Source: Dickeya aquatica (lineage in GTDB: Bacteria; Pseudomonadota; Gammaproteobacteria; Enterobacterales; Enterobacteriaceae). Taken from it: a stretch of 64,000 bases of DNA. Every line of letters starts with the position of its first letter. Within the stretch, counting starts at the first letter, position 1. A program made the translations under genes and the position numbers. The stretch lies in contig NZ_LT615367.1 in NCBI RefSeq assembly GCF_900095885.1, positions 1,922,001 to 1,986,000 of the forward strand, in the 5' to 3' direction. The notes beneath the pieces are model-generated. The model ran no database searches. It was not told where the DNA came from and worked only from the letters and a program-made list of their open reading frames with translations. Positions 1 through 64,000 of the stretch are shown here, piece by piece.

Positions 1-107
1 CCTGCGGCGAGCTGCCGCGACAGTCGTCGGCGCTGGTTATCTGCCAGGTGCTGCTTAACCGTTTGCAGATATGCATCCAGTTCATGAAACAGTGCGTCGT
101 CACTCAT
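1..107 (-). CDS. S: P2 gpS-like tail completion protein, N-terminal part
   Basis: The 5' end of a leftward gene cut by the window edge; 35 codons are visible, starting MSDDALFHELDAYLQ. It is identified mainly by position: in P2, S directly follows R, and here the start codon overlaps the R stop by four bases (ATGA). The charged, helical N-terminus fits the phage virion morphogenesis (gpS) family, which acts in tail completion. The rest of the gene is not visible. Confidence 0.6.
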   Translation of the reverse strand, partial: MSDDALFHELDAYLQTVKQHLADNQRRRLSRQLAA

Positions 108-589
108 TTGTCACCCGCAGTATCACCGCTGACTGTGCTGGCCATATCGCGTACAGCCATCGCCCAGCCGTCCATCCCCTCCATCAGATCCGGCGGCGCG
201 TCGGCGCGGTGGTGGACAACCGGCTTTCCGCTCTCCGACGTCACCGCCACGGCTTCCGCTACCTGAATTTTCACCAGCAGGTCGATCGCGTCATTGCTGA
301 GAATATCCACTTCGAACGTGATGCCGTTCTTCTGATTGTCAGGATTAAACAGCAACTCCGGCTCATACTGCCGCGCCCATATCTGTATCGGCAGCATGAT
401 ATCGTCAGTGCTGCCGGGGAAATCCATCACCAGCACCTCCAGCGTGTACTGGTATTCAAATGACGCAGAGGCACCGCCGCGCCCGACGACGTGACCGCGC
501 GGCACATATAACACCAGCCTGTCAGGGTTAGCGCGCACCCACGGCACAAGGCGGCTTATTTCCTGTCGCAGCAGCTTCGGTTTCAGCAT
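104..589 (-). CDS. R: P2 gpR-like tail completion protein
   Basis: A 161-residue protein, close to P2 gpR (about 155). It starts MLKPKLLRQ and has the family pattern of an N-terminal helix, then an aromatic stretch (SFEYQYTLEVLVMDFPG) typical of gpR. gpR works with gpS to finish the tail before joining to the head. The gene lies between the lysis module and S as in P2 and overlaps S by four bases, implying translational coupling in the late operon. Confidence 0.85.
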   Translation of the reverse strand: MLKPKLLRQEISRLVPWVRANPDRLVLYVPRGHVVGRGGASASFEYQYTLEVLVMDFPGSTDDIMLPIQIWARQYEPELLFNPDNQKNGITFEVDILSNDAIDLLVKIQVAEAVAVTSESGKPVVHHRADAPPDLMEGMDGWAMAVRDMASTVSGDTAGDK

Positions 590-629
590 AATAACCCCGC
601 AATGGGCAGGCTGCGCCCGCCCTTATTGC

Positions 630-803
630 TTACTTCCATTTGTCCGGCAGGGCCGCGCCGACCACCCCGGCCGCCGTCACGCCCGCCGACACCACCAGTG
701 CCTGGGTATCCACACCCAGCTGTACACCAAACACGCCCGCCATGAACAGGATGATCCCGCGCCACGTGGACGGCTCTTTTAATCGTTCCAGAATGTAATT
801 CAT
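630..803 (-). CDS. small phage membrane protein in lysis module
   Basis: A 57-codon gene starting MNYILERLKEPSTWRG at 803 and ending LPDKWK. After a short amphipathic N-terminus it has two hydrophobic stretches (about residues 16-30 and 35-52), so it is probably a two-helix inner-membrane protein. Similar short proteins beginning with an ILERLKEPSTWRG-like motif are common in phage lysis regions and are sometimes annotated as holins. It lies between the endolysin and R. An accessory holin or antiholin role is inference from position. Confidence 0.7.
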   Translation of the reverse strand: MNYILERLKEPSTWRGIILFMAGVFGVQLGVDTQALVVSAGVTAAGVVGAALPDKWK

Positions 804-841
804 CACTACCTACCTATTATTGTCGTTACAGTGACAGGCAG

Positions 842-1336
842 TCAGGCTACAACCCCGCCCGCCCGCCGATAAACCGCTACCAGCCGGTCAAAGCTGTGCT
901 CACGCTGACCGTAGCCCGCGCCGGGCAGCGATGCCCAGATGTTATTGCAGGCGACGATCGCGCAAGCAATACGCCCAGCAATTACGTCATCCAGCGCCCG
1001 GCGCTCGCGGATAAGCTGAATTGCCAGCGTATCTTGTGATGCTGGGCTAAAATCCGGCAGGCGTAACAGCTTCTTGTATGTGGGCCAGTAGCGGTACAAC
1101 TGCTGATAGCGTCCGGCGGCGGTAGAGCGCTGGCCCTGCCTGTTAAACACTTTCGCCGGTCGGCCATTGGCGAACGGATGATCGCGGTAGTCAGTGAAAA
1201 TCTCTGGCTTGCCATCTGAACCGGTCACAATCACGTCATAGCCACGATTTTTCGTCAGCGAGTGCGTTGCCGTACCTTCGGAAAACGCCAGCATGTCGAG
1301 AAACGCCGTCACATTCGGGTGAGTCACTGTGCTCAT
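842..1336 (-). CDS. lambda R-type endolysin (lytic transglycosylase)
   Basis: A 164-residue protein resembling phage lambda R (158 residues). It has the family pattern FLDMLAFSEGT near the N-terminus with the catalytic Glu, then GYDVIV, FTDYRDHP, AAGRYQ, FSPASQD and NIWASLPGAGYGQ. It should cleave the glycan strands of peptidoglycan at the end of the lytic cycle. It has no signal peptide, so export depends on a holin. Its start overlaps the end of the upstream holin-like gene by four bases. P2 itself uses an unrelated gene K lysozyme of similar role. Confidence 0.93.
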   Translation of the reverse strand: MSTVTHPNVTAFLDMLAFSEGTATHSLTKNRGYDVIVTGSDGKPEIFTDYRDHPFANGRPAKVFNRQGQRSTAAGRYQQLYRYWPTYKKLLRLPDFSPASQDTLAIQLIRERRALDDVIAGRIACAIVACNNIWASLPGAGYGQREHSFDRLVAVYRRAGGVVA

Positions 1337-1623
1337 TGCGCCTCTCCCTTCCCCTGCCGTGCAGCGCGGCGCTGGATCAGCAGTTCGACAGTTTGATAGC
1401 CCGCGATACCGAGCGCCGCGCCGATGCCGTTAATGGCGAGCGGCGACAGCGTAGGGAATTGCACCAGTGCGGCACCCGCCATCACTGAAACAAAGCCGCC
1501 CAGCAGCACACGGCCAACGAACAGGCGCAGCGTGATCGGCTCACTGCCAGCCAGCATCCTTCCTACCGCAATCAGCACGCCGATGATGAATAGCGTGATG
1601 ATGCTTTTTTCACTTTCGTTCAT
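1333..1623 (-). CDS. Y: P2 Y-like holin
   Basis: A 96-residue protein with a short charged N-terminus (MNESEKS), two or three hydrophobic segments (about residues 8-23, 35-53 and 60-80) and a basic C-terminal tail. It sits between tail gene X and the endolysin, the position of holin gene Y (93 residues) in P2. Holins permeabilise the inner membrane at a set time and let the cytoplasmic endolysin through. Identification rests on topology and synteny. Confidence 0.8.
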   Translation of the reverse strand: MNESEKSIITLFIIGVLIAVGRMLAGSEPITLRLFVGRVLLGGFVSVMAGAALVQFPTLSPLAINGIGAALGIAGYQTVELLIQRRAARQGKGEAQ

Positions 1624-1631
1624 AAAAATCC

Positions 1632-1835
1632 TTAATCCCAGAGTTGCACGGTTTCCGCGAACTGCGGCGTGGTGTCATCCGGCAGCGTGACCACCGTTCC
1701 GGCAGGGAGTAGCGGCCCGATTTCACACAGACCCGGATTCGCGGCGTAAACCGCTTCCGTCACCCCGGCCGTCTTGCCGTAGTACCGCCAGCACAGCAGG
1801 TCTACCGTGTCGTTTTGCGTTGCAATCACTCGCAT
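1632..1835 (-). CDS. X: P2 gpX-like tail protein
   Basis: A 67-residue protein starting MRVIATQNDTVDLLCWRYYG, matching the length of P2 gpX (67). The fold resembles a short LysM-like module found in phage tail protein X. The ATG at 1835 shares a base with the stop of gene L (TGATG), which fixes the start. In P2, X is needed for tail assembly. Confidence 0.9.
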   Translation of the reverse strand: MRVIATQNDTVDLLCWRYYGKTAGVTEAVYAANPGLCEIGPLLPAGTVVTLPDDTTPQFAETVQLWD

Positions 1836-2323
1836 CAGACCAGTTCCGCCGTACCGCGACCGACGCCCTGAATATCCCTTATGGCCCACTGTGCGTCACG
1901 CCACAGCGTGTCTATCTGGGACGTCAGCGCCTGCGCGTGTTTTTCGCCCTCTTTCGTGGTATCGATATCGCGGTAGCCTTCCGTCAGCAGCGCCTTCGCC
2001 GCTGAATACACTGCCCGTCGGTAACGCCAGACCAACACCGATTCACCGTTGATCGCAGCTGCTTCAACATCACCGAGCGCCGCCGCACCCGTCCGCTCCT
2101 GTTCTGCGCGGTATTCGCGCAACTGTTCATTGACGCTGGCGACGGCCTCTATGGTTTTATCCATCAGCCTGTCTGTCGTCACAGCCCCATCCAGCCGCAT
2201 CGCCTTTCGTAGCGCAGCAAGATTGATCACCGGCCAGAATGCCGAACTGCTGACCGTCGCCCCGCCGTCGTCAACATCCGTCAGGGCAGTATCATCAACG
2301 GGTTCAGGAAACATCATGTTCAT
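1835..2323 (-). CDS. L: P2 gpL-like head completion protein
   Basis: A 162-residue protein, similar to P2 gpL (169). It shows the family features FWPVINLAALRKAMRLDG, a helical centre, and a C-terminal helix ending RDIQGVGRGTAELV. gpL closes the filled head so the tail can attach. It lies between M and X, collinear with P2. Met3 or Met4 are alternative starts. Confidence 0.9.
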   Translation of the reverse strand: MNMMFPEPVDDTALTDVDDGGATVSSSAFWPVINLAALRKAMRLDGAVTTDRLMDKTIEAVASVNEQLREYRAEQERTGAAALGDVEAAAINGESVLVWRYRRAVYSAAKALLTEGYRDIDTTKEGEKHAQALTSQIDTLWRDAQWAIRDIQGVGRGTAELV

Positions 2324-2423
2324 AGTCGTAGCTCCGATGGGTCAGGCGGTGGACGGCGCGACAACGAACGGACAAACCGCCATTGCCGCACCGTGCCGCC
2401 TGGGTGCGCGGGGGCACATTCAG

Positions 2424-3242
2424 TTACACAGCACGTTTACCGCGTGTGCTCTTGTTCACTTTCGTCTTGCGAGCAGGCTGACGTGATTGCCGCACCGGCT
2501 TTTCCGGCGGCGGTGTTTGATCCGGTAAGGGTTCAGCGCTCTGATTAGCGCCCGCGTCGTCCCCGTTATCAGTTCCGTCTGCCAGCGCCGCTTTCTTGAT
2601 TGCCCGCCCCAGAATTTCGATATCGCGTTTCACGCCAATGCCGTCAAACAGTGCAATCGCGCGCTGTAACCACTCACGCGCGGCGGTCAATTCATGTGAG
2701 CTGAGTCGCAGGGTGTAGCCGATTGACTTGTACAACTTGGCGCGCACCATGTCTGGCATATCTGCCCCGGCCGTCAGCGCATTGAGCTGCAACAACAGCG
2801 CGACATCGAGCGGCGCGCGGGCTGCATCCGCTTTAAACGCAGCGAGCACCGGATCGCAAATCTCATCGACCAGCGCCGTGGCAGCCGTACGTTTGTACCT
2901 GTCGGGCATCGGCAGGCCGTGGCGGATCACGTATTCACCGATCCGCAGCGCGGCGGATATGTCGCCGACATCAATCGACCACACCATCATTGTGACCAGC
3001 ACTTCATCCGCCTGGCCGGTATCCGCTGCCAGCGCGCCGTCAATCCACCCCTGATAATTGGGTAATAATTCACGTTTCATCAGCGCCTTAGACTGACTCG
3101 ACTGAATCTCATGCAACCGCGACTGATCGAGCCGGAGCCGATGTAGCTGTTGCTCATACGCTGTATTGTGATGCACGGCATCAGACAGCCCACGGTGACG
3201 CGCAGAGACTGACTGAAAATGCCGTTGTGCAGGTGTCAGCAT
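2424..3242 (-). CDS. M: P2 gpM-like terminase endonuclease (small) subunit
   Basis: A 272-residue protein starting MLTPAQRHFQSVSARHRG, characteristic of P2 gpM (247). gpM cuts DNA at cos and works with gpP. The core (about residues 20-205) is conserved. The extra C-terminal tail is rich in Pro, Lys and Arg (QTPPPEKPVRQSRQPARKTK), likely a flexible basic extension. The gene lies between N and L. Confidence 0.92.
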   Translation of the reverse strand: MLTPAQRHFQSVSARHRGLSDAVHHNTAYEQQLHRLRLDQSRLHEIQSSQSKALMKRELLPNYQGWIDGALAADTGQADEVLVTMMVWSIDVGDISAALRIGEYVIRHGLPMPDRYKRTAATALVDEICDPVLAAFKADAARAPLDVALLLQLNALTAGADMPDMVRAKLYKSIGYTLRLSSHELTAAREWLQRAIALFDGIGVKRDIEILGRAIKKAALADGTDNGDDAGANQSAEPLPDQTPPPEKPVRQSRQPARKTKVNKSTRGKRAV

Positions 3243-3286
3243 GTTGCCCCCTGTTGGGCCGGAATACCGGCCCTGCTAACAATGGA

Positions 3287-4330
3287 TTACGCTGCTTCTG
3301 ACCCAGCGAATGTAATACCCTCAATCAGACAGCCAGCGCCGTAGTCTTCGACGGCGTATGCATCATTTGTCGATTCATAGGTGGCGACGCGGTTGTATTC
3401 CGACTCATCTTTAACCGACCTGCGCTGCGCCCCCTCTTGGTAGTAGATAGACAAATTGCTAAACGGTGTGACCAGAATCGAACCCGCCGGAAAATAGGGT
3501 GCAATGAACGTCGGAAGATTCGCGATCGATTTGCGGGAAACAATCAATTGCCCGGCCATCGCCTCAGAATTTGGGTTCGTGGTACTGATGGCGTTCAGGA
3601 TCGGGAAGTCGCGCGAGGTCAGCAATTGACGACCGGTAATGACGGCCAAGTCCGGGGATTCACGGAACCACTCATCAAGCAGTGAATTCACAGCATCAAA
3701 AACCAGCGCGTCATAGTTGCCGTACATGCCCTTTGCGACAACCTTGTTTTCATCGTCGCGATGGGTCAGCGTAACGTTTTTCAGCACGCGTGCCGGTGCG
3801 TTGTTGCGGTACTGCTGCAACCAGCCGATATTCACATCCTGCAATAGCGGATTCTGTGTCAGATCAGACTTGGCGGCACGACTCGTGCCGTTAAACCCGA
3901 TCATGATGCGGTCCAGAGCCTTACGGCGAATGACTTGCTGACTGATGCGCGCCTGAAAATCTTTGAATTTCGCCCAGGAATCCAACTGTGAATACGTGAT
4001 GAATGTGTCACTGTTGGTTTGTTCGCAGCGATATTTACCGCTGTCCAGCGTGTGAACGCTGCGCGGCTCGCGGCGTTCCGTGCTGGACGAATTAGATGAC
4101 GCCACCGGGCCGCTGATCCCCAGCCCCAGTTTTTCGCCCTCCATTTCAGACACCGGCATGATATTGATTTTTTTCAGCAGCTCGTCACTGGCCTGGATCT
4201 TGTTTTCCATCGTCTGCTGTACCGACGGGGCTACTGAGAATTGCGCAGCGACATGCGCCTCGTTGACGCCGTTCAGCTCCGCCTGTCGGCGGACATAGCC
4301 GTCCCACAGGACGCGGGTTTCATTTTTCAT
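3287..4330 (-). CDS. N: P2 gpN-like major capsid protein precursor
   Basis: A 347-residue protein (P2 gpN 357). It starts MKNETRVLWDGYVRRQAELN; recognisable motifs include GTSRAAKSDL, NPLLQDVNIGWLQ, LAVITGRQLL and the C-terminal YAVEDYGAGCLIEG. It forms the icosahedral shell and in P2 is cleaved by the gpO protease during maturation. It lies directly downstream of O, as in P2. Confidence 0.95.
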   Translation of the reverse strand: MKNETRVLWDGYVRRQAELNGVNEAHVAAQFSVAPSVQQTMENKIQASDELLKKINIMPVSEMEGEKLGLGISGPVASSNSSSTERREPRSVHTLDSGKYRCEQTNSDTFITYSQLDSWAKFKDFQARISQQVIRRKALDRIMIGFNGTSRAAKSDLTQNPLLQDVNIGWLQQYRNNAPARVLKNVTLTHRDDENKVVAKGMYGNYDALVFDAVNSLLDEWFRESPDLAVITGRQLLTSRDFPILNAISTTNPNSEAMAGQLIVSRKSIANLPTFIAPYFPAGSILVTPFSNLSIYYQEGAQRRSVKDESEYNRVATYESTNDAYAVEDYGAGCLIEGITFAGSEAA

Positions 4331-4358
4331 AATGCATTCCGTTAATCAGTAAAATGGG

Positions 4359-5210
4359 TTAGCAATCGGCCAGAATGGTATCGCTCTGACTGTTATTGCC
4401 TGTTGCCTGCGGACGCTGTGAGAAATGACCGTCCTGCCGTTCCAGCAATCCCTTCAAGTCCGTCACAGACTGCGATAACTCGCCGACCTGCTGTTTCAGC
4501 GCCGTGTTTTCCTGCGCCATCGCGCTGAATTGGCTGATGCTGTCGAGCACGCCGCGCTGACTCTCGGCAATAGCCTCAACAGCCTGACGGATCTCGCCGT
4601 TTTCCTGACTGAATCGCTGCTGATTGCCGGTCAGCAACTCTTTGATGCGCGAAAAGAAACTGGCACCACTTTCACCAGCGGGCGGCGCGTCCTCAAACTC
4701 CAGCACAACCCCGGCGTCGGGCGCTGTCGCGGTAAACAGGCACTCCGGGGCACTTTTGCGGCTATCCAGCGGCCCTTTTCCTTCACAGCCCGCGTTAAAT
4801 TCGAGGATGCCGACACCGAGACTGGCCGGGTCATCGGTCATCGCCAGTCCCATCAAATACGCTTCGCCGGTGTTTGAAAATGACGGGTGGACTTCGATGC
4901 TCGGATAGATTTTTTGACGCTGCTTGCTCAACGCAACCAGATCGGGCGTAGCATCGATCACCAGCTCCAGTGCGGCCTTTCCCTTCAGCGGGCCATCAGG
5001 GACAGTAACTTCTTTAGCACTGACCACATCACCGTACGCGCGGAAGTCGCTGCTGGGCGAATACCCTTTGATGTGCTCCAGATTGACGCGAGCGCCGCGC
5101 ACCTGACTGCTATAGTTTTTCGCCATCTGCGTGATCCAGATGCGTTCGATCGGGCGGCCATCGCAAGCCACGCCCTCAACGGCGGCGATAAACGGTTTTG
5201 AAATCGGCAT
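4359..5210 (-). CDS. O: P2 gpO-like capsid scaffold and maturation protease
   Basis: A 283-residue protein matching P2 gpO (284). The N-terminal half carries the protease domain (SKPFIAAVEGVACDGR, ITQMAKNYSSQVRGARVNLEH), with the His of the NLEH segment a likely active-site residue. The C-terminal half is a predicted coiled-coil scaffold with Gln-rich heptads. It directs capsid assembly and cleaves gpN, gpO and gpQ. It is divergent from P, as in P2. Confidence 0.93.
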   Translation of the reverse strand: MPISKPFIAAVEGVACDGRPIERIWITQMAKNYSSQVRGARVNLEHIKGYSPSSDFRAYGDVVSAKEVTVPDGPLKGKAALELVIDATPDLVALSKQRQKIYPSIEVHPSFSNTGEAYLMGLAMTDDPASLGVGILEFNAGCEGKGPLDSRKSAPECLFTATAPDAGVVLEFEDAPPAGESGASFFSRIKELLTGNQQRFSQENGEIRQAVEAIAESQRGVLDSISQFSAMAQENTALKQQVGELSQSVTDLKGLLERQDGHFSQRPQATGNNSQSDTILADC

Positions 5211-5353
5211 GGTAACCCTCGTGTAATGACTCTCATGTTCTGCACAGCCATCATCCCCGCCAGTGCCACACCGCGCTATTACTGCCGTTTGTCACCGCGC
5301 CCGGACAATCAACGCCGCTACGGTGCCACGCCCGCGCGCGGTAGCCTGCTGGC

Positions 5354-7060
5354 ATGGAAAATGACATCCGCACCGACGCAAAACGCTTGTACTGGCAGGC
5401 GTACACAGTTCCCCAGATCGCAGAACGCTTAGGCATCAGCGCTAACACGCTATATTCCTGGCGACGCCGCGATAGCTGGGACAACAGCACGCCGATTGAG
5501 AGAGCAAAGGAAGTGACAGAGGCGCGCTATCTGCGCCTGATCGAGAAAGACGATCTGACCCCGCATGACTTCAAACTGATTGACCTACTTGGGCGACAGC
5601 TTGAGCGGTTTTCACGTGATGAAACCAAGGCAAAGGAGCGGCAGGAGCGCAAGAAAACCCCGAAAAATCACTTCACAGACGAGCAGATAGAAAAACTGCG
5701 GGCGCTGGTACTGGATAGCCTCTACGAACACCAGCGGCGCTGGTACAAACAGCGCAACCGGCGTAACCGGTTCATTCTGAAATCACGCCAGATTGGTGCC
5801 AGTTGGTACTTTGCACGTGAGGCGCTGTTACGCGCGCTTGAAACCGGCAACAACCAGATTTTCTTATCGGCCAGCCGCGCACAGGCGTTCCAGTTCAAGC
5901 GATTTATTCAGCTATTGGCCCGCGATGTCGGTGTCGAGCTGAAAGGCGGCGACGCCATCATGCTGTCAAACGGTGCCACTCTGTATTTTCTCGGCACCAG
6001 TGCCGCAACAGCGCAGAGCTACACCGGTGACTTGTATTTAGATGAAGTCTTCTGGATCAGCAACTTCATCAATCTGCGGAAAGTCGCGGCAGGGATGGCA
6101 ACACATAAAGGGCTACGCCGCACTTATTTTTCTACGCCGTCCAGCGAAGAGCACGAAGCGTATGGCTTTTGGACTGGCGAGCACTACAACGAGTCGCGAC
6201 CGCAATCTGAACGCATCAGCATTGACACCTCACACAAGGCACTGAAAAACGGGAAGCTGTGCCCGGATAACATCTGGCGTCAGGTTGTAACCATTCATGA
6301 CGTAATCAATCAGGGATTCGACAAAATCAGCCTGGCCGAAATTCAGGGCGAAAACAGCCCGGACGAATTCGCCAACTTGTACGAGTGCATATTCCTGAAG
6401 CGAGGCGAACGCGCGTTCAACTACAGCGCATTAGTACGTTGCGGTGTTGATGGCTATAACGATCACGTGTGGTCTGACTGGCGACCATACACCTTGCGAC
6501 CGCTGGGCAACACACCTGTGTGGCTGGGGTACGACCCCAACGGCGGCAGCGGGCAGGGTGACAGCGCCGGAATATCTGTCGTCGCGCCGCCGTCTGTTCC
6601 CGGCGGTAAGTTCCGCGTAATCGAAACACGACAACTACGCGGCCTGACGTTTGAGCAGCAAGCCGAGGTCATCAAGGAGCTAACACAGCGCTACAACGTG
6701 CAATACATCGGCATTGATGGCACCGGGATCGGTGATGCAGTGCACCAGCTGACACTGAAATTCTTCCCGGCGGCGGTCAAGTTCCAATACTCACCAGCCG
6801 TCAAACGCATGCTAGTACTCAAGGCACAGCTGGTTATCCGCTCAGGCCGTCTGGAGTACGACGCGGGCAACATGTCGCTAGTGACGTCATTCATGACCGT
6901 CCGCAAGTTGCAAACCCCAGGCGGCATAACCACGTATGCATCAGATCGTACTAAAAACGCCAGTCACGGTGACATAGCATGGGCAACGATGCACGCGCTA
7001 CAAAACGAACCGCTGAACAGTGACACCGGCGGGATTGATGGATTTGTTGAGGACTTTTGA
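5354..7060 (+). CDS. P: P2 gpP-like terminase large (ATPase) subunit
   Basis: A 568-residue protein (P2 gpP 590). An N-terminal helix-turn-helix (PQIAERLGISANTLYSWRRR) is followed by an ATPase domain with the atypical Walker A-like KSRQIGASWYFAREAL and a DEVFWI Walker B region. The C-terminal nuclease-like domain has GYDPNGG and GIDGTGIGDAV. It packages DNA into the procapsid. It is transcribed divergently from O; its stop overlaps the Q start (TGATG). Confidence 0.95.
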   Translation: MENDIRTDAKRLYWQAYTVPQIAERLGISANTLYSWRRRDSWDNSTPIERAKEVTEARYLRLIEKDDLTPHDFKLIDLLGRQLERFSRDETKAKERQERKKTPKNHFTDEQIEKLRALVLDSLYEHQRRWYKQRNRRNRFILKSRQIGASWYFAREALLRALETGNNQIFLSASRAQAFQFKRFIQLLARDVGVELKGGDAIMLSNGATLYFLGTSAATAQSYTGDLYLDEVFWISNFINLRKVAAGMATHKGLRRTYFSTPSSEEHEAYGFWTGEHYNESRPQSERISIDTSHKALKNGKLCPDNIWRQVVTIHDVINQGFDKISLAEIQGENSPDEFANLYECIFLKRGERAFNYSALVRCGVDGYNDHVWSDWRPYTLRPLGNTPVWLGYDPNGGSGQGDSAGISVVAPPSVPGGKFRVIETRQLRGLTFEQQAEVIKELTQRYNVQYIGIDGTGIGDAVHQLTLKFFPAAVKFQYSPAVKRMLVLKAQLVIRSGRLEYDAGNMSLVTSFMTVRKLQTPGGITTYASDRTKNASHGDIAWATMHALQNEPLNSDTGGIDGFVEDF

Positions 7061-8115
7061 TGACACGCAAGAAAAAGCCGCAGAGCAGCGGCACAGCTAT
7101 CGTATCGCACGCCGTCGAGGGGGAGTTGGTGCAACAACAGGCTGTATCAGGGGTTGAATCGTTCTCTTTCGGTGACCCCACCCCCGTCATGGATCAGCGC
7201 GACCTGCTGGACTGCATGGAGTGCGCAAACAACGGGCGCTGGTATGAGCCGCCGATCAATCCCTACGGCATCGCGAGAATGTTCGACGTTGCTGTGCATC
7301 ATCAGTCACCGCTGGCATTCAAGGCCAACGTTATCGCGAGCTGTTACCAGCCTCACCCGCTGCTAACCCGGCAGGCATTCAAGGCATTTGTGCTTGATTA
7401 TCTGATATTCGGTAACGCGTACTTAGAGTTGCGCCGCAACCGGTTTGACCAGCCGCTGACGCTGCACCACGCCCACGCAAAGTATACGCGGCGTGGCATC
7501 GAACCGGGTCAATACTGGTTCGTCACGTATTACAACCCAGACTATCAGTTTCAACCCGGCAGTGTATTTCATGTGCGTAATCCCAGCATCCATCAAGAAA
7601 TTTACGGCGCACCGGAATACATGGCTGTATTGCATTCGGCGTTACTGAACGGCGAAGCGACACTATTCAGGCGTAACTACTACATCAACGGCTCTCACGC
7701 TGGCGTCATCGTCTACCTGACTGACCCCATCACAAACACAACTGACGTTGACAAACTAAAGCGCTCATTGAAAGACGCGCGCGGCCAGGGTGCATTTAAA
7801 AACCTGTTCGTCCATGCGCCGGGCGGCAAGAAAGACGGGTTGCAGATCCTCCCGTTCAGCCAGATCGCGGCGAAAGACGAATTTACCGGCATCAAAGACG
7901 CGACGCGTGATGACATGCTGGCTGCGCATCGTGTGCCGCCAGTGCTAATGGGGATCATGCCGAGCAACGCCGGGGGGTTCGGCGACATTGAAAAAGCCGC
8001 GCGGGTGTTCTCTATCAACGAGCTGACACCGATCATGGAGACACTCAAAGAGCTGAACGACTGGCTGGGCATTGACGTGATCCGGTTCAACCCGTACGCA
8101 CTGGCCGCCGGTTAA
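7060..8115 (+). CDS. Q: P2 gpQ-like portal protein
   Basis: A 351-residue protein (P2 gpQ 344) of the phage portal family: motifs include YCANNG-like ECANNGRWYEPPINPYG, FVLDYLIFGNAYLE, NYYINGSHAG and AAHRVPPVLMG. Twelve copies form the vertex through which DNA enters. The ATG at 7060 lies inside the P stop codon, so the two are translationally coupled. A homologue lies in prophage 2. Confidence 0.95.
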   Translation: MTRKKKPQSSGTAIVSHAVEGELVQQQAVSGVESFSFGDPTPVMDQRDLLDCMECANNGRWYEPPINPYGIARMFDVAVHHQSPLAFKANVIASCYQPHPLLTRQAFKAFVLDYLIFGNAYLELRRNRFDQPLTLHHAHAKYTRRGIEPGQYWFVTYYNPDYQFQPGSVFHVRNPSIHQEIYGAPEYMAVLHSALLNGEATLFRRNYYINGSHAGVIVYLTDPITNTTDVDKLKRSLKDARGQGAFKNLFVHAPGGKKDGLQILPFSQIAAKDEFTGIKDATRDDMLAAHRVPPVLMGIMPSNAGGFGDIEKAARVFSINELTPIMETLKELNDWLGIDVIRFNPYALAAG

Positions 8116-8152
8116 CATTCAAAAATACTCACACTCACATTGCCACACCCCA

Positions 8153-8178
8153 CGGGCCGCCAGTTGAGCGGCCCGTTT
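8153..8178 (+). terminator. terminator after Q
   Basis: GGGCCGC, loop, GCGGCCC, then TTT: a strong GC hairpin about 40 bases after the Q stop, fitting the end of the P-Q transcript. Confidence 0.75.
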
Positions 8179-8506
8179 CATTCCCCATGCACACCACACC
8201 TCACAATACCGCCTCAGCGCCCCGCAGAGCAGCACACGCGCGACCTGCGTCCACGCAACGACACACCACACATCGCATTACCACGGCGTTCTGACGCAAC
8301 AGAAACGAGTGAATAACACCACCCCTATATCACCCCTCAGCGCGCGAGGAGCTCCCCGCAGCGCCCGCACGCGAAAATCGTGTTTTTTTGTGCATCTTTG
8401 CAGTTCAGGGAAACCCGCGCCACGACTGGCCCGGCGAGGTATAAACACCATCAGATTTTTTGTGCATTTGTGCGCGGAAATTTTGCAGTGATTTTCACCA
8501 ATAAAA
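8179..8506. other. gene-free interval after Q; expected cos region
   Basis: No convincing gene. In P2 the cohesive-end site lies between Q and the old/tin genes, so cos is expected here, but I cannot pin it: GC-rich candidates exist near 8341-8375. Two copies of a T-run followed by TTGTGC (near 8392 and 8458) recur in the equivalent interval of prophage 2. Confidence 0.4.
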
Positions 8507-8527
8507 AACCCCGCACAGAGCGGGGTT
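8507..8527 (-). terminator. terminator after the antitoxin gene
   Basis: AACCCCGC with a short loop and GCGGGGTT. Read leftward it is followed by a run of T, about 20 bases after the antitoxin stop. Confidence 0.75.
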
Positions 8528-8546
8528 CATTAGCAACACCAGCAAA

Positions 8547-8915
8547 TCACAAAATCATCTGTTCAGGCCGGCACCCATACAGTTCAGCCAATTTTTCGCG
8601 GGTTTTCTTTTGTGGTCGAGAGTCTTTTGCTTCCCACTGAGACACCGCTGATTGTGTCGTCCCCAGCCGTTCCGCAACATCGTACTGAGATAGCCCACGG
8701 TAAACACGCCAGGCGGCCAACAGGCTGATATCGTCACGAAACATAATGTTGACCACCTCATTTGGCACGGTTTCATCATCATGCTCGTCGGCGGCATAGG
8801 GAATGGATTCATACCCGCTATCATCATTGGAGAGCAGGCTTTCGTACACATCTATCGGCAACACAACGAATTGCGGATTGCCGTTTACATCGTTGATAAA
8901 TTGTAGTTTTGACAT
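8547..8915 (-). CDS. XRE-family antitoxin (prophage 1 copy)
   Basis: A 122-residue protein. The N-terminal part (FVVLPIDVYESLLSN) resembles a Phd-like substrate-binding strand and helix. The C-terminal half is an XRE helix-turn-helix (LSQYDVAERLGTTQSAVSQWEAKD, about residues 74-100). It lies 64 bases downstream of a RelE-family toxin, the reversed toxin-first order seen in HigBA-type systems. It should neutralise the toxin and repress the operon. A near-identical copy is in prophage 2. Confidence 0.88.
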   Translation of the reverse strand: MSKLQFINDVNGNPQFVVLPIDVYESLLSNDDSGYESIPYAADEHDDETVPNEVVNIMFRDDISLLAAWRVYRGLSQYDVAERLGTTQSAVSQWEAKDSRPQKKTREKLAELYGCRPEQMIL

Positions 8916-8979
8916 ATTTTTATCCGGGCTTCTCTGATTCGTTATGTCATTGAGGAAACGGGCGGGTTTCCCCGCCTGA

Positions 8980-9240
8980 TTAGTAGGTTGTTGACGTTCT
9001 GCGTTTAACCTCTTTTATTTCGCAGATCACCGGTTCGCCTTTGGTAATTTGGAAAATGATCCGATAGTCACCAACCCTCAGCCTGAACGCACCTTCTTGC
9101 CCCTTCAATGAGACAATATCCAGCCTGACAGCAGGGAAATTTTCCAGCTCAGTCACCTTCTCACTTATGGCGGTCTGATACCGTTTATCGATAGTCAGAC
9201 GTTGTTTCAGTGCTTTCTTCGACCAGATCACCCTTACCAT
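8980..9240 (-). CDS. RelE/ParE-superfamily toxin (prophage 1 copy)
   Basis: An 86-residue basic protein with the RelE fold signature: MVRVIWSKKALKQ, then FRLRVGDYRIIFQI, then CEIKEVKRR. Family members cleave ribosome-bound mRNA or, in ParE, poison gyrase; which applies cannot be read here. It is the first gene of the toxin-antitoxin operon and lies in the interval between gpA and cos, where P2 keeps its tin and old exclusion genes. That suggests a phage-exclusion or stabilisation role. Confidence 0.9.
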   Translation of the reverse strand: MVRVIWSKKALKQRLTIDKRYQTAISEKVTELENFPAVRLDIVSLKGQEGAFRLRVGDYRIIFQITKGEPVICEIKEVKRRTSTTY

Positions 9241-9265
9241 CTGTTTCCTCAGTTTTTAAAGAGCA

Positions 9266-9280
9266 TATCCTCTAGGGATA
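9266..9280. promoter_or_regulatory. probable toxin-antitoxin operator
   Basis: A perfect inverted repeat TATCC-TCTAG-GGATA lies 26 bases upstream of the toxin start, followed by an AT-rich GATAAGATAATAATAAG whose inverse (CTTATTATCTTATC) appears near 9321. The same arrangement precedes the prophage 2 copy, supporting autoregulation by the HTH antitoxin. Confidence 0.6.
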
Positions 9281-9364
9281 AGATAATAATAAGACAAACC
9301 AGCATAAAACACAACAATTACTTATTATCTTATCACCCCCTTCTTATACTCATCACTGAAACCA

Positions 9365-9387
9365 GAAACCCGCTTACAGCGGGTTTC
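9365..9387 (-). terminator. terminator between small ORF and toxin operon
   Basis: GAAACCCGC, loop, GCGGGTTTC: near-perfect hairpin just after the 56-codon gene. It would end leftward transcription of the gpA operon. Confidence 0.65.
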
Positions 9388-9414
9388 TTAATATGTTAAT
9401 TATATCTCACCTAA

Positions 9415-9585
9415 TCATTTGTCTTTGAAACTATTTACCTCACACTCTACCAGTTCATTAACCATTTCATTAATCCAGGCCAGCGCAATATCTTTATCAT
9501 GCTCATCAACCCCAACACGCTCAGTCAGTTTTGCCAACAACCCTACACGCTCAATAAAAACAGATACTTCTACGCAACCCAACAC
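9415..9585 (-). CDS. small acidic phage protein, unknown
   Basis: A 56-codon reading frame with a GTG start (9585) and TGA stop at 9415. Its product reads VLGCVEVSVFIERVG at the start and ends VECEVNSFKDK: acidic and helical. A purine-rich GGTGGGG precedes the start. It follows gpA and ends just before a terminator, which supports it being the last gene of the early operon. I do not recognise the family. Confidence 0.45.
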   Translation of the reverse strand: MLGCVEVSVFIERVGLLAKLTERVGVDEHDKDIALAWINEMVNELVECEVNSFKDK

Positions 9586-9753
9586 ATTTCACCCCACCAC
9601 AAAACTGTATATAAATACAGAATAATGATTACATAGTATAAATTTCAATTTTAAAATATATGCAAATGAAACAGTGTTTTTATCTGTGATTACTAATCAC
9701 CCAAAAGATTACAAAAAGCAACTTAAAAAATACTTAACAATCCCATCAACCCG

Positions 9754-12288
9754 TTATGACTCACGACTCAACTCACGCAGCACAGCAACCCGTTTCATCA
9801 AACCCGCATCATCAACCTGCTTTTTCTCTGCTTTACGATACAGTTCCCCGTTTCTTCTGGCGTAATACCGTTGTCCAGAAAAATCAATCGGATGACCCGC
9901 TGCTAGCCTGCTTGCCTCTCCGATGCTGATATCCCAGCCGATTGAGCGGGCGAAATCGGTAATACTGGCACGCCACTCGTCCGGCAGTTTGCCAACCACC
10001 TGTTTTTCAGCCGATTTGTTCCGTTGAGTAGTGGACGAGTGTTGATTATTCCACCGATCCGGCGGTTGAGTTCGCAACCTGGACAGCAGCGCCCGGCGTT
10101 CCGGGTCTGTCATGCGATCGAAGTCGGTGAAGGTTTGAGCGGATGTATCGCCAGGCTCTCCATCTGGCAGTTCACAGCTACCATCGTCATCCCCGTTTAT
10201 ACCTGCTGAAATGGCTGTTTTTTCATCGCCCGTAGAGTTATTGACAGAACTCCAAGCGTCGCCGGTTGGCGACGTAACGGCCAAACCACTCCCGGTGCCA
10301 ATGCTGGCACCATCGTCAGCGGACTGCTTCTTTCGGATTTTCCACTTGATTAACCGGGTGCAGATACGGGATATCGCCCCCAGACGTGGAGAGAACACAC
10401 CGAAGATTTTTTCCGGCGTCTCGCCGTAGGTGTTTTGTTCGTCAGCGTCTTCATAGGCAATGCGCACGGTGTAGCGCTCGCGTGGGATCAACACGCCGCC
10501 TTGCTTTTCGATGTACGTGGCAAAACAACCGGCGTCAGCCGATGCCAACACGGCATCCATTGCCGGGTCAGCAAGCTGCGCGGCCCCACGTTTAAACGTG
10601 CCGTTTTCTTTCTGGGCTGCGGTAAGCTGGTTTGCCAGGCGACGCAGTTCACGCCATACCGTGACTGGCGGCAGACCGAACGGCTGAAACTGTCGGATGC
10701 TATGTTGTGACGCCCAGGCCATCGCAAACTTTGCCGTTTCGCGTAATGGCTTGCCGGTTTCGTTATCCAGCTCACCATCCAGCGCGTAACCGTCGATATT
10801 TTTACTGATGTACTTCGCCACGTAAGCCGTAGCGCTGCCTTTTCTTGGATCGAGCTTTTTAGCCTTGAATCGTGCGCCGGTGTTGCGCCCCAGCTCCGCA
10901 CGGTCTTCAGCAATAAAATACTCACGCAAGATATCAGTGATGGCCTTTCTGTCGGCAGGTGGCATAAACAGCAACACATGCCAGTGCGGTGTTGCATCGT
11001 GGTGCGGCTCGGCAACGCGAAAGCCATAAGGGCGCAAACTGCGACGGTTTAACGCAGACATGGCACGCGCCCAGGTACGACATAAGTAGCGCTGCCCCTG
11101 ACGAGGGGAGGTGTGATCCCATTTTGGGTTTTGATGCCCGTTCTGAACATTAGCGTGATAACGCGATGGGCATGTGATAGTGAGGAAAACACCTTCATCA
11201 CCCCGCGCGATTGCCACCATTTCAACACCGGCCATACGGGTCATCAGTTCATGGCGGCGAATAACGGGATTACTGATGCTGGCATACACCATGTTTTCTA
11301 ACGAGGCGACGTTACCATCTTCATCAACCAGCTCATGCGCTTTAAAATACTCACGGTTTTTGCGGCGCTGCTCTTGCCACTGGTTGAGGGCATCAAGGCT
11401 GACATACGGCATTCGTTTTTTGTGTATCACGCCGATGGCGCGAAACTGATTTTCCCGCCATTCACAACGCAGTCGCCACAGTTTCCGCCCCCACCATTCA
11501 GGTGAAGTAATGCGTAAAATGGCGGAATAGATGCGGTGCCGGGCTTGTTCATCACCGATGACCAGCCCCCAGCACGGTGGCGTTACACGTAATGCCAGCA
11601 GTTCGCGTCCCAGATGGCGATATAGCCACTGCATTTCATCATTGGTCATCTCCTCCGGCGATGTGTTGCCGCACTCAGTTTCAAACATTTCGGTGACGGC
11701 GGCCGCCAGAGTGTGCGCGGCATTAATCACCTCATGTTTGGTAAACCCGGCCAGATGTGACCAACGCGGCCTCCAATAGGCCGCCAGTTCCGATGCAAAA
11801 CCATCACGCACACCTTGCTGTGCGCGCACGGCATCCAGACGCAGCAGTGCTTTTTTCACGGTTCCCATAAAAAAAGCACTGATATGTCGCGGCTCGTGGT
11901 TCGCACGTAACCATTCAATTTTTTGGCGGTAAACATCACGGATAAAAGGCGGCTGCTCGTGCAAACGGGCAGCCACGCCCTCCGGCGTTGTCATCCAGCA
12001 GCTAATCGTTTCCTGATAACCCTGACGCTCTGTTTCCGCCAGAGCGCGCCGGATACGCAACTGCGTGCCGTTTGGCTCCTGCTGTTCCAACTTCGCCACG
12101 GCCTGACTAAGATTCCGGTCATCGCCTGCGGCCAAAGCGCGCTTAACCATCCGGCTCAGATGCCGTGTGACGGCAGGATGCAATTCATCACCGGCAACGA
12201 ATAGAGACGGACTAAGATCAGCCACGCCCGACGGTGCGGAGATCGCCGGGCGTGGAGCGTTCCAGGGATAGGCCCACTGTTCAGGCAT
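9754..12288 (-). CDS. A: P2 gpA-like rolling-circle replication initiator
   Basis: An 844-residue protein starting MPEQWAYPWNAPRPAIS at 12288 (the frame is open further upstream). It is an HUH endonuclease: PHWHVLLFMPP holds the metal-binding His-x-His, and TAYVAKYISKNIDGY holds the paired catalytic Tyr residues. gpA nicks the origin, which in P2 lies inside A itself, and starts single-strand displacement replication with host Rep helicase. The C-terminal third is polar and variable. Prophage 2 carries a close homologue at 28634-31171. Confidence 0.95.
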   Translation of the reverse strand: MPEQWAYPWNAPRPAISAPSGVADLSPSLFVAGDELHPAVTRHLSRMVKRALAAGDDRNLSQAVAKLEQQEPNGTQLRIRRALAETERQGYQETISCWMTTPEGVAARLHEQPPFIRDVYRQKIEWLRANHEPRHISAFFMGTVKKALLRLDAVRAQQGVRDGFASELAAYWRPRWSHLAGFTKHEVINAAHTLAAAVTEMFETECGNTSPEEMTNDEMQWLYRHLGRELLALRVTPPCWGLVIGDEQARHRIYSAILRITSPEWWGRKLWRLRCEWRENQFRAIGVIHKKRMPYVSLDALNQWQEQRRKNREYFKAHELVDEDGNVASLENMVYASISNPVIRRHELMTRMAGVEMVAIARGDEGVFLTITCPSRYHANVQNGHQNPKWDHTSPRQGQRYLCRTWARAMSALNRRSLRPYGFRVAEPHHDATPHWHVLLFMPPADRKAITDILREYFIAEDRAELGRNTGARFKAKKLDPRKGSATAYVAKYISKNIDGYALDGELDNETGKPLRETAKFAMAWASQHSIRQFQPFGLPPVTVWRELRRLANQLTAAQKENGTFKRGAAQLADPAMDAVLASADAGCFATYIEKQGGVLIPRERYTVRIAYEDADEQNTYGETPEKIFGVFSPRLGAISRICTRLIKWKIRKKQSADDGASIGTGSGLAVTSPTGDAWSSVNNSTGDEKTAISAGINGDDDGSCELPDGEPGDTSAQTFTDFDRMTDPERRALLSRLRTQPPDRWNNQHSSTTQRNKSAEKQVVGKLPDEWRASITDFARSIGWDISIGEASRLAAGHPIDFSGQRYYARRNGELYRKAEKKQVDDAGLMKRVAVLRELSRES

Positions 12289-12339
12289 TGTCAGCGCACC
12301 CCACATACGCCGACACAAAAGCGGTTGCGACCTCTGCGT

Positions 12340-13305
12340 TTATCGCGTTCCCGTAGGCGCGCAGTCGTCCCACTCGGCTGGCAACCCCATTAGCCAGCGG
12401 GAATGCGCCGGGTTCAACTGGCCGCCATTTTCCATCCCGGCAGAAGATCCAGTCTGCATCACGCCAAAAACCGTTAACCTCAATGGCTGAACCAGTCCCG
12501 CCGCATGAGCAAGCATCACCTGACGTTTGTGCATCGCATTCATTCTGCGCTGCGGATTCGTTGGTGAATGATCCCCATCCTGAGCGCTCGGCGTCGGCCA
12601 TCCGGACAATATCTTGCTTTCCGCATAAGGCGACCGGTTCCTGTTGCTGGTCATTGCCTGCGCCAAATCCTGCTCGGTCATCATTGAAGCGGTCGGCGTG
12701 GGCCATCCGGCCAGATGTACAGCGTCCCGCAAATGCGTTTGACTGGAGGGATTCATTGCAATAGCGGCCGCCCCCCTCCCGACCCATCCCACGCTGTTGG
12801 CGTTGGCCACCCAAAAAAGCCGCTGTCTGACGTTCGGCGCACCGAAGCCCGCAGCGCAGAGATCGATCGCTGCGCAGGCGTAACCCACGTTTTCCATGTC
12901 AGCTTGTACAGTGTCGAACCACGCTCGGCCGTCACTACTCGCAACCTGCTCTCCAAAGACAACATCAGGGCGGCGCTGGTGGATGAGGTGGAAGAACGCA
13001 GGCCATAAGTGCCGCTCGTCAGCAACCCCGCCTCTTTTGCCTGCCGAGCTGAAAGGTTGGCACGGGCATGAGCCTGTCCAGACGGGCTTACTGTCGGGCC
13101 ACCCTGCACGGCGCAGTGCATAAGACCAGACCCCAACTCCTGCAAAGAAGTGGCATTGTGTGAATCCTCTAAGGTCATTTGCTGTTACCTCCTCAATTGA
13201 GCGAGTGTCAACGATGCCGGGCGCGATATGGCCGGCATCAATCAGATTACGCAGCCACTGAGCCGCGAAAGGGTCTATTTCGTTGTAGTAGGCTAATGGC
13301 TGCAT
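12340..13305 (-). CDS. phage DNA cytosine-5 methyltransferase
   Basis: A 321-residue protein. It has C5-methyltransferase motif I ([13 protein letters not shown], about residues 52-64), motif IV with the catalytic Cys (SCPCQPFS, Cys82), an EQV variant of the ENV motif (about 119-121), and motif VIII (NVRQRLFWV, about 158-166). The C-terminal part carries GWPTPTA-type repeats and [19 protein letters not shown], matching a phage methyltransferase C-terminal region. It likely protects phage DNA from host restriction. Its start overlaps the end of the adenine methyltransferase by one base. A second protein-like frame runs inside it. Confidence 0.88.
12753..13178 (-). CDS. overlapping frame inside the cytosine methyltransferase
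   Basis: A 141-codon reading frame in the +1 frame relative to the methyltransferase. Its product contains [50 protein letters not shown] and [10 protein letters not shown]. From memory this composition matches a family of phage methyltransferase-associated proteins. The motif GWPTPTA also occurs twice, downstream, in the main frame, so the two frames look like parts of one ancestral protein. It may be translated alone, joined by frameshifting, or be a relic. Confidence 0.45.
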
Positions 13306-14240
13306 CAGAACGGCTCCGCGTTCAACGCACCGGATGCCACCATTTCCTGATAGGTGGCATCGCCCATAGCTGGCCCACAGTCAGGGCAACAACCGCCACC
13401 ATGACGCCCGCAGCCATCGCAGACAGGCAGCACACCAATCACTTCTTTTGCAGCGGTGCGGGTTATTGCATTCGCACCGGCCGAGCGCTGCACGCTGATT
13501 TCATGTAGCCCGAAATGCCGGTAAATCTCGCGTGTGGCCGGTGTATCGCTGTTTGAAATCACGCACTGAATGCCGTGCTGCCGGTTTGCGTCCAGCAGCG
13601 CATCAGCCAGCGCCTGATGGTCGGCGGCGGTAAATCCACCGGTGTGATATTGCGTGAAATTAGCAGTGTCAGATGCGGGAAGGTACGGCGGGTCGCAGTA
13701 GATAGCCGCTCCGCGCGCGACGAACGAAGAGAGGGTGATCTGAAACGGCTCACAGACAAAAATAGCCTGTGTGTCGCAGGCTTTTTCTGCAAACAACCGA
13801 ATCTCGGCGCGCGGGAAATACGGCTTTGAATATTTGCCGTACGGGACGTTAAACGCCCCGGCCTTGTTGTAGCGGCACACGCCGTTAAAGCCATGGCGAT
13901 TCAGGTACAGAAACAGCGCGGCTTTTTCAACGCTCGCAGAGAGCGTCAGGGAGTTAAACAGGTTGCGATTATCTGCATATGCATCAGCACTGTTGCCGTT
14001 GGCAAACAGCCCGCGCGCATATGAAATCAATTCATCGGTGTGGCGAGTGGCGACGCGGTACAGGTTAATCAGGTCGGCGTTGATATCAGCGAGCACATAG
14101 CGACGATATTCGGTATTCAGGAACACCGACGCACCGCCGACAAACGGCTCTATGAGGCAATTAGCATCCGGCAGGTGTGGTAACAGGTCGGGCATCACGC
14201 GGGTTTTCCCGCCCGCCCATTTGATGAACGGACGGATCAT
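13305..14240 (-). CDS. Dam-type (D12 class) DNA adenine N6-methyltransferase
   Basis: A 311-residue protein starting [16 protein letters not shown] at 14240, chosen because GGGAG lies eight bases upstream. Motif X (FIKWAGGK), motif I ([10 protein letters not shown]) and the catalytic motif IV DPPYLP are clear, as in Dam and phage T4 Dam. It likely methylates GATC-like sites. The C-terminus adds a Cys-rich segment ([18 protein letters not shown], about residues 268-285) that could bind zinc and is unusual for Dam. It overlaps the cytosine methyltransferase start by one base. Confidence 0.93.
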
Positions 14241-14271
14241 TTGCCGTACTCCCATTTACCACCAGGGGAAA

Positions 14272-14973
14272 TTAATGCACCACCTGACCCCCCGTTTCTT
14301 GATCGCGGAAAATAGCGAGGCCAAGGGGATGCATAATTTCCTGATTAATGCGGACTAATAGTCCTCTCTGGCTTAATTCGTTCCAATCAACCCAGTCGCA
14401 TCCGGCTAATTTTTCCGGCCTATTACCGACCAACCGAGACATAACAGCGGAAACCAACGCGACCTGACTGATCGCATCATCCAGCGCGTTATGCTTAACG
14501 CCTATGGTTTCTATAGTTCTGCAAAATCCGGTTACAGCTAGACTAACTTCCTTAATCGTTCTGACATCCCGCTCATTCCAGTATTTCCACGGAACATCCG
14601 TTTCCGCTCGCTCAAACGCCGCAGACAAAATAACGCAGTCAAATGATGGTGAATTGGCCCACACTTTTACTTCATTCAGGTTATCAGCGTTATCCGTCAG
14701 CCAATCGCTAAACTTATTTACAGCATCCCACACCGGAATGGCATCATCACTGACCAATTCCGCGCGCGCTTCCGCCGACTGTTTCAGCCACCATTTAATA
14801 GTGTCGCCATCGGGGATCGCACCGTTTTTCATGTCATTTTCAAAATCGACGCGGCAATAGAATTTCTCGCCTAATTCGCCGGTTTCTGGCTCAAAAAATA
14901 CCGCCCCGATGGATGCGAGTGGTGCATTTTTATTTTTTCCCAATGTCTCTAAATCAATCATTACGTGATTCAT
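14272..14973 (-). CDS. phage DEDD-family 3'-5' exonuclease
   Basis: A 233-residue protein starting MNHVMIDLETLG at 14973. It has the DEDDh exonuclease residues: Asp and Glu in MIDLETLG, an Asp in the SPSFDCVIL segment, and GVKHNALDDA with the His and last Asp. It resembles the ExoVIII/RNase T-like enzymes common in phage early operons, which degrade DNA or RNA 3' ends. The start overlaps the stop of the zinc-finger gene (ATGA). Confidence 0.88.
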   Translation of the reverse strand: MNHVMIDLETLGKNKNAPLASIGAVFFEPETGELGEKFYCRVDFENDMKNGAIPDGDTIKWWLKQSAEARAELVSDDAIPVWDAVNKFSDWLTDNADNLNEVKVWANSPSFDCVILSAAFERAETDVPWKYWNERDVRTIKEVSLAVTGFCRTIETIGVKHNALDDAISQVALVSAVMSRLVGNRPEKLAGCDWVDWNELSQRGLLVRINQEIMHPLGLAIFRDQETGGQVVH

Positions 14974-15194
14974 AACGCACCCCGATAGTGTTTGTTTTTC
15001 AGTTCTGCATCGCCCTGGCAGTACACGCACAGACGCACACCCGGAACGGCGGCGCGGCGCGCGGCTTGAATGGGCGCATCGCAGCTTTCACAGACGAATG
15101 CAGCAGCGGCACAGCCCGACTGTTGCCGGGCCTTCTTGATTTGGTTGTCGCGGATGAACTGCTCGCGCTCTTGTGCAACGTCAATTGAGTCCAT
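14970..15194 (-). CDS. TraR/DksA-family zinc-finger protein
   Basis: A 74-residue protein starting MDSIDVAQEREQFI at 15194, preceded by GGAGG at good spacing. It has an N-terminal helix and a four-Cys zinc finger (CESCDAPI and CVYCQ). TraR-like proteins bind the RNA polymerase secondary channel and mimic DksA with ppGpp; P2-related phages often carry one. It overlaps its neighbours at both ends. Confidence 0.88.
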   Translation of the reverse strand: MDSIDVAQEREQFIRDNQIKKARQQSGCAAAAFVCESCDAPIQAARRAAVPGVRLCVYCQGDAELKNKHYRGAL

Positions 15195-15414
15195 TGTTTC
15201 GCCTCCGCACCATTCCGACAGTTCCGATAGCTGCATCCAGCGACCGCCCGATTTCGGCCATTTTCTTCTCGACTCGCGCTTCCTCAGCTCTGAACTCAAT
15301 CAGCTCACGAGCCATCGATTCGACCTCATGACTGAGCGCCCCAATAAACGGCGAGCCATTGCAAATTTCCCGCAGCAGCTCGTCACTGACGTTCTCCCTG
15401 ATACTGTTGGTCAT
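15181..15414 (-). CDS. small early phage protein, helical
   Basis: A 77-residue protein (MTNSIRENVSDELLREI). The C-terminal half is a long amphipathic Glu/Arg-rich helix (MARELIEFRAEEARVEKKMAEI), probably a coiled coil. Its ATG overlaps the stop of the upstream DUF2732-type gene, and its end overlaps the zinc-finger gene. Function unknown. Confidence 0.7.
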   Translation of the reverse strand: MTNSIRENVSDELLREICNGSPFIGALSHEVESMARELIEFRAEEARVEKKMAEIGRSLDAAIGTVGMVRRRNNGLN

Positions 15415-15644
15415 CAGTGCAACTCCTGAGCGGAGTGCTCAAAACGCTCTGATTCCTGACGTATCAGTTCCACCACTTCGGCAGCGGAAAGGTCGCGTTT
15501 TTGAGCGCGTACAGCCAGTGCCGCAAGGCGCAGTGAGAAGGAAAAATGCTGGTCTTTACGCTCTTCCAGACGGGCTTTATTCAGCAGCTCGACAAGTGCG
15601 CCATCAGCGGCGGTATTTACAGGCTTTAATTTGGTTGCAATCAT
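15414..15644 (-). CDS. DUF2732-type phage protein
   Basis: A 76-residue helical protein (MIATKLKPVNTAADG; LRLAALAVRAQKRDLSAAEV). It looks like the small DUF2732 proteins found in P2-like early operons between repressor and gpA. Function unknown. Coupled to the next gene by TGATG. Confidence 0.7.
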   Translation of the reverse strand: MIATKLKPVNTAADGALVELLNKARLEERKDQHFSFSLRLAALAVRAQKRDLSAAEVVELIRQESERFEHSAQELH

Positions 15645-15708
15645 TACGGTTTTCCTTTTTTCAGGTAATAGAAAGCCCGGCGGGTTTACGCCTAAAAATG
15701 TTTTTTTA

Positions 15709-16050
15709 TTACAGTGGCAGAATTAAGTTTTTGGGGAATAAACTCACAACTGCTCGGAGCTTATTCATTGCTTTAATCAGCCGTTCTTTCTCGTCAGTGG
15801 TCAGTTCATTAAATTTCAGGTGATGCCGTTCTTTATCAATATCTGCTAACTCAAATATTGCTGACAGCACGCGCATATTCTTATGGTAATCGTCATCAAT
15901 CTTGTCCCGCATATCGTCAATAAAGCGGCACATTTCTTTCTCACTGTTTGTCTTGAAGTGCTTCCCTCGCAGCATTGCAATGTGGTTTAGCCCGTCTGTT
16001 CTTTCCGCGATACTCAGCGGAATGGCGCGAGCGGACTCGGTGTTAGCCAT
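15709..16050 (-). CDS. early phage protein, unknown
   Basis: A 113-residue protein starting MANTESARAIPLS at 16050, chosen over an upstream ATG because AAAGGC sits close to it. It is helical and charged (MCRFIDDMRDKIDDDYHKN; ELTTDEKERLIKAMNKL). It lies between two small early genes on the same strand. I do not recognise the family. Confidence 0.65.
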   Translation of the reverse strand: MANTESARAIPLSIAERTDGLNHIAMLRGKHFKTNSEKEMCRFIDDMRDKIDDDYHKNMRVLSAIFELADIDKERHHLKFNELTTDEKERLIKAMNKLRAVVSLFPKNLILPL

Positions 16051-16052
16051 AA

Positions 16053-16322
16053 TTAGCCTTTCTTTGCCCAATTAATGGCAAATTCCGGTGCCTGCGTCAT
16101 TCCATCGAGAAACCATTGATACGAATGGCTCTTGATAAACTGATACAGAGAATGATCGAGCCAATAGACAGCATCAGCCAATGACTCCAGCGACGACAAA
16201 ACTGAAATCCGGTTGAAACCATTGTCGCTTCCGCTCTCTCTCACATCAGCAGGCTGAGATAAAAAACTCTGTGCAACATCATCGGCGGCCTGTAGCCATA
16301 TTTCCGCATTGTGATTTGGCAT
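16053..16322 (-). CDS. early phage protein with NHNAEIWLQAA N-terminus
   Basis: An 89-residue protein starting MPNHNAEIWLQAADD at 16322, preceded by AGAGG. Its N-terminus is shared with the upstream neighbour (16438-16779), and a stretch of about 55 bases (16170-16225) is almost repeated there in another frame. It is a partial duplicate of that gene. Function unknown. Confidence 0.65.
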   Translation of the reverse strand: MPNHNAEIWLQAADDVAQSFLSQPADVRESGSDNGFNRISVLSSLESLADAVYWLDHSLYQFIKSHSYQWFLDGMTQAPEFAINWAKKG

Positions 16323-16437
16323 AAAACCTCTAAACATTCCCCATTAGTAACCGCCTGCTGTCAGGCGCTTGCGAATGAAGCCGGGATGTTTCGACACGCC
16401 CGGCGCGTGTTTTCCCTGATGTTAAGCGCACCCAAAG

Positions 16438-16779
16438 TTATGAATTTTTATTGCCGGTTCTTATGGCCGCTTGATGCAGTGCATAGGTCAGCGCCTCGGC
16501 CAGGATGCGTAATTCAATTTCTGGTAAGCGGTTATGCCAGTATGTTCTGGCTCGGACGATATCCATCTGGGCATTGATCTGAGCGTTAACGTTGTTGTAT
16601 AGCTCTTCCAGTAATTCGGATTCCCGTTTTTTTTCTTGATGACTTAACGGAGTTAGCTTTTTAGACAGCATCAGCCAATGACTCCAGCGACGATAAAACG
16701 CTAACCCGGTTGTAACCATTGTTGCAGTCGCCCTCTTGGCGGCCTGTAGCCATATTTCCGCATTGTGATTTATTTTCAT
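16438..16779 (-). CDS. early phage protein, frameshifted duplicate of neighbour
   Basis: A 113-residue protein starting MKINHNAEIWLQAAKR. Residues 4-14 match the next gene (16053-16322). Downstream, the nucleotides at 16669-16726 match 16170-16225 of that gene but are read in a different frame, giving MVTTGLAFYRRWSHWLM instead of NGFNRISVLSSLESLAD. The C-terminal half is unrelated and helical. One copy has therefore shifted frame. Function unknown. Confidence 0.6.
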   Translation of the reverse strand: MKINHNAEIWLQAAKRATATMVTTGLAFYRRWSHWLMLSKKLTPLSHQEKKRESELLEELYNNVNAQINAQMDIVRARTYWHNRLPEIELRILAEALTYALHQAAIRTGNKNS

Positions 16780-16781
16780 TA

Positions 16782-16997
16782 TTATCGCCTCGCTGTGTAA
16801 AGGTTATCGATATAACCGGTGGCTAATGCCAGCGCATCAAATAATCCATAAGACTGCCCAGCCTGACTAACACGATATCGGGTAATCGGGTTTAATGTTG
16901 TTCGCGGGCATTTAATAATTGATAAGCCACGATATACATTTGTGTGTTTGCTTAATTGTGTAATGGCGTATTGGCGGTCTGATTTTTTATTCTCCAT
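16782..16997 (-). CDS. small early phage protein, unknown
   Basis: A 71-residue basic protein (MENKKSDRQYAITQLSKHTN...YIDNLYTARR). It lies just downstream of the Cox-like gene in the early operon, with short spacing on both sides. No recognisable domain. Confidence 0.6.
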   Translation of the reverse strand: MENKKSDRQYAITQLSKHTNVYRGLSIIKCPRTTLNPITRYRVSQAGQSYGLFDALALATGYIDNLYTARR

Positions 16998-17006
16998 GTG
17001 GCTCCT

Positions 17007-17219
17007 TTATATTTCACTGCTGGCGATGGCATCGCGCAGCATGGCAACGAGATTCACTTCTACTTTCTCGTTTGCTTTTTCTTTTGGCCGGATAATGATT
17101 TTTCCGCTTTTTACCATGCCCCGACAGGTTTCAAAGGGGATACCGGTTAATTCTGAGTATTTCCTGAGAGAAACATACGGCGTCGGGACATTGATATTGA
17201 TGGTTAATCCTTTACTCAT
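17007..17219 (-). CDS. Cox/excisionase-like DNA-binding protein
   Basis: A 70-residue protein (MSKGLTININVPTPYVSL). RKYSELTGIPFETCRGMVKSGK resembles the winged-helix core of P2 Cox and Apl-type proteins, which repress the lysogenic promoter and assist excision. It is near the start of the leftward early operon facing the repressor, the position of cox in P2. P2 Cox itself is 91 residues. Confidence 0.65.
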   Translation of the reverse strand: MSKGLTININVPTPYVSLRKYSELTGIPFETCRGMVKSGKIIIRPKEKANEKVEVNLVAMLRDAIASSEI

Positions 17220-17224
17220 ATCAC

Positions 17225-17419
17225 CTATCCTTCAGCACTAAATGACTCCAGCCCCCGGAGAAAAACCAGTCTCGCCATGCTGGAGAGGGAACGGCTTTCT
17301 TTTTCAGCCAACGCTGCCAGTCTGGCGCGTTCATCGTCGGAAAGCCTCATGGGAGTAGGGCTGCGTGATGCAATCCCTCGCGGTAAACGCGACCGCTGAT
17401 CATGATTTTCTTGTGTCAT
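17225..17419 (-). CDS. small ribbon-helix-helix-like protein
   Basis: A 64-residue protein, basic at the N-terminus, with PMRLSDDERARLAALAEKES followed by SLSSMARLVFLRGL. This is the strand-helix-helix spacing of Arc/MetJ-type repressors. It is the first gene of the leftward early operon, next to the presumed operator region, so it may regulate the early promoter. Function is inferred. Confidence 0.6.
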   Translation of the reverse strand: MTQENHDQRSRLPRGIASRSPTPMRLSDDERARLAALAEKESRSLSSMARLVFLRGLESFSAEG

Positions 17420-17431
17420 AATGGTATGTTG

Positions 17432-17469
17432 TGATCCACTATCATTCTGTGAAAATCATTATGGGATCA
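17432..17469. promoter_or_regulatory. candidate repressor operator between early and lysogenic genes
   Basis: TGATCC at 17432 and GGATCA at 17464 form an inverted pair separated by 26 bases in the intergenic switch region between the leftward early operon and the rightward repressor. P2-family repressors bind spaced repeats of this kind. The assignment is inference. Confidence 0.45.
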
Positions 17470-17496
17470 ATAGATCTCTTTTGTCAAGGTGTGAAA

Positions 17497-17892
17497 GTGA
17501 CCTTTAGATCTCAATGTGCCGAAAGATTGAAGTCCGAGCGGAAGCGATTGTCCTTAAATCAGGCTGATGTCGCTGAGTTGTGCGGGGTATCAAGAGAAAC
17601 ATGGGGCAAATACGAGAGAGGCTCCATGGTGCCAGGAGGAGATGTTTTGTTCTCTTTTGCTATGGCAGGAGCAAATATTCAATTTGTCCTAACTGGTGAA
17701 GAGTCTGGCGGCTTTGCTCTCTCTCGAGATGAAATTGAATTGGTCAAAAGCTTTAGAGTGGCCCCTTTAGCAGTAAAAGCCGCTGCACTGGGCGCATTGA
17801 CTGCGGGTAGTTCTGCAACAGCAGGATCAATAAACATAACCGGTAGCGGCCAGCGTGTTGCTGGCAGGGACTATCACGAAAACAAAAAATAA
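17497..17892 (+). CDS. C: phage repressor (XRE family) with C-terminal AGRD motif
   Basis: A 131-residue protein if translated from the GTG at 17497, which has AAGG at good spacing; an in-frame ATG at 17461 lacks a clear ribosome binding site and overlaps the operator. Residues about 7-37 form a helix-turn-helix (RKRLSLNQADVAELCGVSRETWGKYERG). It is divergent from the early operon as expected for the lysogeny repressor. The C-terminus ends ITGSGQRVAGRDYHENKK, a motif nearly repeated at the start of the next protein. Confidence 0.85.
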   Translation: MTFRSQCAERLKSERKRLSLNQADVAELCGVSRETWGKYERGSMVPGGDVLFSFAMAGANIQFVLTGEESGGFALSRDEIELVKSFRVAPLAVKAAALGALTAGSSATAGSINITGSGQRVAGRDYHENKK

Positions 17893-17911
17893 ATAAGGGA
17901 ACGCTCCAGGA

Positions 17912-18523
17912 ATGAGTGTTGAGTCTCATGGAAATGAAAACCGGCTGGCCGGGCGGGATTTTTACGAAAGCAGTATCACGGTCGATAAGATCAATATCGC
18001 TATTCCGGCGGCCAATGAAGAAAAACGCCCACTGGTTCCCGCGCAGCGTAAGCAGTTAAACCAACTGGTAAAAGAAATTGCTGACGGCGGCTATGAAGAG
18101 GGTTTTTCAGTGTGGCAGCGCGTCCATGCTGAAATTGGCGTCAAAAGCATTGACGATATGACGGTCAACCAGTATCAAACGGCGGTCAGTTATCTTCAGG
18201 CATTGCGCGACAGATACCGGGAAAAGGATGCCAGTAATGCGCTGGTTCATCTGCTATTGAAGAATACCCAGCAGGTAGATCAGCGGCAGCAATTAATTCA
18301 TTACTGCCATATTCATTTCGGTACTGGACGATTAACTGAGCTGACCCGATCGCAGCTCCAGCAGGCGCTTTCATGGTTGGATGATCGTCAGTGTTCGACC
18401 GTTCCTGAACAAACTGCGCCTAACGCTCGCCAGAGCTGGCAGGAGGTGCTTAAAGCAGAACCATTGGTTTTCAGTGCTGTGTTTGTTGCTGGAATAATTC
18501 TTGGCGCTATTTTTTTTCGTTAG
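17912..18523 (+). CDS. membrane-anchored protein with N-terminal AGRD motif
   Basis: A 203-residue protein 19 bases downstream of the repressor. It starts SVESHGNENRLAGRDFYES, matching the repressor C-terminus (GxxxR[VL]AGRD[YF]xE). The centre (about residues 40-165) is helical, with a pattern like VWQRVHAEIGVKSIDDMTVNQ. The C-terminus is a single transmembrane helix (PLVFSAVFVAGIILGAIFF). The predicted topology is cytoplasmic with a tail anchor. Function unknown; the shared motif suggests physical coupling to the repressor. Confidence 0.7.
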   Translation: MSVESHGNENRLAGRDFYESSITVDKINIAIPAANEEKRPLVPAQRKQLNQLVKEIADGGYEEGFSVWQRVHAEIGVKSIDDMTVNQYQTAVSYLQALRDRYREKDASNALVHLLLKNTQQVDQRQQLIHYCHIHFGTGRLTELTRSQLQQALSWLDDRQCSTVPEQTAPNARQSWQEVLKAEPLVFSAVFVAGIILGAIFFR

Positions 18524-18602
18524 ACGTATCGATAAGTAACATAAAAAATATCTCAACTCTAAAGATAGATAAATCAAATAGCTATTTATAGAAGGGCTTT
18601 TT

Positions 18603-19781
18603 ATGACATTTGAAGAATGGATTTCAAAAAACGAGAAAGAAATATTCTTTACTTATATTAATGCTAATAATGAGGCATCTAACAATCACGTTGCCGATGC
18701 AGTATATAAAGATAATTATCTTCAAGGGTATTGCATCAACAAGAAAGGTTTTAGAACCTTCAAGCTTGAAAGAATACTGGATGTCTACTCTTCAAATGAA
18801 GAAATGGTTTCTGCCGCTGGTCCTTTAACTATCGCAGGTCTCAAGATTGAAAATCGGCGTGCGAAAGATACTCCCCGTGGTTTGGAGATTTGTTTTACTG
18901 GTTTTGATAAAGACATAAAGGATGAACTAGAATCACTCGCTGAAAAAAAAGGATTATTAGTCAGAAAAGGTATTACAGCAAAATTATATTTCCTATGTTG
19001 TGGCCCTAATGCCGGATGGAAGAAAATAAAACAGGCAAATGAAAAAAACTGTTTCATCCTTTCCAAAGATCAATTTTTTTCATTTGTTGACACAGGCGAG
19101 ATCCCAATAGAATCGACAGAGGTTTATGAATCTGACGAAAAAGATATAAATGAAAAAATAGAAAATTTGCACAATGAAGTAACTTCAACATTTCGAACTA
19201 TCAGAGAACCGCGCAGGAGTACCGCGCTTATTGCTCGTTTTGTTGATGGTTATGCTATTGGTTGGCGCTTTGCAATAAGAGAATCTCACCGTAATGCACT
19301 AGATATAAAATTAACTAAATTTGTTTTTAATAAGCATCAATATGAGGATTGGACGCAAGGTAGCTCTTTTTCTTTCGGTAGAGGTGATGTCTTTTATAGT
19401 GATAAATTGGGTTATAGTGAGTGGAGTGAGTTTTTAAAAATACCTGACGCGGTTGTACTACAAGTCAAATATGAGTGTTTTTCTGGTTATGATCCAGTTG
19501 CAACTATTGATGGTTTTTTCTCAGGGGACTTCATTCCAGATAACCAGCTAACGCCTAAAAAACTAACCAATCTACCAATTATGATAAGAAGTGAAAGTTA
19601 TGACCCTGGGAAAATAACACTGGATATATTTAAGCCTAGTCTTGATAGAAGTAACCTTGACTTGTTTGATACGATAAAAATAACTCAGGACGAACTTATC
19701 TCATTACTTCAGTCAGGCTACTACTGGAAGAAGGATGAAGGACAAAAACCAGTGCGTATAAATTTATTTGGTGATAATTAG
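18603..19781 (+). CDS. BRCT-domain protein with WYL-like N-terminus (prophage cargo)
   Basis: A 392-residue, AT-rich gene. The N-terminus (about residues 38-65: GYCINKKGFRTFKLERI) resembles a WYL-type ligand-sensing fold. Residues about 92-168 look like a BRCT domain (GLEICFTGF, then a helix, TAKLYFLCCGPNAGWKKIKQA, FILSKDQFFSFV). The 200-residue C-terminal domain is unrecognised. It lies in the lysogenically expressed interval between repressor and integrase, followed by a second BRCT gene, and is not needed for phage growth in P2. A defence or exclusion role is inference. Confidence 0.6.
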   Translation: MTFEEWISKNEKEIFFTYINANNEASNNHVADAVYKDNYLQGYCINKKGFRTFKLERILDVYSSNEEMVSAAGPLTIAGLKIENRRAKDTPRGLEICFTGFDKDIKDELESLAEKKGLLVRKGITAKLYFLCCGPNAGWKKIKQANEKNCFILSKDQFFSFVDTGEIPIESTEVYESDEKDINEKIENLHNEVTSTFRTIREPRRSTALIARFVDGYAIGWRFAIRESHRNALDIKLTKFVFNKHQYEDWTQGSSFSFGRGDVFYSDKLGYSEWSEFLKIPDAVVLQVKYECFSGYDPVATIDGFFSGDFIPDNQLTPKKLTNLPIMIRSESYDPGKITLDIFKPSLDRSNLDLFDTIKITQDELISLLQSGYYWKKDEGQKPVRINLFGDN

Positions 19782-19879
19782 AAATATTTGTCAATATTGT
19801 TTTTAGTAAATGATTTCCCGGTTGGAAATGTAGTTATAAGTTGACTTTGAAATTATAATTAATACCAAAGGAAAACCTC

Positions 19880-20764
19880 ATGGCAGATGAAAAACTAGAT
19901 GTTTTTAACTATAAAAGGAATAAAGATAAATTACTTATTAACCTTATCAATATCATTGAGGGCATAAACTGTGATGGTCATATAGATGAGAAAGAAGTTT
20001 TGTTTCTTGATACATGGATAAAAGATGCTGATTTAATCAGCAAAAACTATTGTGTGCGGATGATTTCAAATAGACTTTCCGATATATTGTCTGATGGCGT
20101 TATTGAGCCGTATGAATTGAATTATTTGAAAGCTGATTTGATCAAGGTGCAAAAAGAGCTGTCTGATTTACCTGAGCTTGATTTGTACTCCGATGAAGCG
20201 GACAAGCATTTATTGGAAGGCCTATGTAAAGGAATGATGGCTAATCATGAACTTAATGATTCAGAAATAAGATACTTAAATTGGTGGCTATCATCTAATG
20301 CTGCTCTCAAAGTTAATTACCCTGGAAAAGAGTTATACGCATTGGTTAACCGGATTCTTGCGGATGGGATCATTACATCAGAAGAACGTGATGAATTGAA
20401 AAAAGCGTTAATCGCTTTTACCGGAAGTGATGTTGATTCCGGTGTAGTGGATGGGCTGGCAACTCGCTTACCGGTGGATGATATAGAGAGCTTAGTTCTT
20501 TCCAATGCAACAGTTTGTCTGACAGGTGAATTCCTTTATGGAAAAAGATCAGTGTGTAAAAAACTGATTGAGGATGCAGGCGGGAAGGTGATTGATAATA
20601 TAACATCAAAACTTGATTTTCTTATTATTGGTACATTGAGTTGTAAACATTGGAGATATCAGGCTCACGGTCGGAAAATAGAAAAAGCAATAGACTACCG
20701 GGATAATCGTGGCATTCCACTGAAAATAATCAGTGAAGAACAGTGGCAGAGCTTTACTGGATAA
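19880..20764 (+). CDS. TerB-like protein with C-terminal BRCT domain (prophage cargo)
   Basis: A 294-residue acidic protein. Two helical repeats (about residues 15-100 and 105-195) carry Asp/Glu-rich turns (NCDGHIDEKEVLFLDTWI; LADGIITSEERDEL), like the TerB/DjlA-type metal-binding fold. Residues about 207-294 form a BRCT domain (ATVCLTGEFLYGKRSVCKKL, GGKVIDNITSKLDFLIIG, EEQWQSFTG) as at the end of NAD-dependent DNA ligase. It follows the other BRCT gene on the same strand and ends six bases before the integrase. Confidence 0.7.
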   Translation: MADEKLDVFNYKRNKDKLLINLINIIEGINCDGHIDEKEVLFLDTWIKDADLISKNYCVRMISNRLSDILSDGVIEPYELNYLKADLIKVQKELSDLPELDLYSDEADKHLLEGLCKGMMANHELNDSEIRYLNWWLSSNAALKVNYPGKELYALVNRILADGIITSEERDELKKALIAFTGSDVDSGVVDGLATRLPVDDIESLVLSNATVCLTGEFLYGKRSVCKKLIEDAGGKVIDNITSKLDFLIIGTLSCKHWRYQAHGRKIEKAIDYRDNRGIPLKIISEEQWQSFTG

Positions 20765-20770
20765 TATTAC

Positions 20771-21778
20771 ATGGCTGTAAGCAAACTTCCATCCGGCAAA
20801 TGGCTTTGCCAATGCTTCCCCTATGGGCGCGATGGTCAGCGCGTTCGTAAACAATTTGCCACCAGAGGTGAGGCACTCGCGTATGAGCGCCGCCTGATGG
20901 CGGAGAAAAAAGGGATATCGACCGAAACCAACAGTACAACGCTGCAAGACCTGATCCAGCGCTGGTATGACATGCATGGCCAGACGCTGGAGTCAGGTGA
21001 AGACCGCTACGCTAAACTGATGGCGATCTGTGATCGGTTGGGTAATCCCTTTGCGGTAGACGTTGATAAAAATATGTTCGCTGTTTACCGCGAACGCCGG
21101 TTAAAAGGTGAATGGAACCCAAAAGGGAAGACGGCCATCAAAGAGGCCACAGTGAACCGCGAATACTCCTACCTGCGGGCAGTGTTCTCTGAGCTAAAGC
21201 GCATGGGGGAGTGGGAAAAAGAAAACCCGCTGGATGGCATACGCCAGTTTAAGGAAGGCGATCAGGAACTGGCTTTTTTGTACCCGGATGAAATTAAGCG
21301 CCTGCTTGCTGCCTGTGATGAATCAGAGAATAAAGATCTCGGTATCATCGTTCGCTTGTGCCTGGCTACAGGGGCGCGTTGGGGCGAGGCCCAGACCCTG
21401 AAACAATCGCAAATCCTTCCCGGCAGGATCACATTCGTTAAAACCAAAGGGAAGAAAAACCGAACCATTCCTATTTCTGAAAGAATGCACGCCTTGTTGC
21501 CCAAGCGGCGCGGCCAACTCTTCAAACCAGCGTATGAGGCATTTAAGCACGCCTTAAAGAAAGCGCACATTGAATTACCAGAAGGACAGTTGACCCACGT
21601 TCTCAGGCACAGCTTTGCCAGCCACTTCATGATGCGCGGCGGCAATATTCTGGTGTTGCAGCAGATATTGGGCCATAGCTCTATCACTATGACCATGCGG
21701 TATGCGCATTTCGCGCCGGATCATCTGGATGCGGCGGTAACTCTCAACCCGTTTGATTCTTTAACCACAGATGAATAA
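20771..21778 (+). CDS. int: P2-like tyrosine integrase
   Basis: A 335-residue protein (P2 Int 337). It starts MAVSKLPSGKWLCQ. The catalytic domain shows the first Arg (ATGARWGEA), a Lys region (KTKGKKNRTIP), HVLRHSFASHF (His-x-x-Arg), and the Tyr in TMTMRYAHF. It recombines attP with the 3' end of tRNA-Leu(UAA), whose fragment lies 128 bases downstream. Confidence 0.96.
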   Translation: MAVSKLPSGKWLCQCFPYGRDGQRVRKQFATRGEALAYERRLMAEKKGISTETNSTTLQDLIQRWYDMHGQTLESGEDRYAKLMAICDRLGNPFAVDVDKNMFAVYRERRLKGEWNPKGKTAIKEATVNREYSYLRAVFSELKRMGEWEKENPLDGIRQFKEGDQELAFLYPDEIKRLLAACDESENKDLGIIVRLCLATGARWGEAQTLKQSQILPGRITFVKTKGKKNRTIPISERMHALLPKRRGQLFKPAYEAFKHALKKAHIELPEGQLTHVLRHSFASHFMMRGGNILVLQQILGHSSITMTMRYAHFAPDHLDAAVTLNPFDSLTTDE

Positions 21779-21905
21779 TCATGGGGCGCTGCCACGTTAA
21801 ATCGATGGCAGCAGATTTCCGTATTAGCTCGCATTAACCTGAATTGAATACTGCTAACGTATTGAATTAACGTAACTCTATGATATAAAAAGCAGGCATT
21901 AACTT

Positions 21906-21960
21906 TTTAAAATCCCTCGGCGTACGCGCTGTGCGGGTTCAAGTCCCGCTCTGGGCACCA
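21906..21960 (+). other. attachment site: 3' part of tRNA-Leu(UAA)
   Basis: The sequence runs from the anticodon loop (TTTAAAATCCC) through the variable arm and T-arm (GTGCGGGTTCAAGTCCCGC) to the CCA end, but the D-arm and 5' acceptor strand are absent; upstream DNA is phage. Integration into a tRNA 3' end leaves such a remnant at the distal junction, with the intact gene at the other end, outside the window. It is also the left boundary of prophage 2. Confidence 0.85.
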
Positions 21961-22003
21961 TGCAATAAATGATTGATAAAAATAGAAATAAATAAAAACT
22001 CTT

Positions 22004-22026
22004 CACCGCCTCAAGGCGGTTTTTTT
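22004..22026 (+). terminator. terminator downstream of the tRNA fragment
   Basis: ACCGCC, TCAA loop, GGCGGT then seven T: a textbook intrinsic terminator 45 bases after the CCA end, as expected behind a tRNA gene. Confidence 0.8.
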
Positions 22027-22096
22027 ATGCCTGTAATTTGGCTAGTGACAGCAAAATGGCGGCAGAGTGGCAGCACCCGTTTTTCAGGTACAAAAA

Positions 22097-22117
22097 GGCG
22101 GCCTTCAATCAGCCGCC
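22097..22117. repeat. palindrome between att fragment and ogr
   Basis: GGCGGC, nine-base loop, GCCGCC: a perfect inverted repeat in the interval between the tRNA fragment and ogr. It lacks a T-run, so it may be an att-flanking structure rather than a terminator. Confidence 0.4.
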
Positions 22118-22155
22118 ATTGTTAACCGTGGTTGAATAATCGATACCCAAACCGA

Positions 22156-22182
22156 AGCCCCGCACTCATCCTGCGGGGCTTT
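22156..22182 (-). terminator. terminator after ogr
   Basis: AGCCCCGC, loop, GCGGGGCT with TTTTGTTTT on the plus strand, immediately after the ogr stop. It can act in either direction. Confidence 0.65.
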
Positions 22183-22186
22183 TGTT

Positions 22187-22435
22187 TTACAACGCCAGAT
22201 TCAACTGATCCCGTCCGTAATGCGATGCCGGAAAGGCGTCTTGCGGGATAAAGTCAGGCGGTAGCGGGTCTTCCCGTGTGCGCTTTGATACGCGCCGTTC
22301 TACCGTGTTGAGGGTGGTAAATGTCTCGCTGCATTCCAGGTTCTGACACTGGTGGTACTGCCGGATGGTGATATCGCTCAGGCGGCGACTGGTACGGGTG
22401 CGGGCCGTAGCCCCGCAGAAAGGACATCTGAACAT
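22187..22435 (-). CDS. ogr: Ogr/Delta-type late gene activator
   Basis: An 82-residue protein starting MFRCPFCGATARTRTSRRL at 22435 (P2 Ogr has 72). The zinc ligands CPFC and CQNLECSETF match the Ogr/Delta family, which activates phage late promoters through RNA polymerase alpha. The family pattern RQYHQCQN is clear. It is the last gene of the P2 late block, downstream of D. In this defective prophage it could still act on late promoters of prophage 1. Confidence 0.93.
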   Translation of the reverse strand: MFRCPFCGATARTRTSRRLSDITIRQYHQCQNLECSETFTTLNTVERRVSKRTREDPLPPDFIPQDAFPASHYGRDQLNLAL

Positions 22436-22472
22436 AATGGTCTCCCCTGTGGGAGTTGAACTCGCCGCCATT

Positions 22473-23612
22473 TTATTCACTTTCTGCTATCCAGTCAGGG
22501 ATTTTTGCTTCCAGCTCCAGACGGGTGGTAAAGCCATTGCCATCAATAACGTGCTCCGCGCGGGCGATAATCCAGTCCTGATTGTCGATAGGGGGTTTAA
22601 AGCCGCTTACCGTCAGGTGCATTTCGGGATACAGCTCGGCACGTCCGCGCGCCAGGGTTATCGAAAATTCAGCCGCTCCACGTTGTAACTGCCGCCATTT
22701 AGCCGCCGCCGCCCGTTTGGCCGCCTCTTCATTGGGATAGGTTTTGCGCATCACAAATACATTACCGTCTGTGCCTGTGATGTAATCGCCTTCACGATTG
22801 CTGCTCTTCTCCTTTTTCGGTTTGGGTTTTGTCCGGCGGCGCTTCACGCTGACCTTTTTCTTCTTACCGAATTGCAGATCCATCCAGTAGGCGCGCACGC
22901 CGGTGTTGGCATCCCGATCGGCAATACGGAAACGGTGTTTATCACCGCTGTCTCGTGTGAGGCTGGCCGATGGCAGCGCCTTGCCGGATGCCGTCACACC
23001 ACCACCGGGCAGGATAAACAGCAGCGTGCCGTTTTTGATGGTGGCAATCGCCCCCAGTTGCCCGGCCATCCGGGTCAGGAATGACATATCGCTCTCTTCG
23101 GTCTGGTCGGCGTGGCCGATGTCGATATTCATCAGCATGTCACTGATTTGCGCCTTCATGCCGTAGCGGTGTGCAATCGCCGACACGACACGCTCTACCG
23201 TCACGTCATGCCATGAAACCTCTCGCTTCACGTTGAACTCTTCACGGAAATCCGCACTTCTGGCCGTCACGCCCAGCACGTCGGGCGGGCCTTCGTGGGA
23301 AATTTCATCCACGGTATACAGCCCTTTGTACGTCAGCGCTTCACCCTGCCAGCCAATGGACAGCGCAATCTGTGCGCCACGCGGCGGCAGCTCCAGGCGT
23401 CCGTCGCTGTCGTCTATCGACAGTGTGAGCTGGTCAGCCTCAAAGCCACGGTTGTCGGTCAGCGACAGCGAGATTAGCCGGTCGCCCAACTCCTTCAGCG
23501 CTTTCCCGCCCAGCGTAATGCTGAAGGCCGGAATTTTTACCGCCCCGGTCAGTGCGTCGTTGTAGCGCTTCGCGGCATCGGTAACGGAGTCAGTGAGTGT
23601 TTTGATATCCAT
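22473..23612 (-). CDS. D: P2 gpD-like tail/baseplate protein
   Basis: A 379-residue protein from MDIKTLTDSVTDAAKRY at 23612; the frame is open to 23636 and beyond. P2 gpD has 387 residues. Family segments FSITLGGKAL, DRLISLSLTDNRG, GLYTVDEISHEGPPD and the C-terminal DNQDWIIARAEHVI are present. A Lys/Arg-rich insert (KKKKVSVKRRRTKPKPKKEK) is near residue 265. gpD is a baseplate hub component. Just upstream, FI faces away from it, a junction not found in P2. Confidence 0.92.
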   Translation of the reverse strand: MDIKTLTDSVTDAAKRYNDALTGAVKIPAFSITLGGKALKELGDRLISLSLTDNRGFEADQLTLSIDDSDGRLELPPRGAQIALSIGWQGEALTYKGLYTVDEISHEGPPDVLGVTARSADFREEFNVKREVSWHDVTVERVVSAIAHRYGMKAQISDMLMNIDIGHADQTEESDMSFLTRMAGQLGAIATIKNGTLLFILPGGGVTASGKALPSASLTRDSGDKHRFRIADRDANTGVRAYWMDLQFGKKKKVSVKRRRTKPKPKKEKSSNREGDYITGTDGNVFVMRKTYPNEEAAKRAAAAKWRQLQRGAAEFSITLARGRAELYPEMHLTVSGFKPPIDNQDWIIARAEHVIDGNGFTTRLELEAKIPDWIAESE

Positions 23613-23765
23613 TTTCATCCCCTGTTTTTGCCGCATGATTTCACGCGTGCGCGTAGGGAAAAATGGCTTTTTGTTGTCGCCGGACGGCCAGACCCACCAG
23701 CGCGTGAGTGCGCGGCGGATATCGGGGATTATCGCCCTGAACTCAATAACGTAATGGTGGTGAAC

Positions 23766-24944
23766 ATGTCAGAGACACGTTTCCACGGTGCGCGTGTTCG
23801 TGAAAATACCGACCTGGTGGCCGCAATCAATGACATTGATTCCAGTGTGATTGGCGTGGTGGCCGTGGCGGAAGACGCGGATGCAGGCACCTTTCCCCTG
23901 AATACCCCGGTGCTCATCACACGGGTAAATAGCCTGCTGGGCAAGGCGGGTAAAACCGGCTCGCTCTACAAGACGCTGAAGGCAATTGCTGACCAGGCCA
24001 GCACGAAGGTGATTGTGGTACGGGTGGCGGCAGCAACCGAAGGCGGCGACAAAACCCAGTCTCAGCTGATTATCGGCGGGACGGCAGCTGACGGCAGTTA
24101 TACCGGCATGTATGCCTTGCTGACGGCAGAAGCAAAACTTAATTACCGGCCCCGGATTTTGGCAGTACCGGACTATGACACCGCCGAAGTGACGTCAGCG
24201 CTGTGCGTGATTGCGCAAAACCTGTGCGCGTTTGTCTATGCCGGGTGTCACGGTTGCACCACGATGGCCGAGGCCATCACCTACCGTGCGCAGTTTGCGT
24301 ATCGGGAGCTGATGCTGATCTGGCCGGATTTTATCGCCTATAACCCGCTGACCGGCAGCAATGAAACCTTTCCGGCAGCGGCCTATGCCTGCGGCCTGCG
24401 CGCAGCGATTGATAACGATCAGGGCTGGCATAAGTCGCTGTCGAACGTGGCCGTGAATAATGTATTAGGCATCTCGCGGGATGTGTTCTGGTCGCTTCAG
24501 GCCGAAGACAGCGACGCGAATGAACTCAACAATCAGGAGATCACCACGCTGATTAAGCGCAATGGGTTCCGCTTCTGGGGCAACCGTACCGCAGACACCC
24601 ATGATTACCTGTTTGAGGTGTACACCCGTACCGCACAAATCCTCGCTGACAGTATCGCAGAAGCGCAGTTTGAGGTTGTTGACGAGCCACTGACCCCGGC
24701 CAATGTCAAAGACGTGGTGAACGGCATCAACGGCAAGCTGAGTGCTCTGGTTACGTCGGGCAGGCTTATCGGCGGGGAATGCTGGTTCGATATTCAGGAC
24801 AACCCCACCACCGGCCTGCGACAGGGGCAAGTGCGCGTGCGTTACAAGTACACACCGGTGCCGCCGCTGGAAGACCTGACGTTATACCAGACGTTCACCG
24901 ATGATTATTTTGACTCCGCGTTCTCATCGCTGGGAGGGGTGTAA
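23766..24944 (+). CDS. FI: P2 FI-like tail sheath protein
   Basis: A 392-residue protein (P2 FI 396) starting MSETRFHGARVRENTDL at 23766; the upstream open frame is not phage-like. Motifs include GVVAVAEDAD, PVLITRVNSLLGKAGK and the C-terminal RVRYKYTPVPPLEDLTLYQ. It forms the contractile sheath. It reads rightward, opposite to D and ogr, although all are co-directional in P2, so the block has inverted. It directly abuts FII. Confidence 0.94.
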   Translation: MSETRFHGARVRENTDLVAAINDIDSSVIGVVAVAEDADAGTFPLNTPVLITRVNSLLGKAGKTGSLYKTLKAIADQASTKVIVVRVAAATEGGDKTQSQLIIGGTAADGSYTGMYALLTAEAKLNYRPRILAVPDYDTAEVTSALCVIAQNLCAFVYAGCHGCTTMAEAITYRAQFAYRELMLIWPDFIAYNPLTGSNETFPAAAYACGLRAAIDNDQGWHKSLSNVAVNNVLGISRDVFWSLQAEDSDANELNNQEITTLIKRNGFRFWGNRTADTHDYLFEVYTRTAQILADSIAEAQFEVVDEPLTPANVKDVVNGINGKLSALVTSGRLIGGECWFDIQDNPTTGLRQGQVRVRYKYTPVPPLEDLTLYQTFTDDYFDSAFSSLGGV

Positions 24945-25478
24945 ATGGCTGTACCGCATAAATTGCGCCTGTTCACCTGTTTTGTGAACGGCAACAACCA
25001 GATAGGCAAGGTTACAGCAGTGACCTTGCCAAAATTAACCCGCAAGACAGAGGATTTTCAGGGTGCGGGCATGATGGGCTCGGTGGCGGTCGATCTCGGT
25101 ATGGACTCCGGTGCGCTGGAAGCCCAGATGGTGGTGGGCGGCATGGAGAAAAAACTGTTGCAGGAATACGGCGGCGATATTGATGAAATTCGCCTGCGCT
25201 TTGCCGGGGAATACTACACCGACGGCGACAGCCAGCTGGTTGAAGTCGAGATGCGCGGCCGTATTACCGAGATTGATGGCGGCGAATCCAAGCAAGGTGA
25301 AGACACGTCAGTCACCTATGCGTTGAAAAATACCTACTACAAGCTGTCGATTGACGATCAATCGGTGCTTGAAATTGACCTGCTGAATTTCATCTACAAG
25401 AAAAACGGCAAAAACATCTACCCGGATCGCATCTCGTCGGCAGGCGTACCCGTTCTGGACGGGCGCACGCTGGAATGA
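24945..25478 (+). CDS. FII: P2 FII-like tail tube protein, altered C-terminus
   Basis: A 177-residue protein (P2 FII 172) starting MAVPHKLRLFTCFVNGNNQ, with TLPKLTRKTEDFQG and EIDGGESKQGEDT typical of the tail tube. It follows FI directly as in P2. The last dozen codons (after about YPDRISSAG) are read from terminase P sequence in another frame, because a deletion joins FII to the middle of P near 25440. The product is probably nearly full length with a foreign tail. Confidence 0.85.
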   Translation: MAVPHKLRLFTCFVNGNNQIGKVTAVTLPKLTRKTEDFQGAGMMGSVAVDLGMDSGALEAQMVVGGMEKKLLQEYGGDIDEIRLRFAGEYYTDGDSQLVEVEMRGRITEIDGGESKQGEDTSVTYALKNTYYKLSIDDQSVLEIDLLNFIYKKNGKNIYPDRISSAGVPVLDGRTLE

Positions 25479-26337
25479 GAAGCGCAGCAAGGCGAAAAAA
25501 GTTGAGTTTGATGTGTCCTGGAAAGCGCTCAATAGCGGTTTGCTATGCCCGGATAAAACCTGGCGTCAGATTGTGACGTTACAGGATGTTATCGATCACG
25601 GCTGGGAATACACCGACCTGGAGGAAATTCAGGATGAAAACAGCGGAGATGATTTTCTCAACCTGTATATGTGTGAGTTCGTCCGGGATGGCGAATCCGC
25701 GTTTAATCTTAACGCCCTGATCGGCTGCGGTACCGACGGTTACGACGAGTGGCCGGACTGGAAGCCGTTCGCATCACGCCCGATGGCCGATCGCGGTGTC
25801 TGGATTGGTTATGACGCCAACGGCAGCAGCGGTAACGGCGACAGCGGGGCCATCTCGGTGGTGGTACCCCCCCTGGTGGCAGGCGGCAAGTTCCGCACTA
25901 TCGAAACCCAGCAGATACGCGGCCTGGAGTTCGAAGAGCAGGCGAAGGTTATCGAGGCTCTGACCTTCAAATACAACGTGCAGCACATCGCTATCGATGG
26001 CACCGGTATCGGTGAAGCAGTCTACCAGATTGTGAAGAAATTCTTCCCGGCGGCAGTGTGCTTCCTGATGTCGGTGTCATCCAAACGCGCCTTAGTGCTG
26101 AAAATGCTTCAGGTCATTCGTGCCGGTCGCTGGGAGTACGACCACAGCGAACGCGCACTGATTAATGCGTTTAACGCCGTGCGGCGCGTCAAGACACCGG
26201 GTGGCATCATGACTTACGACACCGACCGCGCACGCGGCTCTAATCATGGCGATCTGGCCTGGGCAACCATGCTGGCCGTCATCAATGAACCACTTGGCCA
26301 GGAGCAGGGCGGTGGTGGCTTTGCGATGGAGTTCTGA
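25443..26337 (+). pseudogene. P: terminase large subunit P, C-terminal remnant
   Basis: From about 25443 the frame reads AYPFWTGARWNEKRSKAKK and continues through LLCPDKTWRQIVTLQDV and GIDGTGIGEAVYQIVKKFF, matching the C-terminal half of the P protein of prophage 1. The HTH and ATPase parts are missing. A GTG at 25513 opens a shorter frame of 274 codons. The 5' part was lost in the deletion that fused this region to FII. The stop overlaps the Q start (ATGA). Confidence 0.88.
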
Positions 26338-27389
26338 TGAAAAGAAAAAACAAATCCGGCACACATCAGGCGGCTAACGCCAGTCAGCCGGATATGGCCT
26401 CGGCCCTGAAAAGCGATCCGGGGCTGAGTGCGTTTACCTTTGACGGCCCCTATCCGGTCATGGACGGCCATGACCTGCTGGATAACATGTATTGCGCCGA
26501 CAATGGCCGTTATTACGATACCCCGGTGGACTGGTATGGGCTGGCTCGCGCATTTGGCAGCGCGTCATGGCACCAGTCGGCGCTGTACTTCAAACGCAAT
26601 GCGCTGACCGGGTGCTTTATCCCGCACCCGTTATTGTCGCGTCAGGCGTTCTCTGCCTTCGTGCTCGACTGGTTTGTTTTCGGCAACGGTTATCTTGAAC
26701 GACGGGTCAACCGATTGGGCGGCGTGCTTGCCCTGCGCCACGTTCCGGCCAAGTACACCCGGCGCGGCAGCGACCTGAATACCTATTGGTTTATCCGCCA
26801 GTGGAAAGATGAATACACGTTTGATACCGACAGCGTGTGCCACGTCATCAACCCGGATATTCATCAGGAGATCTACGGTATGCCGGAGTACATGGGCGCG
26901 CTGCTGTCGGCCAGCCTGTCACACTCCGCCGATATGTTCCGCAAACTCTACTATGACAACGGTTCGCACGCCGGGTGCATTATCTACATCGGTGCATCCC
27001 AGGTGGATAACGAGAGTATGGAGAGCGTGAAGAAAACGCTCAAGGAAGCACGCGGCAAAGGCGCGTTTAAAAACCTGCTGTTACATGCGCCGGGCGGCGG
27101 TGAAAAAGGGGTGCAGATTATTCCCTTCAGCCAGATATCCGCCAAGGACGAATTCCTGAATATCAAATCGGTGACGCGTGACGACATCCTCGCGGCGCAC
27201 CGTGTACCGCCGCAACTGATGGGGGCCATGCCGGAAGGCAACGGTTCTTTTGGCGATGTGGAGAAGGCCGCGCGGGTGTTCGCCATCAACGAATTAATGC
27301 CGGTAATGGAAGCGCTGAAGCATGTGAATGACTGGCTTGGTATGGAGGTGATCCGCTTCAACCCTTACGCCCTGCTGAAAGCCGAGTGA
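26337..27389 (+). CDS. Q: P2 gpQ-like portal protein (prophage 2)
   Basis: A 350-residue portal protein, collinear with and strongly similar to the prophage 1 copy at 7060-8115 (YCADNGRYYDTPVDWYG, FVLDWFVFGNGYLE, NGSHAGCIIY, AAHRVPPQLMG, VIRFNPYALL). The reading frame is complete, although its partner P is broken. Confidence 0.93.
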   Translation: MKRKNKSGTHQAANASQPDMASALKSDPGLSAFTFDGPYPVMDGHDLLDNMYCADNGRYYDTPVDWYGLARAFGSASWHQSALYFKRNALTGCFIPHPLLSRQAFSAFVLDWFVFGNGYLERRVNRLGGVLALRHVPAKYTRRGSDLNTYWFIRQWKDEYTFDTDSVCHVINPDIHQEIYGMPEYMGALLSASLSHSADMFRKLYYDNGSHAGCIIYIGASQVDNESMESVKKTLKEARGKGAFKNLLLHAPGGGEKGVQIIPFSQISAKDEFLNIKSVTRDDILAAHRVPPQLMGAMPEGNGSFGDVEKAARVFAINELMPVMEALKHVNDWLGMEVIRFNPYALLKAE

Positions 27390-27402
27390 TACCCCGCCGC
27401 TG

Positions 27403-27427
27403 CCGCCGTACTCACGCGGCGGTTTTT
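27403..27427 (+). terminator. terminator after Q (prophage 2)
   Basis: GCCGCCG, ACTC-containing loop, CGGCGG then TTTTTA, a few bases after the Q stop. Confidence 0.75.
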
Positions 27428-27805
27428 ATTCAAAAACTTTCACGTCACCCACGCGTAATCTCTTTTCAGATCAACGGCTAACGCCACCATTTCCCACCCA
27501 CATAAAACCGCATCAGCGCCACGCCATCGGGCGCTCACACCGGATGCCGCGCCGCGTCTCCCGAAGGGAAATACGCACGCAGCAGGCCGGGAAATAGGCC
27601 GGATTTGGCACATCGACGGGGAGCCCTGCCTACCCCCCATCGCGGGGGCTGTTCCCCCGTCACCTGCGCGCTGCTCTCGCTTCATTTTTTGTGCAAGTGC
27701 AGAAACCGGCCCGGCGCGCGTGCGTACCGGGCGGAAAGCGGAAAAATAGCATCAAAAAAGTTGTGCAAAATTGTGCGGGTTTGTGCGGCGCATTTGTGGC
27801 AAAAA
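27428..27805. other. gene-free interval after Q in prophage 2; expected cos region
   Basis: No supported gene. As in prophage 1, this interval should contain cos. It has GC-rich stretches around 27540-27660 and, at 27690-27800, several copies of TTGTGC (TTTTTGTGCAAG, GTTGTGCAAAATTGTGCGGG, GTTTGTGCGG). Similar repeats occur after Q in prophage 1. Confidence 0.4.
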
Positions 27806-27825
27806 AAACCTGCCGAAGCAGGTTT
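27806..27825 (-). terminator. terminator after the antitoxin gene (prophage 2)
   Basis: AAACCTGC, CGAA loop, GCAGGTTT. Read leftward it is followed by a run of T, just beyond the antitoxin stop. Confidence 0.75.
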
Positions 27826-27842
27826 CAGAGAAGGTTATAAAT

Positions 27843-28211
27843 TTACAAAATCATCTGTTCAGGACGACATCCATACAGTTCAGCCAGTTTTTGGCGGGTT
27901 TTCTTCTGTGGTCGAGAATCTTTCGCCTCCCACTGAGACACCGCTGATTGCGTCGTCCCCAGCCGTTCCGCGACATCGTACTGAGATAGTCCACGGTAAA
28001 CACGCCATGCGGCCAACAGGCTGATATCGTCACGAAACATAATGTTGACCACCTCATTTGGCACGGTTTCATCATCATGCTCGTCGGCGGCATAGGGAAT
28101 GGATTCATACCCGCTATCATCATTGGAGAGCAGGCTTTCGTACACATCTATCGGCAACACAACGAATTGCGGATTGCCGTTTACATCGTTGATATATTGT
28201 AGTTTTGACAT
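27843..28211 (-). CDS. XRE-family antitoxin (prophage 2 copy)
   Basis: A 122-residue protein differing from the prophage 1 antitoxin at only a couple of residues (Tyr for Phe at position 6, Gln for Glu near the C-terminus). Same layout: N-terminal Phd-like segment, C-terminal helix-turn-helix. Because the two copies are nearly identical, each antitoxin can probably neutralise either toxin. Confidence 0.88.
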   Translation of the reverse strand: MSKLQYINDVNGNPQFVVLPIDVYESLLSNDDSGYESIPYAADEHDDETVPNEVVNIMFRDDISLLAAWRVYRGLSQYDVAERLGTTQSAVSQWEAKDSRPQKKTRQKLAELYGCRPEQMIL

Positions 28212-28284
28212 ATTTTTATCCGGGTATCTATGAGTCGCGGCCTTCGTTATGTCATTGAGGAAACGGGCGGGTTTCCCCGCCTGA

Positions 28285-28545
28285 TTAGTAGGTTGTTGAC
28301 GTTCTGCGTTTAACCTCTTTGATTTCGCAGATCACCGGTTCGCCTTTGGTAATTTGGAAAATGATCCGATAGTCGCCAACCCTCAGCCTGAACGCACCTT
28401 CTTTCCCCTTCAATGGGACAATATCCAGCCTGACAGCAGGGAAATTTTCCAGCTCAGTCACCTTTTCACTTATGGCGGTCTGATACCGTTTGTCGATAGT
28501 CAGACGTTGTTTCAGTGCTTTCTTTGACCAGATCACCCTTACCAT
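28285..28545 (-). CDS. RelE/ParE-superfamily toxin (prophage 2 copy)
   Basis: An 86-residue protein that differs from the prophage 1 toxin at two positions (VPLKGKEG for VSLKGQEG). First gene of the operon, 73 bases upstream of the antitoxin. Both reading frames are intact even though the rest of the prophage is decayed, consistent with selection for keeping the pair. Confidence 0.9.
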   Translation of the reverse strand: MVRVIWSKKALKQRLTIDKRYQTAISEKVTELENFPAVRLDIVPLKGKEGAFRLRVGDYRIIFQITKGEPVICEIKEVKRRTSTTY

Positions 28546-28570
28546 CTGTTTCCTCAGTTTTTAAAGAGCA

Positions 28571-28585
28571 TATCCGCTAGGGATA
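28571..28585. promoter_or_regulatory. probable toxin-antitoxin operator (prophage 2)
   Basis: TATCC-GCTAG-GGATA, an inverted repeat 26 bases upstream of the toxin start, followed by the same AAGATAATAATAAGAC block as in prophage 1. Only the central spacer base differs. Confidence 0.6.
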
Positions 28586-28633
28586 AGATAATAATAAGAC
28601 ATTTAGACGAGAAAAACAACACTAACTTATTAT

Positions 28634-31171
28634 CTAATCTTTTCTCTGGCTCAACTCACGCAGCGCCGCTACTCGCTGCATCAAACCAGCCTTATCAACC
28701 TGCTGCTTCTCTGCTTCACGATACAGTTCCCCGTTTCTTCTGGCGTAATAACGATGTCCACAAAAATCAATCGGATGACCCGCTGCTAGCCTGCTTGCCT
28801 CTCCTATGCTGACATCCCAGCCGATTGAGCGGGCGAAATCGGCAATACTAGCGCGCCACTCGTCCGGCAGTTTTCCAACCGCCTGTTTTTCAGCCGATTT
28901 GTTCCGTTGAGTAGTGGACGAGTGTTGATTATTCCGCCGATCCGGCGGTTGAGTTCGCAACCTGGACAGCAGCGCCCGGCGTTCCGGGGCGGTCATGCGC
29001 TCAAAGTCGGTGAAGGTTTGAGCGGATGTATCGTCAATTTCTCCATCTGGCGGTTCACAGCTCCCATAGTCATCCCCGTCTATATCTGCCGGAATGGCTG
29101 TTTTTTCATCGCCCGTAGAGTTATTGACAGAACTCCAAGCGTCGCCGGTCGGCGACGTAACGGCTAAACCACTCCTGGTGCTAATGCTGGCACCATCGTC
29201 AATGGCCTGTTTTTTGCGGATTTTCCACTTGATTAACCGGGTGCAGATACGTGAGATAGCCCCCAGACGTGGGGAGAACACACCGAAGATTTTTTCCGGT
29301 GTCTCGCCGTAGGTGTTTTGTTCGTCAGCGTCTTCATAGGCAATGCGCACGGTGTAGCGCTCGCGTGGGATCAGCACGCCGCCTTGCTTTTCGATGTACG
29401 TGGCAAAACAACCGGCGTCAGCCGATGCCAATACAGCATCCATTGCCGGGTCAGCAAGCTGTGCGGCCCCGCGTTTGAACGTGCCGTTTTCTTTCTGGGC
29501 TGCGGTAAGTTGGTTTGCCAGGCGACGCAGTTCACGCCATACCGTGACTGGCGGCAGGCCGAACGGCTGAAACTGTCGGATGTTATGCTGTGACGCCCAG
29601 GCCATCGCAAACTTTGCCGTTTCACGTAACGGCTTACCGGTTTCGTTATCCAGCTCGCCATCCAGCGCGTAACCGTCGATATTTTTACTGATGTACTTCG
29701 CCACGTAAGCCGTCGCGCTGCCTTTTCTTGGATCGAGCTTTTTAGCCTTGAATCGTGCGCCGGTGTTGCGCCCCAGCTCCGCACGGTCTTCAGCAATAAA
29801 ATATTCACGCAAGATATCGGTGATGGCCTTTCTGTCGGCAGGTGGCATAAACAGCAACACATGCCAGTGCGGGGTAGCGTCGTGGTGCGGCTCGGCAACA
29901 CGGAAACCATAGGGACGCAGGCCTCGGCGATTTAGTTTTGACATCGCTTTAGCCCAGGTACGACATAAGTAGCGCTGCCCTTGGCGGGGAGAGGCATGAT
30001 CCCACTTAGGGTTTTGGTGACCGTTCTGGATGTTAGCGTGATAACGCGACGGGCAGGTGATAGTGAGGAAAACACCCTCATCACCCCGCGCGATTGCCAC
30101 CATTTCAACACCGGCCATGCGGGTCATCAGCTCATGACGGCGGATAGCCGGATTACTGATACTGCCGTACACCATGTTTTCCAGTGATGCGATGTTGCCA
30201 TCTTCATCAACCAGTTCATGTGTCTGGAAAAAAGCGCGATTCTTGCGGCGCTGCTCTTGCCACTGGTTGAGAGCATCAAGGCTGACATACGGCATTCGTT
30301 TTTTGTGGATCACACCGATGGCGCGAAACTGATTTTCCCGCCATTCACAACGCAGTCGCCACAACTTCCGCTCCCACCATTCAGGTGAGGTGATGCGCAA
30401 AATGGCGGAATAGATGCGGTGCCGGGCTTGTTCATCACCGATAACCAACCCCCAGCACGGCGGCGTCACACGTAATGCCAGCAGTTCGCGCCCAAGATGG
30501 CGATATAGCCACTGAATTTCATCGTAGGTCATATCTTCCGGCGATGTGTGGCCGCACTCGGTTTCAAACATTTCGACGATGGCGGCCGCAAGGGTATGCG
30601 CGGCATTGATCACCTCATGCTTGGTAAACCCGGCCAGATGTGACCAACGCGGCCCCCAATAGACCGCCAGTTCCGATGCAAAACCATCACGCACACCTTG
30701 CTGTGCGCGCACGGCATCCAAACGCAACAGCGCTTTTTTCACGGTTCCCATAAAAAAAGCGCTGATGTGTCGCGGCTCGCGGTTCGCTCGTAGCCATTCG
30801 ATTTTTTGGCGGTAAACGTCGCGGATAAAAGGCGGCTGCTCGTGTAAGCGTGCGGCCACGCCTTCCGGCGTTTTCATCCAGCCGCTAATCGTTTCCTGAT
30901 GGCCCTGACGCTCTATTTCCGCCAGACCACGACGGATACGCAACTGGGTGCCGTTCGGCTCCCGCTGTTCCAATTGCACCACGGCCTGACTAAGATTCCG
31001 GTCATCACCTGTGGCCAAAGCGCGTTTAACCATCCGGCTCAGATGCCGCGTGACGGCGGGATGCGGTTCCGCATCGGTAACGAATAGAGAGGGGCGGATA
31101 GCAGTCACGCCCGACGGTGCGGAGATCGCCGGGCGTGGAGCGTTCCAGTGATAGACCCACTGTTCAGGCAT
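28634..31171 (-). CDS. A: P2 gpA-like replication initiator (prophage 2)
   Basis: An 845-residue protein, highly similar to the prophage 1 gpA, with the same HUH residues (PHWHVLLFMPP) and catalytic Tyr pair (TAYVAKYISKNIDGY). It starts MPEQWVYHWNAPRPAIS at 31171; a GTG lies one codon upstream. The frame is intact. The last variable C-terminal part differs most. The two copies give long homology for recombination between the prophages. Confidence 0.93.
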   Translation of the reverse strand: MPEQWVYHWNAPRPAISAPSGVTAIRPSLFVTDAEPHPAVTRHLSRMVKRALATGDDRNLSQAVVQLEQREPNGTQLRIRRGLAEIERQGHQETISGWMKTPEGVAARLHEQPPFIRDVYRQKIEWLRANREPRHISAFFMGTVKKALLRLDAVRAQQGVRDGFASELAVYWGPRWSHLAGFTKHEVINAAHTLAAAIVEMFETECGHTSPEDMTYDEIQWLYRHLGRELLALRVTPPCWGLVIGDEQARHRIYSAILRITSPEWWERKLWRLRCEWRENQFRAIGVIHKKRMPYVSLDALNQWQEQRRKNRAFFQTHELVDEDGNIASLENMVYGSISNPAIRRHELMTRMAGVEMVAIARGDEGVFLTITCPSRYHANIQNGHQNPKWDHASPRQGQRYLCRTWAKAMSKLNRRGLRPYGFRVAEPHHDATPHWHVLLFMPPADRKAITDILREYFIAEDRAELGRNTGARFKAKKLDPRKGSATAYVAKYISKNIDGYALDGELDNETGKPLRETAKFAMAWASQHNIRQFQPFGLPPVTVWRELRRLANQLTAAQKENGTFKRGAAQLADPAMDAVLASADAGCFATYIEKQGGVLIPRERYTVRIAYEDADEQNTYGETPEKIFGVFSPRLGAISRICTRLIKWKIRKKQAIDDGASISTRSGLAVTSPTGDAWSSVNNSTGDEKTAIPADIDGDDYGSCEPPDGEIDDTSAQTFTDFERMTAPERRALLSRLRTQPPDRRNNQHSSTTQRNKSAEKQAVGKLPDEWRASIADFARSIGWDVSIGEASRLAAGHPIDFCGHRYYARRNGELYREAEKQQVDKAGLMQRVAALRELSQRKD

Positions 31172-31217
31172 CACTCACAAACCCCGGCGTAAACACTGCT
31201 GCAAACCGACTGGTCGT

Positions 31218-31833
31218 TTAACCCCGCAAATAGATCGAAATGCCGCCCCCCCTAGTCGTCATAGCCCAATCGCGATAGGTTTTGATGCCGTGTGACTCGA
31301 CGGTAATACTCTCTATGCGGCGCTCCGCCTTGTGCGAGTCCTGCGTAGCAGGGAAGAACATGGAGTTCCCGCGACGTGAACACGCAGCGACAATCCGCTC
31401 CCATTCAGCGATACGTTCAATTTCCTCCGGCCAACGCGTAAATATCGCCGCCAGCTCGGCTTTGTTGGCGTGGATGCATGGCATACAGCCAACCCGGCTA
31501 CAATCCTGCTGATAAAGCGGATTCGGTTTGATGCCGTGCCGCTTGGCGATGGCGAATACATCCGCATGTAACCAGCGCAAAATCGGCCGATAGACATGCA
31601 GACCCGGCGTGTTGTCCGCATCCTCCTCCCACTCCGGCAGCTTTGCTCGGGCCGGTGACTCTTCGGCCCTGACGCCCTGCCATGAAATTACCTCGTCGTA
31701 TTCTGCCAGCGCTGTAATAACAACCTGATCACGTACCGGAGCGTGCTTCAGTTCAAAGGTACAAAAGCGGGCTTTAGTGGATGGAAATCTTCCCTTCCAC
31801 ATGCACAGGTCAAGGAACGGGATACCGGTGGGT
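31218..31833 (-). pseudogene. PAPS-reductase-like phage protein, 5' truncated
   Basis: The remaining frame reads TPTGIPFLDLCMWKGRFPS, then RFCTFELKHAP, VISWQGVRAEESPARA, YRPILRWLHADVFAI and CSRVGCMPCIHANKAEL. This is the phage-encoded phosphoadenosine-phosphosulfate-reductase-like family (adenine nucleotide alpha hydrolase fold). Phage members have been proposed to act in DNA modification or sulfur metabolism; this is uncertain. The N-terminal nucleotide-binding motif is missing, cut by an IS2-like element near 31834. An internal ATG at 31802 gives 194 codons. Confidence 0.8.
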
Positions 31834-32545
31834 GTAGTAGCCCCCGTTTAAACCGGACACTTCACCAGTAAGACATAGTCATTGAGCTATGTTTAAGGAG
31901 TGTCCTGTGCAAAGAATCGAAGTGATCACTGGCGAGCAAAAGCGTCGTCGTTATACTCCCGAAGAGAAAGCCCGTTTTGTTGCGCTCGCCATGCAGCCCG
32001 GCTACACCGTCTCACTCGTTGCCCGGCAATATGGCATTACACCCAGTCTTCTTTTTAAGTTAAGTGGAAACGGCTCATGAACGATGGTGGGAAGTCTGCA
32101 ATCGCCGCAGGCGACGAGGTGGTCAGCGTCTCAGAGGTCAACGCTCTTGAGAAAAAAGTCAAACAGCTTGAACAAATGCTGGGACGCAAAACGATGGAGG
32201 CCGAAATCCTTCGGGACGCGCTTGAGATAGCCCAGGCAAAAAAGTTGATATCGCGCATGCCATTGCTGCCACCGGACGATACCCCCTCATCCGAATAGCC
32301 GAAGTGCTCTGCGTATCGCGTTCGAATCTTTATGAACGGCTGCTGAAGAAACGCCAGCCCAGGTCAGCACGCTACAGCAAAGATGATGACGCCCGACTGT
32401 TACCGCTTATCCGCCAGATATGCAGCGAGCGGGCGACAAACGGCTATCGTCGTGTGACGGCGCACCTCAATCGTGTGCTGAAGGAACAGAACTGGCGGGT
32501 TAACCCCAAACGTATTTACCGGATCATGCAGGCGAATAACCTGTT
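31834..32545 (+). mobile_element. IS2-like (IS3 family) remnant
   Basis: OrfA starts with GTG at 31907 behind AGGAG and reads QRIEVITGEQKRRRYTPEEK and SLVARQYGITPSLLFK, as in IS2 OrfA. A five-base tandem duplication (TTAAGTTAAG, 32056-32065) shifts the frame; OrfA resumes at about 32066 (NDGGKSAIAAGDEVVS, KQLEQMLGRKTMEAEIL). OrfB starts near 32240 (AEVLCVSRSNLYERLLKKRQ) but stops before the catalytic domain, at the junction with another element. It is inactive. Confidence 0.82.
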
Positions 32546-32895
32546 ACCAGCTTTATCTGGCGATAAATGACATCGACCACACGAAAACCAAAGCGATGTC
32601 GCCGCAAACCAACGGTATCTGCGAGCGGTTCCATAAAACGATACTGAACGAGTTTTATCAGGTGACGTTCCGTAAAAAGTTATATGGCGATCTCGACACA
32701 TTACAAGCGGACCTTGATGAATGGCTGACTCACTATAATAATGAGCGAACCCATCAGGGAAAAATGTGCTGTGGGCGGACGCCAATGGAAACATTACTTG
32801 ATGGAAAACGCATCTGGGCTGATAAAAATTTAAGCCAGATGTAATCTGACAGACACCTGTATAAATAACCGGTAACTGTCAGATCAGGTCTGAGC
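32546..32895 (+). mobile_element. IS481-like transposase 3' fragment
   Basis: From about 32548 the sequence reads LAINDIDHTKTKAMSPQTNG, then CERFHKTILNEFYQVTFRKK and LTHYNNERTHQGKMCCGRTP: the C-terminal end of a DDE transposase of the IS481 type. It is joined out of frame to the IS2-like OrfB. The likely terminal repeat lies at 32848-32890 (CTGACAG and CTGTCAG). Only the last 90 or so codons remain. Confidence 0.75.
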
Positions 32896-32904
32896 TAATA
32901 CATA

Positions 32905-34023
32905 TTATGACTGTATGTTCTTTTTAAATTCGGTATTCGAACTCACTTTTAAAAGAATATTTAAACTGTTTTTAATGAATGCTGCACATACTGTTGGAAC
33001 GAAGCAACCAATTAATATGTAGATAGGCCACAAATACTCATATGAAAGAGGCAGTGTTTCAATTACTGATGGTTCTTCTACACCTATAGCCTTACTATAT
33101 AGAACATCAAAAATTTTAAAGCATAAGAAATGAAAAGCCATAATTTCAAACGAATATTTCCCCATCATTGAAAAAATATTCGCAATCACACCCAGCTTTT
33201 CTTTTATTAATTTAGCCAAGTACATACATTGATATATACCGATAACAGACAAAACATAAAAACTATAAAAAATCACATCTTGACTACCTAAGGAAACAAA
33301 CCATCCCATTTTATAGGTTAAAAATATGGTTAATGGAAACAGCAGTGCAGCAATATACCATTTCAGATACTTGTAATAATTATCAACATAAAGCTTAACA
33401 AAATAAGCCATAATAAACAATGGGATCACAAACAGAGCGACATCCAACCGCATCGGTAGTATGAATTTTATAACCATTCTTTCATAACCTAATGCGCAAC
33501 AAACCAATCCTAAAATTATAATGACAAGGTTTTTTGCCAAATGGCTCTGAGTTCTATTTTTAATCACATTACCGAAATAAATTATTCCACCAAAGATAGA
33601 TGAGGAGAAAACCAAAGGTAAAACAAACCATGTAGCGCCATACAAAAGCTCAGAATTAGTTAACGCTGCGCTATTTAGAATATAATTTCTGAAATTATAG
33701 AAAGTCCAATACACTTGCGATGCGTTGTATATGTGAACATCTATAAAAAAGTTATGAAAAGCACCTATTAATGCAGAGTAAAATAGATATTTTGGATAAT
33801 TGCTTTTTATTCTGCTGGCTAAGTTCAAAAATGGATTTTGACCATAACGTTCTTCATTATATAAAAAACCCGAAACAAAGAAAAACAAAGCTAAATGATA
33901 TGAATACACATATTTTGATGCAAAATACCACGAATGGCCTATTATTATTGATAGAATCCCAATCCCTTTAAGGATGTCAATATAATTAGTGTTATTCCAT
34001 TCTTTATACATATATGTTCCCAC
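32905..34023 (-). CDS. acyltransferase family 3 membrane protein
   Basis: A 372-residue, AT-rich gene unlike its neighbours. The N-terminal NYIDILKGIGILSIIIGHSW has the conserved His of acyltransferase 3 (OafA/fucose-acetylase-like) proteins, followed by about ten hydrophobic segments including HLALFFFVSGFLY. Such enzymes O-acetylate lipopolysaccharide or exopolysaccharide at the inner membrane. It lies alone between IS remnants, with no surface-polysaccharide genes nearby, suggesting acquisition. The frame is intact. Confidence 0.85.
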   Translation of the reverse strand: MGTYMYKEWNNTNYIDILKGIGILSIIIGHSWYFASKYVYSYHLALFFFVSGFLYNEERYGQNPFLNLASRIKSNYPKYLFYSALIGAFHNFFIDVHIYNASQVYWTFYNFRNYILNSAALTNSELLYGATWFVLPLVFSSSIFGGIIYFGNVIKNRTQSHLAKNLVIIILGLVCCALGYERMVIKFILPMRLDVALFVIPLFIMAYFVKLYVDNYYKYLKWYIAALLFPLTIFLTYKMGWFVSLGSQDVIFYSFYVLSVIGIYQCMYLAKLIKEKLGVIANIFSMMGKYSFEIMAFHFLCFKIFDVLYSKAIGVEEPSVIETLPLSYEYLWPIYILIGCFVPTVCAAFIKNSLNILLKVSSNTEFKKNIQS

Positions 34024-34396
34024 GAATTAGTAGATAGTATCGAATACATCACCAATAATATTTTATTTTTATTGGCTTTTTCAATATAACATGTTAATTA
34101 TTTTTTTTCAATGAGATAAATTCACTTATAAAAAAATCCCATTAATTCATCTTTGGCATAATCGGTACAAATCTAAATAGCTATATGGACACCGACCCAG
34201 TGCAAGCACGGGCAGATCTTTTTCTGACAACGTAGTCACACACATATATCCGGCTTCGTGAGCCCTGATGAACATCCGTACTCTCTGGCCTCATTATCGC
34301 AATGACCTGCTATGGCCCAGCTATTTGTCAGATTTACAGAGAGTCGGTTCTCCCTGTCAGTACATCAACACTTTTGACTTCTTATAAATCATACTG
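34024..34396. other. intergenic, AT-rich then IS110 flank
   Basis: The first 150 bases are very AT-rich and probably hold the acyltransferase promoter. From about 34190 base composition rises and the sequence is probably the flank or end of the IS110-like remnant. No gene seen. Confidence 0.4.
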
Positions 34397-35330
34397 TTAC
34401 TTGGCAACATAATCCGTTCTCTGGTTCACCAGAGCCCAGGCCACTCTGGCATTCTTGTTCGCCAGCGCCACTACGGCTTCATTCACTCCGCTCCGAACAA
34501 TAATACCCCTCAGCCACCTCTGGATTGCACTACACCGTTCATCTGAGAGATTCACCGTACGATAAACAACGGAGCGGGCACCATGAATAAGCAAGCCGCG
34601 CAGATAACTATCACCACGTTTGGTTATTCCCAGAAGTCTGGTTTTACCGCCGCTGTTGTGCTAACCGGGCACTAATCCCAGATAACTGGCAAGATGTCGA
34701 CCATTAATAAAATCCCTACTGTCACCCAGATCTATCGTCAGTGCAGATGCGCCCAGTGGCCCGATACCCGGAATATTCTCCAACAGGAGTGTATCCTCGT
34801 TTTGTGCACTTATCTGCTTCAGGCGTACATCCAGAGTTTTAATTCGTTGCTGGCAGTCCTGAAGCTCCAGCAACATCTCCTGGAAGCGTTCCCGACTGAG
34901 CGTAGTGAGTTCATTTTCCGCATCGTCCAGATAGTCGGGTAGGCAGGCCATGACTTTATAGGCAGCTTTCGGTATAGCGATACCGTATTCCAGACTCAGC
35001 CCCCTGATCTGATTAATCAGCACCGTTCTGTTTTTCACCAGCCGCTGACGAACCCGGTGCAGACACTGAATATCCTGCTGCTCAATGCTTTTTCCCGGTA
35101 CGTAGTGCATACCCAGACAACTGTCAGCCTCAACGATAGCGGTAGCGTCATTTTTGTCGTTTTTATTTCCCATTCGAAAGGGCGATACGTATTATGGGCT
35201 GATTTATCTGACATCATGCCCGAATGTTTTAAACTGACGGGATCAGTAATTTGCGCTACCACATGCTTCCATCACAATTCTGGACGAGGGTTACTGAGCA
35301 ATAAAAGCCATCAGCTTTTCGCGGGTGATC
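34397..35330 (-). pseudogene. IS110-family transposase, decayed
   Basis: Read leftward from about 35315: MEACGSANY, stop, SRQFKTFGHDVR, stop, ISP, stop, YVSPFRMGNKNDKNDATAI, then an open stretch at 35173-34661 through IPGIGPLGASALTIDLG to YLGLVPG, a further stop, then LLIHGARSVVYRT to 34397. These are the DEDD domain (NKNDKNDA) and C-terminal transposase_20 domain (GIGPLGA) of IS110. Several premature stops and a missing N-terminus mean it is dead. Confidence 0.87.
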
Positions 35331-35829
35331 TGTAGTGGGTCAGCAATTCAGAACACCTCCAAAACCTGTTAATGTTAAAAATAGTGAGCATGAGGTGATG
35401 AATGCTCAAAGCTCGTATTTTAGTCGGAAATGTCTGGCGATCCAGGTCGCTCAGGGGCTATGCGGTGAGGATGTGGTCGCTGTGATGCCGCGTTTGAAAC
35501 AGTTACCGAAGCGTGTACAGGAACAGTTGCAGACCTACAACGGCAGTGAATTTATTTCTAACACGTTGGATCACTGGGCGTACGAGAATGGCGTGACAAT
35601 GGACTTCTCCCGGCCTGGCAAACCAACAGATAATGTGCTGATCGAGTCGTTTAATGGCAGTTTTCGGGACGAGTGTCTGAACGTACACGGATTCCTGTCA
35701 CTGGACGATGCACAGGAAAAAGTCGAGCACTGGCGACAGGAATATAACCAGCAAAGACCCCATTCCTCGTTAAATAACCTGACTCCGGAAGAATTTATCC
35801 GAAGCCTGAAAAAAGGCCCGGATCTCTGA
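35331..35829 (+). pseudogene. IS3-family OrfB C-terminal fragment
   Basis: Frame [20 protein letters not shown], then [38 protein letters not shown] and [20 protein letters not shown]: the rve/DDE integrase core of an IS3-family transposase, with the Asp of the usual DNGSEF changed to Tyr. The N-terminal half and OrfA are absent. It abuts the IS110 remnant near 35330. Confidence 0.82.
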
Positions 35830-35973
35830 TTTAGCCTTGTACCGATATTGAGAAAAGATCATTTTACCATCAAAAACATGCCGGATGAGAAGCCCCATCC
35901 GGCATCGGTTTTCCCGGTGTTGCAGTCTGTTATGGATAATGCCTATTCAGGCTGTTATTGCAAACAGTGCTTA

Positions 35974-37095
35974 TCAGTTTGCCAGCGGTGCTTCCGGGTG
36001 TAAGCCTAACCAGCCGGGGGTCGGGTCGCCTTTGACTTCACCCACATACAAGCTCATTTGCGCCCGGAAACGTTCGACTGCGCCGCGATCGGACATAAAA
36101 TCGGCGAATGCCTGCGGGTTAGTGTTGCTGTATTCCCAGATGTGTTTGTAGCCTGCCGGAGGGGCGACATCGGTGCGAACAGACCACATGCGTGCAACCT
36201 GCGTCTGGGTTTGCGGGTCAAGCAGCCAGCTCAGGTACAGTTTCGCGCCCTCAGGGTGTTTGGCCTGTTTGAGGATGGCCGCACGCTGTGCCCAGGAGAC
36301 AAAGGGGTCGGTTTTCGGTAATACAAAGCGGGTGACGGCATTGGCGGCTGGCACAAGTGCGCCAGAGCTGGCAACGGTTGCGCTGTATTTGCCGGTGGTA
36401 ATTTGTGCCCCTGGTACGTTCGTGCCGCGCACATAGACAGGGTCTTGTTCTTGCAGTTTTTCAACATATTCCCAGCCGTATTTATCCACCACCTGTTTGT
36501 ACCAAAACAGTATGGCATCGTCGTCGTTAGGGTAGGCCAGAATCAGGTTGCCTTTCAGGTCAGGGCGCAGGTAGTCATTGGCTTCCCGCGGCCAGGATTT
36601 CTCGTTGAGTAACTGGGTGTTGACCAGATTACTAAAAGCAATGACGTAAGCGCCGGTCCAGGCACCATCGGCATCACGAAAAGCAGGGTAGACGCTGTCC
36701 CAGCCGACGGGCTTATAGTTAAGCAAGACGCCTTGTTTTTTCCAGCGTGGGAAATTCTGCACGGTTTGTAACTGCACGACATCCGCCACCAGCGTATTGG
36801 TTGCCAGTTGGTTATCAATGCGGGCGTCATGGTATTTGCTGTAATCGACGATGATGTTGAGTTTCATGCCGGGAAAACGGTTCTCAAATGCCTGCTTGAA
36901 CCCTGTTTGTTGAGACTGGACATCACCACCAGCATATACCGTTACGGTGCCGCCTTCTTTGAGCGCATTTTGGTAGATTTGATCCAGTGAGCGGGTATCC
37001 GGCGCGAGAGCGGCCTGGCTTTGCCAGGCACTGAATCCCGCCACGGTGGCCAGCACCAGTAGGGTTTTCTTCAGGTACTTCCCAGTGTATTGCAT
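35974..37095 (-). CDS. periplasmic binding protein of an iron/thiamine-type ABC transporter
   Basis: A 373-residue protein. Residues 1-29 form a signal peptide (KKTLLVLATVAGFSAWQSQAALA). The mature part shows the type 2 periplasmic fold: GGTVTVYAGGDVQSQQTGFKQ, ADVVQLQTVQNFPRWKKQG, AYVIAFSNLVNTQL and SWLLDPQTQTQVARMWSVR. It resembles Fe(III)- or thiamine-type solute binders. The start has AAGGAG at ideal spacing. No permease or ATPase gene is adjacent, so the partner must be elsewhere; the ligand is unknown. Confidence 0.85.
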   Translation of the reverse strand: MQYTGKYLKKTLLVLATVAGFSAWQSQAALAPDTRSLDQIYQNALKEGGTVTVYAGGDVQSQQTGFKQAFENRFPGMKLNIIVDYSKYHDARIDNQLATNTLVADVVQLQTVQNFPRWKKQGVLLNYKPVGWDSVYPAFRDADGAWTGAYVIAFSNLVNTQLLNEKSWPREANDYLRPDLKGNLILAYPNDDDAILFWYKQVVDKYGWEYVEKLQEQDPVYVRGTNVPGAQITTGKYSATVASSGALVPAANAVTRFVLPKTDPFVSWAQRAAILKQAKHPEGAKLYLSWLLDPQTQTQVARMWSVRTDVAPPAGYKHIWEYSNTNPQAFADFMSDRGAVERFRAQMSLYVGEVKGDPTPGWLGLHPEAPLAN

Positions 37096-37469
37096 TGTAG
37101 TCTCCTTGACTCATGGGGCATTCGTGCCGAGGTTTCATGGTGTTGCTGTGCCATCGGCCACGCGATAACAGGCACACCCTGCGGTGATGTGCTGACGGAC
37201 AGCCTAAGCGTATTAAGCCGAAAGCAACAGGAAGAAAAAATGAACGAATTGATTAAAAACATTGAATGATTTTGGTGCGGTGACTCTGGCCTGACTGCAT
37301 GACAAGAGCGTTAAAAATAAAAGATTCCCGCTGGTTACTCGGTTTTTTAGTATGTATTGACTGTATTTTTTACTTTAGAGCAGTCAATGATCTAAACGTA
37401 TGATGGTGTGATGAATATCACAGAAAAATGCCGCAAAACTGTTTAGCGAAAAGGAAAGCGCAGCAGGAA
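37096..37469. other. upstream region of the binding protein gene
   Basis: No gene seen. The part nearest 37095 should hold the promoter of the binding protein. The inverted pair TTGACTG and CAGTCAA (37357-37389) may be an operator. The rest is unremarkable. Confidence 0.35.
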
Positions 37470-37492
37470 AACGCCCTGACGGGCAGGGCGTT
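37470..37492 (-). terminator. terminator after the Ser-rich gene
   Basis: AACGCCCTG, loop, CAGGGCGTT; read leftward it is followed by TTTTCC, about ten bases after the stop at 37505. Confidence 0.75.
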
Positions 37493-37504
37493 CATCATGA
37501 CATG

Positions 37505-38110
37505 TCAGGCTGCCGTATTCACCAGGTTACCCTGAGAGGAGAATGACGCCAGTGAAGACGAGAAGCTTTGCAGGAACGTGGACAGAGAGGCATTGCTGCT
37601 GTCACCCCCCAGTGCACTGATCATCGAGCTGAAGGCACTCTGTAATGCGTTCAACTGGCTGCTGGAAACCGTACTGCTGCTGGAACTGGAGCCAGAGGAG
37701 AGTGCGCTGATTAGCGAGGATAAATCATTCTTCATCGGGTTGTCTGACAACGATGACGAGTTGGATGACGCACCCACGCTATGCAGTGTGTCCATTAGCG
37801 TATGCAAAAACGTTGCCACGGCCTCTTTGGCACTCGCAGAGGTTGTGTCAGAGGTGCTGCTGGTTGAGTCAGTGGATGATGAGGTGGAACTGGTGGCGCG
37901 GGTCGCCGTGCTGCTGTCAAGCGTGATACCGATGGAGGATAACGCACTGGCCAATGCGGCAAACAGCCCGCCTTCTTCATTATTTCCCTGTTTGCGATAA
38001 GGAATTGCGCTCACAGAGGAGGACGTGGAAGAGGAAGTGGCACTGGTGCCCGAAACCTGCATGATGGAGCTATATAAGCCTGAATAGCTGGAGGAAATAG
38101 ACATCACCAT
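37505..38110 (-). CDS. Ser-rich secreted-type protein, unknown
   Basis: A 201-residue protein with about a third Ser and much Thr and Ala, no Cys and no signal peptide. Two short helices are likely (GGLFAALASALSSIGITLD; LNALQSAFSSMISALGG), separated by Ser/Thr linkers. The start has AAGGAG seven bases upstream. Glycine/serine-rich, Cys-free, low-complexity composition is typical of type III harpins and effectors, and harpin genes lie 2 kb away. I found no hrp box. Function is unknown; a harpin-like role is inference. Confidence 0.75.
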   Translation of the reverse strand: MVMSISSSYSGLYSSIMQVSGTSATSSSTSSSVSAIPYRKQGNNEEGGLFAALASALSSIGITLDSSTATRATSSTSSSTDSTSSTSDTTSASAKEAVATFLHTLMDTLHSVGASSNSSSLSDNPMKNDLSSLISALSSGSSSSSSTVSSSQLNALQSAFSSMISALGGDSSNASLSTFLQSFSSSLASFSSQGNLVNTAA

Positions 38111-38322
38111 AATACTTCTCCTTATTATATTCGCCAGAAAATAGACTACTGCATGGTGCTTACTGAAATGTGTATGACTTACTGCGTTCTTTACCCAATT
38201 GCCTTATGCAAAAGATCCCATGAATAAAAACATGGCTCCATCTATGTATATAGAATAATTGAATTTATTTTACCATTGCGGCTAAAGTTTCCCTTGGTTT
38301 TGCCGATGTGAAAATATCTTTA

Positions 38323-38346
38323 AAAACGCCATGAAGGCGGTTTTTT
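38323..38346. terminator. intrinsic terminator
   Basis: AAACGCC, ATGA loop, GGCGGTTTTTT in the 535-base interval between the Ser-rich gene and the SDR gene. The interval otherwise holds no convincing gene; its first 200 bases should carry the Ser-rich gene promoter. Confidence 0.55.
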
Positions 38347-38645
38347 ATTATTTTATTAAAATGGAATGGTTTTTTTTTGATTCTTTTTCGTAAAGAAATC
38401 GAAAGCGAAAAATGACAATGTTAGTCAGTCGAAATAAAAAATCCGCAGAGTAAGGGATCTGTAAATTTATTATTCGCCAGCCATAATATTTGCAAAAAAA
38501 TCTGATCGGTGGTGGGAAATAGCCCGTCAGGTTCTTAACAAGGGGGCGAATCTTCCCCTTTGTCATAACGTGATGTGTCAGCGTTATTCTGAGCGGCTAT
38601 GCGGTGGTTGGGCCATCGGCGGTGCGGTGTGATGGCGAGCCGGTT

Positions 38646-39320
38646 TCACCAGGCCAGTGGCGTGCCTGCGTAGTCAACAAAGTGATGGCCGCCCTGGCCT
38701 TGATAACGGGCAATTTGTGCCAGCAGGCCGTTAACACTGGTTTCAATGCTCAACGGTGCATCCTGCCCGCCCAGATCGGTCTGTACCCACCCTGGATGAA
38801 GTGACAGCAATGTCACGTCGCGGTCTGCCAGTGCAACATGCAGGCTGCGAGTCAGCATATTCAGTGCCGCTTTGCTGGCGGCATAAAATGGTAACTCCGC
38901 CTGCGGGTTTTCCGTCAGGCTGCCCAGCCGTGAGGTCATAAAAGCGAGTGTTGCCTGCGGGGCCAGATGCGCTAAGAGCGCCGAGGCCATAGCAATAGGA
39001 GCCAGAGTGTTGGTGAGAAACAGTGGCAGCGCGGCTTGCGGTGTGATGGCCGCAGGCTCCTGATGTGCCGGGCCGTAAATGCCAGCGTTTATCAGGATAA
39101 GGTCAAACCTGTCGTGTGCCAGTGCCTGGCAGCAGGCTTCACGTTGTGCGCTATCCGTAATGTCAAGTGATAGCCAGTGTACTGGCAGCGCATCGGTGCT
39201 GGCCGAGACATGGCGGCGCGTTGCGCTGACATGGCAGCCCTGTTGATGCAATGCGCTGGCGATACCGAGCCCCAATCCGCGTGATGCGCCAATAATTAAG
39301 GCGCGCTGTACTGTACTCAT
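38646..39320 (-). CDS. short-chain dehydrogenase/reductase
   Basis: A 224-residue Rossmann-fold enzyme. The cofactor motif GASRGLG is at residues 11-17, INAGIYG at about 76-82, and the catalytic YAASK at about 146-150. It belongs to a small classical SDR subgroup acting on unknown substrates. It lies on the same strand as the harpin genes with 218 bases between, so co-regulation is uncertain. Confidence 0.88.
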   Translation of the reverse strand: MSTVQRALIIGASRGLGLGIASALHQQGCHVSATRRHVSASTDALPVHWLSLDITDSAQREACCQALAHDRFDLILINAGIYGPAHQEPAAITPQAALPLFLTNTLAPIAMASALLAHLAPQATLAFMTSRLGSLTENPQAELPFYAASKAALNMLTRSLHVALADRDVTLLSLHPGWVQTDLGGQDAPLSIETSVNGLLAQIARYQGQGGHHFVDYAGTPLAW

Positions 39321-39538
39321 TTGGTGAACTCCTGATCAATGCGAGGCGGGATAGGTGTGCAACAGAATAATGGCGGTGAGGGTATAACAGGTGGCGGCAT
39401 AACGGTACTGTTTGACGTTATCCTGATTTATGTTGCCCTCTGGCAACAGGGTGATAGCGTCGCTGAAGGGAAACCTTACCCGTGCCCCCCTGCGCCTGCT
39501 CTCATCGAGTTGCAGGCGCGAGGGGGCCAGGCATTGGT

Positions 39539-39865
39539 TTAGTACGCGTGGCGTTGTTTTTGCAGGCTAATCAGGTGGTCGGCAATCTGGCGGATAACCC
39601 AGAAGGCAGTTTGGCCGACGTCGCTGTTGATCTCCGGGTCAAGGGTGCTGTCCACGCTGTTTAAAAAATCAGCCTCCAGCGAATCGACAAAGGTATCGAA
39701 ATCGAACTGACCCGTGCGTGGCAGATCTTTCTGGTTTAAAACCAGGCTCAGGCGACGCGTCACCATGTGAATGGCGCGCTCAAACGCCTGACGTTGTGCC
39801 GGGGTAATATAGCCACCGTGTTCAACCAGATCCGTCCAGCGGGCAGGGGTGTCTTGTGTCTTCAT
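39539..39865 (-). CDS. small acidic protein downstream of hrpW, possible chaperone
   Basis: A 108-residue protein (MKTQDTPARWTDLVEHGG; QFDFDTFVDSLEADFLNSVD). It starts 12 bases after the hrpW stop, so it is probably co-transcribed and driven by the hrpW hrp box. It is acidic and helical. Small proteins next to hrpW in related bacteria are often type III chaperones; that is inference. No close family recognised. Confidence 0.65.
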   Translation of the reverse strand: MKTQDTPARWTDLVEHGGYITPAQRQAFERAIHMVTRRLSLVLNQKDLPRTGQFDFDTFVDSLEADFLNSVDSTLDPEINSDVGQTAFWVIRQIADHLISLQKQRHAY

Positions 39866-39877
39866 GGGCGTGTCCTC

Positions 39878-41458
39878 TTAGCTGACCTGCAAATGGGTGG
39901 ATTTAGGCACTTTATAGTGATTGTTGACGTTATCCAGATTGGCGTTTTTGACGTTGACGTTTAATCCTTCACTGTCACTTTTCACAAACGAGAATTTACC
40001 GTTTTGCGCATCGATATTACTCAGGTTGAGATTCCAGTTACCCTGCTGGCCGCCGTTGGTGCGCACGAAGGTGCCGAAATCTTTCACTTTGAAGTTATCG
40101 ACTTTGAAATTCGCATCCGCATTTAACTGGAACACCTTATCGGATGCCCCCTGCGCACTGCTGTTGGTGATGGTCACATTCGCCGGTTTGCCGCCGGTAT
40201 TACTTTTCACCGTCAGGGCGTCTTCGCCAACGTTGGTCCAGTGCACGTTATCAATTTTGGCGTCGCCATGCAGGTGGATACCATCGGCAGCGTTATTACC
40301 AAAAATCACATTTTTCACGCTGCCGCCATTAGCGACTTCAAACAGCGGCTTCTGGCCCTCTTTCTGGCTGCCGTCACCTAAGCCTGGCCCAGCAACGTAG
40401 GTTTTTCCTTTGCCATCAAACACTTCACCAGGGCCGACTGTGATGGGTTTATTGACCACAATCGCGTTAGCGTTATCCGCCACCGGAAACGCGACGGCTC
40501 CGGCTTTGCCCGTGTCCGCACTGCTGCTACCGCCGCCCACGGACGGAGTGGCCGGGCCCGCGGCAGACGGTGCTGCGCCGCCGCTACCGCCACCCACGGA
40601 CGGAGTGGCCGTGCCTGCGGCAGACGGTGCTGCGCCGCCGCCGCTACCGCCACCCACGGACGGAGTGGCCTGGCCTGCGGCAGACGGTGCTGCGCTGCTG
40701 CCGCTACCGCCACCCACGGACGGAATGGCCGGGCCCGCGGCAGACGGTGCTGCGCCGCCGCCGTTACCGCCACCCTCTTGTGGCTGACCAAACTGGTTTT
40801 TCTGGTTTTCCATCATCATGGCTATCAGGGACAGCAAAATTTTGAGCAGCGGATTGTCACTGATCTGTCCGCCACCGTCTTGCGTGGGCGAAATACCGTT
40901 ACCGAGCGTGCTTTCACCGGCATCCTGAAGCAGGGATTTACTTAACTCTTCCGGCCCGGAGCTTGCGCCAGAGCCGGAGGCTCCACCGCTTCCTTGTGTG
41001 CCAGAAAGGCCACCGCCAGCGCCATTTTGTAGCCCCTGACCGGATTGACTGCCGTCTTTGGGCATCAGGATATCCATCAGTCGGGTTAACAGGTCGCCAA
41101 GTGCATTTTGCCCCGGTGAACCGCCTGCCTGACTATGAGGCAGGCCGCCATTGCTGCCATTACTGTTACTATTGCCCGGCAGGCCACCCACACCGCCATT
41201 TCCCTGACCGCCGAGCGCATCACTGCTGCGCCCCAGCGGGTCGTTACCGGGGGGCTGTCCGTTGCCGTTATTTGCCATCCCCGGCAGTAATGCGCTGAGT
41301 ACCACGGCTAACGCCTGTAACAGTTTATCCTGCCCCTGGGACGGCGCGCCGGCTCCGCCCTTGTTACCGATACCGCTGTTGTTTAACGCGTCTGTGCCGC
41401 CCACACCGCCATTAAGCCCGGTGCGGGGAATACTGATGGTGATGCTGATATCCGCCAT
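39878..41458 (-). CDS. hrpW: HrpW-type harpin with pectate-lyase domain
   Basis: A 526-residue protein from MADISITISIPRTGLNGG at 41458 (an upstream ATG at 41521 lacks support). The N-terminal half is Gly/Ser/Asn-rich, Cys-free, with short helical stretches (LLQALAVVLSALLPG; LKILLSLIAMMMENQKNQF) typical of harpins. A linker of about 80 residues has four imperfect repeats. Residues about 320-526 form a pectate lyase family 3 beta-helix (VNKPITVGPGEVFDGKGKTY; GIHLHGDAKIDNVHWTN). HrpW is secreted by the Hrp type III system to the apoplast and binds pectate. A hrp box lies 92 bases upstream. Confidence 0.93.
   Translation of the reverse strand: MADISITISIPRTGLNGGVGGTDALNNSGIGNKGGAGAPSQGQDKLLQALAVVLSALLPGMANNGNGQPPGNDPLGRSSDALGGQGNGGVGGLPGNSNSNGSNGGLPHSQAGGSPGQNALGDLLTRLMDILMPKDGSQSGQGLQNGAGGGLSGTQGSGGASGSGASSGPEELSKSLLQDAGESTLGNGISPTQDGGGQISDNPLLKILLSLIAMMMENQKNQFGQPQEGGGNGGGAAPSAAGPAIPSVGGGSGSSAAPSAAGQATPSVGGGSGGGAAPSAAGTATPSVGGGSGGAAPSAAGPATPSVGGGSSSADTGKAGAVAFPVADNANAIVVNKPITVGPGEVFDGKGKTYVAGPGLGDGSQKEGQKPLFEVANGGSVKNVIFGNNAADGIHLHGDAKIDNVHWTNVGEDALTVKSNTGGKPANVTITNSSAQGASDKVFQLNADANFKVDNFKVKDFGTFVRTNGGQQGNWNLNLSNIDAQNGKFSFVKSDSEGLNVNVKNANLDNVNNHYKVPKSTHLQVS
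40520..40790 (-). repeat. in-frame tandem repeats in the HrpW linker
   Basis: Four imperfect direct repeats with a spacing of 57, 60 and 60 bases (marker CCCACGGACGGA at about 40536, 40593, 40653 and 40713). Each codes for about 20 residues of the form ATPSVGGGSGGAAPSAAGP. Lengths are multiples of three, so copy number can vary without loss of frame. Confidence 0.85.
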
Positions 41459-41550
41459 AATTCGCCTCTTTATTAACCCAGAAATTGAGATGCCGTTCCC
41501 GAAAGGGTGGTATGCCGTCATGCCTGACAGACAACGGCTCCACCATCAGG

Positions 41551-41578
41551 TGAGTGAAAAAAATGCCCGCCGGGTTCC
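41551..41578 (-). promoter_or_regulatory. hrp box upstream of hrpW
   Basis: Read leftward: GGAACC, 15 bases, TCACTCA, against the HrpL consensus GGAACC-N15/16-CCACNNA. The -35 part is perfect; the -10 part has one mismatch. It is 92 bases from the hrpW start. Confidence 0.75.
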
Positions 41579-41611
41579 ACTCTGGCGCAAAACGGGCGGG
41601 CACCGCGTGGA

Positions 41612-42658
41612 TCAGAACGTCGGAATGGCGGCCCCTGCGCCGGATGCTAACGGTGACGGAGCCTGGCCTGACAGGGCATCACCACCAGGGGATGATGTAT
41701 TGCTGCCAGAGCGCTGGGTGTTATTGTCCGTGTTGACGGCACTTACGCCGCCTGTTTGAGGGGCGGTGCCATTGGCGACAGGTGCGGTGGTGCCTGAGCT
41801 GGCAGGAGAATTCCCCGCCGCACTGCCCCCTGGCGCGCTAACCGGTGCGGAGCCTGCACCGCTGCCGCCTGAAGCACCGCCACCGGCCCCGCCTTGTGGC
41901 TGGCCAAACTGGTTTTTCTGGCTCTCCATCAGCATTGCCACCAGCGCCAGCAGAATTTTTAACAACGGGTTGTCGCTGATTTGACCGCCGCCGTCCTGTG
42001 TTGGGGCGATGCCATTACCCAGTCCATTCGCGCCAGTGTCTTGCAGCAGGGATTTACTTAATGCTTCCAGCCCCTGCGTGCCGCCCGCTGCCCCCGCGCC
42101 CTGTGCACCGGAGAGACCATCGCCACCGCCTGCGCCCCCTGTACCCCCTGTACCCTGAGCACCCGATGCGCCGTTTTTGGGGATCAGCATATCCAGCAGT
42201 TTGGTCAGGATATCGGTCAGCCCGTTCTGCCCCTGACTGCCGCTGGCACTATTGCCCAACCCACCACCAAGGCCGCTATCCAGCCCGCCGCCTGCGCCAC
42301 TCGCGCCCCCCAGTCCATTACCGGTATCCGCGCCGAATCCGTTGCCGGCCCCGCCGGCTGCGCCCAGTCCGCTATCCGCGCCGCCGCCAACACCGCCTGC
42401 GCCGCCCAGTCCGCTGCCCGCTGCGCCGCCGTTACCCTGTCCACCTGCGCCGTTGAGCAAATTGGGCAACAGTGCGGTTAGCACAACCGCCAGCGCTTCC
42501 AGCAACTGGTTTTCTTGTGCCGTCGATTTTTTGCCGCCCGCACCATTACCGCCCAGCCCGTTGCTCAGGCTATCCGTACCGCCTGCGCCCCCCACACCGC
42601 CTAAACCGCCGTTCAGGCCCGCGCCGGGAATACTGAGCGTGATATTGATATCCGCCAT
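41612..42658 (-). CDS. second harpin, HrpW-like without the pectate-lyase domain
   Basis: A 348-residue protein starting MADINITLSIPGAGLNGG, nearly matching the HrpW N-terminus. Shared blocks include LLEALAVVLTALLPN, LLDMLIPKNG, LSKSLLQDTG and APTQDGGGQISDNPLLKILL. Glycine exceeds a third of residues; there is no Cys. It ends after a Ser/Pro/Thr-rich tail, where HrpW has its linker and lyase domain. It looks like a tandem duplicate that lost, or never had, the enzymatic part. It should be Hrp-secreted. A hrp box precedes it at 42738. Confidence 0.88.
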   Translation of the reverse strand: MADINITLSIPGAGLNGGLGGVGGAGGTDSLSNGLGGNGAGGKKSTAQENQLLEALAVVLTALLPNLLNGAGGQGNGGAAGSGLGGAGGVGGGADSGLGAAGGAGNGFGADTGNGLGGASGAGGGLDSGLGGGLGNSASGSQGQNGLTDILTKLLDMLIPKNGASGAQGTGGTGGAGGGDGLSGAQGAGAAGGTQGLEALSKSLLQDTGANGLGNGIAPTQDGGGQISDNPLLKILLALVAMLMESQKNQFGQPQGGAGGGASGGSGAGSAPVSAPGGSAAGNSPASSGTTAPVANGTAPQTGGVSAVNTDNNTQRSGSNTSSPGGDALSGQAPSPLASGAGAAIPTF

Positions 42659-42737
42659 GGTTTCACCTCGATTTCATTACATTGTGGCTGCCTGCTATCA
42701 AATAACCGGCAGATGCACGGCGAATGCCGCTGTTTGC

Positions 42738-42765
42738 TGAGTAGGCAAAATGGGGCGACGGTTCC
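42738..42765 (-). promoter_or_regulatory. hrp box upstream of the second harpin
   Basis: Read leftward: GGAACC, 15 bases, CTACTCA. Perfect -35 part, one mismatch in the CCAC of the -10 part. It lies 80 bases from the harpin start and back-to-back with the dspE hrp box. Confidence 0.7.
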
Positions 42766-42824
42766 TGTGATTGTGCCTGTGCACGCAGGAGGTCTGGCGG
42801 GTGGGGCAAAAATCGGCGCAGGCT

Positions 42825-42852
42825 GGAACCGATGGGATGGGTATGCCACTTA
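42825..42852 (+). promoter_or_regulatory. hrp box upstream of dspE
   Basis: GGAACC at 42825, 15 bases, CCACTTA at 42846: a perfect match to the HrpL consensus, 44 bases before the dspE start. Confidence 0.92.
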
Positions 42853-42895
42853 GCCATCATCACCCCCATTCACCTTGAAGACAGGGAGCAGGCCA

Positions 42896-45800
42896 ATGTT
42901 GGGCAATATCAATCATATTCAGCGTCAGCCGTCGGTAACGGATCTTCCCGGTGCCGCTGCCAAAGAGAGCCATGCGTTGACTCAGGGCGCGTCCTCATCG
43001 GTATCCGGCCAGTCTGGTTTACCGTCACTGCAACAAGACGGGGTACGGGTCGCTACGCCGCCGCTCAGCCAGCAACCGGCGCTCACCAAAAATGAAGGCT
43101 CACAGATAGGGCGCTCACCTAATTTGCGGGACATGCAAGGTGCGATAGCCCGGGCGCTATCATCAGGCAGTGCGTCGCCGGGTGAACAGGTGCCCGCCAG
43201 AGAGGCTGACCGCAACGTGACAATGTCACTCAGTGCGGCCGGAAAACTGCAACTGGGCGAGGGCGGCAGTGAGCAGGTCAAAACGCTGCTGTTACAAACG
43301 CTGGGTAAAAACAGCCTGCCGTTTGTGGCGCATCAGGCCAGTGCGGACAACAGCCAGCACGCGCTGATGGATAAAAGTGGCCGTCTGTTCAGTGTGCAAC
43401 AATCCGGCGATACGCTGGTGGCGGTGCACAGCAGTACCCCGACGCAGGCAGGGGCCGCGGCGCAGGCGTTATCAGGCAAACATCCTGCCAGCTACACGCT
43501 GGAGGCAGGTCATGCAGAACTGCGTGCCTCGGTGAAAGCGCCGCATACGGAGCATTCCCTCTCGCTGCCTGCGCCGGGGCAGACGGTCGAGTCGTTACTG
43601 ACCGGTGTGCACACCGACCATGCCCACGGCAATGAAAAACTTCGCGTGCAGGATAATGCGCTCTACAGCCTGAGTGCTGATAACGGCTGGCAGAAAAAAA
43701 CCGATACACCGCACAGCCAGCTTGCCAGACAGGCTGATGGCAAACTGTATGCCGTGAAAGACGATCGCACTCTCAGCGGCCTTTCTCAGGAGAAGGATTC
43801 CGCGGCGTTTACCGACAAAATCAAATCGTTTTCAGCCAATGCCGAAGGCAAGGTTGCGGTGCTGACGGAGCAGGAAAACGGCATTGCGCAGCTTCACCTG
43901 CTGGCAAAACTCGATGTACCGGCTTCGCAGCATCAGCCGCTGCATTTAAAACTGGGGGGAGAGCAGGCTCTGGCGCGTGGCAGTGAACAGGTGAATGCCA
44001 AAGCGGTTGGATTGCAGGGCGACAAGTTATTTATCGCCGATGATGAAGGCAACGTGTTTAGCGGCACATTACCGCAGGATGGCAGCCACGATGTGAAGCT
44101 GGAGCCTTATCACAGCCCGGCGTTGCACGCGGCCTTTGGCGAGACACACAAAGTACAGCATTTTGTTGCCGGTGAAGGCGGGCAAATGCAGGCACAGGTG
44201 AACGATGCCCGTGGGCAAAAGCATTTGGCGGTGCTGGCGCAGGGGGCCGATGCGGGTGAGGGCGCAGGCTTTAAACCCGGCTGGAACCTCAGCGATGCGC
44301 TGGTGCTGGATAATAAAACCGGGCTGTTAAAGCAAGCGCCGCCCGCGCATCAGGCGATGGACATGGGTCGCCTGGGCACAATGGCGCTGCATGACGGCAA
44401 AATTCACTACCTTGACCACACCACCCAGAGCTGGACGAAGACCGATGTCGGGGCCAGCCAGCTGAAGCGTGGGCTGGATAATCAAGCCTACGTACTTGAC
44501 GACGGCCAGGTGAAGAAACTGTCTGTCAACCAAAAAGCAGACAGCGTTAACCACGGTGACAACAACGTTTTTGCGCTGACTCAGGGGCGCAATTCCCATT
44601 CGGCAGGCGACCCGTTGCCGGGGCCGCAAAAGGGCTCGGGCACGACGGCACTGGCGGTAATCAATGCCAATCGGTTTGTGACCGCGAATGATAAAAATGT
44701 GCTGCACCTGCATGTAAGTGAACCGGGTATGCGCAGCCCGGCGCTGCCGCCTCAGCCGCTGCCCACCGCTGGCTTGCAGGGGGAGATTCAGGATGTGGCG
44801 CTGGATAAAGACCACAACCTGTTTGCCCTCAACAAAGAAGGCCAGCTATTCAGGCTCGACAGTCAGGCCTTGCTGGGCAATGCCGACGCGCGCCAGCATC
44901 AGCAATGGCAGCCAGTCAGCCCACCAGGAGCGGGCAAGCTTGAGCACCTGACCACTACCCTCAATCATGAGGTTGCGGTGTCTGGCGGCGACCATCAGCT
45001 TCATCACCTTGCCGGTGGCGAGTGGCAAGCCAGCACGCCGGTGGCGGCGAACCCTGCGGGCAGTGAACCCCGCGCCGCCGCTGCCATGTATGACCGGCTG
45101 GCGCAGGCCACCAAAGCAGTACATATTCCGCTCACGCATCATACCGGTAAGCTTGAGGCGCAGGTGCTTGGCAATGCCGGTATGGAAGGGCGCAAGCTCA
45201 ACAGCGGTTTTCTTGACAAGCTGAGTGCATATGGCAAAGAAACCCTCAAAGAGATGGTCAGAAAACCGATTGATGCTGCCCAACACCATGTTAAAGGGCG
45301 TGAGGGGTTGTCCGCGGTGTATGACGCTCAGGCCGGTATGTTCAAACGGCTGGAAAACGCAGTGACATCACACACTGGCAGCACCAGGCGTGAAGATTTG
45401 CAAAGTCGGCTGGCAAAGCTGGATTTGGGCGAGGCCGGTAAGCCGCTGCTGGATGAAATCACCGCCTTCCAGCAGAGACTGGAACAAAGCGCCGCAAAGT
45501 CAGCGTCAATGCTGGGTAAACATCAGGGCGTACTTAAAAGCAGCGGTGAGGTGGATGAGACATTCTCGCCCTCGACATTGAAAGCGGTGGTACAGGCGTT
45601 TAACGATAAGCGATCCGGCAAAGATTTGAGCGTGGCGCTCTCGACAGTCATGAATGCCGCACCGTTATCCAAAGACAGCAAAGCGGCGGCGCTGCTCAAC
45701 ACGTTTGTGCATAAGAATGTGAACATGAGTTATCAGAGCGACAAGGTAGCAGACGGGGCGCACCGCGATTTGGGGGATGCTATGGCATTAACCAAATCAC

Positions 45801-47890
45801 GGCTGGCGCTGGATGTGATGACCGCCAGTGACCTGCACGGCATGGTGGATAACCTTGAGCGCTTATCGGGTAAACAGCCGACGACGGCAGACCTGCAAGC
45901 CGCTCAGGCGGCGCTTGGCGAGCTGCGTGACCAAAAATACGGCGGTAACGAGGTGAAAAAAGTCACCGATATGGGCTTTACCCGGTTTGGCCAACTGGAA
46001 GCCGATTACGATGCGGTGAAAACCTTTACCCAGGCATTTGGTAATGACAACAGCGCCGTCAGCCTCACCTCGCGTACCTCGCTGGAAGCCGGTAACAAGG
46101 CTGAGCTGGCCGGTAAACTGAAAGACACCCTCTTATCGCTGGATAACGGCGAAAGCCTGGCAGTGAACCGTAACTATAACGCGGGTATCAGCACTGCGTA
46201 TGTGCCATCCAAAGCCAAGGTGATGTTGAATACCACGCCGTTTCAGATTGTCCCCAGCGGTGGCGTAACCGGCGATCGCAGCTACAGCCTGAGTTTTAGC
46301 CGGGGCGATAACGGTATTGATGTGAATTTTGGCCGTAATGGCGGGCTGAACGTCAAGGCCGGGGTCGCCACCGGCCAGTCACCGAATGACGCTAAAAAAG
46401 GGTTTGATTTTGATGATAAAAAACACACGCTGGCGCTGGATTTACGCTTTGGCGGCAGTATTACCGCCGGCGTGGGTACGGTGCAGCAAAACGGGCTGAA
46501 ATTCACCCTCAGTGAAAAGGAACTGCCCGGTTTTATCGACAACCTGATCGAGGGCAAAATCAATCCGCTCGATTTGGTGCAGAAGGGTAACGATCACCGG
46601 GTTAAAGAAGGTTTCTCGATAAAATTCGATGTGGATGCCGCGCTGACGGCGGATGCCCGCGCCGAAGTGAATCTGGCCGACAAACCCGGAGCGGCGCAAA
46701 AAGGCAAGGTGCCGACCTCTGCCGCCCGCCTGTCGCTCGGCATGAATGCCGGAGCAAACCTGATGTCTGCCAGCCACGAGCACAGCACGGTGCGCGGTCA
46801 GTTCACCGAACAGAATACCACCACCAATAACCGGGTGCGGTTTTTAAATCAGGTGAATGTCGGCGCGAACGCGACGGCCTTTGCCGGGATAACCAAGCCT
46901 GACCCCAACGGCAGCTGGACGGCTCCGCTATCGGTTGGGGCCTCAGCCACGATGACGGTCGATACCAAAACCAACCACAGCATCAGTATGCAATTCAAAC
47001 CGGCTCAGGCACTCCAGCCCGCTGATATGGACAGCCTTATCTCATCGCTGGAGAAGAATTTCACCGACCCGCAAACCCAGCAGGTGCTAAAAGGCGTGAA
47101 AGCGTTGAGCGTTGGCGAGCGACAAACCCCGCAGGAAAACATCACCGAAAAACTGTTGATTCTTGGCAAGCATTTTGAGGCGAAAACGCCAGCAGGCGAT
47201 GCGCAGTATGGTGCGATTCAGGGGCTACAGGCCAAAATACGCCAGCAGGAGGCGGCACAAAAACAGAGCGTCACGCTCGACAGCGCCAGCTACAGCACCT
47301 CGTATGCCAACTTGTCGAAACTTGACAGTAACGGTGTCTTTCATGCGCTACGCAAGCTGGTGAGCGACAATTTACCGCCGACAAACGCCGAACGAATTCA
47401 CGGCTTTATGGCAGAGAACCCGGCGCTGAAAGCCGTGGTGCAACAGATGCAGTCACTGACCAATGCCACCGCAGGCGTCAGCCTGGAGCTCAAAGATGAC
47501 GTGAAAGCGATGATTGAAGATAGGCTCAGGCAAGATCGTCAGCCGACAAAATTCGCAGCGAAAAATCAGGTTGAACGCCCGCCGATAAGTCAGGACGAGA
47601 TAGTCGCACTCTTTCGTGACAGCAATAACCTGCGCATTAAATCGATAGATTTCACCCAAACGGTGAAAAACAAAGAGGGGCTGACCTTCCCGCTGCCGAT
47701 TGTCAGTGCCGGAAGTAACGCGGATGTCAGCATGACCAAGATGCTGGGCAAAATCAATTTCAGCTACGGCCAGAATCAAGACAGCCCGGCAAGCTTTAGC
47801 CTGGAAGGGGCGATAGCCAAAGCGACGCCGGAGGTTTCGCAGGCGATTAACCAATTACATCAGCAGGGCATGGCGATAGCGAAATCGTAA
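42896..47890 (+). CDS. dspE: DspE/AvrE-family type III effector
   Basis: A 1664-residue protein from MLGNINHIQRQPSVTDL at 42896; length fits DspE of soft-rot enterobacteria and Erwinia amylovora (about 1600-1840). The N-terminal 120 or so residues are polar and disordered (secretion and DspF-binding region). Residues about 150-780 contain repeated short strands (GKLQLGEGG, SADNGWQKKTD, HYLDHTTQSWTKTD) matching the predicted beta-propeller. The C-terminal half contains the AvrE core. AvrE proteins insert in the plant plasma membrane, form water- and solute-permeable channels and promote water-soaking and cell death. A perfect hrp box precedes it; dspF follows. Confidence 0.96.
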   Translation: MLGNINHIQRQPSVTDLPGAAAKESHALTQGASSSVSGQSGLPSLQQDGVRVATPPLSQQPALTKNEGSQIGRSPNLRDMQGAIARALSSGSASPGEQVPAREADRNVTMSLSAAGKLQLGEGGSEQVKTLLLQTLGKNSLPFVAHQASADNSQHALMDKSGRLFSVQQSGDTLVAVHSSTPTQAGAAAQALSGKHPASYTLEAGHAELRASVKAPHTEHSLSLPAPGQTVESLLTGVHTDHAHGNEKLRVQDNALYSLSADNGWQKKTDTPHSQLARQADGKLYAVKDDRTLSGLSQEKDSAAFTDKIKSFSANAEGKVAVLTEQENGIAQLHLLAKLDVPASQHQPLHLKLGGEQALARGSEQVNAKAVGLQGDKLFIADDEGNVFSGTLPQDGSHDVKLEPYHSPALHAAFGETHKVQHFVAGEGGQMQAQVNDARGQKHLAVLAQGADAGEGAGFKPGWNLSDALVLDNKTGLLKQAPPAHQAMDMGRLGTMALHDGKIHYLDHTTQSWTKTDVGASQLKRGLDNQAYVLDDGQVKKLSVNQKADSVNHGDNNVFALTQGRNSHSAGDPLPGPQKGSGTTALAVINANRFVTANDKNVLHLHVSEPGMRSPALPPQPLPTAGLQGEIQDVALDKDHNLFALNKEGQLFRLDSQALLGNADARQHQQWQPVSPPGAGKLEHLTTTLNHEVAVSGGDHQLHHLAGGEWQASTPVAANPAGSEPRAAAAMYDRLAQATKAVHIPLTHHTGKLEAQVLGNAGMEGRKLNSGFLDKLSAYGKETLKEMVRKPIDAAQHHVKGREGLSAVYDAQAGMFKRLENAVTSHTGSTRREDLQSRLAKLDLGEAGKPLLDEITAFQQRLEQSAAKSASMLGKHQGVLKSSGEVDETFSPSTLKAVVQAFNDKRSGKDLSVALSTVMNAAPLSKDSKAAALLNTFVHKNVNMSYQSDKVADGAHRDLGDAMALTKSRLALDVMTASDLHGMVDNLERLSGKQPTTADLQAAQAALGELRDQKYGGNEVKKVTDMGFTRFGQLEADYDAVKTFTQAFGNDNSAVSLTSRTSLEAGNKAELAGKLKDTLLSLDNGESLAVNRNYNAGISTAYVPSKAKVMLNTTPFQIVPSGGVTGDRSYSLSFSRGDNGIDVNFGRNGGLNVKAGVATGQSPNDAKKGFDFDDKKHTLALDLRFGGSITAGVGTVQQNGLKFTLSEKELPGFIDNLIEGKINPLDLVQKGNDHRVKEGFSIKFDVDAALTADARAEVNLADKPGAAQKGKVPTSAARLSLGMNAGANLMSASHEHSTVRGQFTEQNTTTNNRVRFLNQVNVGANATAFAGITKPDPNGSWTAPLSVGASATMTVDTKTNHSISMQFKPAQALQPADMDSLISSLEKNFTDPQTQQVLKGVKALSVGERQTPQENITEKLLILGKHFEAKTPAGDAQYGAIQGLQAKIRQQEAAQKQSVTLDSASYSTSYANLSKLDSNGVFHALRKLVSDNLPPTNAERIHGFMAENPALKAVVQQMQSLTNATAGVSLELKDDVKAMIEDRLRQDRQPTKFAAKNQVERPPISQDEIVALFRDSNNLRIKSIDFTQTVKNKEGLTFPLPIVSAGSNADVSMTKMLGKINFSYGQNQDSPASFSLEGAIAKATPEVSQAINQLHQQGMAIAKS

Positions 47891-47916
47891 CCCACTTAAT
47901 CAAGGAGAACACCGTG

Positions 47917-48339
47917 ATGACACCCGCACAACACCATGCAGCGCGTCTGCTGCAACACTTCAGCCAGTTTACCAAAACCCGGCTGACGCTTGATAACGGC
48001 GTCTGCGTCCTCAAGGGCGCAGACGGGCAGGAAGCCGCCGTGATAGAAGTGCCCGCCCAGAGTGACAATCTCCTGCTGCACTGCCAGATGGCGAGCCTGA
48101 AAGGCGACACGCGCAACAGCACTTATCGTCTGATGCTGTTGCTGAACTTTGAAATGGCAGCCATGCGCGGTTGCTGGCTGGCACTTGATGAGTATGACAA
48201 TCTGCGCCTGTGTACCCAGTATCCGCTCGATAAACTCGATGAGCCGGGTTTCACCGCGTTGTTAAACGGCTATCTGCACCAGGTGGAACAGACGCGTACT
48301 TTTGTGGTGCACACGCTGGCCCAGATGAACGCGGCCTGA
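47917..48339 (+). CDS. dspF: DspF type III chaperone
   Basis: A 140-residue acidic protein (MTPAQHHAARLLQHFSQFTK) with AAGGAG upstream; a GTG lies one codon earlier. Length and pattern (LTLDNGVCVLKGADGQEAAV; LLLHCQMASL) match class I secretion chaperones of the DspF/AvrF type, which bind the DspE N-terminus and keep it soluble. It lies 26 bases after dspE in the same transcript. Confidence 0.92.
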   Translation: MTPAQHHAARLLQHFSQFTKTRLTLDNGVCVLKGADGQEAAVIEVPAQSDNLLLHCQMASLKGDTRNSTYRLMLLLNFEMAAMRGCWLALDEYDNLRLCTQYPLDKLDEPGFTALLNGYLHQVEQTRTFVVHTLAQMNAA

Positions 48340-48350
48340 GCCTGCGCGCG

Positions 48351-48902
48351 TTATGCCGTTTCGTGTGCGGCCAGCCATGCCTCGGTGGTGGTGACGCGCG
48401 CGAAATCGGCACCCAACAGCCCGAGCGTGACCTCGTGAAGGGTTTGGGCTGTGAGCGGTGGCGAAGCAAGGTCAAAGCTGATGACGGCGTCGCACACGAT
48501 AGTCATGTCAAAACCGGCATCGGCCCCGGCGCGCACCGTCGAATTGACACAAAATCCGGCCACCGCGCCGATGACCTGTATCGCATTCAACCGCTGGGTA
48601 CGCAGGTAAGACAGCACATCGGGCTGGCTGAACGCTGACGAGGTGTGCTTGATAAATACCGGCTCGCCCGCCTGTGGCTCAAAGCCGTCAACCGGTAGGG
48701 CGGCGACGGAGCCGGCCTGTAACGCACTTCCCGCCGCTGGCGTGTGATGGTGGATATGGATAACCGGCCCGCCGCTGGCCCGGTAGTGCGCCAGCAGTTG
48801 CCGCATATGGGCAATACTATCGGTAGGGTAGTAACCGATACCTTGCGCGATGCGCTGGCTGACAAACTGCTGCATATCGATGACCAATAATACCTGTGAC
48901 AT
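48351..48902 (-). CDS. isochorismatase-family hydrolase
   Basis: A 183-residue protein from MSQVLLVIDMQQFVSQ at 48902, with AAAGGAA upstream. The catalytic triad pattern is visible: Asp in VIDMQ, Lys in PVFIKHTSSAF, and Cys in VAGFCVNSTVRAGADAGFD. The substrate is unknown; relatives cleave isochorismate, nicotinamide or N-carbamoyl compounds. Isochorismate is a precursor of plant salicylate, but there is no direct evidence for that substrate. It is convergent with dspF, 11 bases apart. Confidence 0.9.
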   Translation of the reverse strand: MSQVLLVIDMQQFVSQRIAQGIGYYPTDSIAHMRQLLAHYRASGGPVIHIHHHTPAAGSALQAGSVAALPVDGFEPQAGEPVFIKHTSSAFSQPDVLSYLRTQRLNAIQVIGAVAGFCVNSTVRAGADAGFDMTIVCDAVISFDLASPPLTAQTLHEVTLGLLGADFARVTTTEAWLAAHETA

Positions 48903-49072
48903 GGTTATTCCTTTGTACCGGTGGGGTGACCTAACCTGCCGCGCTATCTTACCCGTTCGCTGGCGTGTACCGTGCGATAAAATGCTATTGAATGCTAAGA
49001 TATTACCGGGCCTGCCGGTGCGTGATGCATCCGCGCCAGTCATTTCAGCCAACGAACCTTTTAGAGACTCCG

Positions 49073-52000
49073 ATGAGCGAACAGACCCTGCAACCCGGCC
49101 TGATGGTCATTCACAGCAATCACCCGGAAACCCTGCGCGACCTGCTGGTGTCGTGGATGGCCTCACATCCGCTGGCAGGGCTTGAGAATGAGCTGATTTT
49201 GGTACAGAGCAACGGTATCGGCCAATGGCTGAAGCTGGCGCTGGCGCGTGACAGGCAAGAGGGCGGCTGCGGTATTGCCGCCGCGCTCGATATTCAACTG
49301 CCTGCCCGTTTTTTCTGGCAGGTTTACCGCAGCGTGCTCGGGCGTGAGCAAGTGCCGGAAACCTCGCCGTTTGATAAAGAGCAGTTGATCTGGCGTTTGA
49401 TGCGCCTGCTGCCTGAGCGGTTAGCCGAAGACGATTTTGCTGCACTGGCCGGTTTTCTGCGTGATGATAATGACTTGCGCAAACTTTACCAACTGGCCGC
49501 ACGGCTGGCGGATCTGTTTGACCAGTATCAGGTCTACCGCGCTGACTGGCTCGCTGACTGGGCCGACGGGCGCGATGTGCTGACCACCAGCCGACATGGC
49601 ACCACGCCGCTGCCGGAGGCGCAGCGCTGGCAACCGCGGTTGTGGCGGGCGCTGCTGGCCGATACCGACGCGGAACGTGCAGGCACCAGCCGTGCCGCGT
49701 TGCACCGCCGTTTTCTTGATGTCGTGGCGCAACGCATAAAAGCCGGGCTGCCACCCCCGTCTGGGTTGCCTGCGCGCGTGGTGGTGTTTGGCATCTCGTC
49801 TATGGCACAACAGGCGCTGGAACTCCTGGCGGCACTGAGTCACTGGTGCCAGGTATTGATGTGTGTGCATAACCCGTGCGAGCACTATTGGGGCGATATC
49901 ATCGCCGATAAAGACCTGCTGAGAAGCTGGGAGCGCCGTCAGGCGCGCAAACCCGGCACGCCGCGGGTCATCACCGATGAGGCATTGCACCAGCACGCCC
50001 ACCCATTGCTGGCAGCCTGGGGCAAGCAGGGGCGTGATTATATCGGGCTGCTGGATGAGTACGAGCAACAGGCGCACACACCGGGGCTGATGGAGCGCGT
50101 CAATCTGTTTATCAGCCCCGGAACGGACTGCCTGCTCAACCAGTTGCAGGATGACATCCTTGATTTGCGCCCGGCGCAGGAGAGCCGCCAGCGCTGGCCC
50201 GCGATTGACCCGCAGCAAGACCGCTCGCTCTGTTTTCACCTCGCCCACAGCCCGCAGCGTGAAGTCGAAGTGTTGCATGACCAGTTGCTCGCCGCCTTTG
50301 CCGCCGACCCGACGCTGCGCCCCGGCGAGGTTATCGTGATGGTGCCGGACATCAACGCCTATGCGCCGCATATTCAGGCGGTGTTTGGGTTGATTGAGCG
50401 CGGCGACCCGCGCTATATCCCGTTTAGTGTGGCCGACAGCGGCCCGCGCCAGAATAACCTGCTGCTGGCGGCGCTGGAGCGCTTGCTGCATTTGCCGCAA
50501 TCACGCGTGGCGGTCAGCGACGTGCTGGATTTACTGGATGTGCCTGCGCTGCGACGACGCTTTGCCATCAGCGAGGCCCAGTTGCCGCTGTTGCAGCGCT
50601 GGGTGCGGGCGGCCAATGTGCGCTGGGGGCTCCACGCCCGGCAGCGGCAAAGCCTGGATTTACCGGAAGGGGCTGAGCAAAACAGCTGGTTTTTCGGCCT
50701 GCGCCGGATGTTGCTGGGCTATGCCGTGGGGGCAGGCGACGCCTGGCATGATATTGAACCGCTCGATGAAATCGGCGGGCTGGATGCGGTACTGGCCGGG
50801 CAACTGGCGCTGTTGCTCGACCGGCTGGATGCCACCTGGCAACAATTAAGCCAGCCCGCATTGGCCTCGCAATGGTGTGAACGGCTGCGCACCCTGCTGG
50901 CGACGTTTTTTGAGGCACAGGAGGGCGAAGAAGGCTTCATGTTGCTGCAACTGGACGACAGCCTGCAACGCGTTGGCGAAACCTGCGAGGCCGCCGGGCT
51001 GCAAACGCCGCTGCCGCTGTCGGTGGTGCGTGAGCACTGGCTGGCGATGTTTGAGCACACCAGCCTGACGCAGCCGTTTTTCGCCGGAGCAGTGATTTTC
51101 GCCACCCTGATGCCGATGCGCGCCATTCCGTTTCGCCACGTCTGCCTGCTGGGCATGAATGACGGCGATTACCCCCGTACCCGCGTGCCGCTGGATTTTG
51201 ACCTGATGGGCCAGGACTACCGCCCCGGCGACCGCTCCCGGCGTGAAGATGACCGCTATCTGTTTCTCGAAGCGCTGCTCTCGGCGCGCGAGCGGCTCTA
51301 CATCAGTTGGGTCGGGCGCAGTATTCACGATAACAGCGAGCGCCCGCCTTCGGTGCTGGTGGCGCAATTGCGCGATCATCTCGATTCTGTCTGGCGCAGC
51401 GGCGATGGCCAGCCGCTGCTGGCGGCGCTGACGGTGGAACACCGCCTGCAACCGTTTAGCGCCGAGTATTTCAGTGCGGGCAGTCCGCTGTTTAGTTATG
51501 CCCGCGAATGGCGCAGCGGGTTAGCGCCCGCGCCGGTGGCTGGCTCGTGCGTGCCGCTGCCGGTATATGAGCATGATGGCGCGCTGACGCTGCGTCAGTT
51601 GGCCGATTTTGTGCGTGACCCGGTGCGGCAGTTCTTTCGCCTGCGCCTTAACGTCTGGTTTGAGCGGGACGATCCGGCAAGCCTGGATCAGGAACCGTTT
51701 GTGATAGATGCACTGGATAACTGGCGTTTACAGCATGAGCTGATTATGGCGCAGAAACACGCCGTCCAGCACCATCAGCCACGCGAGCAGGCGTTACGCT
51801 CGCGCCTTGACAGCATGGTTCGCCGCGGCGAGCTCGCGCCCGGCGGTTTTACCGACGTGCTGGTACAAGACCTCGCCGAGCCGATGGCCGACCTGTTTAG
51901 CCGCTATGAGCAGGCGCAGGCTGAGTGGCCGCAGGAGTTGGCCGATGAAGCGCTTCAGGTGCCGCTGGGCGGGACACTGTGGCTGGATGACTGGCTGACG

Positions 52001-52561
52001 GAGTTGCGTGCCGATGCGCAGGGCAACCGTTGCCGTCTGGTGCTGGAGAGCAGCGGGTTACTGCACGCCAGCCGCCGCAGTTACCGTTTTGAGCGCCTGC
52101 TGCCGTTCTGGGTGATGCATTTGGCCGGGCACCTCAACGGGCAGCCGCTGCATACCACGGTGGTGAGCAAGAATGGTACCGTACACCTGAATGCGCTGAC
52201 GCCGATGCAAGCGGAAACATACTGGCAGGCGTTACTGACTGCCTGGCACGCGGGCATGGCTGCGCCGCTGCCACTGGCTGTGAAAACCGGGTTTGCCTGG
52301 CTGGAGGCGGGCGGCACGCCAGAGCTGGCAATAGACAGCGACGCCGGCCGGGCCGCACGGGCCTGTTATGACGAGCACGACCCACCGGCGCGCCGGGCGG
52401 AATCGGTACAGAATCCCTATCTGGCACGCGCCTTTGTGGATTTTGATGCGCTGTGGAGCGAGGGGGCATTTGCCCGCTGGGTTGACCCGCTACTGGCTCC
52501 GCTCTACCACACGCTAAAAGCCGCGTCGGCGAAAAAATCATCATCACGAGGTCAGTCATGA
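49073..52561 (+). CDS. recC: exodeoxyribonuclease V subunit gamma (RecC)
   Basis: A 1162-residue protein (E. coli RecC 1122) from MSEQTLQPGLMVIHSNHPE at 49073. Recognisable RecC segments are ELILVQSNGIGQWLKLALA, GIAAALDIQLPARFFW, VFGISSMAQQALELL, LLGMNDGDYPR and ISWVGRSIHDNSERPPSVL. RecC recognises Chi in the RecBCD complex. Its stop overlaps the recB start by four bases, so no ptrA lies between, unlike in E. coli. Confidence 0.96.
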   Translation: MSEQTLQPGLMVIHSNHPETLRDLLVSWMASHPLAGLENELILVQSNGIGQWLKLALARDRQEGGCGIAAALDIQLPARFFWQVYRSVLGREQVPETSPFDKEQLIWRLMRLLPERLAEDDFAALAGFLRDDNDLRKLYQLAARLADLFDQYQVYRADWLADWADGRDVLTTSRHGTTPLPEAQRWQPRLWRALLADTDAERAGTSRAALHRRFLDVVAQRIKAGLPPPSGLPARVVVFGISSMAQQALELLAALSHWCQVLMCVHNPCEHYWGDIIADKDLLRSWERRQARKPGTPRVITDEALHQHAHPLLAAWGKQGRDYIGLLDEYEQQAHTPGLMERVNLFISPGTDCLLNQLQDDILDLRPAQESRQRWPAIDPQQDRSLCFHLAHSPQREVEVLHDQLLAAFAADPTLRPGEVIVMVPDINAYAPHIQAVFGLIERGDPRYIPFSVADSGPRQNNLLLAALERLLHLPQSRVAVSDVLDLLDVPALRRRFAISEAQLPLLQRWVRAANVRWGLHARQRQSLDLPEGAEQNSWFFGLRRMLLGYAVGAGDAWHDIEPLDEIGGLDAVLAGQLALLLDRLDATWQQLSQPALASQWCERLRTLLATFFEAQEGEEGFMLLQLDDSLQRVGETCEAAGLQTPLPLSVVREHWLAMFEHTSLTQPFFAGAVIFATLMPMRAIPFRHVCLLGMNDGDYPRTRVPLDFDLMGQDYRPGDRSRREDDRYLFLEALLSARERLYISWVGRSIHDNSERPPSVLVAQLRDHLDSVWRSGDGQPLLAALTVEHRLQPFSAEYFSAGSPLFSYAREWRSGLAPAPVAGSCVPLPVYEHDGALTLRQLADFVRDPVRQFFRLRLNVWFERDDPASLDQEPFVIDALDNWRLQHELIMAQKHAVQHHQPREQALRSRLDSMVRRGELAPGGFTDVLVQDLAEPMADLFSRYEQAQAEWPQELADEALQVPLGGTLWLDDWLTELRADAQGNRCRLVLESSGLLHASRRSYRFERLLPFWVMHLAGHLNGQPLHTTVVSKNGTVHLNALTPMQAETYWQALLTAWHAGMAAPLPLAVKTGFAWLEAGGTPELAIDSDAGRAARACYDEHDPPARRAESVQNPYLARAFVDFDALWSEGAFARWVDPLLAPLYHTLKAASAKKSSSRGQS

Positions 52562-55500
52562 CGCCTGTATCTTTACCGGCAACGCTCGATGCGTTGCGCT
52601 TTCCGCTTACCGGCAGTCGCCTGATTGAAGCCAGCGCCGGTACCGGGAAAACCTTTACCATCGCCATGCTGTATGTGCGCCTGGTGCTGGGGCACGGTGG
52701 CGAGCAGGCGTTTGGCCGCCCGCTGACGCCGCCGGAGATCCTGGTTGTGACCTTTACCGAGGCAGCGACCCGTGAACTGCGCGACCGTATTCGTGCCAGA
52801 CTGGCGCAGGCGGCGGCGTTTTTTCTGGCGGCACAGCCGCAAGACCCGCCTGCCGACGCGTTGTTACACGCGCTGCGGGATGATTACCCGCCGGATGAGT
52901 GGCCCGCCTGTGCGCGCAAATTACAACTGGCGGCAGAGTGGATGGACGAAGCGGCGGTATCCACCATCCACAGCTGGTGCTACCGGATGCTGGGTGAACA
53001 TGCTTTTGACAGCGGTAGCCTGTTTAATCAAACCCTTGAAACCGACCCGCGCGAGCTGTTGCTGGAGGTGGTGCGTGATTACTGGCGCACCTTTTTCTTT
53101 GCGCTGCCACCGGCTGATGTGGTGGAGCTGCGCGAGCGGTGGCCTTCGCCGCAGGCGTTTTATGGCAGTGTGACCCCACTGCTGGACAGCGCCGATACGC
53201 TGGGGCAGGACACGCCGCCCGCCGAGGTATTTCGCGCGACCCGCGAAGAGAAAGCCCGCCTGCTGGCCGCGCTGAAAGCGCCGTGGACAGTGTGGTGCGA
53301 CGAGCTTCAGGCGCTGCTGGATGAGGCCATTGCCAATAAACGGGTTGATGGCCGCAAACTGCAAACGCGCTACCTTCATCCGTGGCTGGATGCCCTGCGG
53401 ACATGGGCCAGCGGTGATGACACCTGGCCGGATTTAAAAACCGGCTGGGAGCGCCTGACGCCTGCCGGGCTGCACGCCTGCTGGAAAGTGCCCGAACAGG
53501 CACCGGAACATCCGGCATTGACGGCTATCGAACAACTCCGCGCACAGCTTGAGGCGCTGCCCCGGCCACACAGCCTGGTGTTAAAACACGCCTGCCGCTG
53601 GGTGCATCAGCGCTTTCAGCGCGAGCAGATGCAGCGTGCGCAGATGGGGTTTCAGGACTTGCTGACCCGGCTGGATGAGGCGCTACAGGGGGACAATGGC
53701 GCAAGGCTGGCGCAGCGTATCCGCGAGCAGTTTCCGGTGGCAATGATTGATGAGTTTCAGGATACCGACCCGCTGCAATACCGCATCTTTGATGCGCTCT
53801 ACCGGGTGGCGCAGACAAGCGCGCAGCAGGCGCTGATTTTGATTGGCGACCCCAAGCAGGCCATCTACGCCTTTCGCGGCGCGGATATCCACACCTATTT
53901 GCGAGCCCGGCGCGACACCGCTCCCCGGCATTACACGCTGGCGACCAATTTCCGCTCGACCGAACCGATGGTTGCCGCCGTCAATCAGGTATTTATGCAG
54001 GCCGAACAGCGCCCGGACACCCTTGGTGCCTTTCGGTTTCGCCAGGCCGATGAGAACCCGCTGCCATTCTTGCCGGTGCAGGCCAACGGGCGCACGGCGC
54101 GCTGGCAGCATGCCCAAGGGGAGGGGGCTGCACTGACCTGCTGGCTGTTAGCCGCAGACGCGCCGTTATCCGCCAGTGAATATCGCCAGCGTATGGCGGC
54201 AGGCTGTGCACGAGAAGTGGTGCGGTTGTTACAGCAGGGCGTTCAGGGGCAGGCCGGGTTTGTCCAGCCTGACCAGCCGTTACACCCGGTGACGCCGGGG
54301 GATATGGCGATACTGGTGAATAATGGCCGTGAAGCCGCCGCCGTGCGTGAGCAACTGTCGCGGCGTGGGGTGCGCAGCGTCTATTTGTCCGATCGGGAAT
54401 CGGTATTCCAGACCGCACAGGCTGCGGAGTTACAGGCCTGGCTGGCCGCCTGTGCCGACCCGGAAAATGACCGTCTGCTGCGTGCCGCGCTGGCCACGCC
54501 GATGCTGGGGCTGAGCTGGCAGGCATTGGCCTGCCTGAATCATGATGAGCGGGAGTGGGAGCGGCGGGTGATGCAGTTCTTCGGCTATCAGCGCATCTGG
54601 CGTCAGCAAGGGGTGCTGCCGATGTTGCGGCGGCTGATGTGGGAATTTGACGTGCCGCGCCGGTTACTGAGTGCGGGCAATGCCCGGGCACTGACCGATG
54701 TGCTACACCTTGCGGAACTGTTGCAACAGGCCGCCGTGCAACTTGATGGTGAACATGCACTGCTGCGTTATCTGGCGCAGCAGTGTCAGGATGAAAACCC
54801 CGGTGCCGATAGCCTGAAGCTGCGCCTTGAGAGTGATGCTGACCGGGTGAAAGTGGTTACGGTGCATAAATCGAAAGGGCTGGAGTATCCTCTGGTGTTT
54901 TTGCCTTTCGCCTGTGCCTATCGCGCGGTGAGCGCAACCGACAGCCTGCTTATCTATCATGATGATAACGGCCAGCGCTGTATTGAGCTTGATGCCAGTC
55001 ATGAGGCGGCGGCACGCGCCGATAACGAGCGTCTCGGTGAGGATTTGCGTAAGTTTTATGTCGCGCTGACCCGGGCGCGTTACGCCACCTGGCTGGGGAT
55101 TGCGCCGCTTAAGGGGCTGGAGCGCAGTGCGCCTGGTTATCTGCTGGGGCTTGATGCCACGTTTACAACCGATACTCTGGCGGCGAGCCTGTCGGCCTGG
55201 TGCGGTGAGTACAGCACGCAGTGCGCCTTACCTGAAACTGATGATGCCCGCTATCAGGCCGGGGCCGACCACTGGCAGATGGCGGCAGAGCCGCCGCTGC
55301 CCGATTTACGCCGCCACCGCTGGCGTATTACCAGCTATTCCGGCCTGCAACGCGCCGTCGGCAGCGATGATGACAACCGCCATACTGCGGAGGTGCAAAC
55401 CGCGCAGCAGGAAACCTTTATCGAACCGCAGACACCGCCAGTGCATCCGTCTCCCGTTACGGCCCCTGCCGGGCTGGGCTTGCACGGTTTCCCGCGCGGT

Positions 55501-56235
55501 GCTGCGCCGGGCAGCTTTTTACATGGCCTGCTGGAGTGGGCCGGGCGCGAAGGGTTCGCCGCACTGGCCGCCGATCGTGAGCGGGTGGCTGACCAGGTAG
55601 CTCGTCGCTGTAACCGGCAGGGCTGGACGGTGTGGATCCCGCTGCTGACCGAGTGGTTAATGCAGCAACTCAGCCAGCCAATGACATTACCGCAGGGCGC
55701 GTTTTCGCTGGCAGAGCTGCAACACTATCAGGTCGAGATGGAGTTCTGGTTTGCGCTGCATCAGGTAGACACCCGCACGCTCGATGACACGGTACGGGTA
55801 GCGACCTTTGATGCCGCCCCCGGCCCTTCGTTGCTGGCAGAACAGCTCAATGGCATGTTGAAAGGGTTTATCGATTTGGTGTTTGTCCATCAGGGGCGTT
55901 ATTACGTGCTGGATTATAAATCGAACTGGCTGGGGGCACAGGCGGAGGATGACCAGTCAACCCTGCTCACGCCCGGCCAACCTGCGCCAATGGTGCAAGC
56001 CATGCTGCACCATCGCTACGACGTGCAACTGGTACTGTACCTGTTTGCGCTGCACCGGTTGTTGCAATCCCGCCTGCCAGATTATGACTACGATCGCCAT
56101 ATTGGTGGTGCGGTGTACCTGTTTTTACGCGGCAGCCAGGCTCCGGGGGGCGGCGTTTGTCACGTCCGGCCAGATAAAACCGTTATTGATGCACTGGAGC
56201 AACTGTTCAGTGGTGCTATCAGGGAGAGTGCATGA
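52558..56235 (+). CDS. recB: exodeoxyribonuclease V subunit beta (RecB)
   Basis: A 1225-residue protein (E. coli 1180). Walker A IEASAGTGKTFTIA (about residues 22-35), VTFTEAATRELRDRI, DEFQDTDPLQYRIF, IGDPKQAIYAFRGADI and VVTVHKSKGLEYPLVFLPF are UvrD-family helicase motifs. The C-terminal nuclease has GSFLHGLLEWAG, GFIDLVFVHQGRYYVLDYKSNWLG with the catalytic Asp and Lys. It unwinds and degrades DNA ends, then loads RecA after Chi. Start ATG overlaps recC and the stop overlaps recD. Confidence 0.97.
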   Translation: MTPVSLPATLDALRFPLTGSRLIEASAGTGKTFTIAMLYVRLVLGHGGEQAFGRPLTPPEILVVTFTEAATRELRDRIRARLAQAAAFFLAAQPQDPPADALLHALRDDYPPDEWPACARKLQLAAEWMDEAAVSTIHSWCYRMLGEHAFDSGSLFNQTLETDPRELLLEVVRDYWRTFFFALPPADVVELRERWPSPQAFYGSVTPLLDSADTLGQDTPPAEVFRATREEKARLLAALKAPWTVWCDELQALLDEAIANKRVDGRKLQTRYLHPWLDALRTWASGDDTWPDLKTGWERLTPAGLHACWKVPEQAPEHPALTAIEQLRAQLEALPRPHSLVLKHACRWVHQRFQREQMQRAQMGFQDLLTRLDEALQGDNGARLAQRIREQFPVAMIDEFQDTDPLQYRIFDALYRVAQTSAQQALILIGDPKQAIYAFRGADIHTYLRARRDTAPRHYTLATNFRSTEPMVAAVNQVFMQAEQRPDTLGAFRFRQADENPLPFLPVQANGRTARWQHAQGEGAALTCWLLAADAPLSASEYRQRMAAGCAREVVRLLQQGVQGQAGFVQPDQPLHPVTPGDMAILVNNGREAAAVREQLSRRGVRSVYLSDRESVFQTAQAAELQAWLAACADPENDRLLRAALATPMLGLSWQALACLNHDEREWERRVMQFFGYQRIWRQQGVLPMLRRLMWEFDVPRRLLSAGNARALTDVLHLAELLQQAAVQLDGEHALLRYLAQQCQDENPGADSLKLRLESDADRVKVVTVHKSKGLEYPLVFLPFACAYRAVSATDSLLIYHDDNGQRCIELDASHEAAARADNERLGEDLRKFYVALTRARYATWLGIAPLKGLERSAPGYLLGLDATFTTDTLAASLSAWCGEYSTQCALPETDDARYQAGADHWQMAAEPPLPDLRRHRWRITSYSGLQRAVGSDDDNRHTAEVQTAQQETFIEPQTPPVHPSPVTAPAGLGLHGFPRGAAPGSFLHGLLEWAGREGFAALAADRERVADQVARRCNRQGWTVWIPLLTEWLMQQLSQPMTLPQGAFSLAELQHYQVEMEFWFALHQVDTRTLDDTVRVATFDAAPGPSLLAEQLNGMLKGFIDLVFVHQGRYYVLDYKSNWLGAQAEDDQSTLLTPGQPAPMVQAMLHHRYDVQLVLYLFALHRLLQSRLPDYDYDRHIGGAVYLFLRGSQAPGGGVCHVRPDKTVIDALEQLFSGAIRESA

Positions 56236-58286
56236 AACACAGCGATCATCATGAGGTACTGGCACTGCTTGACCAGTGGGTTGATAGTGGCTGGCTGCGT
56301 GAGCTTGACCGGGCGCTGGCGCGTTTTCTCTATCAAGAGTGCCCGGATGCCGCCCCGCTGTTATTGCTTGGCGCGGCCCTGACCAGTTACCAGTTAGGGC
56401 GCGGCCATGTCTGCCTGGATTTAGCGGCGCTGGTGACGGACAGCGATCTCTCGCTGGCACTGCCGCCCGAGAATGGGTATGACAGCCGTGACGCCACACC
56501 GCGCCCGGCGCAGGCGCTGCACGGCGTGACGCTGGCTGACTGGCAGGCAGCACTGGCACAACCGCAACTGGTTGCCTGCGGTACGGGTAACACGCCGCTG
56601 GTGCTGGCGGGCACCCGGCTTTATCTGCGCCGTTACTGGCAGTATGAGCAGCAAGTGCGCCAGGCGATTGACAGGCGGCTGGCGGATAACGCGGCGCTGA
56701 AACAGGCTCTGCCTGTCGCCGCATTGCGCCAGCGGCTTGATGCGCTGTTTCCTGCCACGTCCCCGTTGCAGCCAGACTGGCAGAAGCTCGCCTGTGCGCT
56801 GGCGGCCGGAAGCGCATTTAGCATTATTACCGGCGGGCCCGGCACCGGCAAAACCACCACGGTGCTGAAACTGCTGGCGCTGTTGCAGTCTCTGGCGCTG
56901 GAGCAGCACGGCAAGCCGCTGCGCATCCGGCTGGCGGCCCCGACCGGCAAGGCGGCGGCCCGCCTTAATGCATCGATAACCGGAGCTATCGATACGCTGG
57001 CGCTGGGGGGGCTGGCGCAGGCACAAGAGATTCGCACCAGCCTGATGAGCGAAGCCGTGACGTTGCATCGTTTGCTCGGCAGTCGGCCAGACAGCCGCCG
57101 GTTTCGTCATGATGAAACGCAGCTATTGCGCCTGGATGTGCTGGTGGTGGATGAAGCCTCCATGGTCGATTTGGCGATGATGTCGGCGCTGCTGGCCGCC
57201 ATGCCGCCTGCGGCAAGGCTGGTACTGCTGGGCGATAAAGACCAGTTGGCCTCGGTGGAAGCCGGTGCGCTGATGGGCGCATGGTGCCAGCGGGCCGAAC
57301 AAGGGCACTATTTGCCGCAAACCCGTGACTGGCTACAGGCCGTGACCGGGCAGGCCCCGCAGGAGACGCTGGTGGACGCGCAAGGGCTGGCGCACGATCA
57401 GGCGGTGGTGATGCTGCGCCACAGCTATCGGTTTGGCGCTGACAGCGGGATTGGCCGCCTGGCACAAGCGGTAAATCGCGGCGATGTCACGTCGCTTGAG
57501 ACGATATTGCAGCAAGGCTATCCCGATTTGGCCTGCCTGCTGTTAACCCCTGACGATACCCCGGCGCTCAAAGCATGGCTGGTTGATGGTGCCGTTGGCC
57601 ATGTTGGCGCATCGGGTGGCTTTGCGGCGGGGTATCGCCACTATCTGCAATTGATGCATGACACCCGCCCGGCGCTAACGTCCTCCCCACAGGCGTTTGA
57701 TGAGTGGGCCGCGTCGATTCTCAACGCGTTTGGCGAGTTTCAACTGCTGTGTGCGTTAAGAAGCGGGCCCTGTGGGGTTGAGAGCATGAACGCTCGTATC
57801 GCCGGGTTATTACACCGTGAACAGTTGCTGGATTGCGGGCAAGTGTGGTATCCGGGCCGGCCAGTGATGGTGACGCGCAACGATTACAGCCTGCAACTGA
57901 TGAACGGCGATATCGGCATCACGTTATCGGTAGCCCAGCAGCAGGCAGATGGCTCGCACATCTGGGTTAACCGGGTGGCCTTTGCCGCCGGCGATGGCCG
58001 CGCAGGTGTGCGCTGGGTGTTACCGGGGCGTTTGTCGGCGGTGGAAACCGTGTTTGCCATGACGGTGCATAAATCGCAGGGCTCCGAGTTCACGCACACT
58101 GCGTTACTGCTACCGGACAACCTCAGCCCGGTATTAACCCGCGAGCTTATCTACACCGGCATTACCCGCGCCAGACACTACTTCAGCCTCGGCTGCGCCG
58201 GTCGTCATCGCGCGGTGCTGGCCGAGGCAGTCAGCCGCCGGGTGCAGCGTGTCAGTGGGTTTATGGATGAGGAGTCTGCTTGCTGA
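56232..58286 (+). CDS. recD: exodeoxyribonuclease V subunit alpha (RecD)
   Basis: A 684-residue protein (E. coli 608). Walker A is ITGGPGTGKTTTVLKLL (about residues 197-213), with LDVLVVDEASMVDLAMM (Walker B) and the C-terminal VHKSQGSEFTHTALLLPD and ELIYTGITRARHY. It is the 5'-3' helicase of RecBCD. The third gene of the overlapping recC-recB-recD operon; argA, its usual downstream neighbour, is absent. Confidence 0.96.
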   Translation: MKHSDHHEVLALLDQWVDSGWLRELDRALARFLYQECPDAAPLLLLGAALTSYQLGRGHVCLDLAALVTDSDLSLALPPENGYDSRDATPRPAQALHGVTLADWQAALAQPQLVACGTGNTPLVLAGTRLYLRRYWQYEQQVRQAIDRRLADNAALKQALPVAALRQRLDALFPATSPLQPDWQKLACALAAGSAFSIITGGPGTGKTTTVLKLLALLQSLALEQHGKPLRIRLAAPTGKAAARLNASITGAIDTLALGGLAQAQEIRTSLMSEAVTLHRLLGSRPDSRRFRHDETQLLRLDVLVVDEASMVDLAMMSALLAAMPPAARLVLLGDKDQLASVEAGALMGAWCQRAEQGHYLPQTRDWLQAVTGQAPQETLVDAQGLAHDQAVVMLRHSYRFGADSGIGRLAQAVNRGDVTSLETILQQGYPDLACLLLTPDDTPALKAWLVDGAVGHVGASGGFAAGYRHYLQLMHDTRPALTSSPQAFDEWAASILNAFGEFQLLCALRSGPCGVESMNARIAGLLHREQLLDCGQVWYPGRPVMVTRNDYSLQLMNGDIGITLSVAQQQADGSHIWVNRVAFAAGDGRAGVRWVLPGRLSAVETVFAMTVHKSQGSEFTHTALLLPDNLSPVLTRELIYTGITRARHYFSLGCAGRHRAVLAEAVSRRVQRVSGFMDEESAC

Positions 58287-58465
58287 CAGTCACACGTCTA
58301 TTCCTGCGGTTTTAGCCTTTGCCGCAGGCTCGCTCGACTTCATTTGGGTGGCCCGCTATTATCCTGCCCCGGTGAGATTGCAGCGAGGTCATCGTCTGCT
58401 TGCAGACGTAACCCGATGTGATGCCTGAATGTCTCTTCGGATGAATGCGCTATAGGAAATACATC

Positions 58466-58804
58466 ATGAATAAAATCATGCCGCTATTCGTTGGATGCTT
58501 GTTATCGCTGTCGGTGCAGGCCGCGCCGCAGGTGGCAAACCTGAGTAAACTGGAATACGGCCCGCGCTGGGCATTTAATCGTGAAGAAGTGCAACTGATT
58601 TGCCGCCCCGGTCAGGCCATGTACGTCATCAACCCCAGTACATTGATGCAATACCCGCTTAACGCAGTGGCTAAAGATCAGGTCAATAGCGGTAAAGTGA
58701 GTGCCGATGCGCTGGAGACGATTTTGCTGGATGACCCGGCAAACCCTGGGCAAAAAATGAGCCTGCAACCGTTTGTTGAGCGCGCTCAGACCCTTTGCCC
58801 GTAA
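58466..58804 (+). CDS. yebY: YebY-family (DUF2511) periplasmic protein
   Basis: A 112-residue protein from [19 protein letters not shown] at 58466. A cleavable signal peptide (about 20 residues) is followed by the family signature [21 protein letters not shown], then [15 protein letters not shown] and [23 protein letters not shown]. In E. coli yebY follows yobA-yebZ, linked to copper, and adjoins sdsR; here only the sdsR side is kept. Function unproven. Confidence 0.93.
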
Positions 58805-58947
58805 CCTGCTAGCTGTTGGAAAAGGAATGCGGGAGACAAATAAGCGGGTTTGAGCGTGTTGTCACAAAGTGTACAGATTGTTGCAAGAATGGCTGGCAAA
58901 TACCGGGACAAACTGGAAAACACAGGTGCGTCGACTACTCTTAAAGA

Positions 58948-59051
58948 GCGAGCTGTGATACAGCACGCACAAATGCCAACTTTTAGCGCACGGCTCTCTC
59001 CCAAGAGCCCTTTCCCTAGACCGGATACAGGAATCGTATTCGGTCTTTTTT
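58948..59051 (+). ncRNA. sdsR: SdsR (RyeB) small RNA
   Basis: The 3' 80 bases match enterobacterial SdsR almost exactly: TGCCAACTTTTAGCGCACGG, CTCTCTCCCAAGAGCC, and the terminator ACCGGATACAG...GTATTCGGTCTTTTTTT. SdsR is a sigma-S-dependent, Hfq-bound RNA that represses porins and other mRNAs. A sigma-S-like CTACTCTTAA lies just upstream of the proposed 5' end, which is approximate. The position downstream of yebY matches E. coli. The antisense RNA RyeA may be on the other strand. Confidence 0.92.
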
Positions 59052-59327
59052 TATCTAATTGATTTTTAAATAAAAAATATTATTCAGCCCGAAAATGCCC
59101 GAAATCGGCCCGAAAATCCGTACCCGGTGTAAATCGCAACGCGCTAAATAGCTTCTCATACCCCCGATGTAACATCAGTATGGCAATGAGTCGTCTGGTA
59201 TGGTTTTTTTCATGAGTCTGTTGGCCTCTTTACGCATCAGTTGTCGTTCTTCATCAGGGATTGCTGCTATGTCGGCATCGCTCAGTCCGGTTGGCAATAG
59301 GTGGAAGGGGTGTAAGCGTGGCGTACT

Positions 59328-60269
59328 TCATTGATGTCTGGCGGAAGGGAACAGATATTCCCGGTGGCCGCTGATTGGTTTCATGGCGTCCAGAATGGCT
59401 AACGCTTGTGGGGGCAGGGGAATGACGTGCTCGCGGCGCATCTTCATGCGGCCAGCCGGGATTGTCCAGGTGTTCTGCGTAAGGTCTATCTCGCTCCAGC
59501 GGGTTTCTGCGGCTTCAGCCGGGCGGGCAACGGTCAGCAATTGCCATTCAATCAATAACCGGGTTTGTCGCTCGATGCTGGCGACTGATAGCGTTTTCAT
59601 CAGGCCAGGTAATGCCTCTGGCCGGATGGTCGGCATATGGGTTTTCACCGGCGTCTGAAACGCTTTGCGGATCTTCGCTGCCGGGTTAGCCGGTATCAGG
59701 CCGGAGTTAACGGCATAGTCCATCACTTCGTTAATACGCTGGCTAACCCGTTTAACGGTTTCCAGTTTGCCACTGGCCTGTATCGGTTCCAGCGCGGTGA
59801 TGAAATGGCGGGCGGTAAGCTGGCTGATAGGCTGGTTTCCGATGAACGGGAACACGTATTTTTCCAGGGAGCGCCAGATATCTTTAATGGTGTTCGCGGC
59901 CAACTGTTGCGATTTTTTCACTTCATACCAGTCGGCGGCGACTTTGGCGAACGTGTTCTGGTTGATGGCTTGTTCTTGTTCGCGCTGCTGTTGCTGGTGG
60001 AATTGCGGATCGATGCCTTTGCTTATCAGAGCTTTTGCTGATTCACGCCGTTGCCTGGCTTCGACCAAAGAAACCGCAGGGAATGCGCCAAAGCTGATTA
60101 ACGCTCGTTTCTTTGTATCAGGGCGGTAATAGTTAAAGCGCCAGATTTTAGAACCGCTCGGTTTCACCAACAGATACAACCCATCCCCGTCTTGTAGCGT
60201 GTATTCCTTCTTGGCAGCTTTGGCGGCTTTGATCTCGGTATTGGTCAGCGGGGTAGTTATACGAGCCAT
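59328..60269 (-). pseudogene. tyrosine integrase (P4-type), C-terminal truncation
   Basis: A 313-codon frame starting MARITTPLTNTEIKAAKAAKKE. It has the N-terminal arm-binding domain (GDGLYLLVKPSGSKIWRFNY), core-binding domain, and the first half of the catalytic domain with Arg (LLTVARPAEAAETRWSEID). It ends GHREYLFPSARHQ, before the His-x-x-Arg and Tyr, so it should be inactive. Downstream in frame, past the stop, another open fragment (LSDADIAAIPDEERQLMRKE) ends at 59175 and appears unrelated, implying a deletion join. Confidence 0.85.
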
Positions 60270-60323
60270 CGTAGTTATACGCTTTTGTAGTTATATGGGG
60301 CGGTATAACTAAGCGTATAACTA
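60253..60323. repeat. five GTAGTTATAC repeats at the integrase start
   Basis: Three direct copies (GTAGTTATAC at 60253 and 60271, GTAGTTATAT at 60286) and two inverted copies (GGTATAACTA at 60302, CGTATAACTA at 60314) span the integrase start codon. The spacing suggests an operator for an integrase regulator or arm-type sites. Confidence 0.7.
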
Positions 60324-60862
60324 AACTTTCCGGCTGTAAACGGGGTATCCCGGCAGATAACAGGCAACAAAAAACCCGCAAACTCAGAGAGGATGCGGGT
60401 TTCTGTGGGGTTTCCGTCAGTAACCGGTACTTACGGAAGGTGTATTTGGTCGCACGAGAGAAACTGAATTTATATTTCAATATATTGATACTTAATGTTA
60501 TTTATTTAAATTTTTTCATTTATATGCCTATATGTATGCCTAAAAGGGAAAGTCACCCTGAAAAAGAGTTGTAGTGGTCTTCCGTTTTCTCCTACGCTAA
60601 GTGGGTTAGCTGTTGCTTAATCTGACAGTTTGCTAAGAGTAGGCATTGTGCTCTCAGCATGGCTGTCGTGGTATTGTCTGATTAGTCATAGTGATTCAGT
60701 ATTAAGCGCAAAAATTAAGACTGGTATTGTCGTCACACGAAAAACTGATCTATCTATGATTTTACGAAACAACATTTTTGCAGGGGTTTTTATTGTAAAA
60801 AAAACAAGGTAGGTTAAGATTCAAAGAAGTGAGTTGACACTAACCAACCAGAAATAGACTAA
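60324..60862. other. interval between integrase and XRE-ImmA gene
   Basis: Contains a hairpin (AAACCCGCA and TGCGGGTTT, 60367-60402). The last 200 bases are AT-rich and should hold the promoter of the downstream pair. No supported gene. Confidence 0.45.
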
Positions 60863-62002
60863 ATGGCTGATTTAGCTTACATAAATCCTGATATTTTCAA
60901 TTGGGCAAGAGCTCGGGCTCAAATGTCTGAGGAAGATCTATCCAGAACTTTAGGAGTCAGGTTAGATAAGGTCGTAGCGTGGGCTGAGGGTTCTAAGAAG
61001 CCTACCTTCAATCAGGCCCAGAGATTAGCTGGAAAGTTGCATATTCCTTTTGCCTTCTTCTTCTTGCCAGCCCCTCCGCCAGATGAATTACCGCTTCCAG
61101 ATCTAAGGACTGTTGCCAATCAAGGGATTGAAGGTGCTAGCGTCAATCTTAAAGACATCATTGATTCTGTGATGCGTAGACAGGAATGGTATAAAGAATA
61201 TTTGCAAGATCAAGGCGCAGAACGATTAGGATTCATTGGGTCTGCATCCTTAAACTCTAGTCCTTCTCTGGTCGCTGGCGATATTAAAAGAACTCTTGAA
61301 CTCGATAACTTAAATCCACAGGGCCTGAATTGGGAGGAATATCAACGTAAAATAGTTGTAGCTGCTGAGGATGTAGGAATCCTTGTAATGCGTAGCGGTA
61401 TTGTCGAGAATAATACTCGTCGCCCACTTAGCGTGTCTGAATTTAGGGGATTTGCTATCAGTGATCCATTGGCACCCGTTGTTTTTATTAATTTACGAGA
61501 TGCGCCAGCCGCAAGGTTATTTACTCTCATTCATGAGATTGCCCATCTATGGCTAGGTCAGAGTGGAATTTCCTCAGTGAAACCTAATGAACATCGCAGA
61601 GAGGAACAATTTTGTAATGCTGTGGCTGGAGAGTTTTTAGCTCCTGAGCGGGAGATGCTTGTTTTGTGGCGAGAGGGAGCAGAGTTACAGGATAACGTCA
61701 CAAATCTTGCAAGAAATTTTCATGTGAGCAAATATGTCATTATTCGTCGTGCGTTAGATTTAAGGTTAATAACCCAAGAATCTTATCAAGAGTATTATAG
61801 CGCTTTAGTCAGAAGTTTTAACGAATCCGATGGCGGTGGTGGGGACTTTTATGCTATTGCTCGAAACAAGAATAGTGCAAAATTTAGTAAAGCGTTGCTT
61901 GGTGAAACCTTAACCGGTCGGGTTTTGCTCAGAGATGCAAGTAGATTGCTTGGAGTTGCTCCGGCAAAACTTAAGACATATGCTTTGGAAATTGGTGCAT
62001 AA
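60863..62002 (+). CDS. XRE regulator fused to ImmA/IrrE-type metallopeptidase
   Basis: A 379-residue protein. Residues about 10-55 are a helix-turn-helix (SEEDLSRTLGVRLDKVVAWAEG). The central domain carries the zinc motif HEIAH in RLFTLIHEIAHLWLGQSG (about residues 228-245), as in ImmA/IrrE anti-repressor proteases. The following helix and C-terminal domain (GEFLAPEREMLV) match the same family. The ATG of the next gene overlaps its stop. These proteins often act as the regulator or antitoxin of a PIN-domain partner. Confidence 0.9.
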   Translation: MADLAYINPDIFNWARARAQMSEEDLSRTLGVRLDKVVAWAEGSKKPTFNQAQRLAGKLHIPFAFFFLPAPPPDELPLPDLRTVANQGIEGASVNLKDIIDSVMRRQEWYKEYLQDQGAERLGFIGSASLNSSPSLVAGDIKRTLELDNLNPQGLNWEEYQRKIVVAAEDVGILVMRSGIVENNTRRPLSVSEFRGFAISDPLAPVVFINLRDAPAARLFTLIHEIAHLWLGQSGISSVKPNEHRREEQFCNAVAGEFLAPEREMLVLWREGAELQDNVTNLARNFHVSKYVIIRRALDLRLITQESYQEYYSALVRSFNESDGGGGDFYAIARNKNSAKFSKALLGETLTGRVLLRDASRLLGVAPAKLKTYALEIGA

Positions 62003-62502
62003 TGTATTTAATTGATGCAAACGTCTTCATTGAAGCTAAAAATCGATATTATAACATGTCGTTCTGTCCAGCATTTTGGGACTGGTTGCTTCGGGAGTGT
62101 GCTGGAAATCAAATTTTTAGTATCCAGAACATTTTTACTGAACTAACGAATGGTAACGATGAACTTGCTACTTGGGCAAATAACAATCGACATTTTTTCT
62201 TGCCTGTGAGCGATCAGATAACCCAGCAAAATTTATCTTTAGTTGCCTCATTCGTAGCTACTCAACAAGTGGCGGCTTCCATGGCAGCAGGGGCTATGGC
62301 TGAATTTATGCGGGGGGCAGATACTTGGCTAATTGCTAAGGCTATGGCGGTTGGTGCAACAGTTGTTACGCATGAGAGACTCGATCTCCAATGTCGAAGG
62401 AAATTTCTGATTCCTAATATTTGTGAAAATTTCAATGTTAGTTATATGGATACTTTCACGTTACTTCATCAATTAAATGCTTCGTTTATATTAGCGGCGT
62501 AA
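62002..62502 (+). CDS. PIN-domain (DUF4411-type) protein, probable toxin
   Basis: A 166-residue protein. The PIN acidic residues are visible: Asp in MYLIDANVFIEAKNRYY, Glu in IFTELTNG, and Asp in MRGADTWLIAKAMAVG, then TVVTHERLD. PIN toxins are RNases that cut tRNA, rRNA or mRNA. It overlaps the upstream XRE-ImmA gene, a layout widely seen for DUF4411 and COG2856 proteins. A toxin-antitoxin role is probable but unproven. Confidence 0.85.
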   Translation: MYLIDANVFIEAKNRYYNMSFCPAFWDWLLRECAGNQIFSIQNIFTELTNGNDELATWANNNRHFFLPVSDQITQQNLSLVASFVATQQVAASMAAGAMAEFMRGADTWLIAKAMAVGATVVTHERLDLQCRRKFLIPNICENFNVSYMDTFTLLHQLNASFILAA

Positions 62503-62853
62503 TGAACTTCATGTTTTAAATATGTAGTTCATTACGTAAGTTGAATGAGTAAATATCGGTTCATTTCTGAGTTTGCCATTCTGGATGATTGTAATTTTAG
62601 GTTCCGGGAGTCATCGCCTATATGTTTTGTTGAGCTACCCTTGTAATGTTGGCAATGCCCGTTTCACACCCTGAGACATTTAGTAAGATTTTTAAGGTTT
62701 CAGTAAGGGCGAGCTTCGTTCTTTGAGAGCTAGTAAATACTTTGCTTTGTTTTAACAGGTTCTGTTTTTCCAGTAGCAGTAAATGATCCTAATCCACTTG
62801 AATGCCAGTGAGTTGCTCCTCATTAATTGATGCACTGTGTTTTTTGTAACGGT
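62503..62853. other. gene-free, AT-rich interval
   Basis: No frame of credible length or composition. An inverted pair (ATGAACTTCA...ATGTAGTTCAT, 62501-62535) just after the PIN gene could weakly terminate it. Confidence 0.4.
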
Positions 62854-62968
62854 CGCACTAAATAGCTTCTCATAATAGCGCTACACTTGTGAGAGATGAC
62901 ATCCCGCCAGCTCTAGAGCCGCGCAATGATAAGTGGAGCATTAATGCGAGAAGCTATTTAGCACTAAG
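62854..62968. repeat. MITE-like palindromic element
   Basis: About 115 bases with imperfect terminal inverted repeats of about 38 bases: CTAAATAGCTTCTC near 62860 and its inverse GAGAAGCTATTTAG near 62948, and the flanking sequences also pair. Non-coding. The same CTAAATAGCTTCTCAT end is found at 59146. It resembles a miniature inverted-repeat transposable element, or the end of a larger mobile element. Confidence 0.6.
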
Positions 62969-63039
62969 ACACCCAACAAATCGGACTATTCCACTGAATA
63001 AAGATAACGTCAGAACAAGCATAAGTCAGTATGAGTGAC

Positions 63040-63320
63040 GTAATTCCACATTTTTGCGCATTGCTACCGTTCGGTTTCGTTTTGCGTGCTGCGCAATTCA
63101 GATTGCGCAATCTCGCGTTTATAGACCATAAAACTCAAGTTTTCCATAGCCTCCAAAGGGTAGGGTGACATTGCGCAATTTGCCTATTTGACAGCAGGTT
63201 GAACGTTTAGCGCAGGATGAGACAGGAAATACACTAACAAAAGCTAACAGTGCAAGGGGTAGGATGCTTGTACTTGTGGTACGCACTGAGGATGACGCAT
63301 GGTGTTGCGCACTTTATTGC
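63040..63320. repeat. cluster of ATTGCGCAAT palindromes
   Basis: Perfect palindromes ATTGCGCAAT at 63102-63111 and 63170-63179, with partial copies (TGCGCAATT near 63090, TTGCGCATTG near 63053, GTTGCGCACTT near 63305). No gene overlaps. They resemble binding sites for a dimeric regulator or iterons. Confidence 0.5.
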
Positions 63321-63555
63321 GTACCGGCTCTGGTTTGTGAGCAGCCAGGCTAAACGCCCACCATACGGATTGTGATTTCTGTGTGTGAATGGGGTAAGTT
63401 AGGGAGCAAAAAACTTAGCATTTCTTAGCATGTTCCCACGCCTTCCAAATTGATTTCAATTCGCCGCCAAATTGAAAAAATTGAGCTATGACGCGGCGTT
63501 AGCCGTTTTTCCACTGGTTCGCACCCGCCAGCGCTGATGCGAACCACTGCGCACG

Positions 63556-63885
63556 TTATGTCGTAGCGGCTTCGTTTTTGCGTTTGTTCTCCAGCCAGCG
63601 GCGGTAGCCTGCTAACTGGCGGGCTTTGCCTTCCGACGTTTTGGCTCCGGTACTTTTGCCGCCGTGGTATTTGCAGCGGCCACTACGGTAAATGTCCGTG
63701 CGTTTGCAGGGGGGGCCAGCGCGGGTGGTGGCGCAGCATTGCAGGCCGCGCAGTTCGTCGGGATATGGCTCTAGCGGCGGTCTGTGCTGCGGGTCATAGC
63801 CGGTGGCGGCCCAGGCCCGGTGTTCGGCCATCTTGCGGTCATGGTGCGCCTGATAGCGCTTCAGTAATCTTTTGCGGTCGTTCAT
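63556..63885 (-). CDS. phage-type Cys/His protein (HGGKSTG motif)
   Basis: A 109-residue basic protein starting MNDRKRLLKRYQAHHDRK at 63885, chosen because GGAG is seven bases upstream; the frame is open upstream. It has the phage-common pattern CCATTRAGPPCKR, GRCKYHGGKSTGAKTSEGKAR: two Cys pairs and a His that probably bind zinc. Such proteins are frequent in prophages and islands; function unknown. Confidence 0.75.
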   Translation of the reverse strand: MNDRKRLLKRYQAHHDRKMAEHRAWAATGYDPQHRPPLEPYPDELRGLQCCATTRAGPPCKRTDIYRSGRCKYHGGKSTGAKTSEGKARQLAGYRRWLENKRKNEAATT

Positions 63886-64000
63886 TGCGGTACTCCAGTC
63901 TTCTGCCATCCCGCTAACGTTCACCGTAAAACCTCTATATTTCTCTATGATGCATGGGGTAAGGCGGCATCGGTCGGCGTGATTTTTTACGCCAGCCGTA

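Follow-up and report, generated by a model that had tools for sequence, protein, structure and literature searches.

The window, that is, the whole 64,000-nucleotide stretch of Dickeya aquatica DNA that we analysed, carries a P2-like prophage whose lysogenic operon lies entirely on the + strand in the order repressor, ORF, gene A, gene B, integrase. The first gene (17431..17892, +) encodes a CI-type HTH repressor (HTH_31, E 6e-8; HTH_3, E 1.5e-6; phrog_8 transcriptional regulator, E 1.2e-10). Between the repressor and the cargo slot described below lies a conserved ORF of 203 aa (17912..18523, +; phrog_5825, E 2.1e-82), which is weakly Flk-like (NF007987 at E 6e-15, with a score far under the family cut-off) and has a C-terminus that appears hydrophobic by eye. 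Many relatives have an ORF of this type (cluster c1, 63 proteins) before the slot. The repressor C-terminus (VAGRDYHEN) and the N-terminus of this ORF (LAGRDFYES) have a short motif in common (window 17431-18523), and some relatives of the repressor match the ORF in BLAST, or vice versa. Gene A (18603..19781, +; 392 aa; phrog_36782, E 2.8e-76) and gene B (19880..20764, +; 294 aa; phrog_3989, E 2.6e-99) come next, separated on the same strand by an AT-rich gap of 98 bp (19782..19879; 25.5% G+C), and the operon ends with a tyrosine integrase (20771..21778, +; Int_N, E 3.3e-33; Phage_integrase, E 5.3e-25). Beyond it, the 3' end of a tRNA gene, recognised by eye in the sequence (21930..21959, +) and present as a single copy within the window, is the presumed attachment site; a whole tRNA gene was not found in the window. 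To the right of this site (21930-31174), another P2-like element follows in tandem and appears to be partial, with sheath, portal and replication genes and others that we take to be ogr-like and D-like. Direct repeats with a spacing of about 18.9-19.3 kb link the two elements. At 16053-16779, two small adjacent ORFs contain direct repeats (34 nt identical and 75 nt 85% identical).

The original prediction described A and B as AT-rich and co-directional with the lysogeny repressor, and both points hold: the G+C content is 35.1% in gene A and 36.5% in gene B, as against 51.5% in the integrase and 53.7% in the window as a whole, and all these genes share one strand and one operon order. A genome search found one copy each of gene B and of the C-terminal domain of A (CTD). 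Terminator-like sites on the + strand are located at 17463 and 22005 with none between them, which agrees with a single transcript, and we infer co-transcription from this arrangement. In the A-B gap neither a consensus promoter nor a + strand terminator was found. A promoter of their own for A or B was considered and rejected, as 4.9 kb held 7 promoter-like sites compared with 10.9 in shuffles, and none of them fell in the gaps preceding A or B. Comparison of the gaps flanking A and B with two related loci (L062 and L143) gave no convincing homology.

Gene A had been predicted to consist of a WYL-like N-terminus, a BRCT-like centre and an unrecognised C-terminal domain. The latter two parts stand, while the first is borderline: residues 13-68 (18639..18806, +) form a beta domain whose strands are seen in the predicted model and which matches the PADLOC WYL profile at E 7.3e-6, but scores 20.5 bits with Pfam WYL (PF13280), for which the curated cut-off is 21.8. 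Two relatives score above this cut-off (L175, 21.9; L154, 25.1). The BRCT domain (Pfam and predicted model) occupies residues 93-171 (18879..19115, +) and the CTD, an unnamed beta-rich domain recognised from a 36-member alignment and from stand-alone relatives, residues 196-388 (19188..19766, +). The first two domains have a counterpart in the WYL-BRCT phage proteins of phrog_2561 (labelled 'DNA ligase'), since residues 13-168 of A align with almost all of the 167-aa profile (E 3.2e-32). These proteins are also found near repressor-like genes (for example L158), but they lack the CTD that gene A has. In a survey of the order, 29/394 genomes matched gene A at E<=0.001. Only in G000 and G388 is it full-length, G001 matches through the CTD alone, and the rest consists of weak partial matches, ligase-length frames and WYL-BRCT parts. 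With one query allele, gene A was found in 3/5,426 E. coli genomes. In two E. coli prophages read end to end, it lies at the end opposite the integrase and adjoins hok/gef genes, and the annotation of these two prophages shows no BRCT gene next to the integrase. Three E. coli-type A sequences (L005, L006, L007) contain a frameshift that separates the WYL part from the BRCT-CTD part; E. coli genomes in which A is annotated as one full-length CDS also exist.

For gene B, the C-terminal BRCT domain (residues 204-291; 20489..20752, +; Pfam and predicted model) and the two helical repeats (residues 9-190; 19904..20449, +; helices in the predicted model) are both borne out, and the TerB-like identity assigned to the repeats is tentative. 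Gene B itself has no match to the TerB profile (PF05099), which gave matches at E<=0.1 in 5/41 cases (best 0.0017) and also matched 3/13 helical parts; against PDB, the helical part of B found nothing below E 0.14. The family is widespread. At E<=0.001, 237 protein clusters match gene B, and one B allele is present in 45 of 5,426 E. coli genomes. The order survey gave 20/394 genomes with a match, including four ligase-length frames matched at the BRCT end only and one genome (G050) with a BRCT match only. In another prophage type (L105-L136), the B relative runs up to a repressor-like gene of 228-231 aa in convergent orientation.

Pfam (PF00533, cut-off 21.3 bits) and confident predicted models agree on a BRCT domain in both proteins, as had been anticipated, with scores of 23.0 bits for A and 24.9 bits for B. 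The BRCT domains of RFC1 and NAD-dependent DNA ligase are their best or near-best PDB matches in both sequence and fold. In A and B, however, no AAA+ or ligase catalytic domain is present, and the BRCT is joined instead to WYL-like and CTD or to helical parts. In yeast Rfc1, the 5' phosphate is bound by T166, G167, R174 and K209 (PMC9359705). Gene B has this pocket as T215, G216, R223 and K266, with identical spacing from T to R, and the four positions are conserved at 132/133, 133/133, 132/133 and 133/133, respectively, in a set that combines B with 13 locus proteins and 119 of the homologues listed for it. In gene A the pocket is nearly matched, by T99, G100, K106 and K141, where K106 takes the position of the Rfc1 arginine after a loop one residue shorter; counting alignment rows with a residue at the position, T99, G100 and K141 are each found in 28/28 and a basic residue (K/R) at 106 in 27/28. 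Since these residues are conserved, it is likely, on sequence grounds, that the BRCT domains of A and B bind phosphate or DNA ends. The pocket fits a DNA-end sensor; a DNA-damage or invader sensor was first suggested for the pair. BRCT domains are also known to bind phosphopeptides.

The public-record label of NAD-dependent DNA ligase does not fit A or B, as Pfam finds no adenylation, OB or other ligase domain in either, and ligase profiles in PHROGs and NCBIfam are matched at their C-terminal parts only. The PADLOC candidate PDC-S48 matches the BRCT parts of both proteins (E 1.4e-5 in A, 8e-7 in B), but these matches are partial, in and around the BRCT (profile positions 325-406 for A and 274-384 for B, of 411), and do not extend over the whole profile; GapS2 (NF047932) weakly matches the BRCT region of B (E 0.0054), scoring 17 bits where the cut-off is 330. 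In comparisons with four close relatives (L001-L004), dN/dS is 0.13-0.15 for gene A, where the comparison with L001 is based on 6 differences only, and 0.05-0.11 for gene B. Because of this purifying selection (dN/dS 0.05-0.15 overall) and the full-length families, we reject the notion that A and B are decayed structural genes; by these sequence measures, both are maintained as proteins.

To place the two genes in context, the interval between repressor and integrase was surveyed in IMG/VR for the best 80 of 263 integrase relatives (at least 70% identity; counts redundant by strain). The layout is repressor-(ORF)-[cargo]-integrase, and the cargo includes B in 12/80, A in 5/80, a protein of the Abi_alpha cluster in 7/80 and a BRCT-first protein of 292 aa in 10/80 (L214:5126-6001 and nine other slot loci), the remainder of which is unnamed. 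One Abi_alpha slot protein (L185; E 1.2e-53) also matches PADLOC PDC-S47, and another slot (L182) holds an AAA_15 protein (E 4.8e-23) with PADLOC NsnB and AriA matches and a weakly PIN-like partner (E 0.013). Further single cases are a SEC-C protein (L241) and, in L175, a WYL protein whose N-terminus is hydrophobic. Elsewhere, A adjoins an OLD-like AAA_15+TOPRIM gene in the regulator/integrase interval of L255, and L256 looks alike; in G001 (L151), TerB-BRCT and CTD genes near an integrase share a stretch with a RelA/SpoT-like gene and a transposase. Many other slot occupants are small, functionally unassigned proteins that, by eye, seem to have a signal peptide. Seventeen slot loci have an integrase at least 84% identical to that of the window; of these, A and B are both present in 4 (all close relatives of the window), A without B in 1 (L173, the same contig as L143), B without A in 4, two of which also hold the Abi_alpha protein, and neither gene in 8. 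The occurrence of these four states indicates that the slot turns over and that A and B enter it separately. Thus, A and B are cargo of a cI-int-type slot and are exchanged between relatives, in keeping with the original view of them as accessory genes of the lysogen. A role as obligate cofactor of the integrase was ruled out, as the same integrase is accompanied by other cargo. Defence domains, recognised or candidate, occur in some other occupants of the slot, and the interchangeable slot genes are probably anti-virus genes.

Does the pair work together, as had been proposed? In the best 80 of 171 B loci, A is visible in 4, the same four A+B contigs, and 76 show no A in the fetched DNA, in which some contigs end close to B. 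Conversely, A occupies the slot without B in L143 and in Yersinia proxima (L137), where the order is repressor-A-integrase. Since A and B are found separately in related prophages, the survey of their co-occurrence does not support a pair that works together, and the two look like separate defence candidates rather than a fixed machine. A recurrent link is suggested at the domain level only, between the CTD and TerB-BRCT: genes bearing them are adjacent in four unlike settings, namely A then B in the lineage of the window, L262, L254/G001 and L268. In addition, a WYL-BRCT gene adjoins a TerB-BRCT gene in G265. A single two-component system, in which B senses and the CTD of A acts, or in which both proteins bind opposite sides of one end, would draw on these adjacencies; it is nevertheless quite unlikely in view of the many loci with one gene alone, and A has a BRCT of its own.

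The CTD matches no credible Pfam family, and its profile had a single match against PDB (E 1.4), which we take as chance; the whole-model Foldseek/VIA searches of PDB gave lists full of BRCT chains and so barely probed the CTD. Nine residues are identical in 36/36 members of the alignment (W221, L233, I235, W250, G253, F258, G336, Q362 and G372), others including R205, D234 and Q252 are conserved in 35/36, and no familiar catalytic set is found among the most conserved residues. A class survey with the CTD gave 4/369 matches. Ten of 17 CTD loci have a whole A beside an integrase without B, and an eleventh has a whole A at a contig end (L257). The order is B then A in L262, TerB-BRCT then CTD alone in L254, as also in genome G001, and CTD alone then TerB-BRCT in L268; one locus is cut by a contig end (L263) and two have no BRCT nearby (L267, L269). 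A SWIM-finger gene lies directly upstream of the CTD relative in L267 (103-974) and in genome locus L271 (6233-7164), and the two are fused in L270 (1017-1994). Pfam SWIM E values in these three are 1e-4 to 2e-3, with 1/3 under the cut-off, and none of the three loci contains an integrase match. Given the fusion to WYL-BRCT, the adjacency to TerB-BRCT and the fused or adjacent SWIM finger, the CTD recurs with DNA-binding partners. A possible but doubtful extension is that prophages could encode an undescribed defence family that has the CTD as its common active part and in which the DNA-sensing part is swapped: gene A has WYL-BRCT in cis, and other members would rely on TerB-BRCT from the neighbouring gene or on a SWIM zinc finger that is either fused or encoded alongside. 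Invading DNA ends would then be detected by BRCT/WYL modules, and in the window B may act as a second sensor for the CTD of A.

The kind of place in which A and B lie is known, since a repressor-integrase hotspot has already been published: Rousset et al. 2022 (PMC9122126) describe a cI-int hotspot in K139/PhiO18P-like P2-related phages of Vibrionaceae and, for this and a Bacillus hotspot, report RM, Septu, Helicase+DUF2290 and PARIS as contents. The slot in the window resembles it in being a cI/int slot of a P2-related prophage with high turnover and occupants with recognised defence domains, which adds to the plausibility of defence or exclusion; it differs in belonging to an enterobacterial P2-like prophage and in the phrog_5825 ORF that separates repressor from cargo. 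Other P2 hotspots are old/tin and fun (PMC9519451), and neither hotspot paper uses the term BRCT in its main text. In the record of Vibrio phage K139 itself, the order is promoter PL-cI-orf2-glo-int, with glo annotated 'involved in phage exclusion', a role recounted in PMC8537503. K139 orf2, of the phrog_3989 family, is a full-length B relative (34.8% identity over 97%) at the same operon position beside glo; K139 differs in having glo, and no A, in its cI-int operon. An open-access literature search, in the text it reached, found no paper on BRCT proteins as phage defence, and BRCT cargo in this role is not described in the literature so covered.

What A and B might do in the lysogen is best considered against what is directly supported, namely the slot and operon order, the cargo turnover, the predicted folds, the pocket conservation and the purifying selection. 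We give even chances to the reading that they are two independent accessory genes of the P2-like prophage, candidates for anti-phage or superinfection-exclusion genes that would sense phosphorylated DNA ends or junctions. Both would presumably be expressed with the repressor in the lysogen. The single RFC1/LigA-type BRCT of each protein would hold a DNA 5'-phosphate at an end, nick, gap or junction, with the WYL-like domain of A as a putative second nucleic-acid contact. The trigger may be the DNA ends that arise during DNA injection, replication or packaging by another phage; binding would engage the CTD in A or the helical TerB-like part in B, which would then block the incoming phage by superinfection exclusion or abortive infection.

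The same BRCT type with its intact pocket could instead serve the prophage itself, by binding its own DNA ends or nicks for circularisation, rolling-circle replication, integration or the lysogeny switch, and A and B adjoin both repressor and integrase, with several relatives annotated 'NAD-dependent DNA ligase'. This is rather unlikely, as close relatives lack A, B or both, the E. coli A lies at the other end of the prophage, and neither protein has a ligase catalytic domain in Pfam. TerB-like and WYL domains have been linked to stress responses, which, together with the purifying selection on both genes, would suit lysogenic-conversion (moron) genes that aid the host apart from phages, for example in survival of DNA damage or stress; we regard this as the least probable reading, and where slot occupants have recognised domains, these tend towards defence.

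The slot described here adds enterobacterial P2-like prophages to the published Vibrionaceae repressor-integrase hotspot. If the anti-phage reading is correct, the nameless CTD would acquire a testable role, as would the widespread K139 orf2 family, whose members currently carry the label 'DNA ligase' or 'BRCT domain-containing protein'. Prophage-encoded immunity would then make recurrent use of the BRCT fold, known chiefly from eukaryotic DNA repair, to detect foreign DNA ends.
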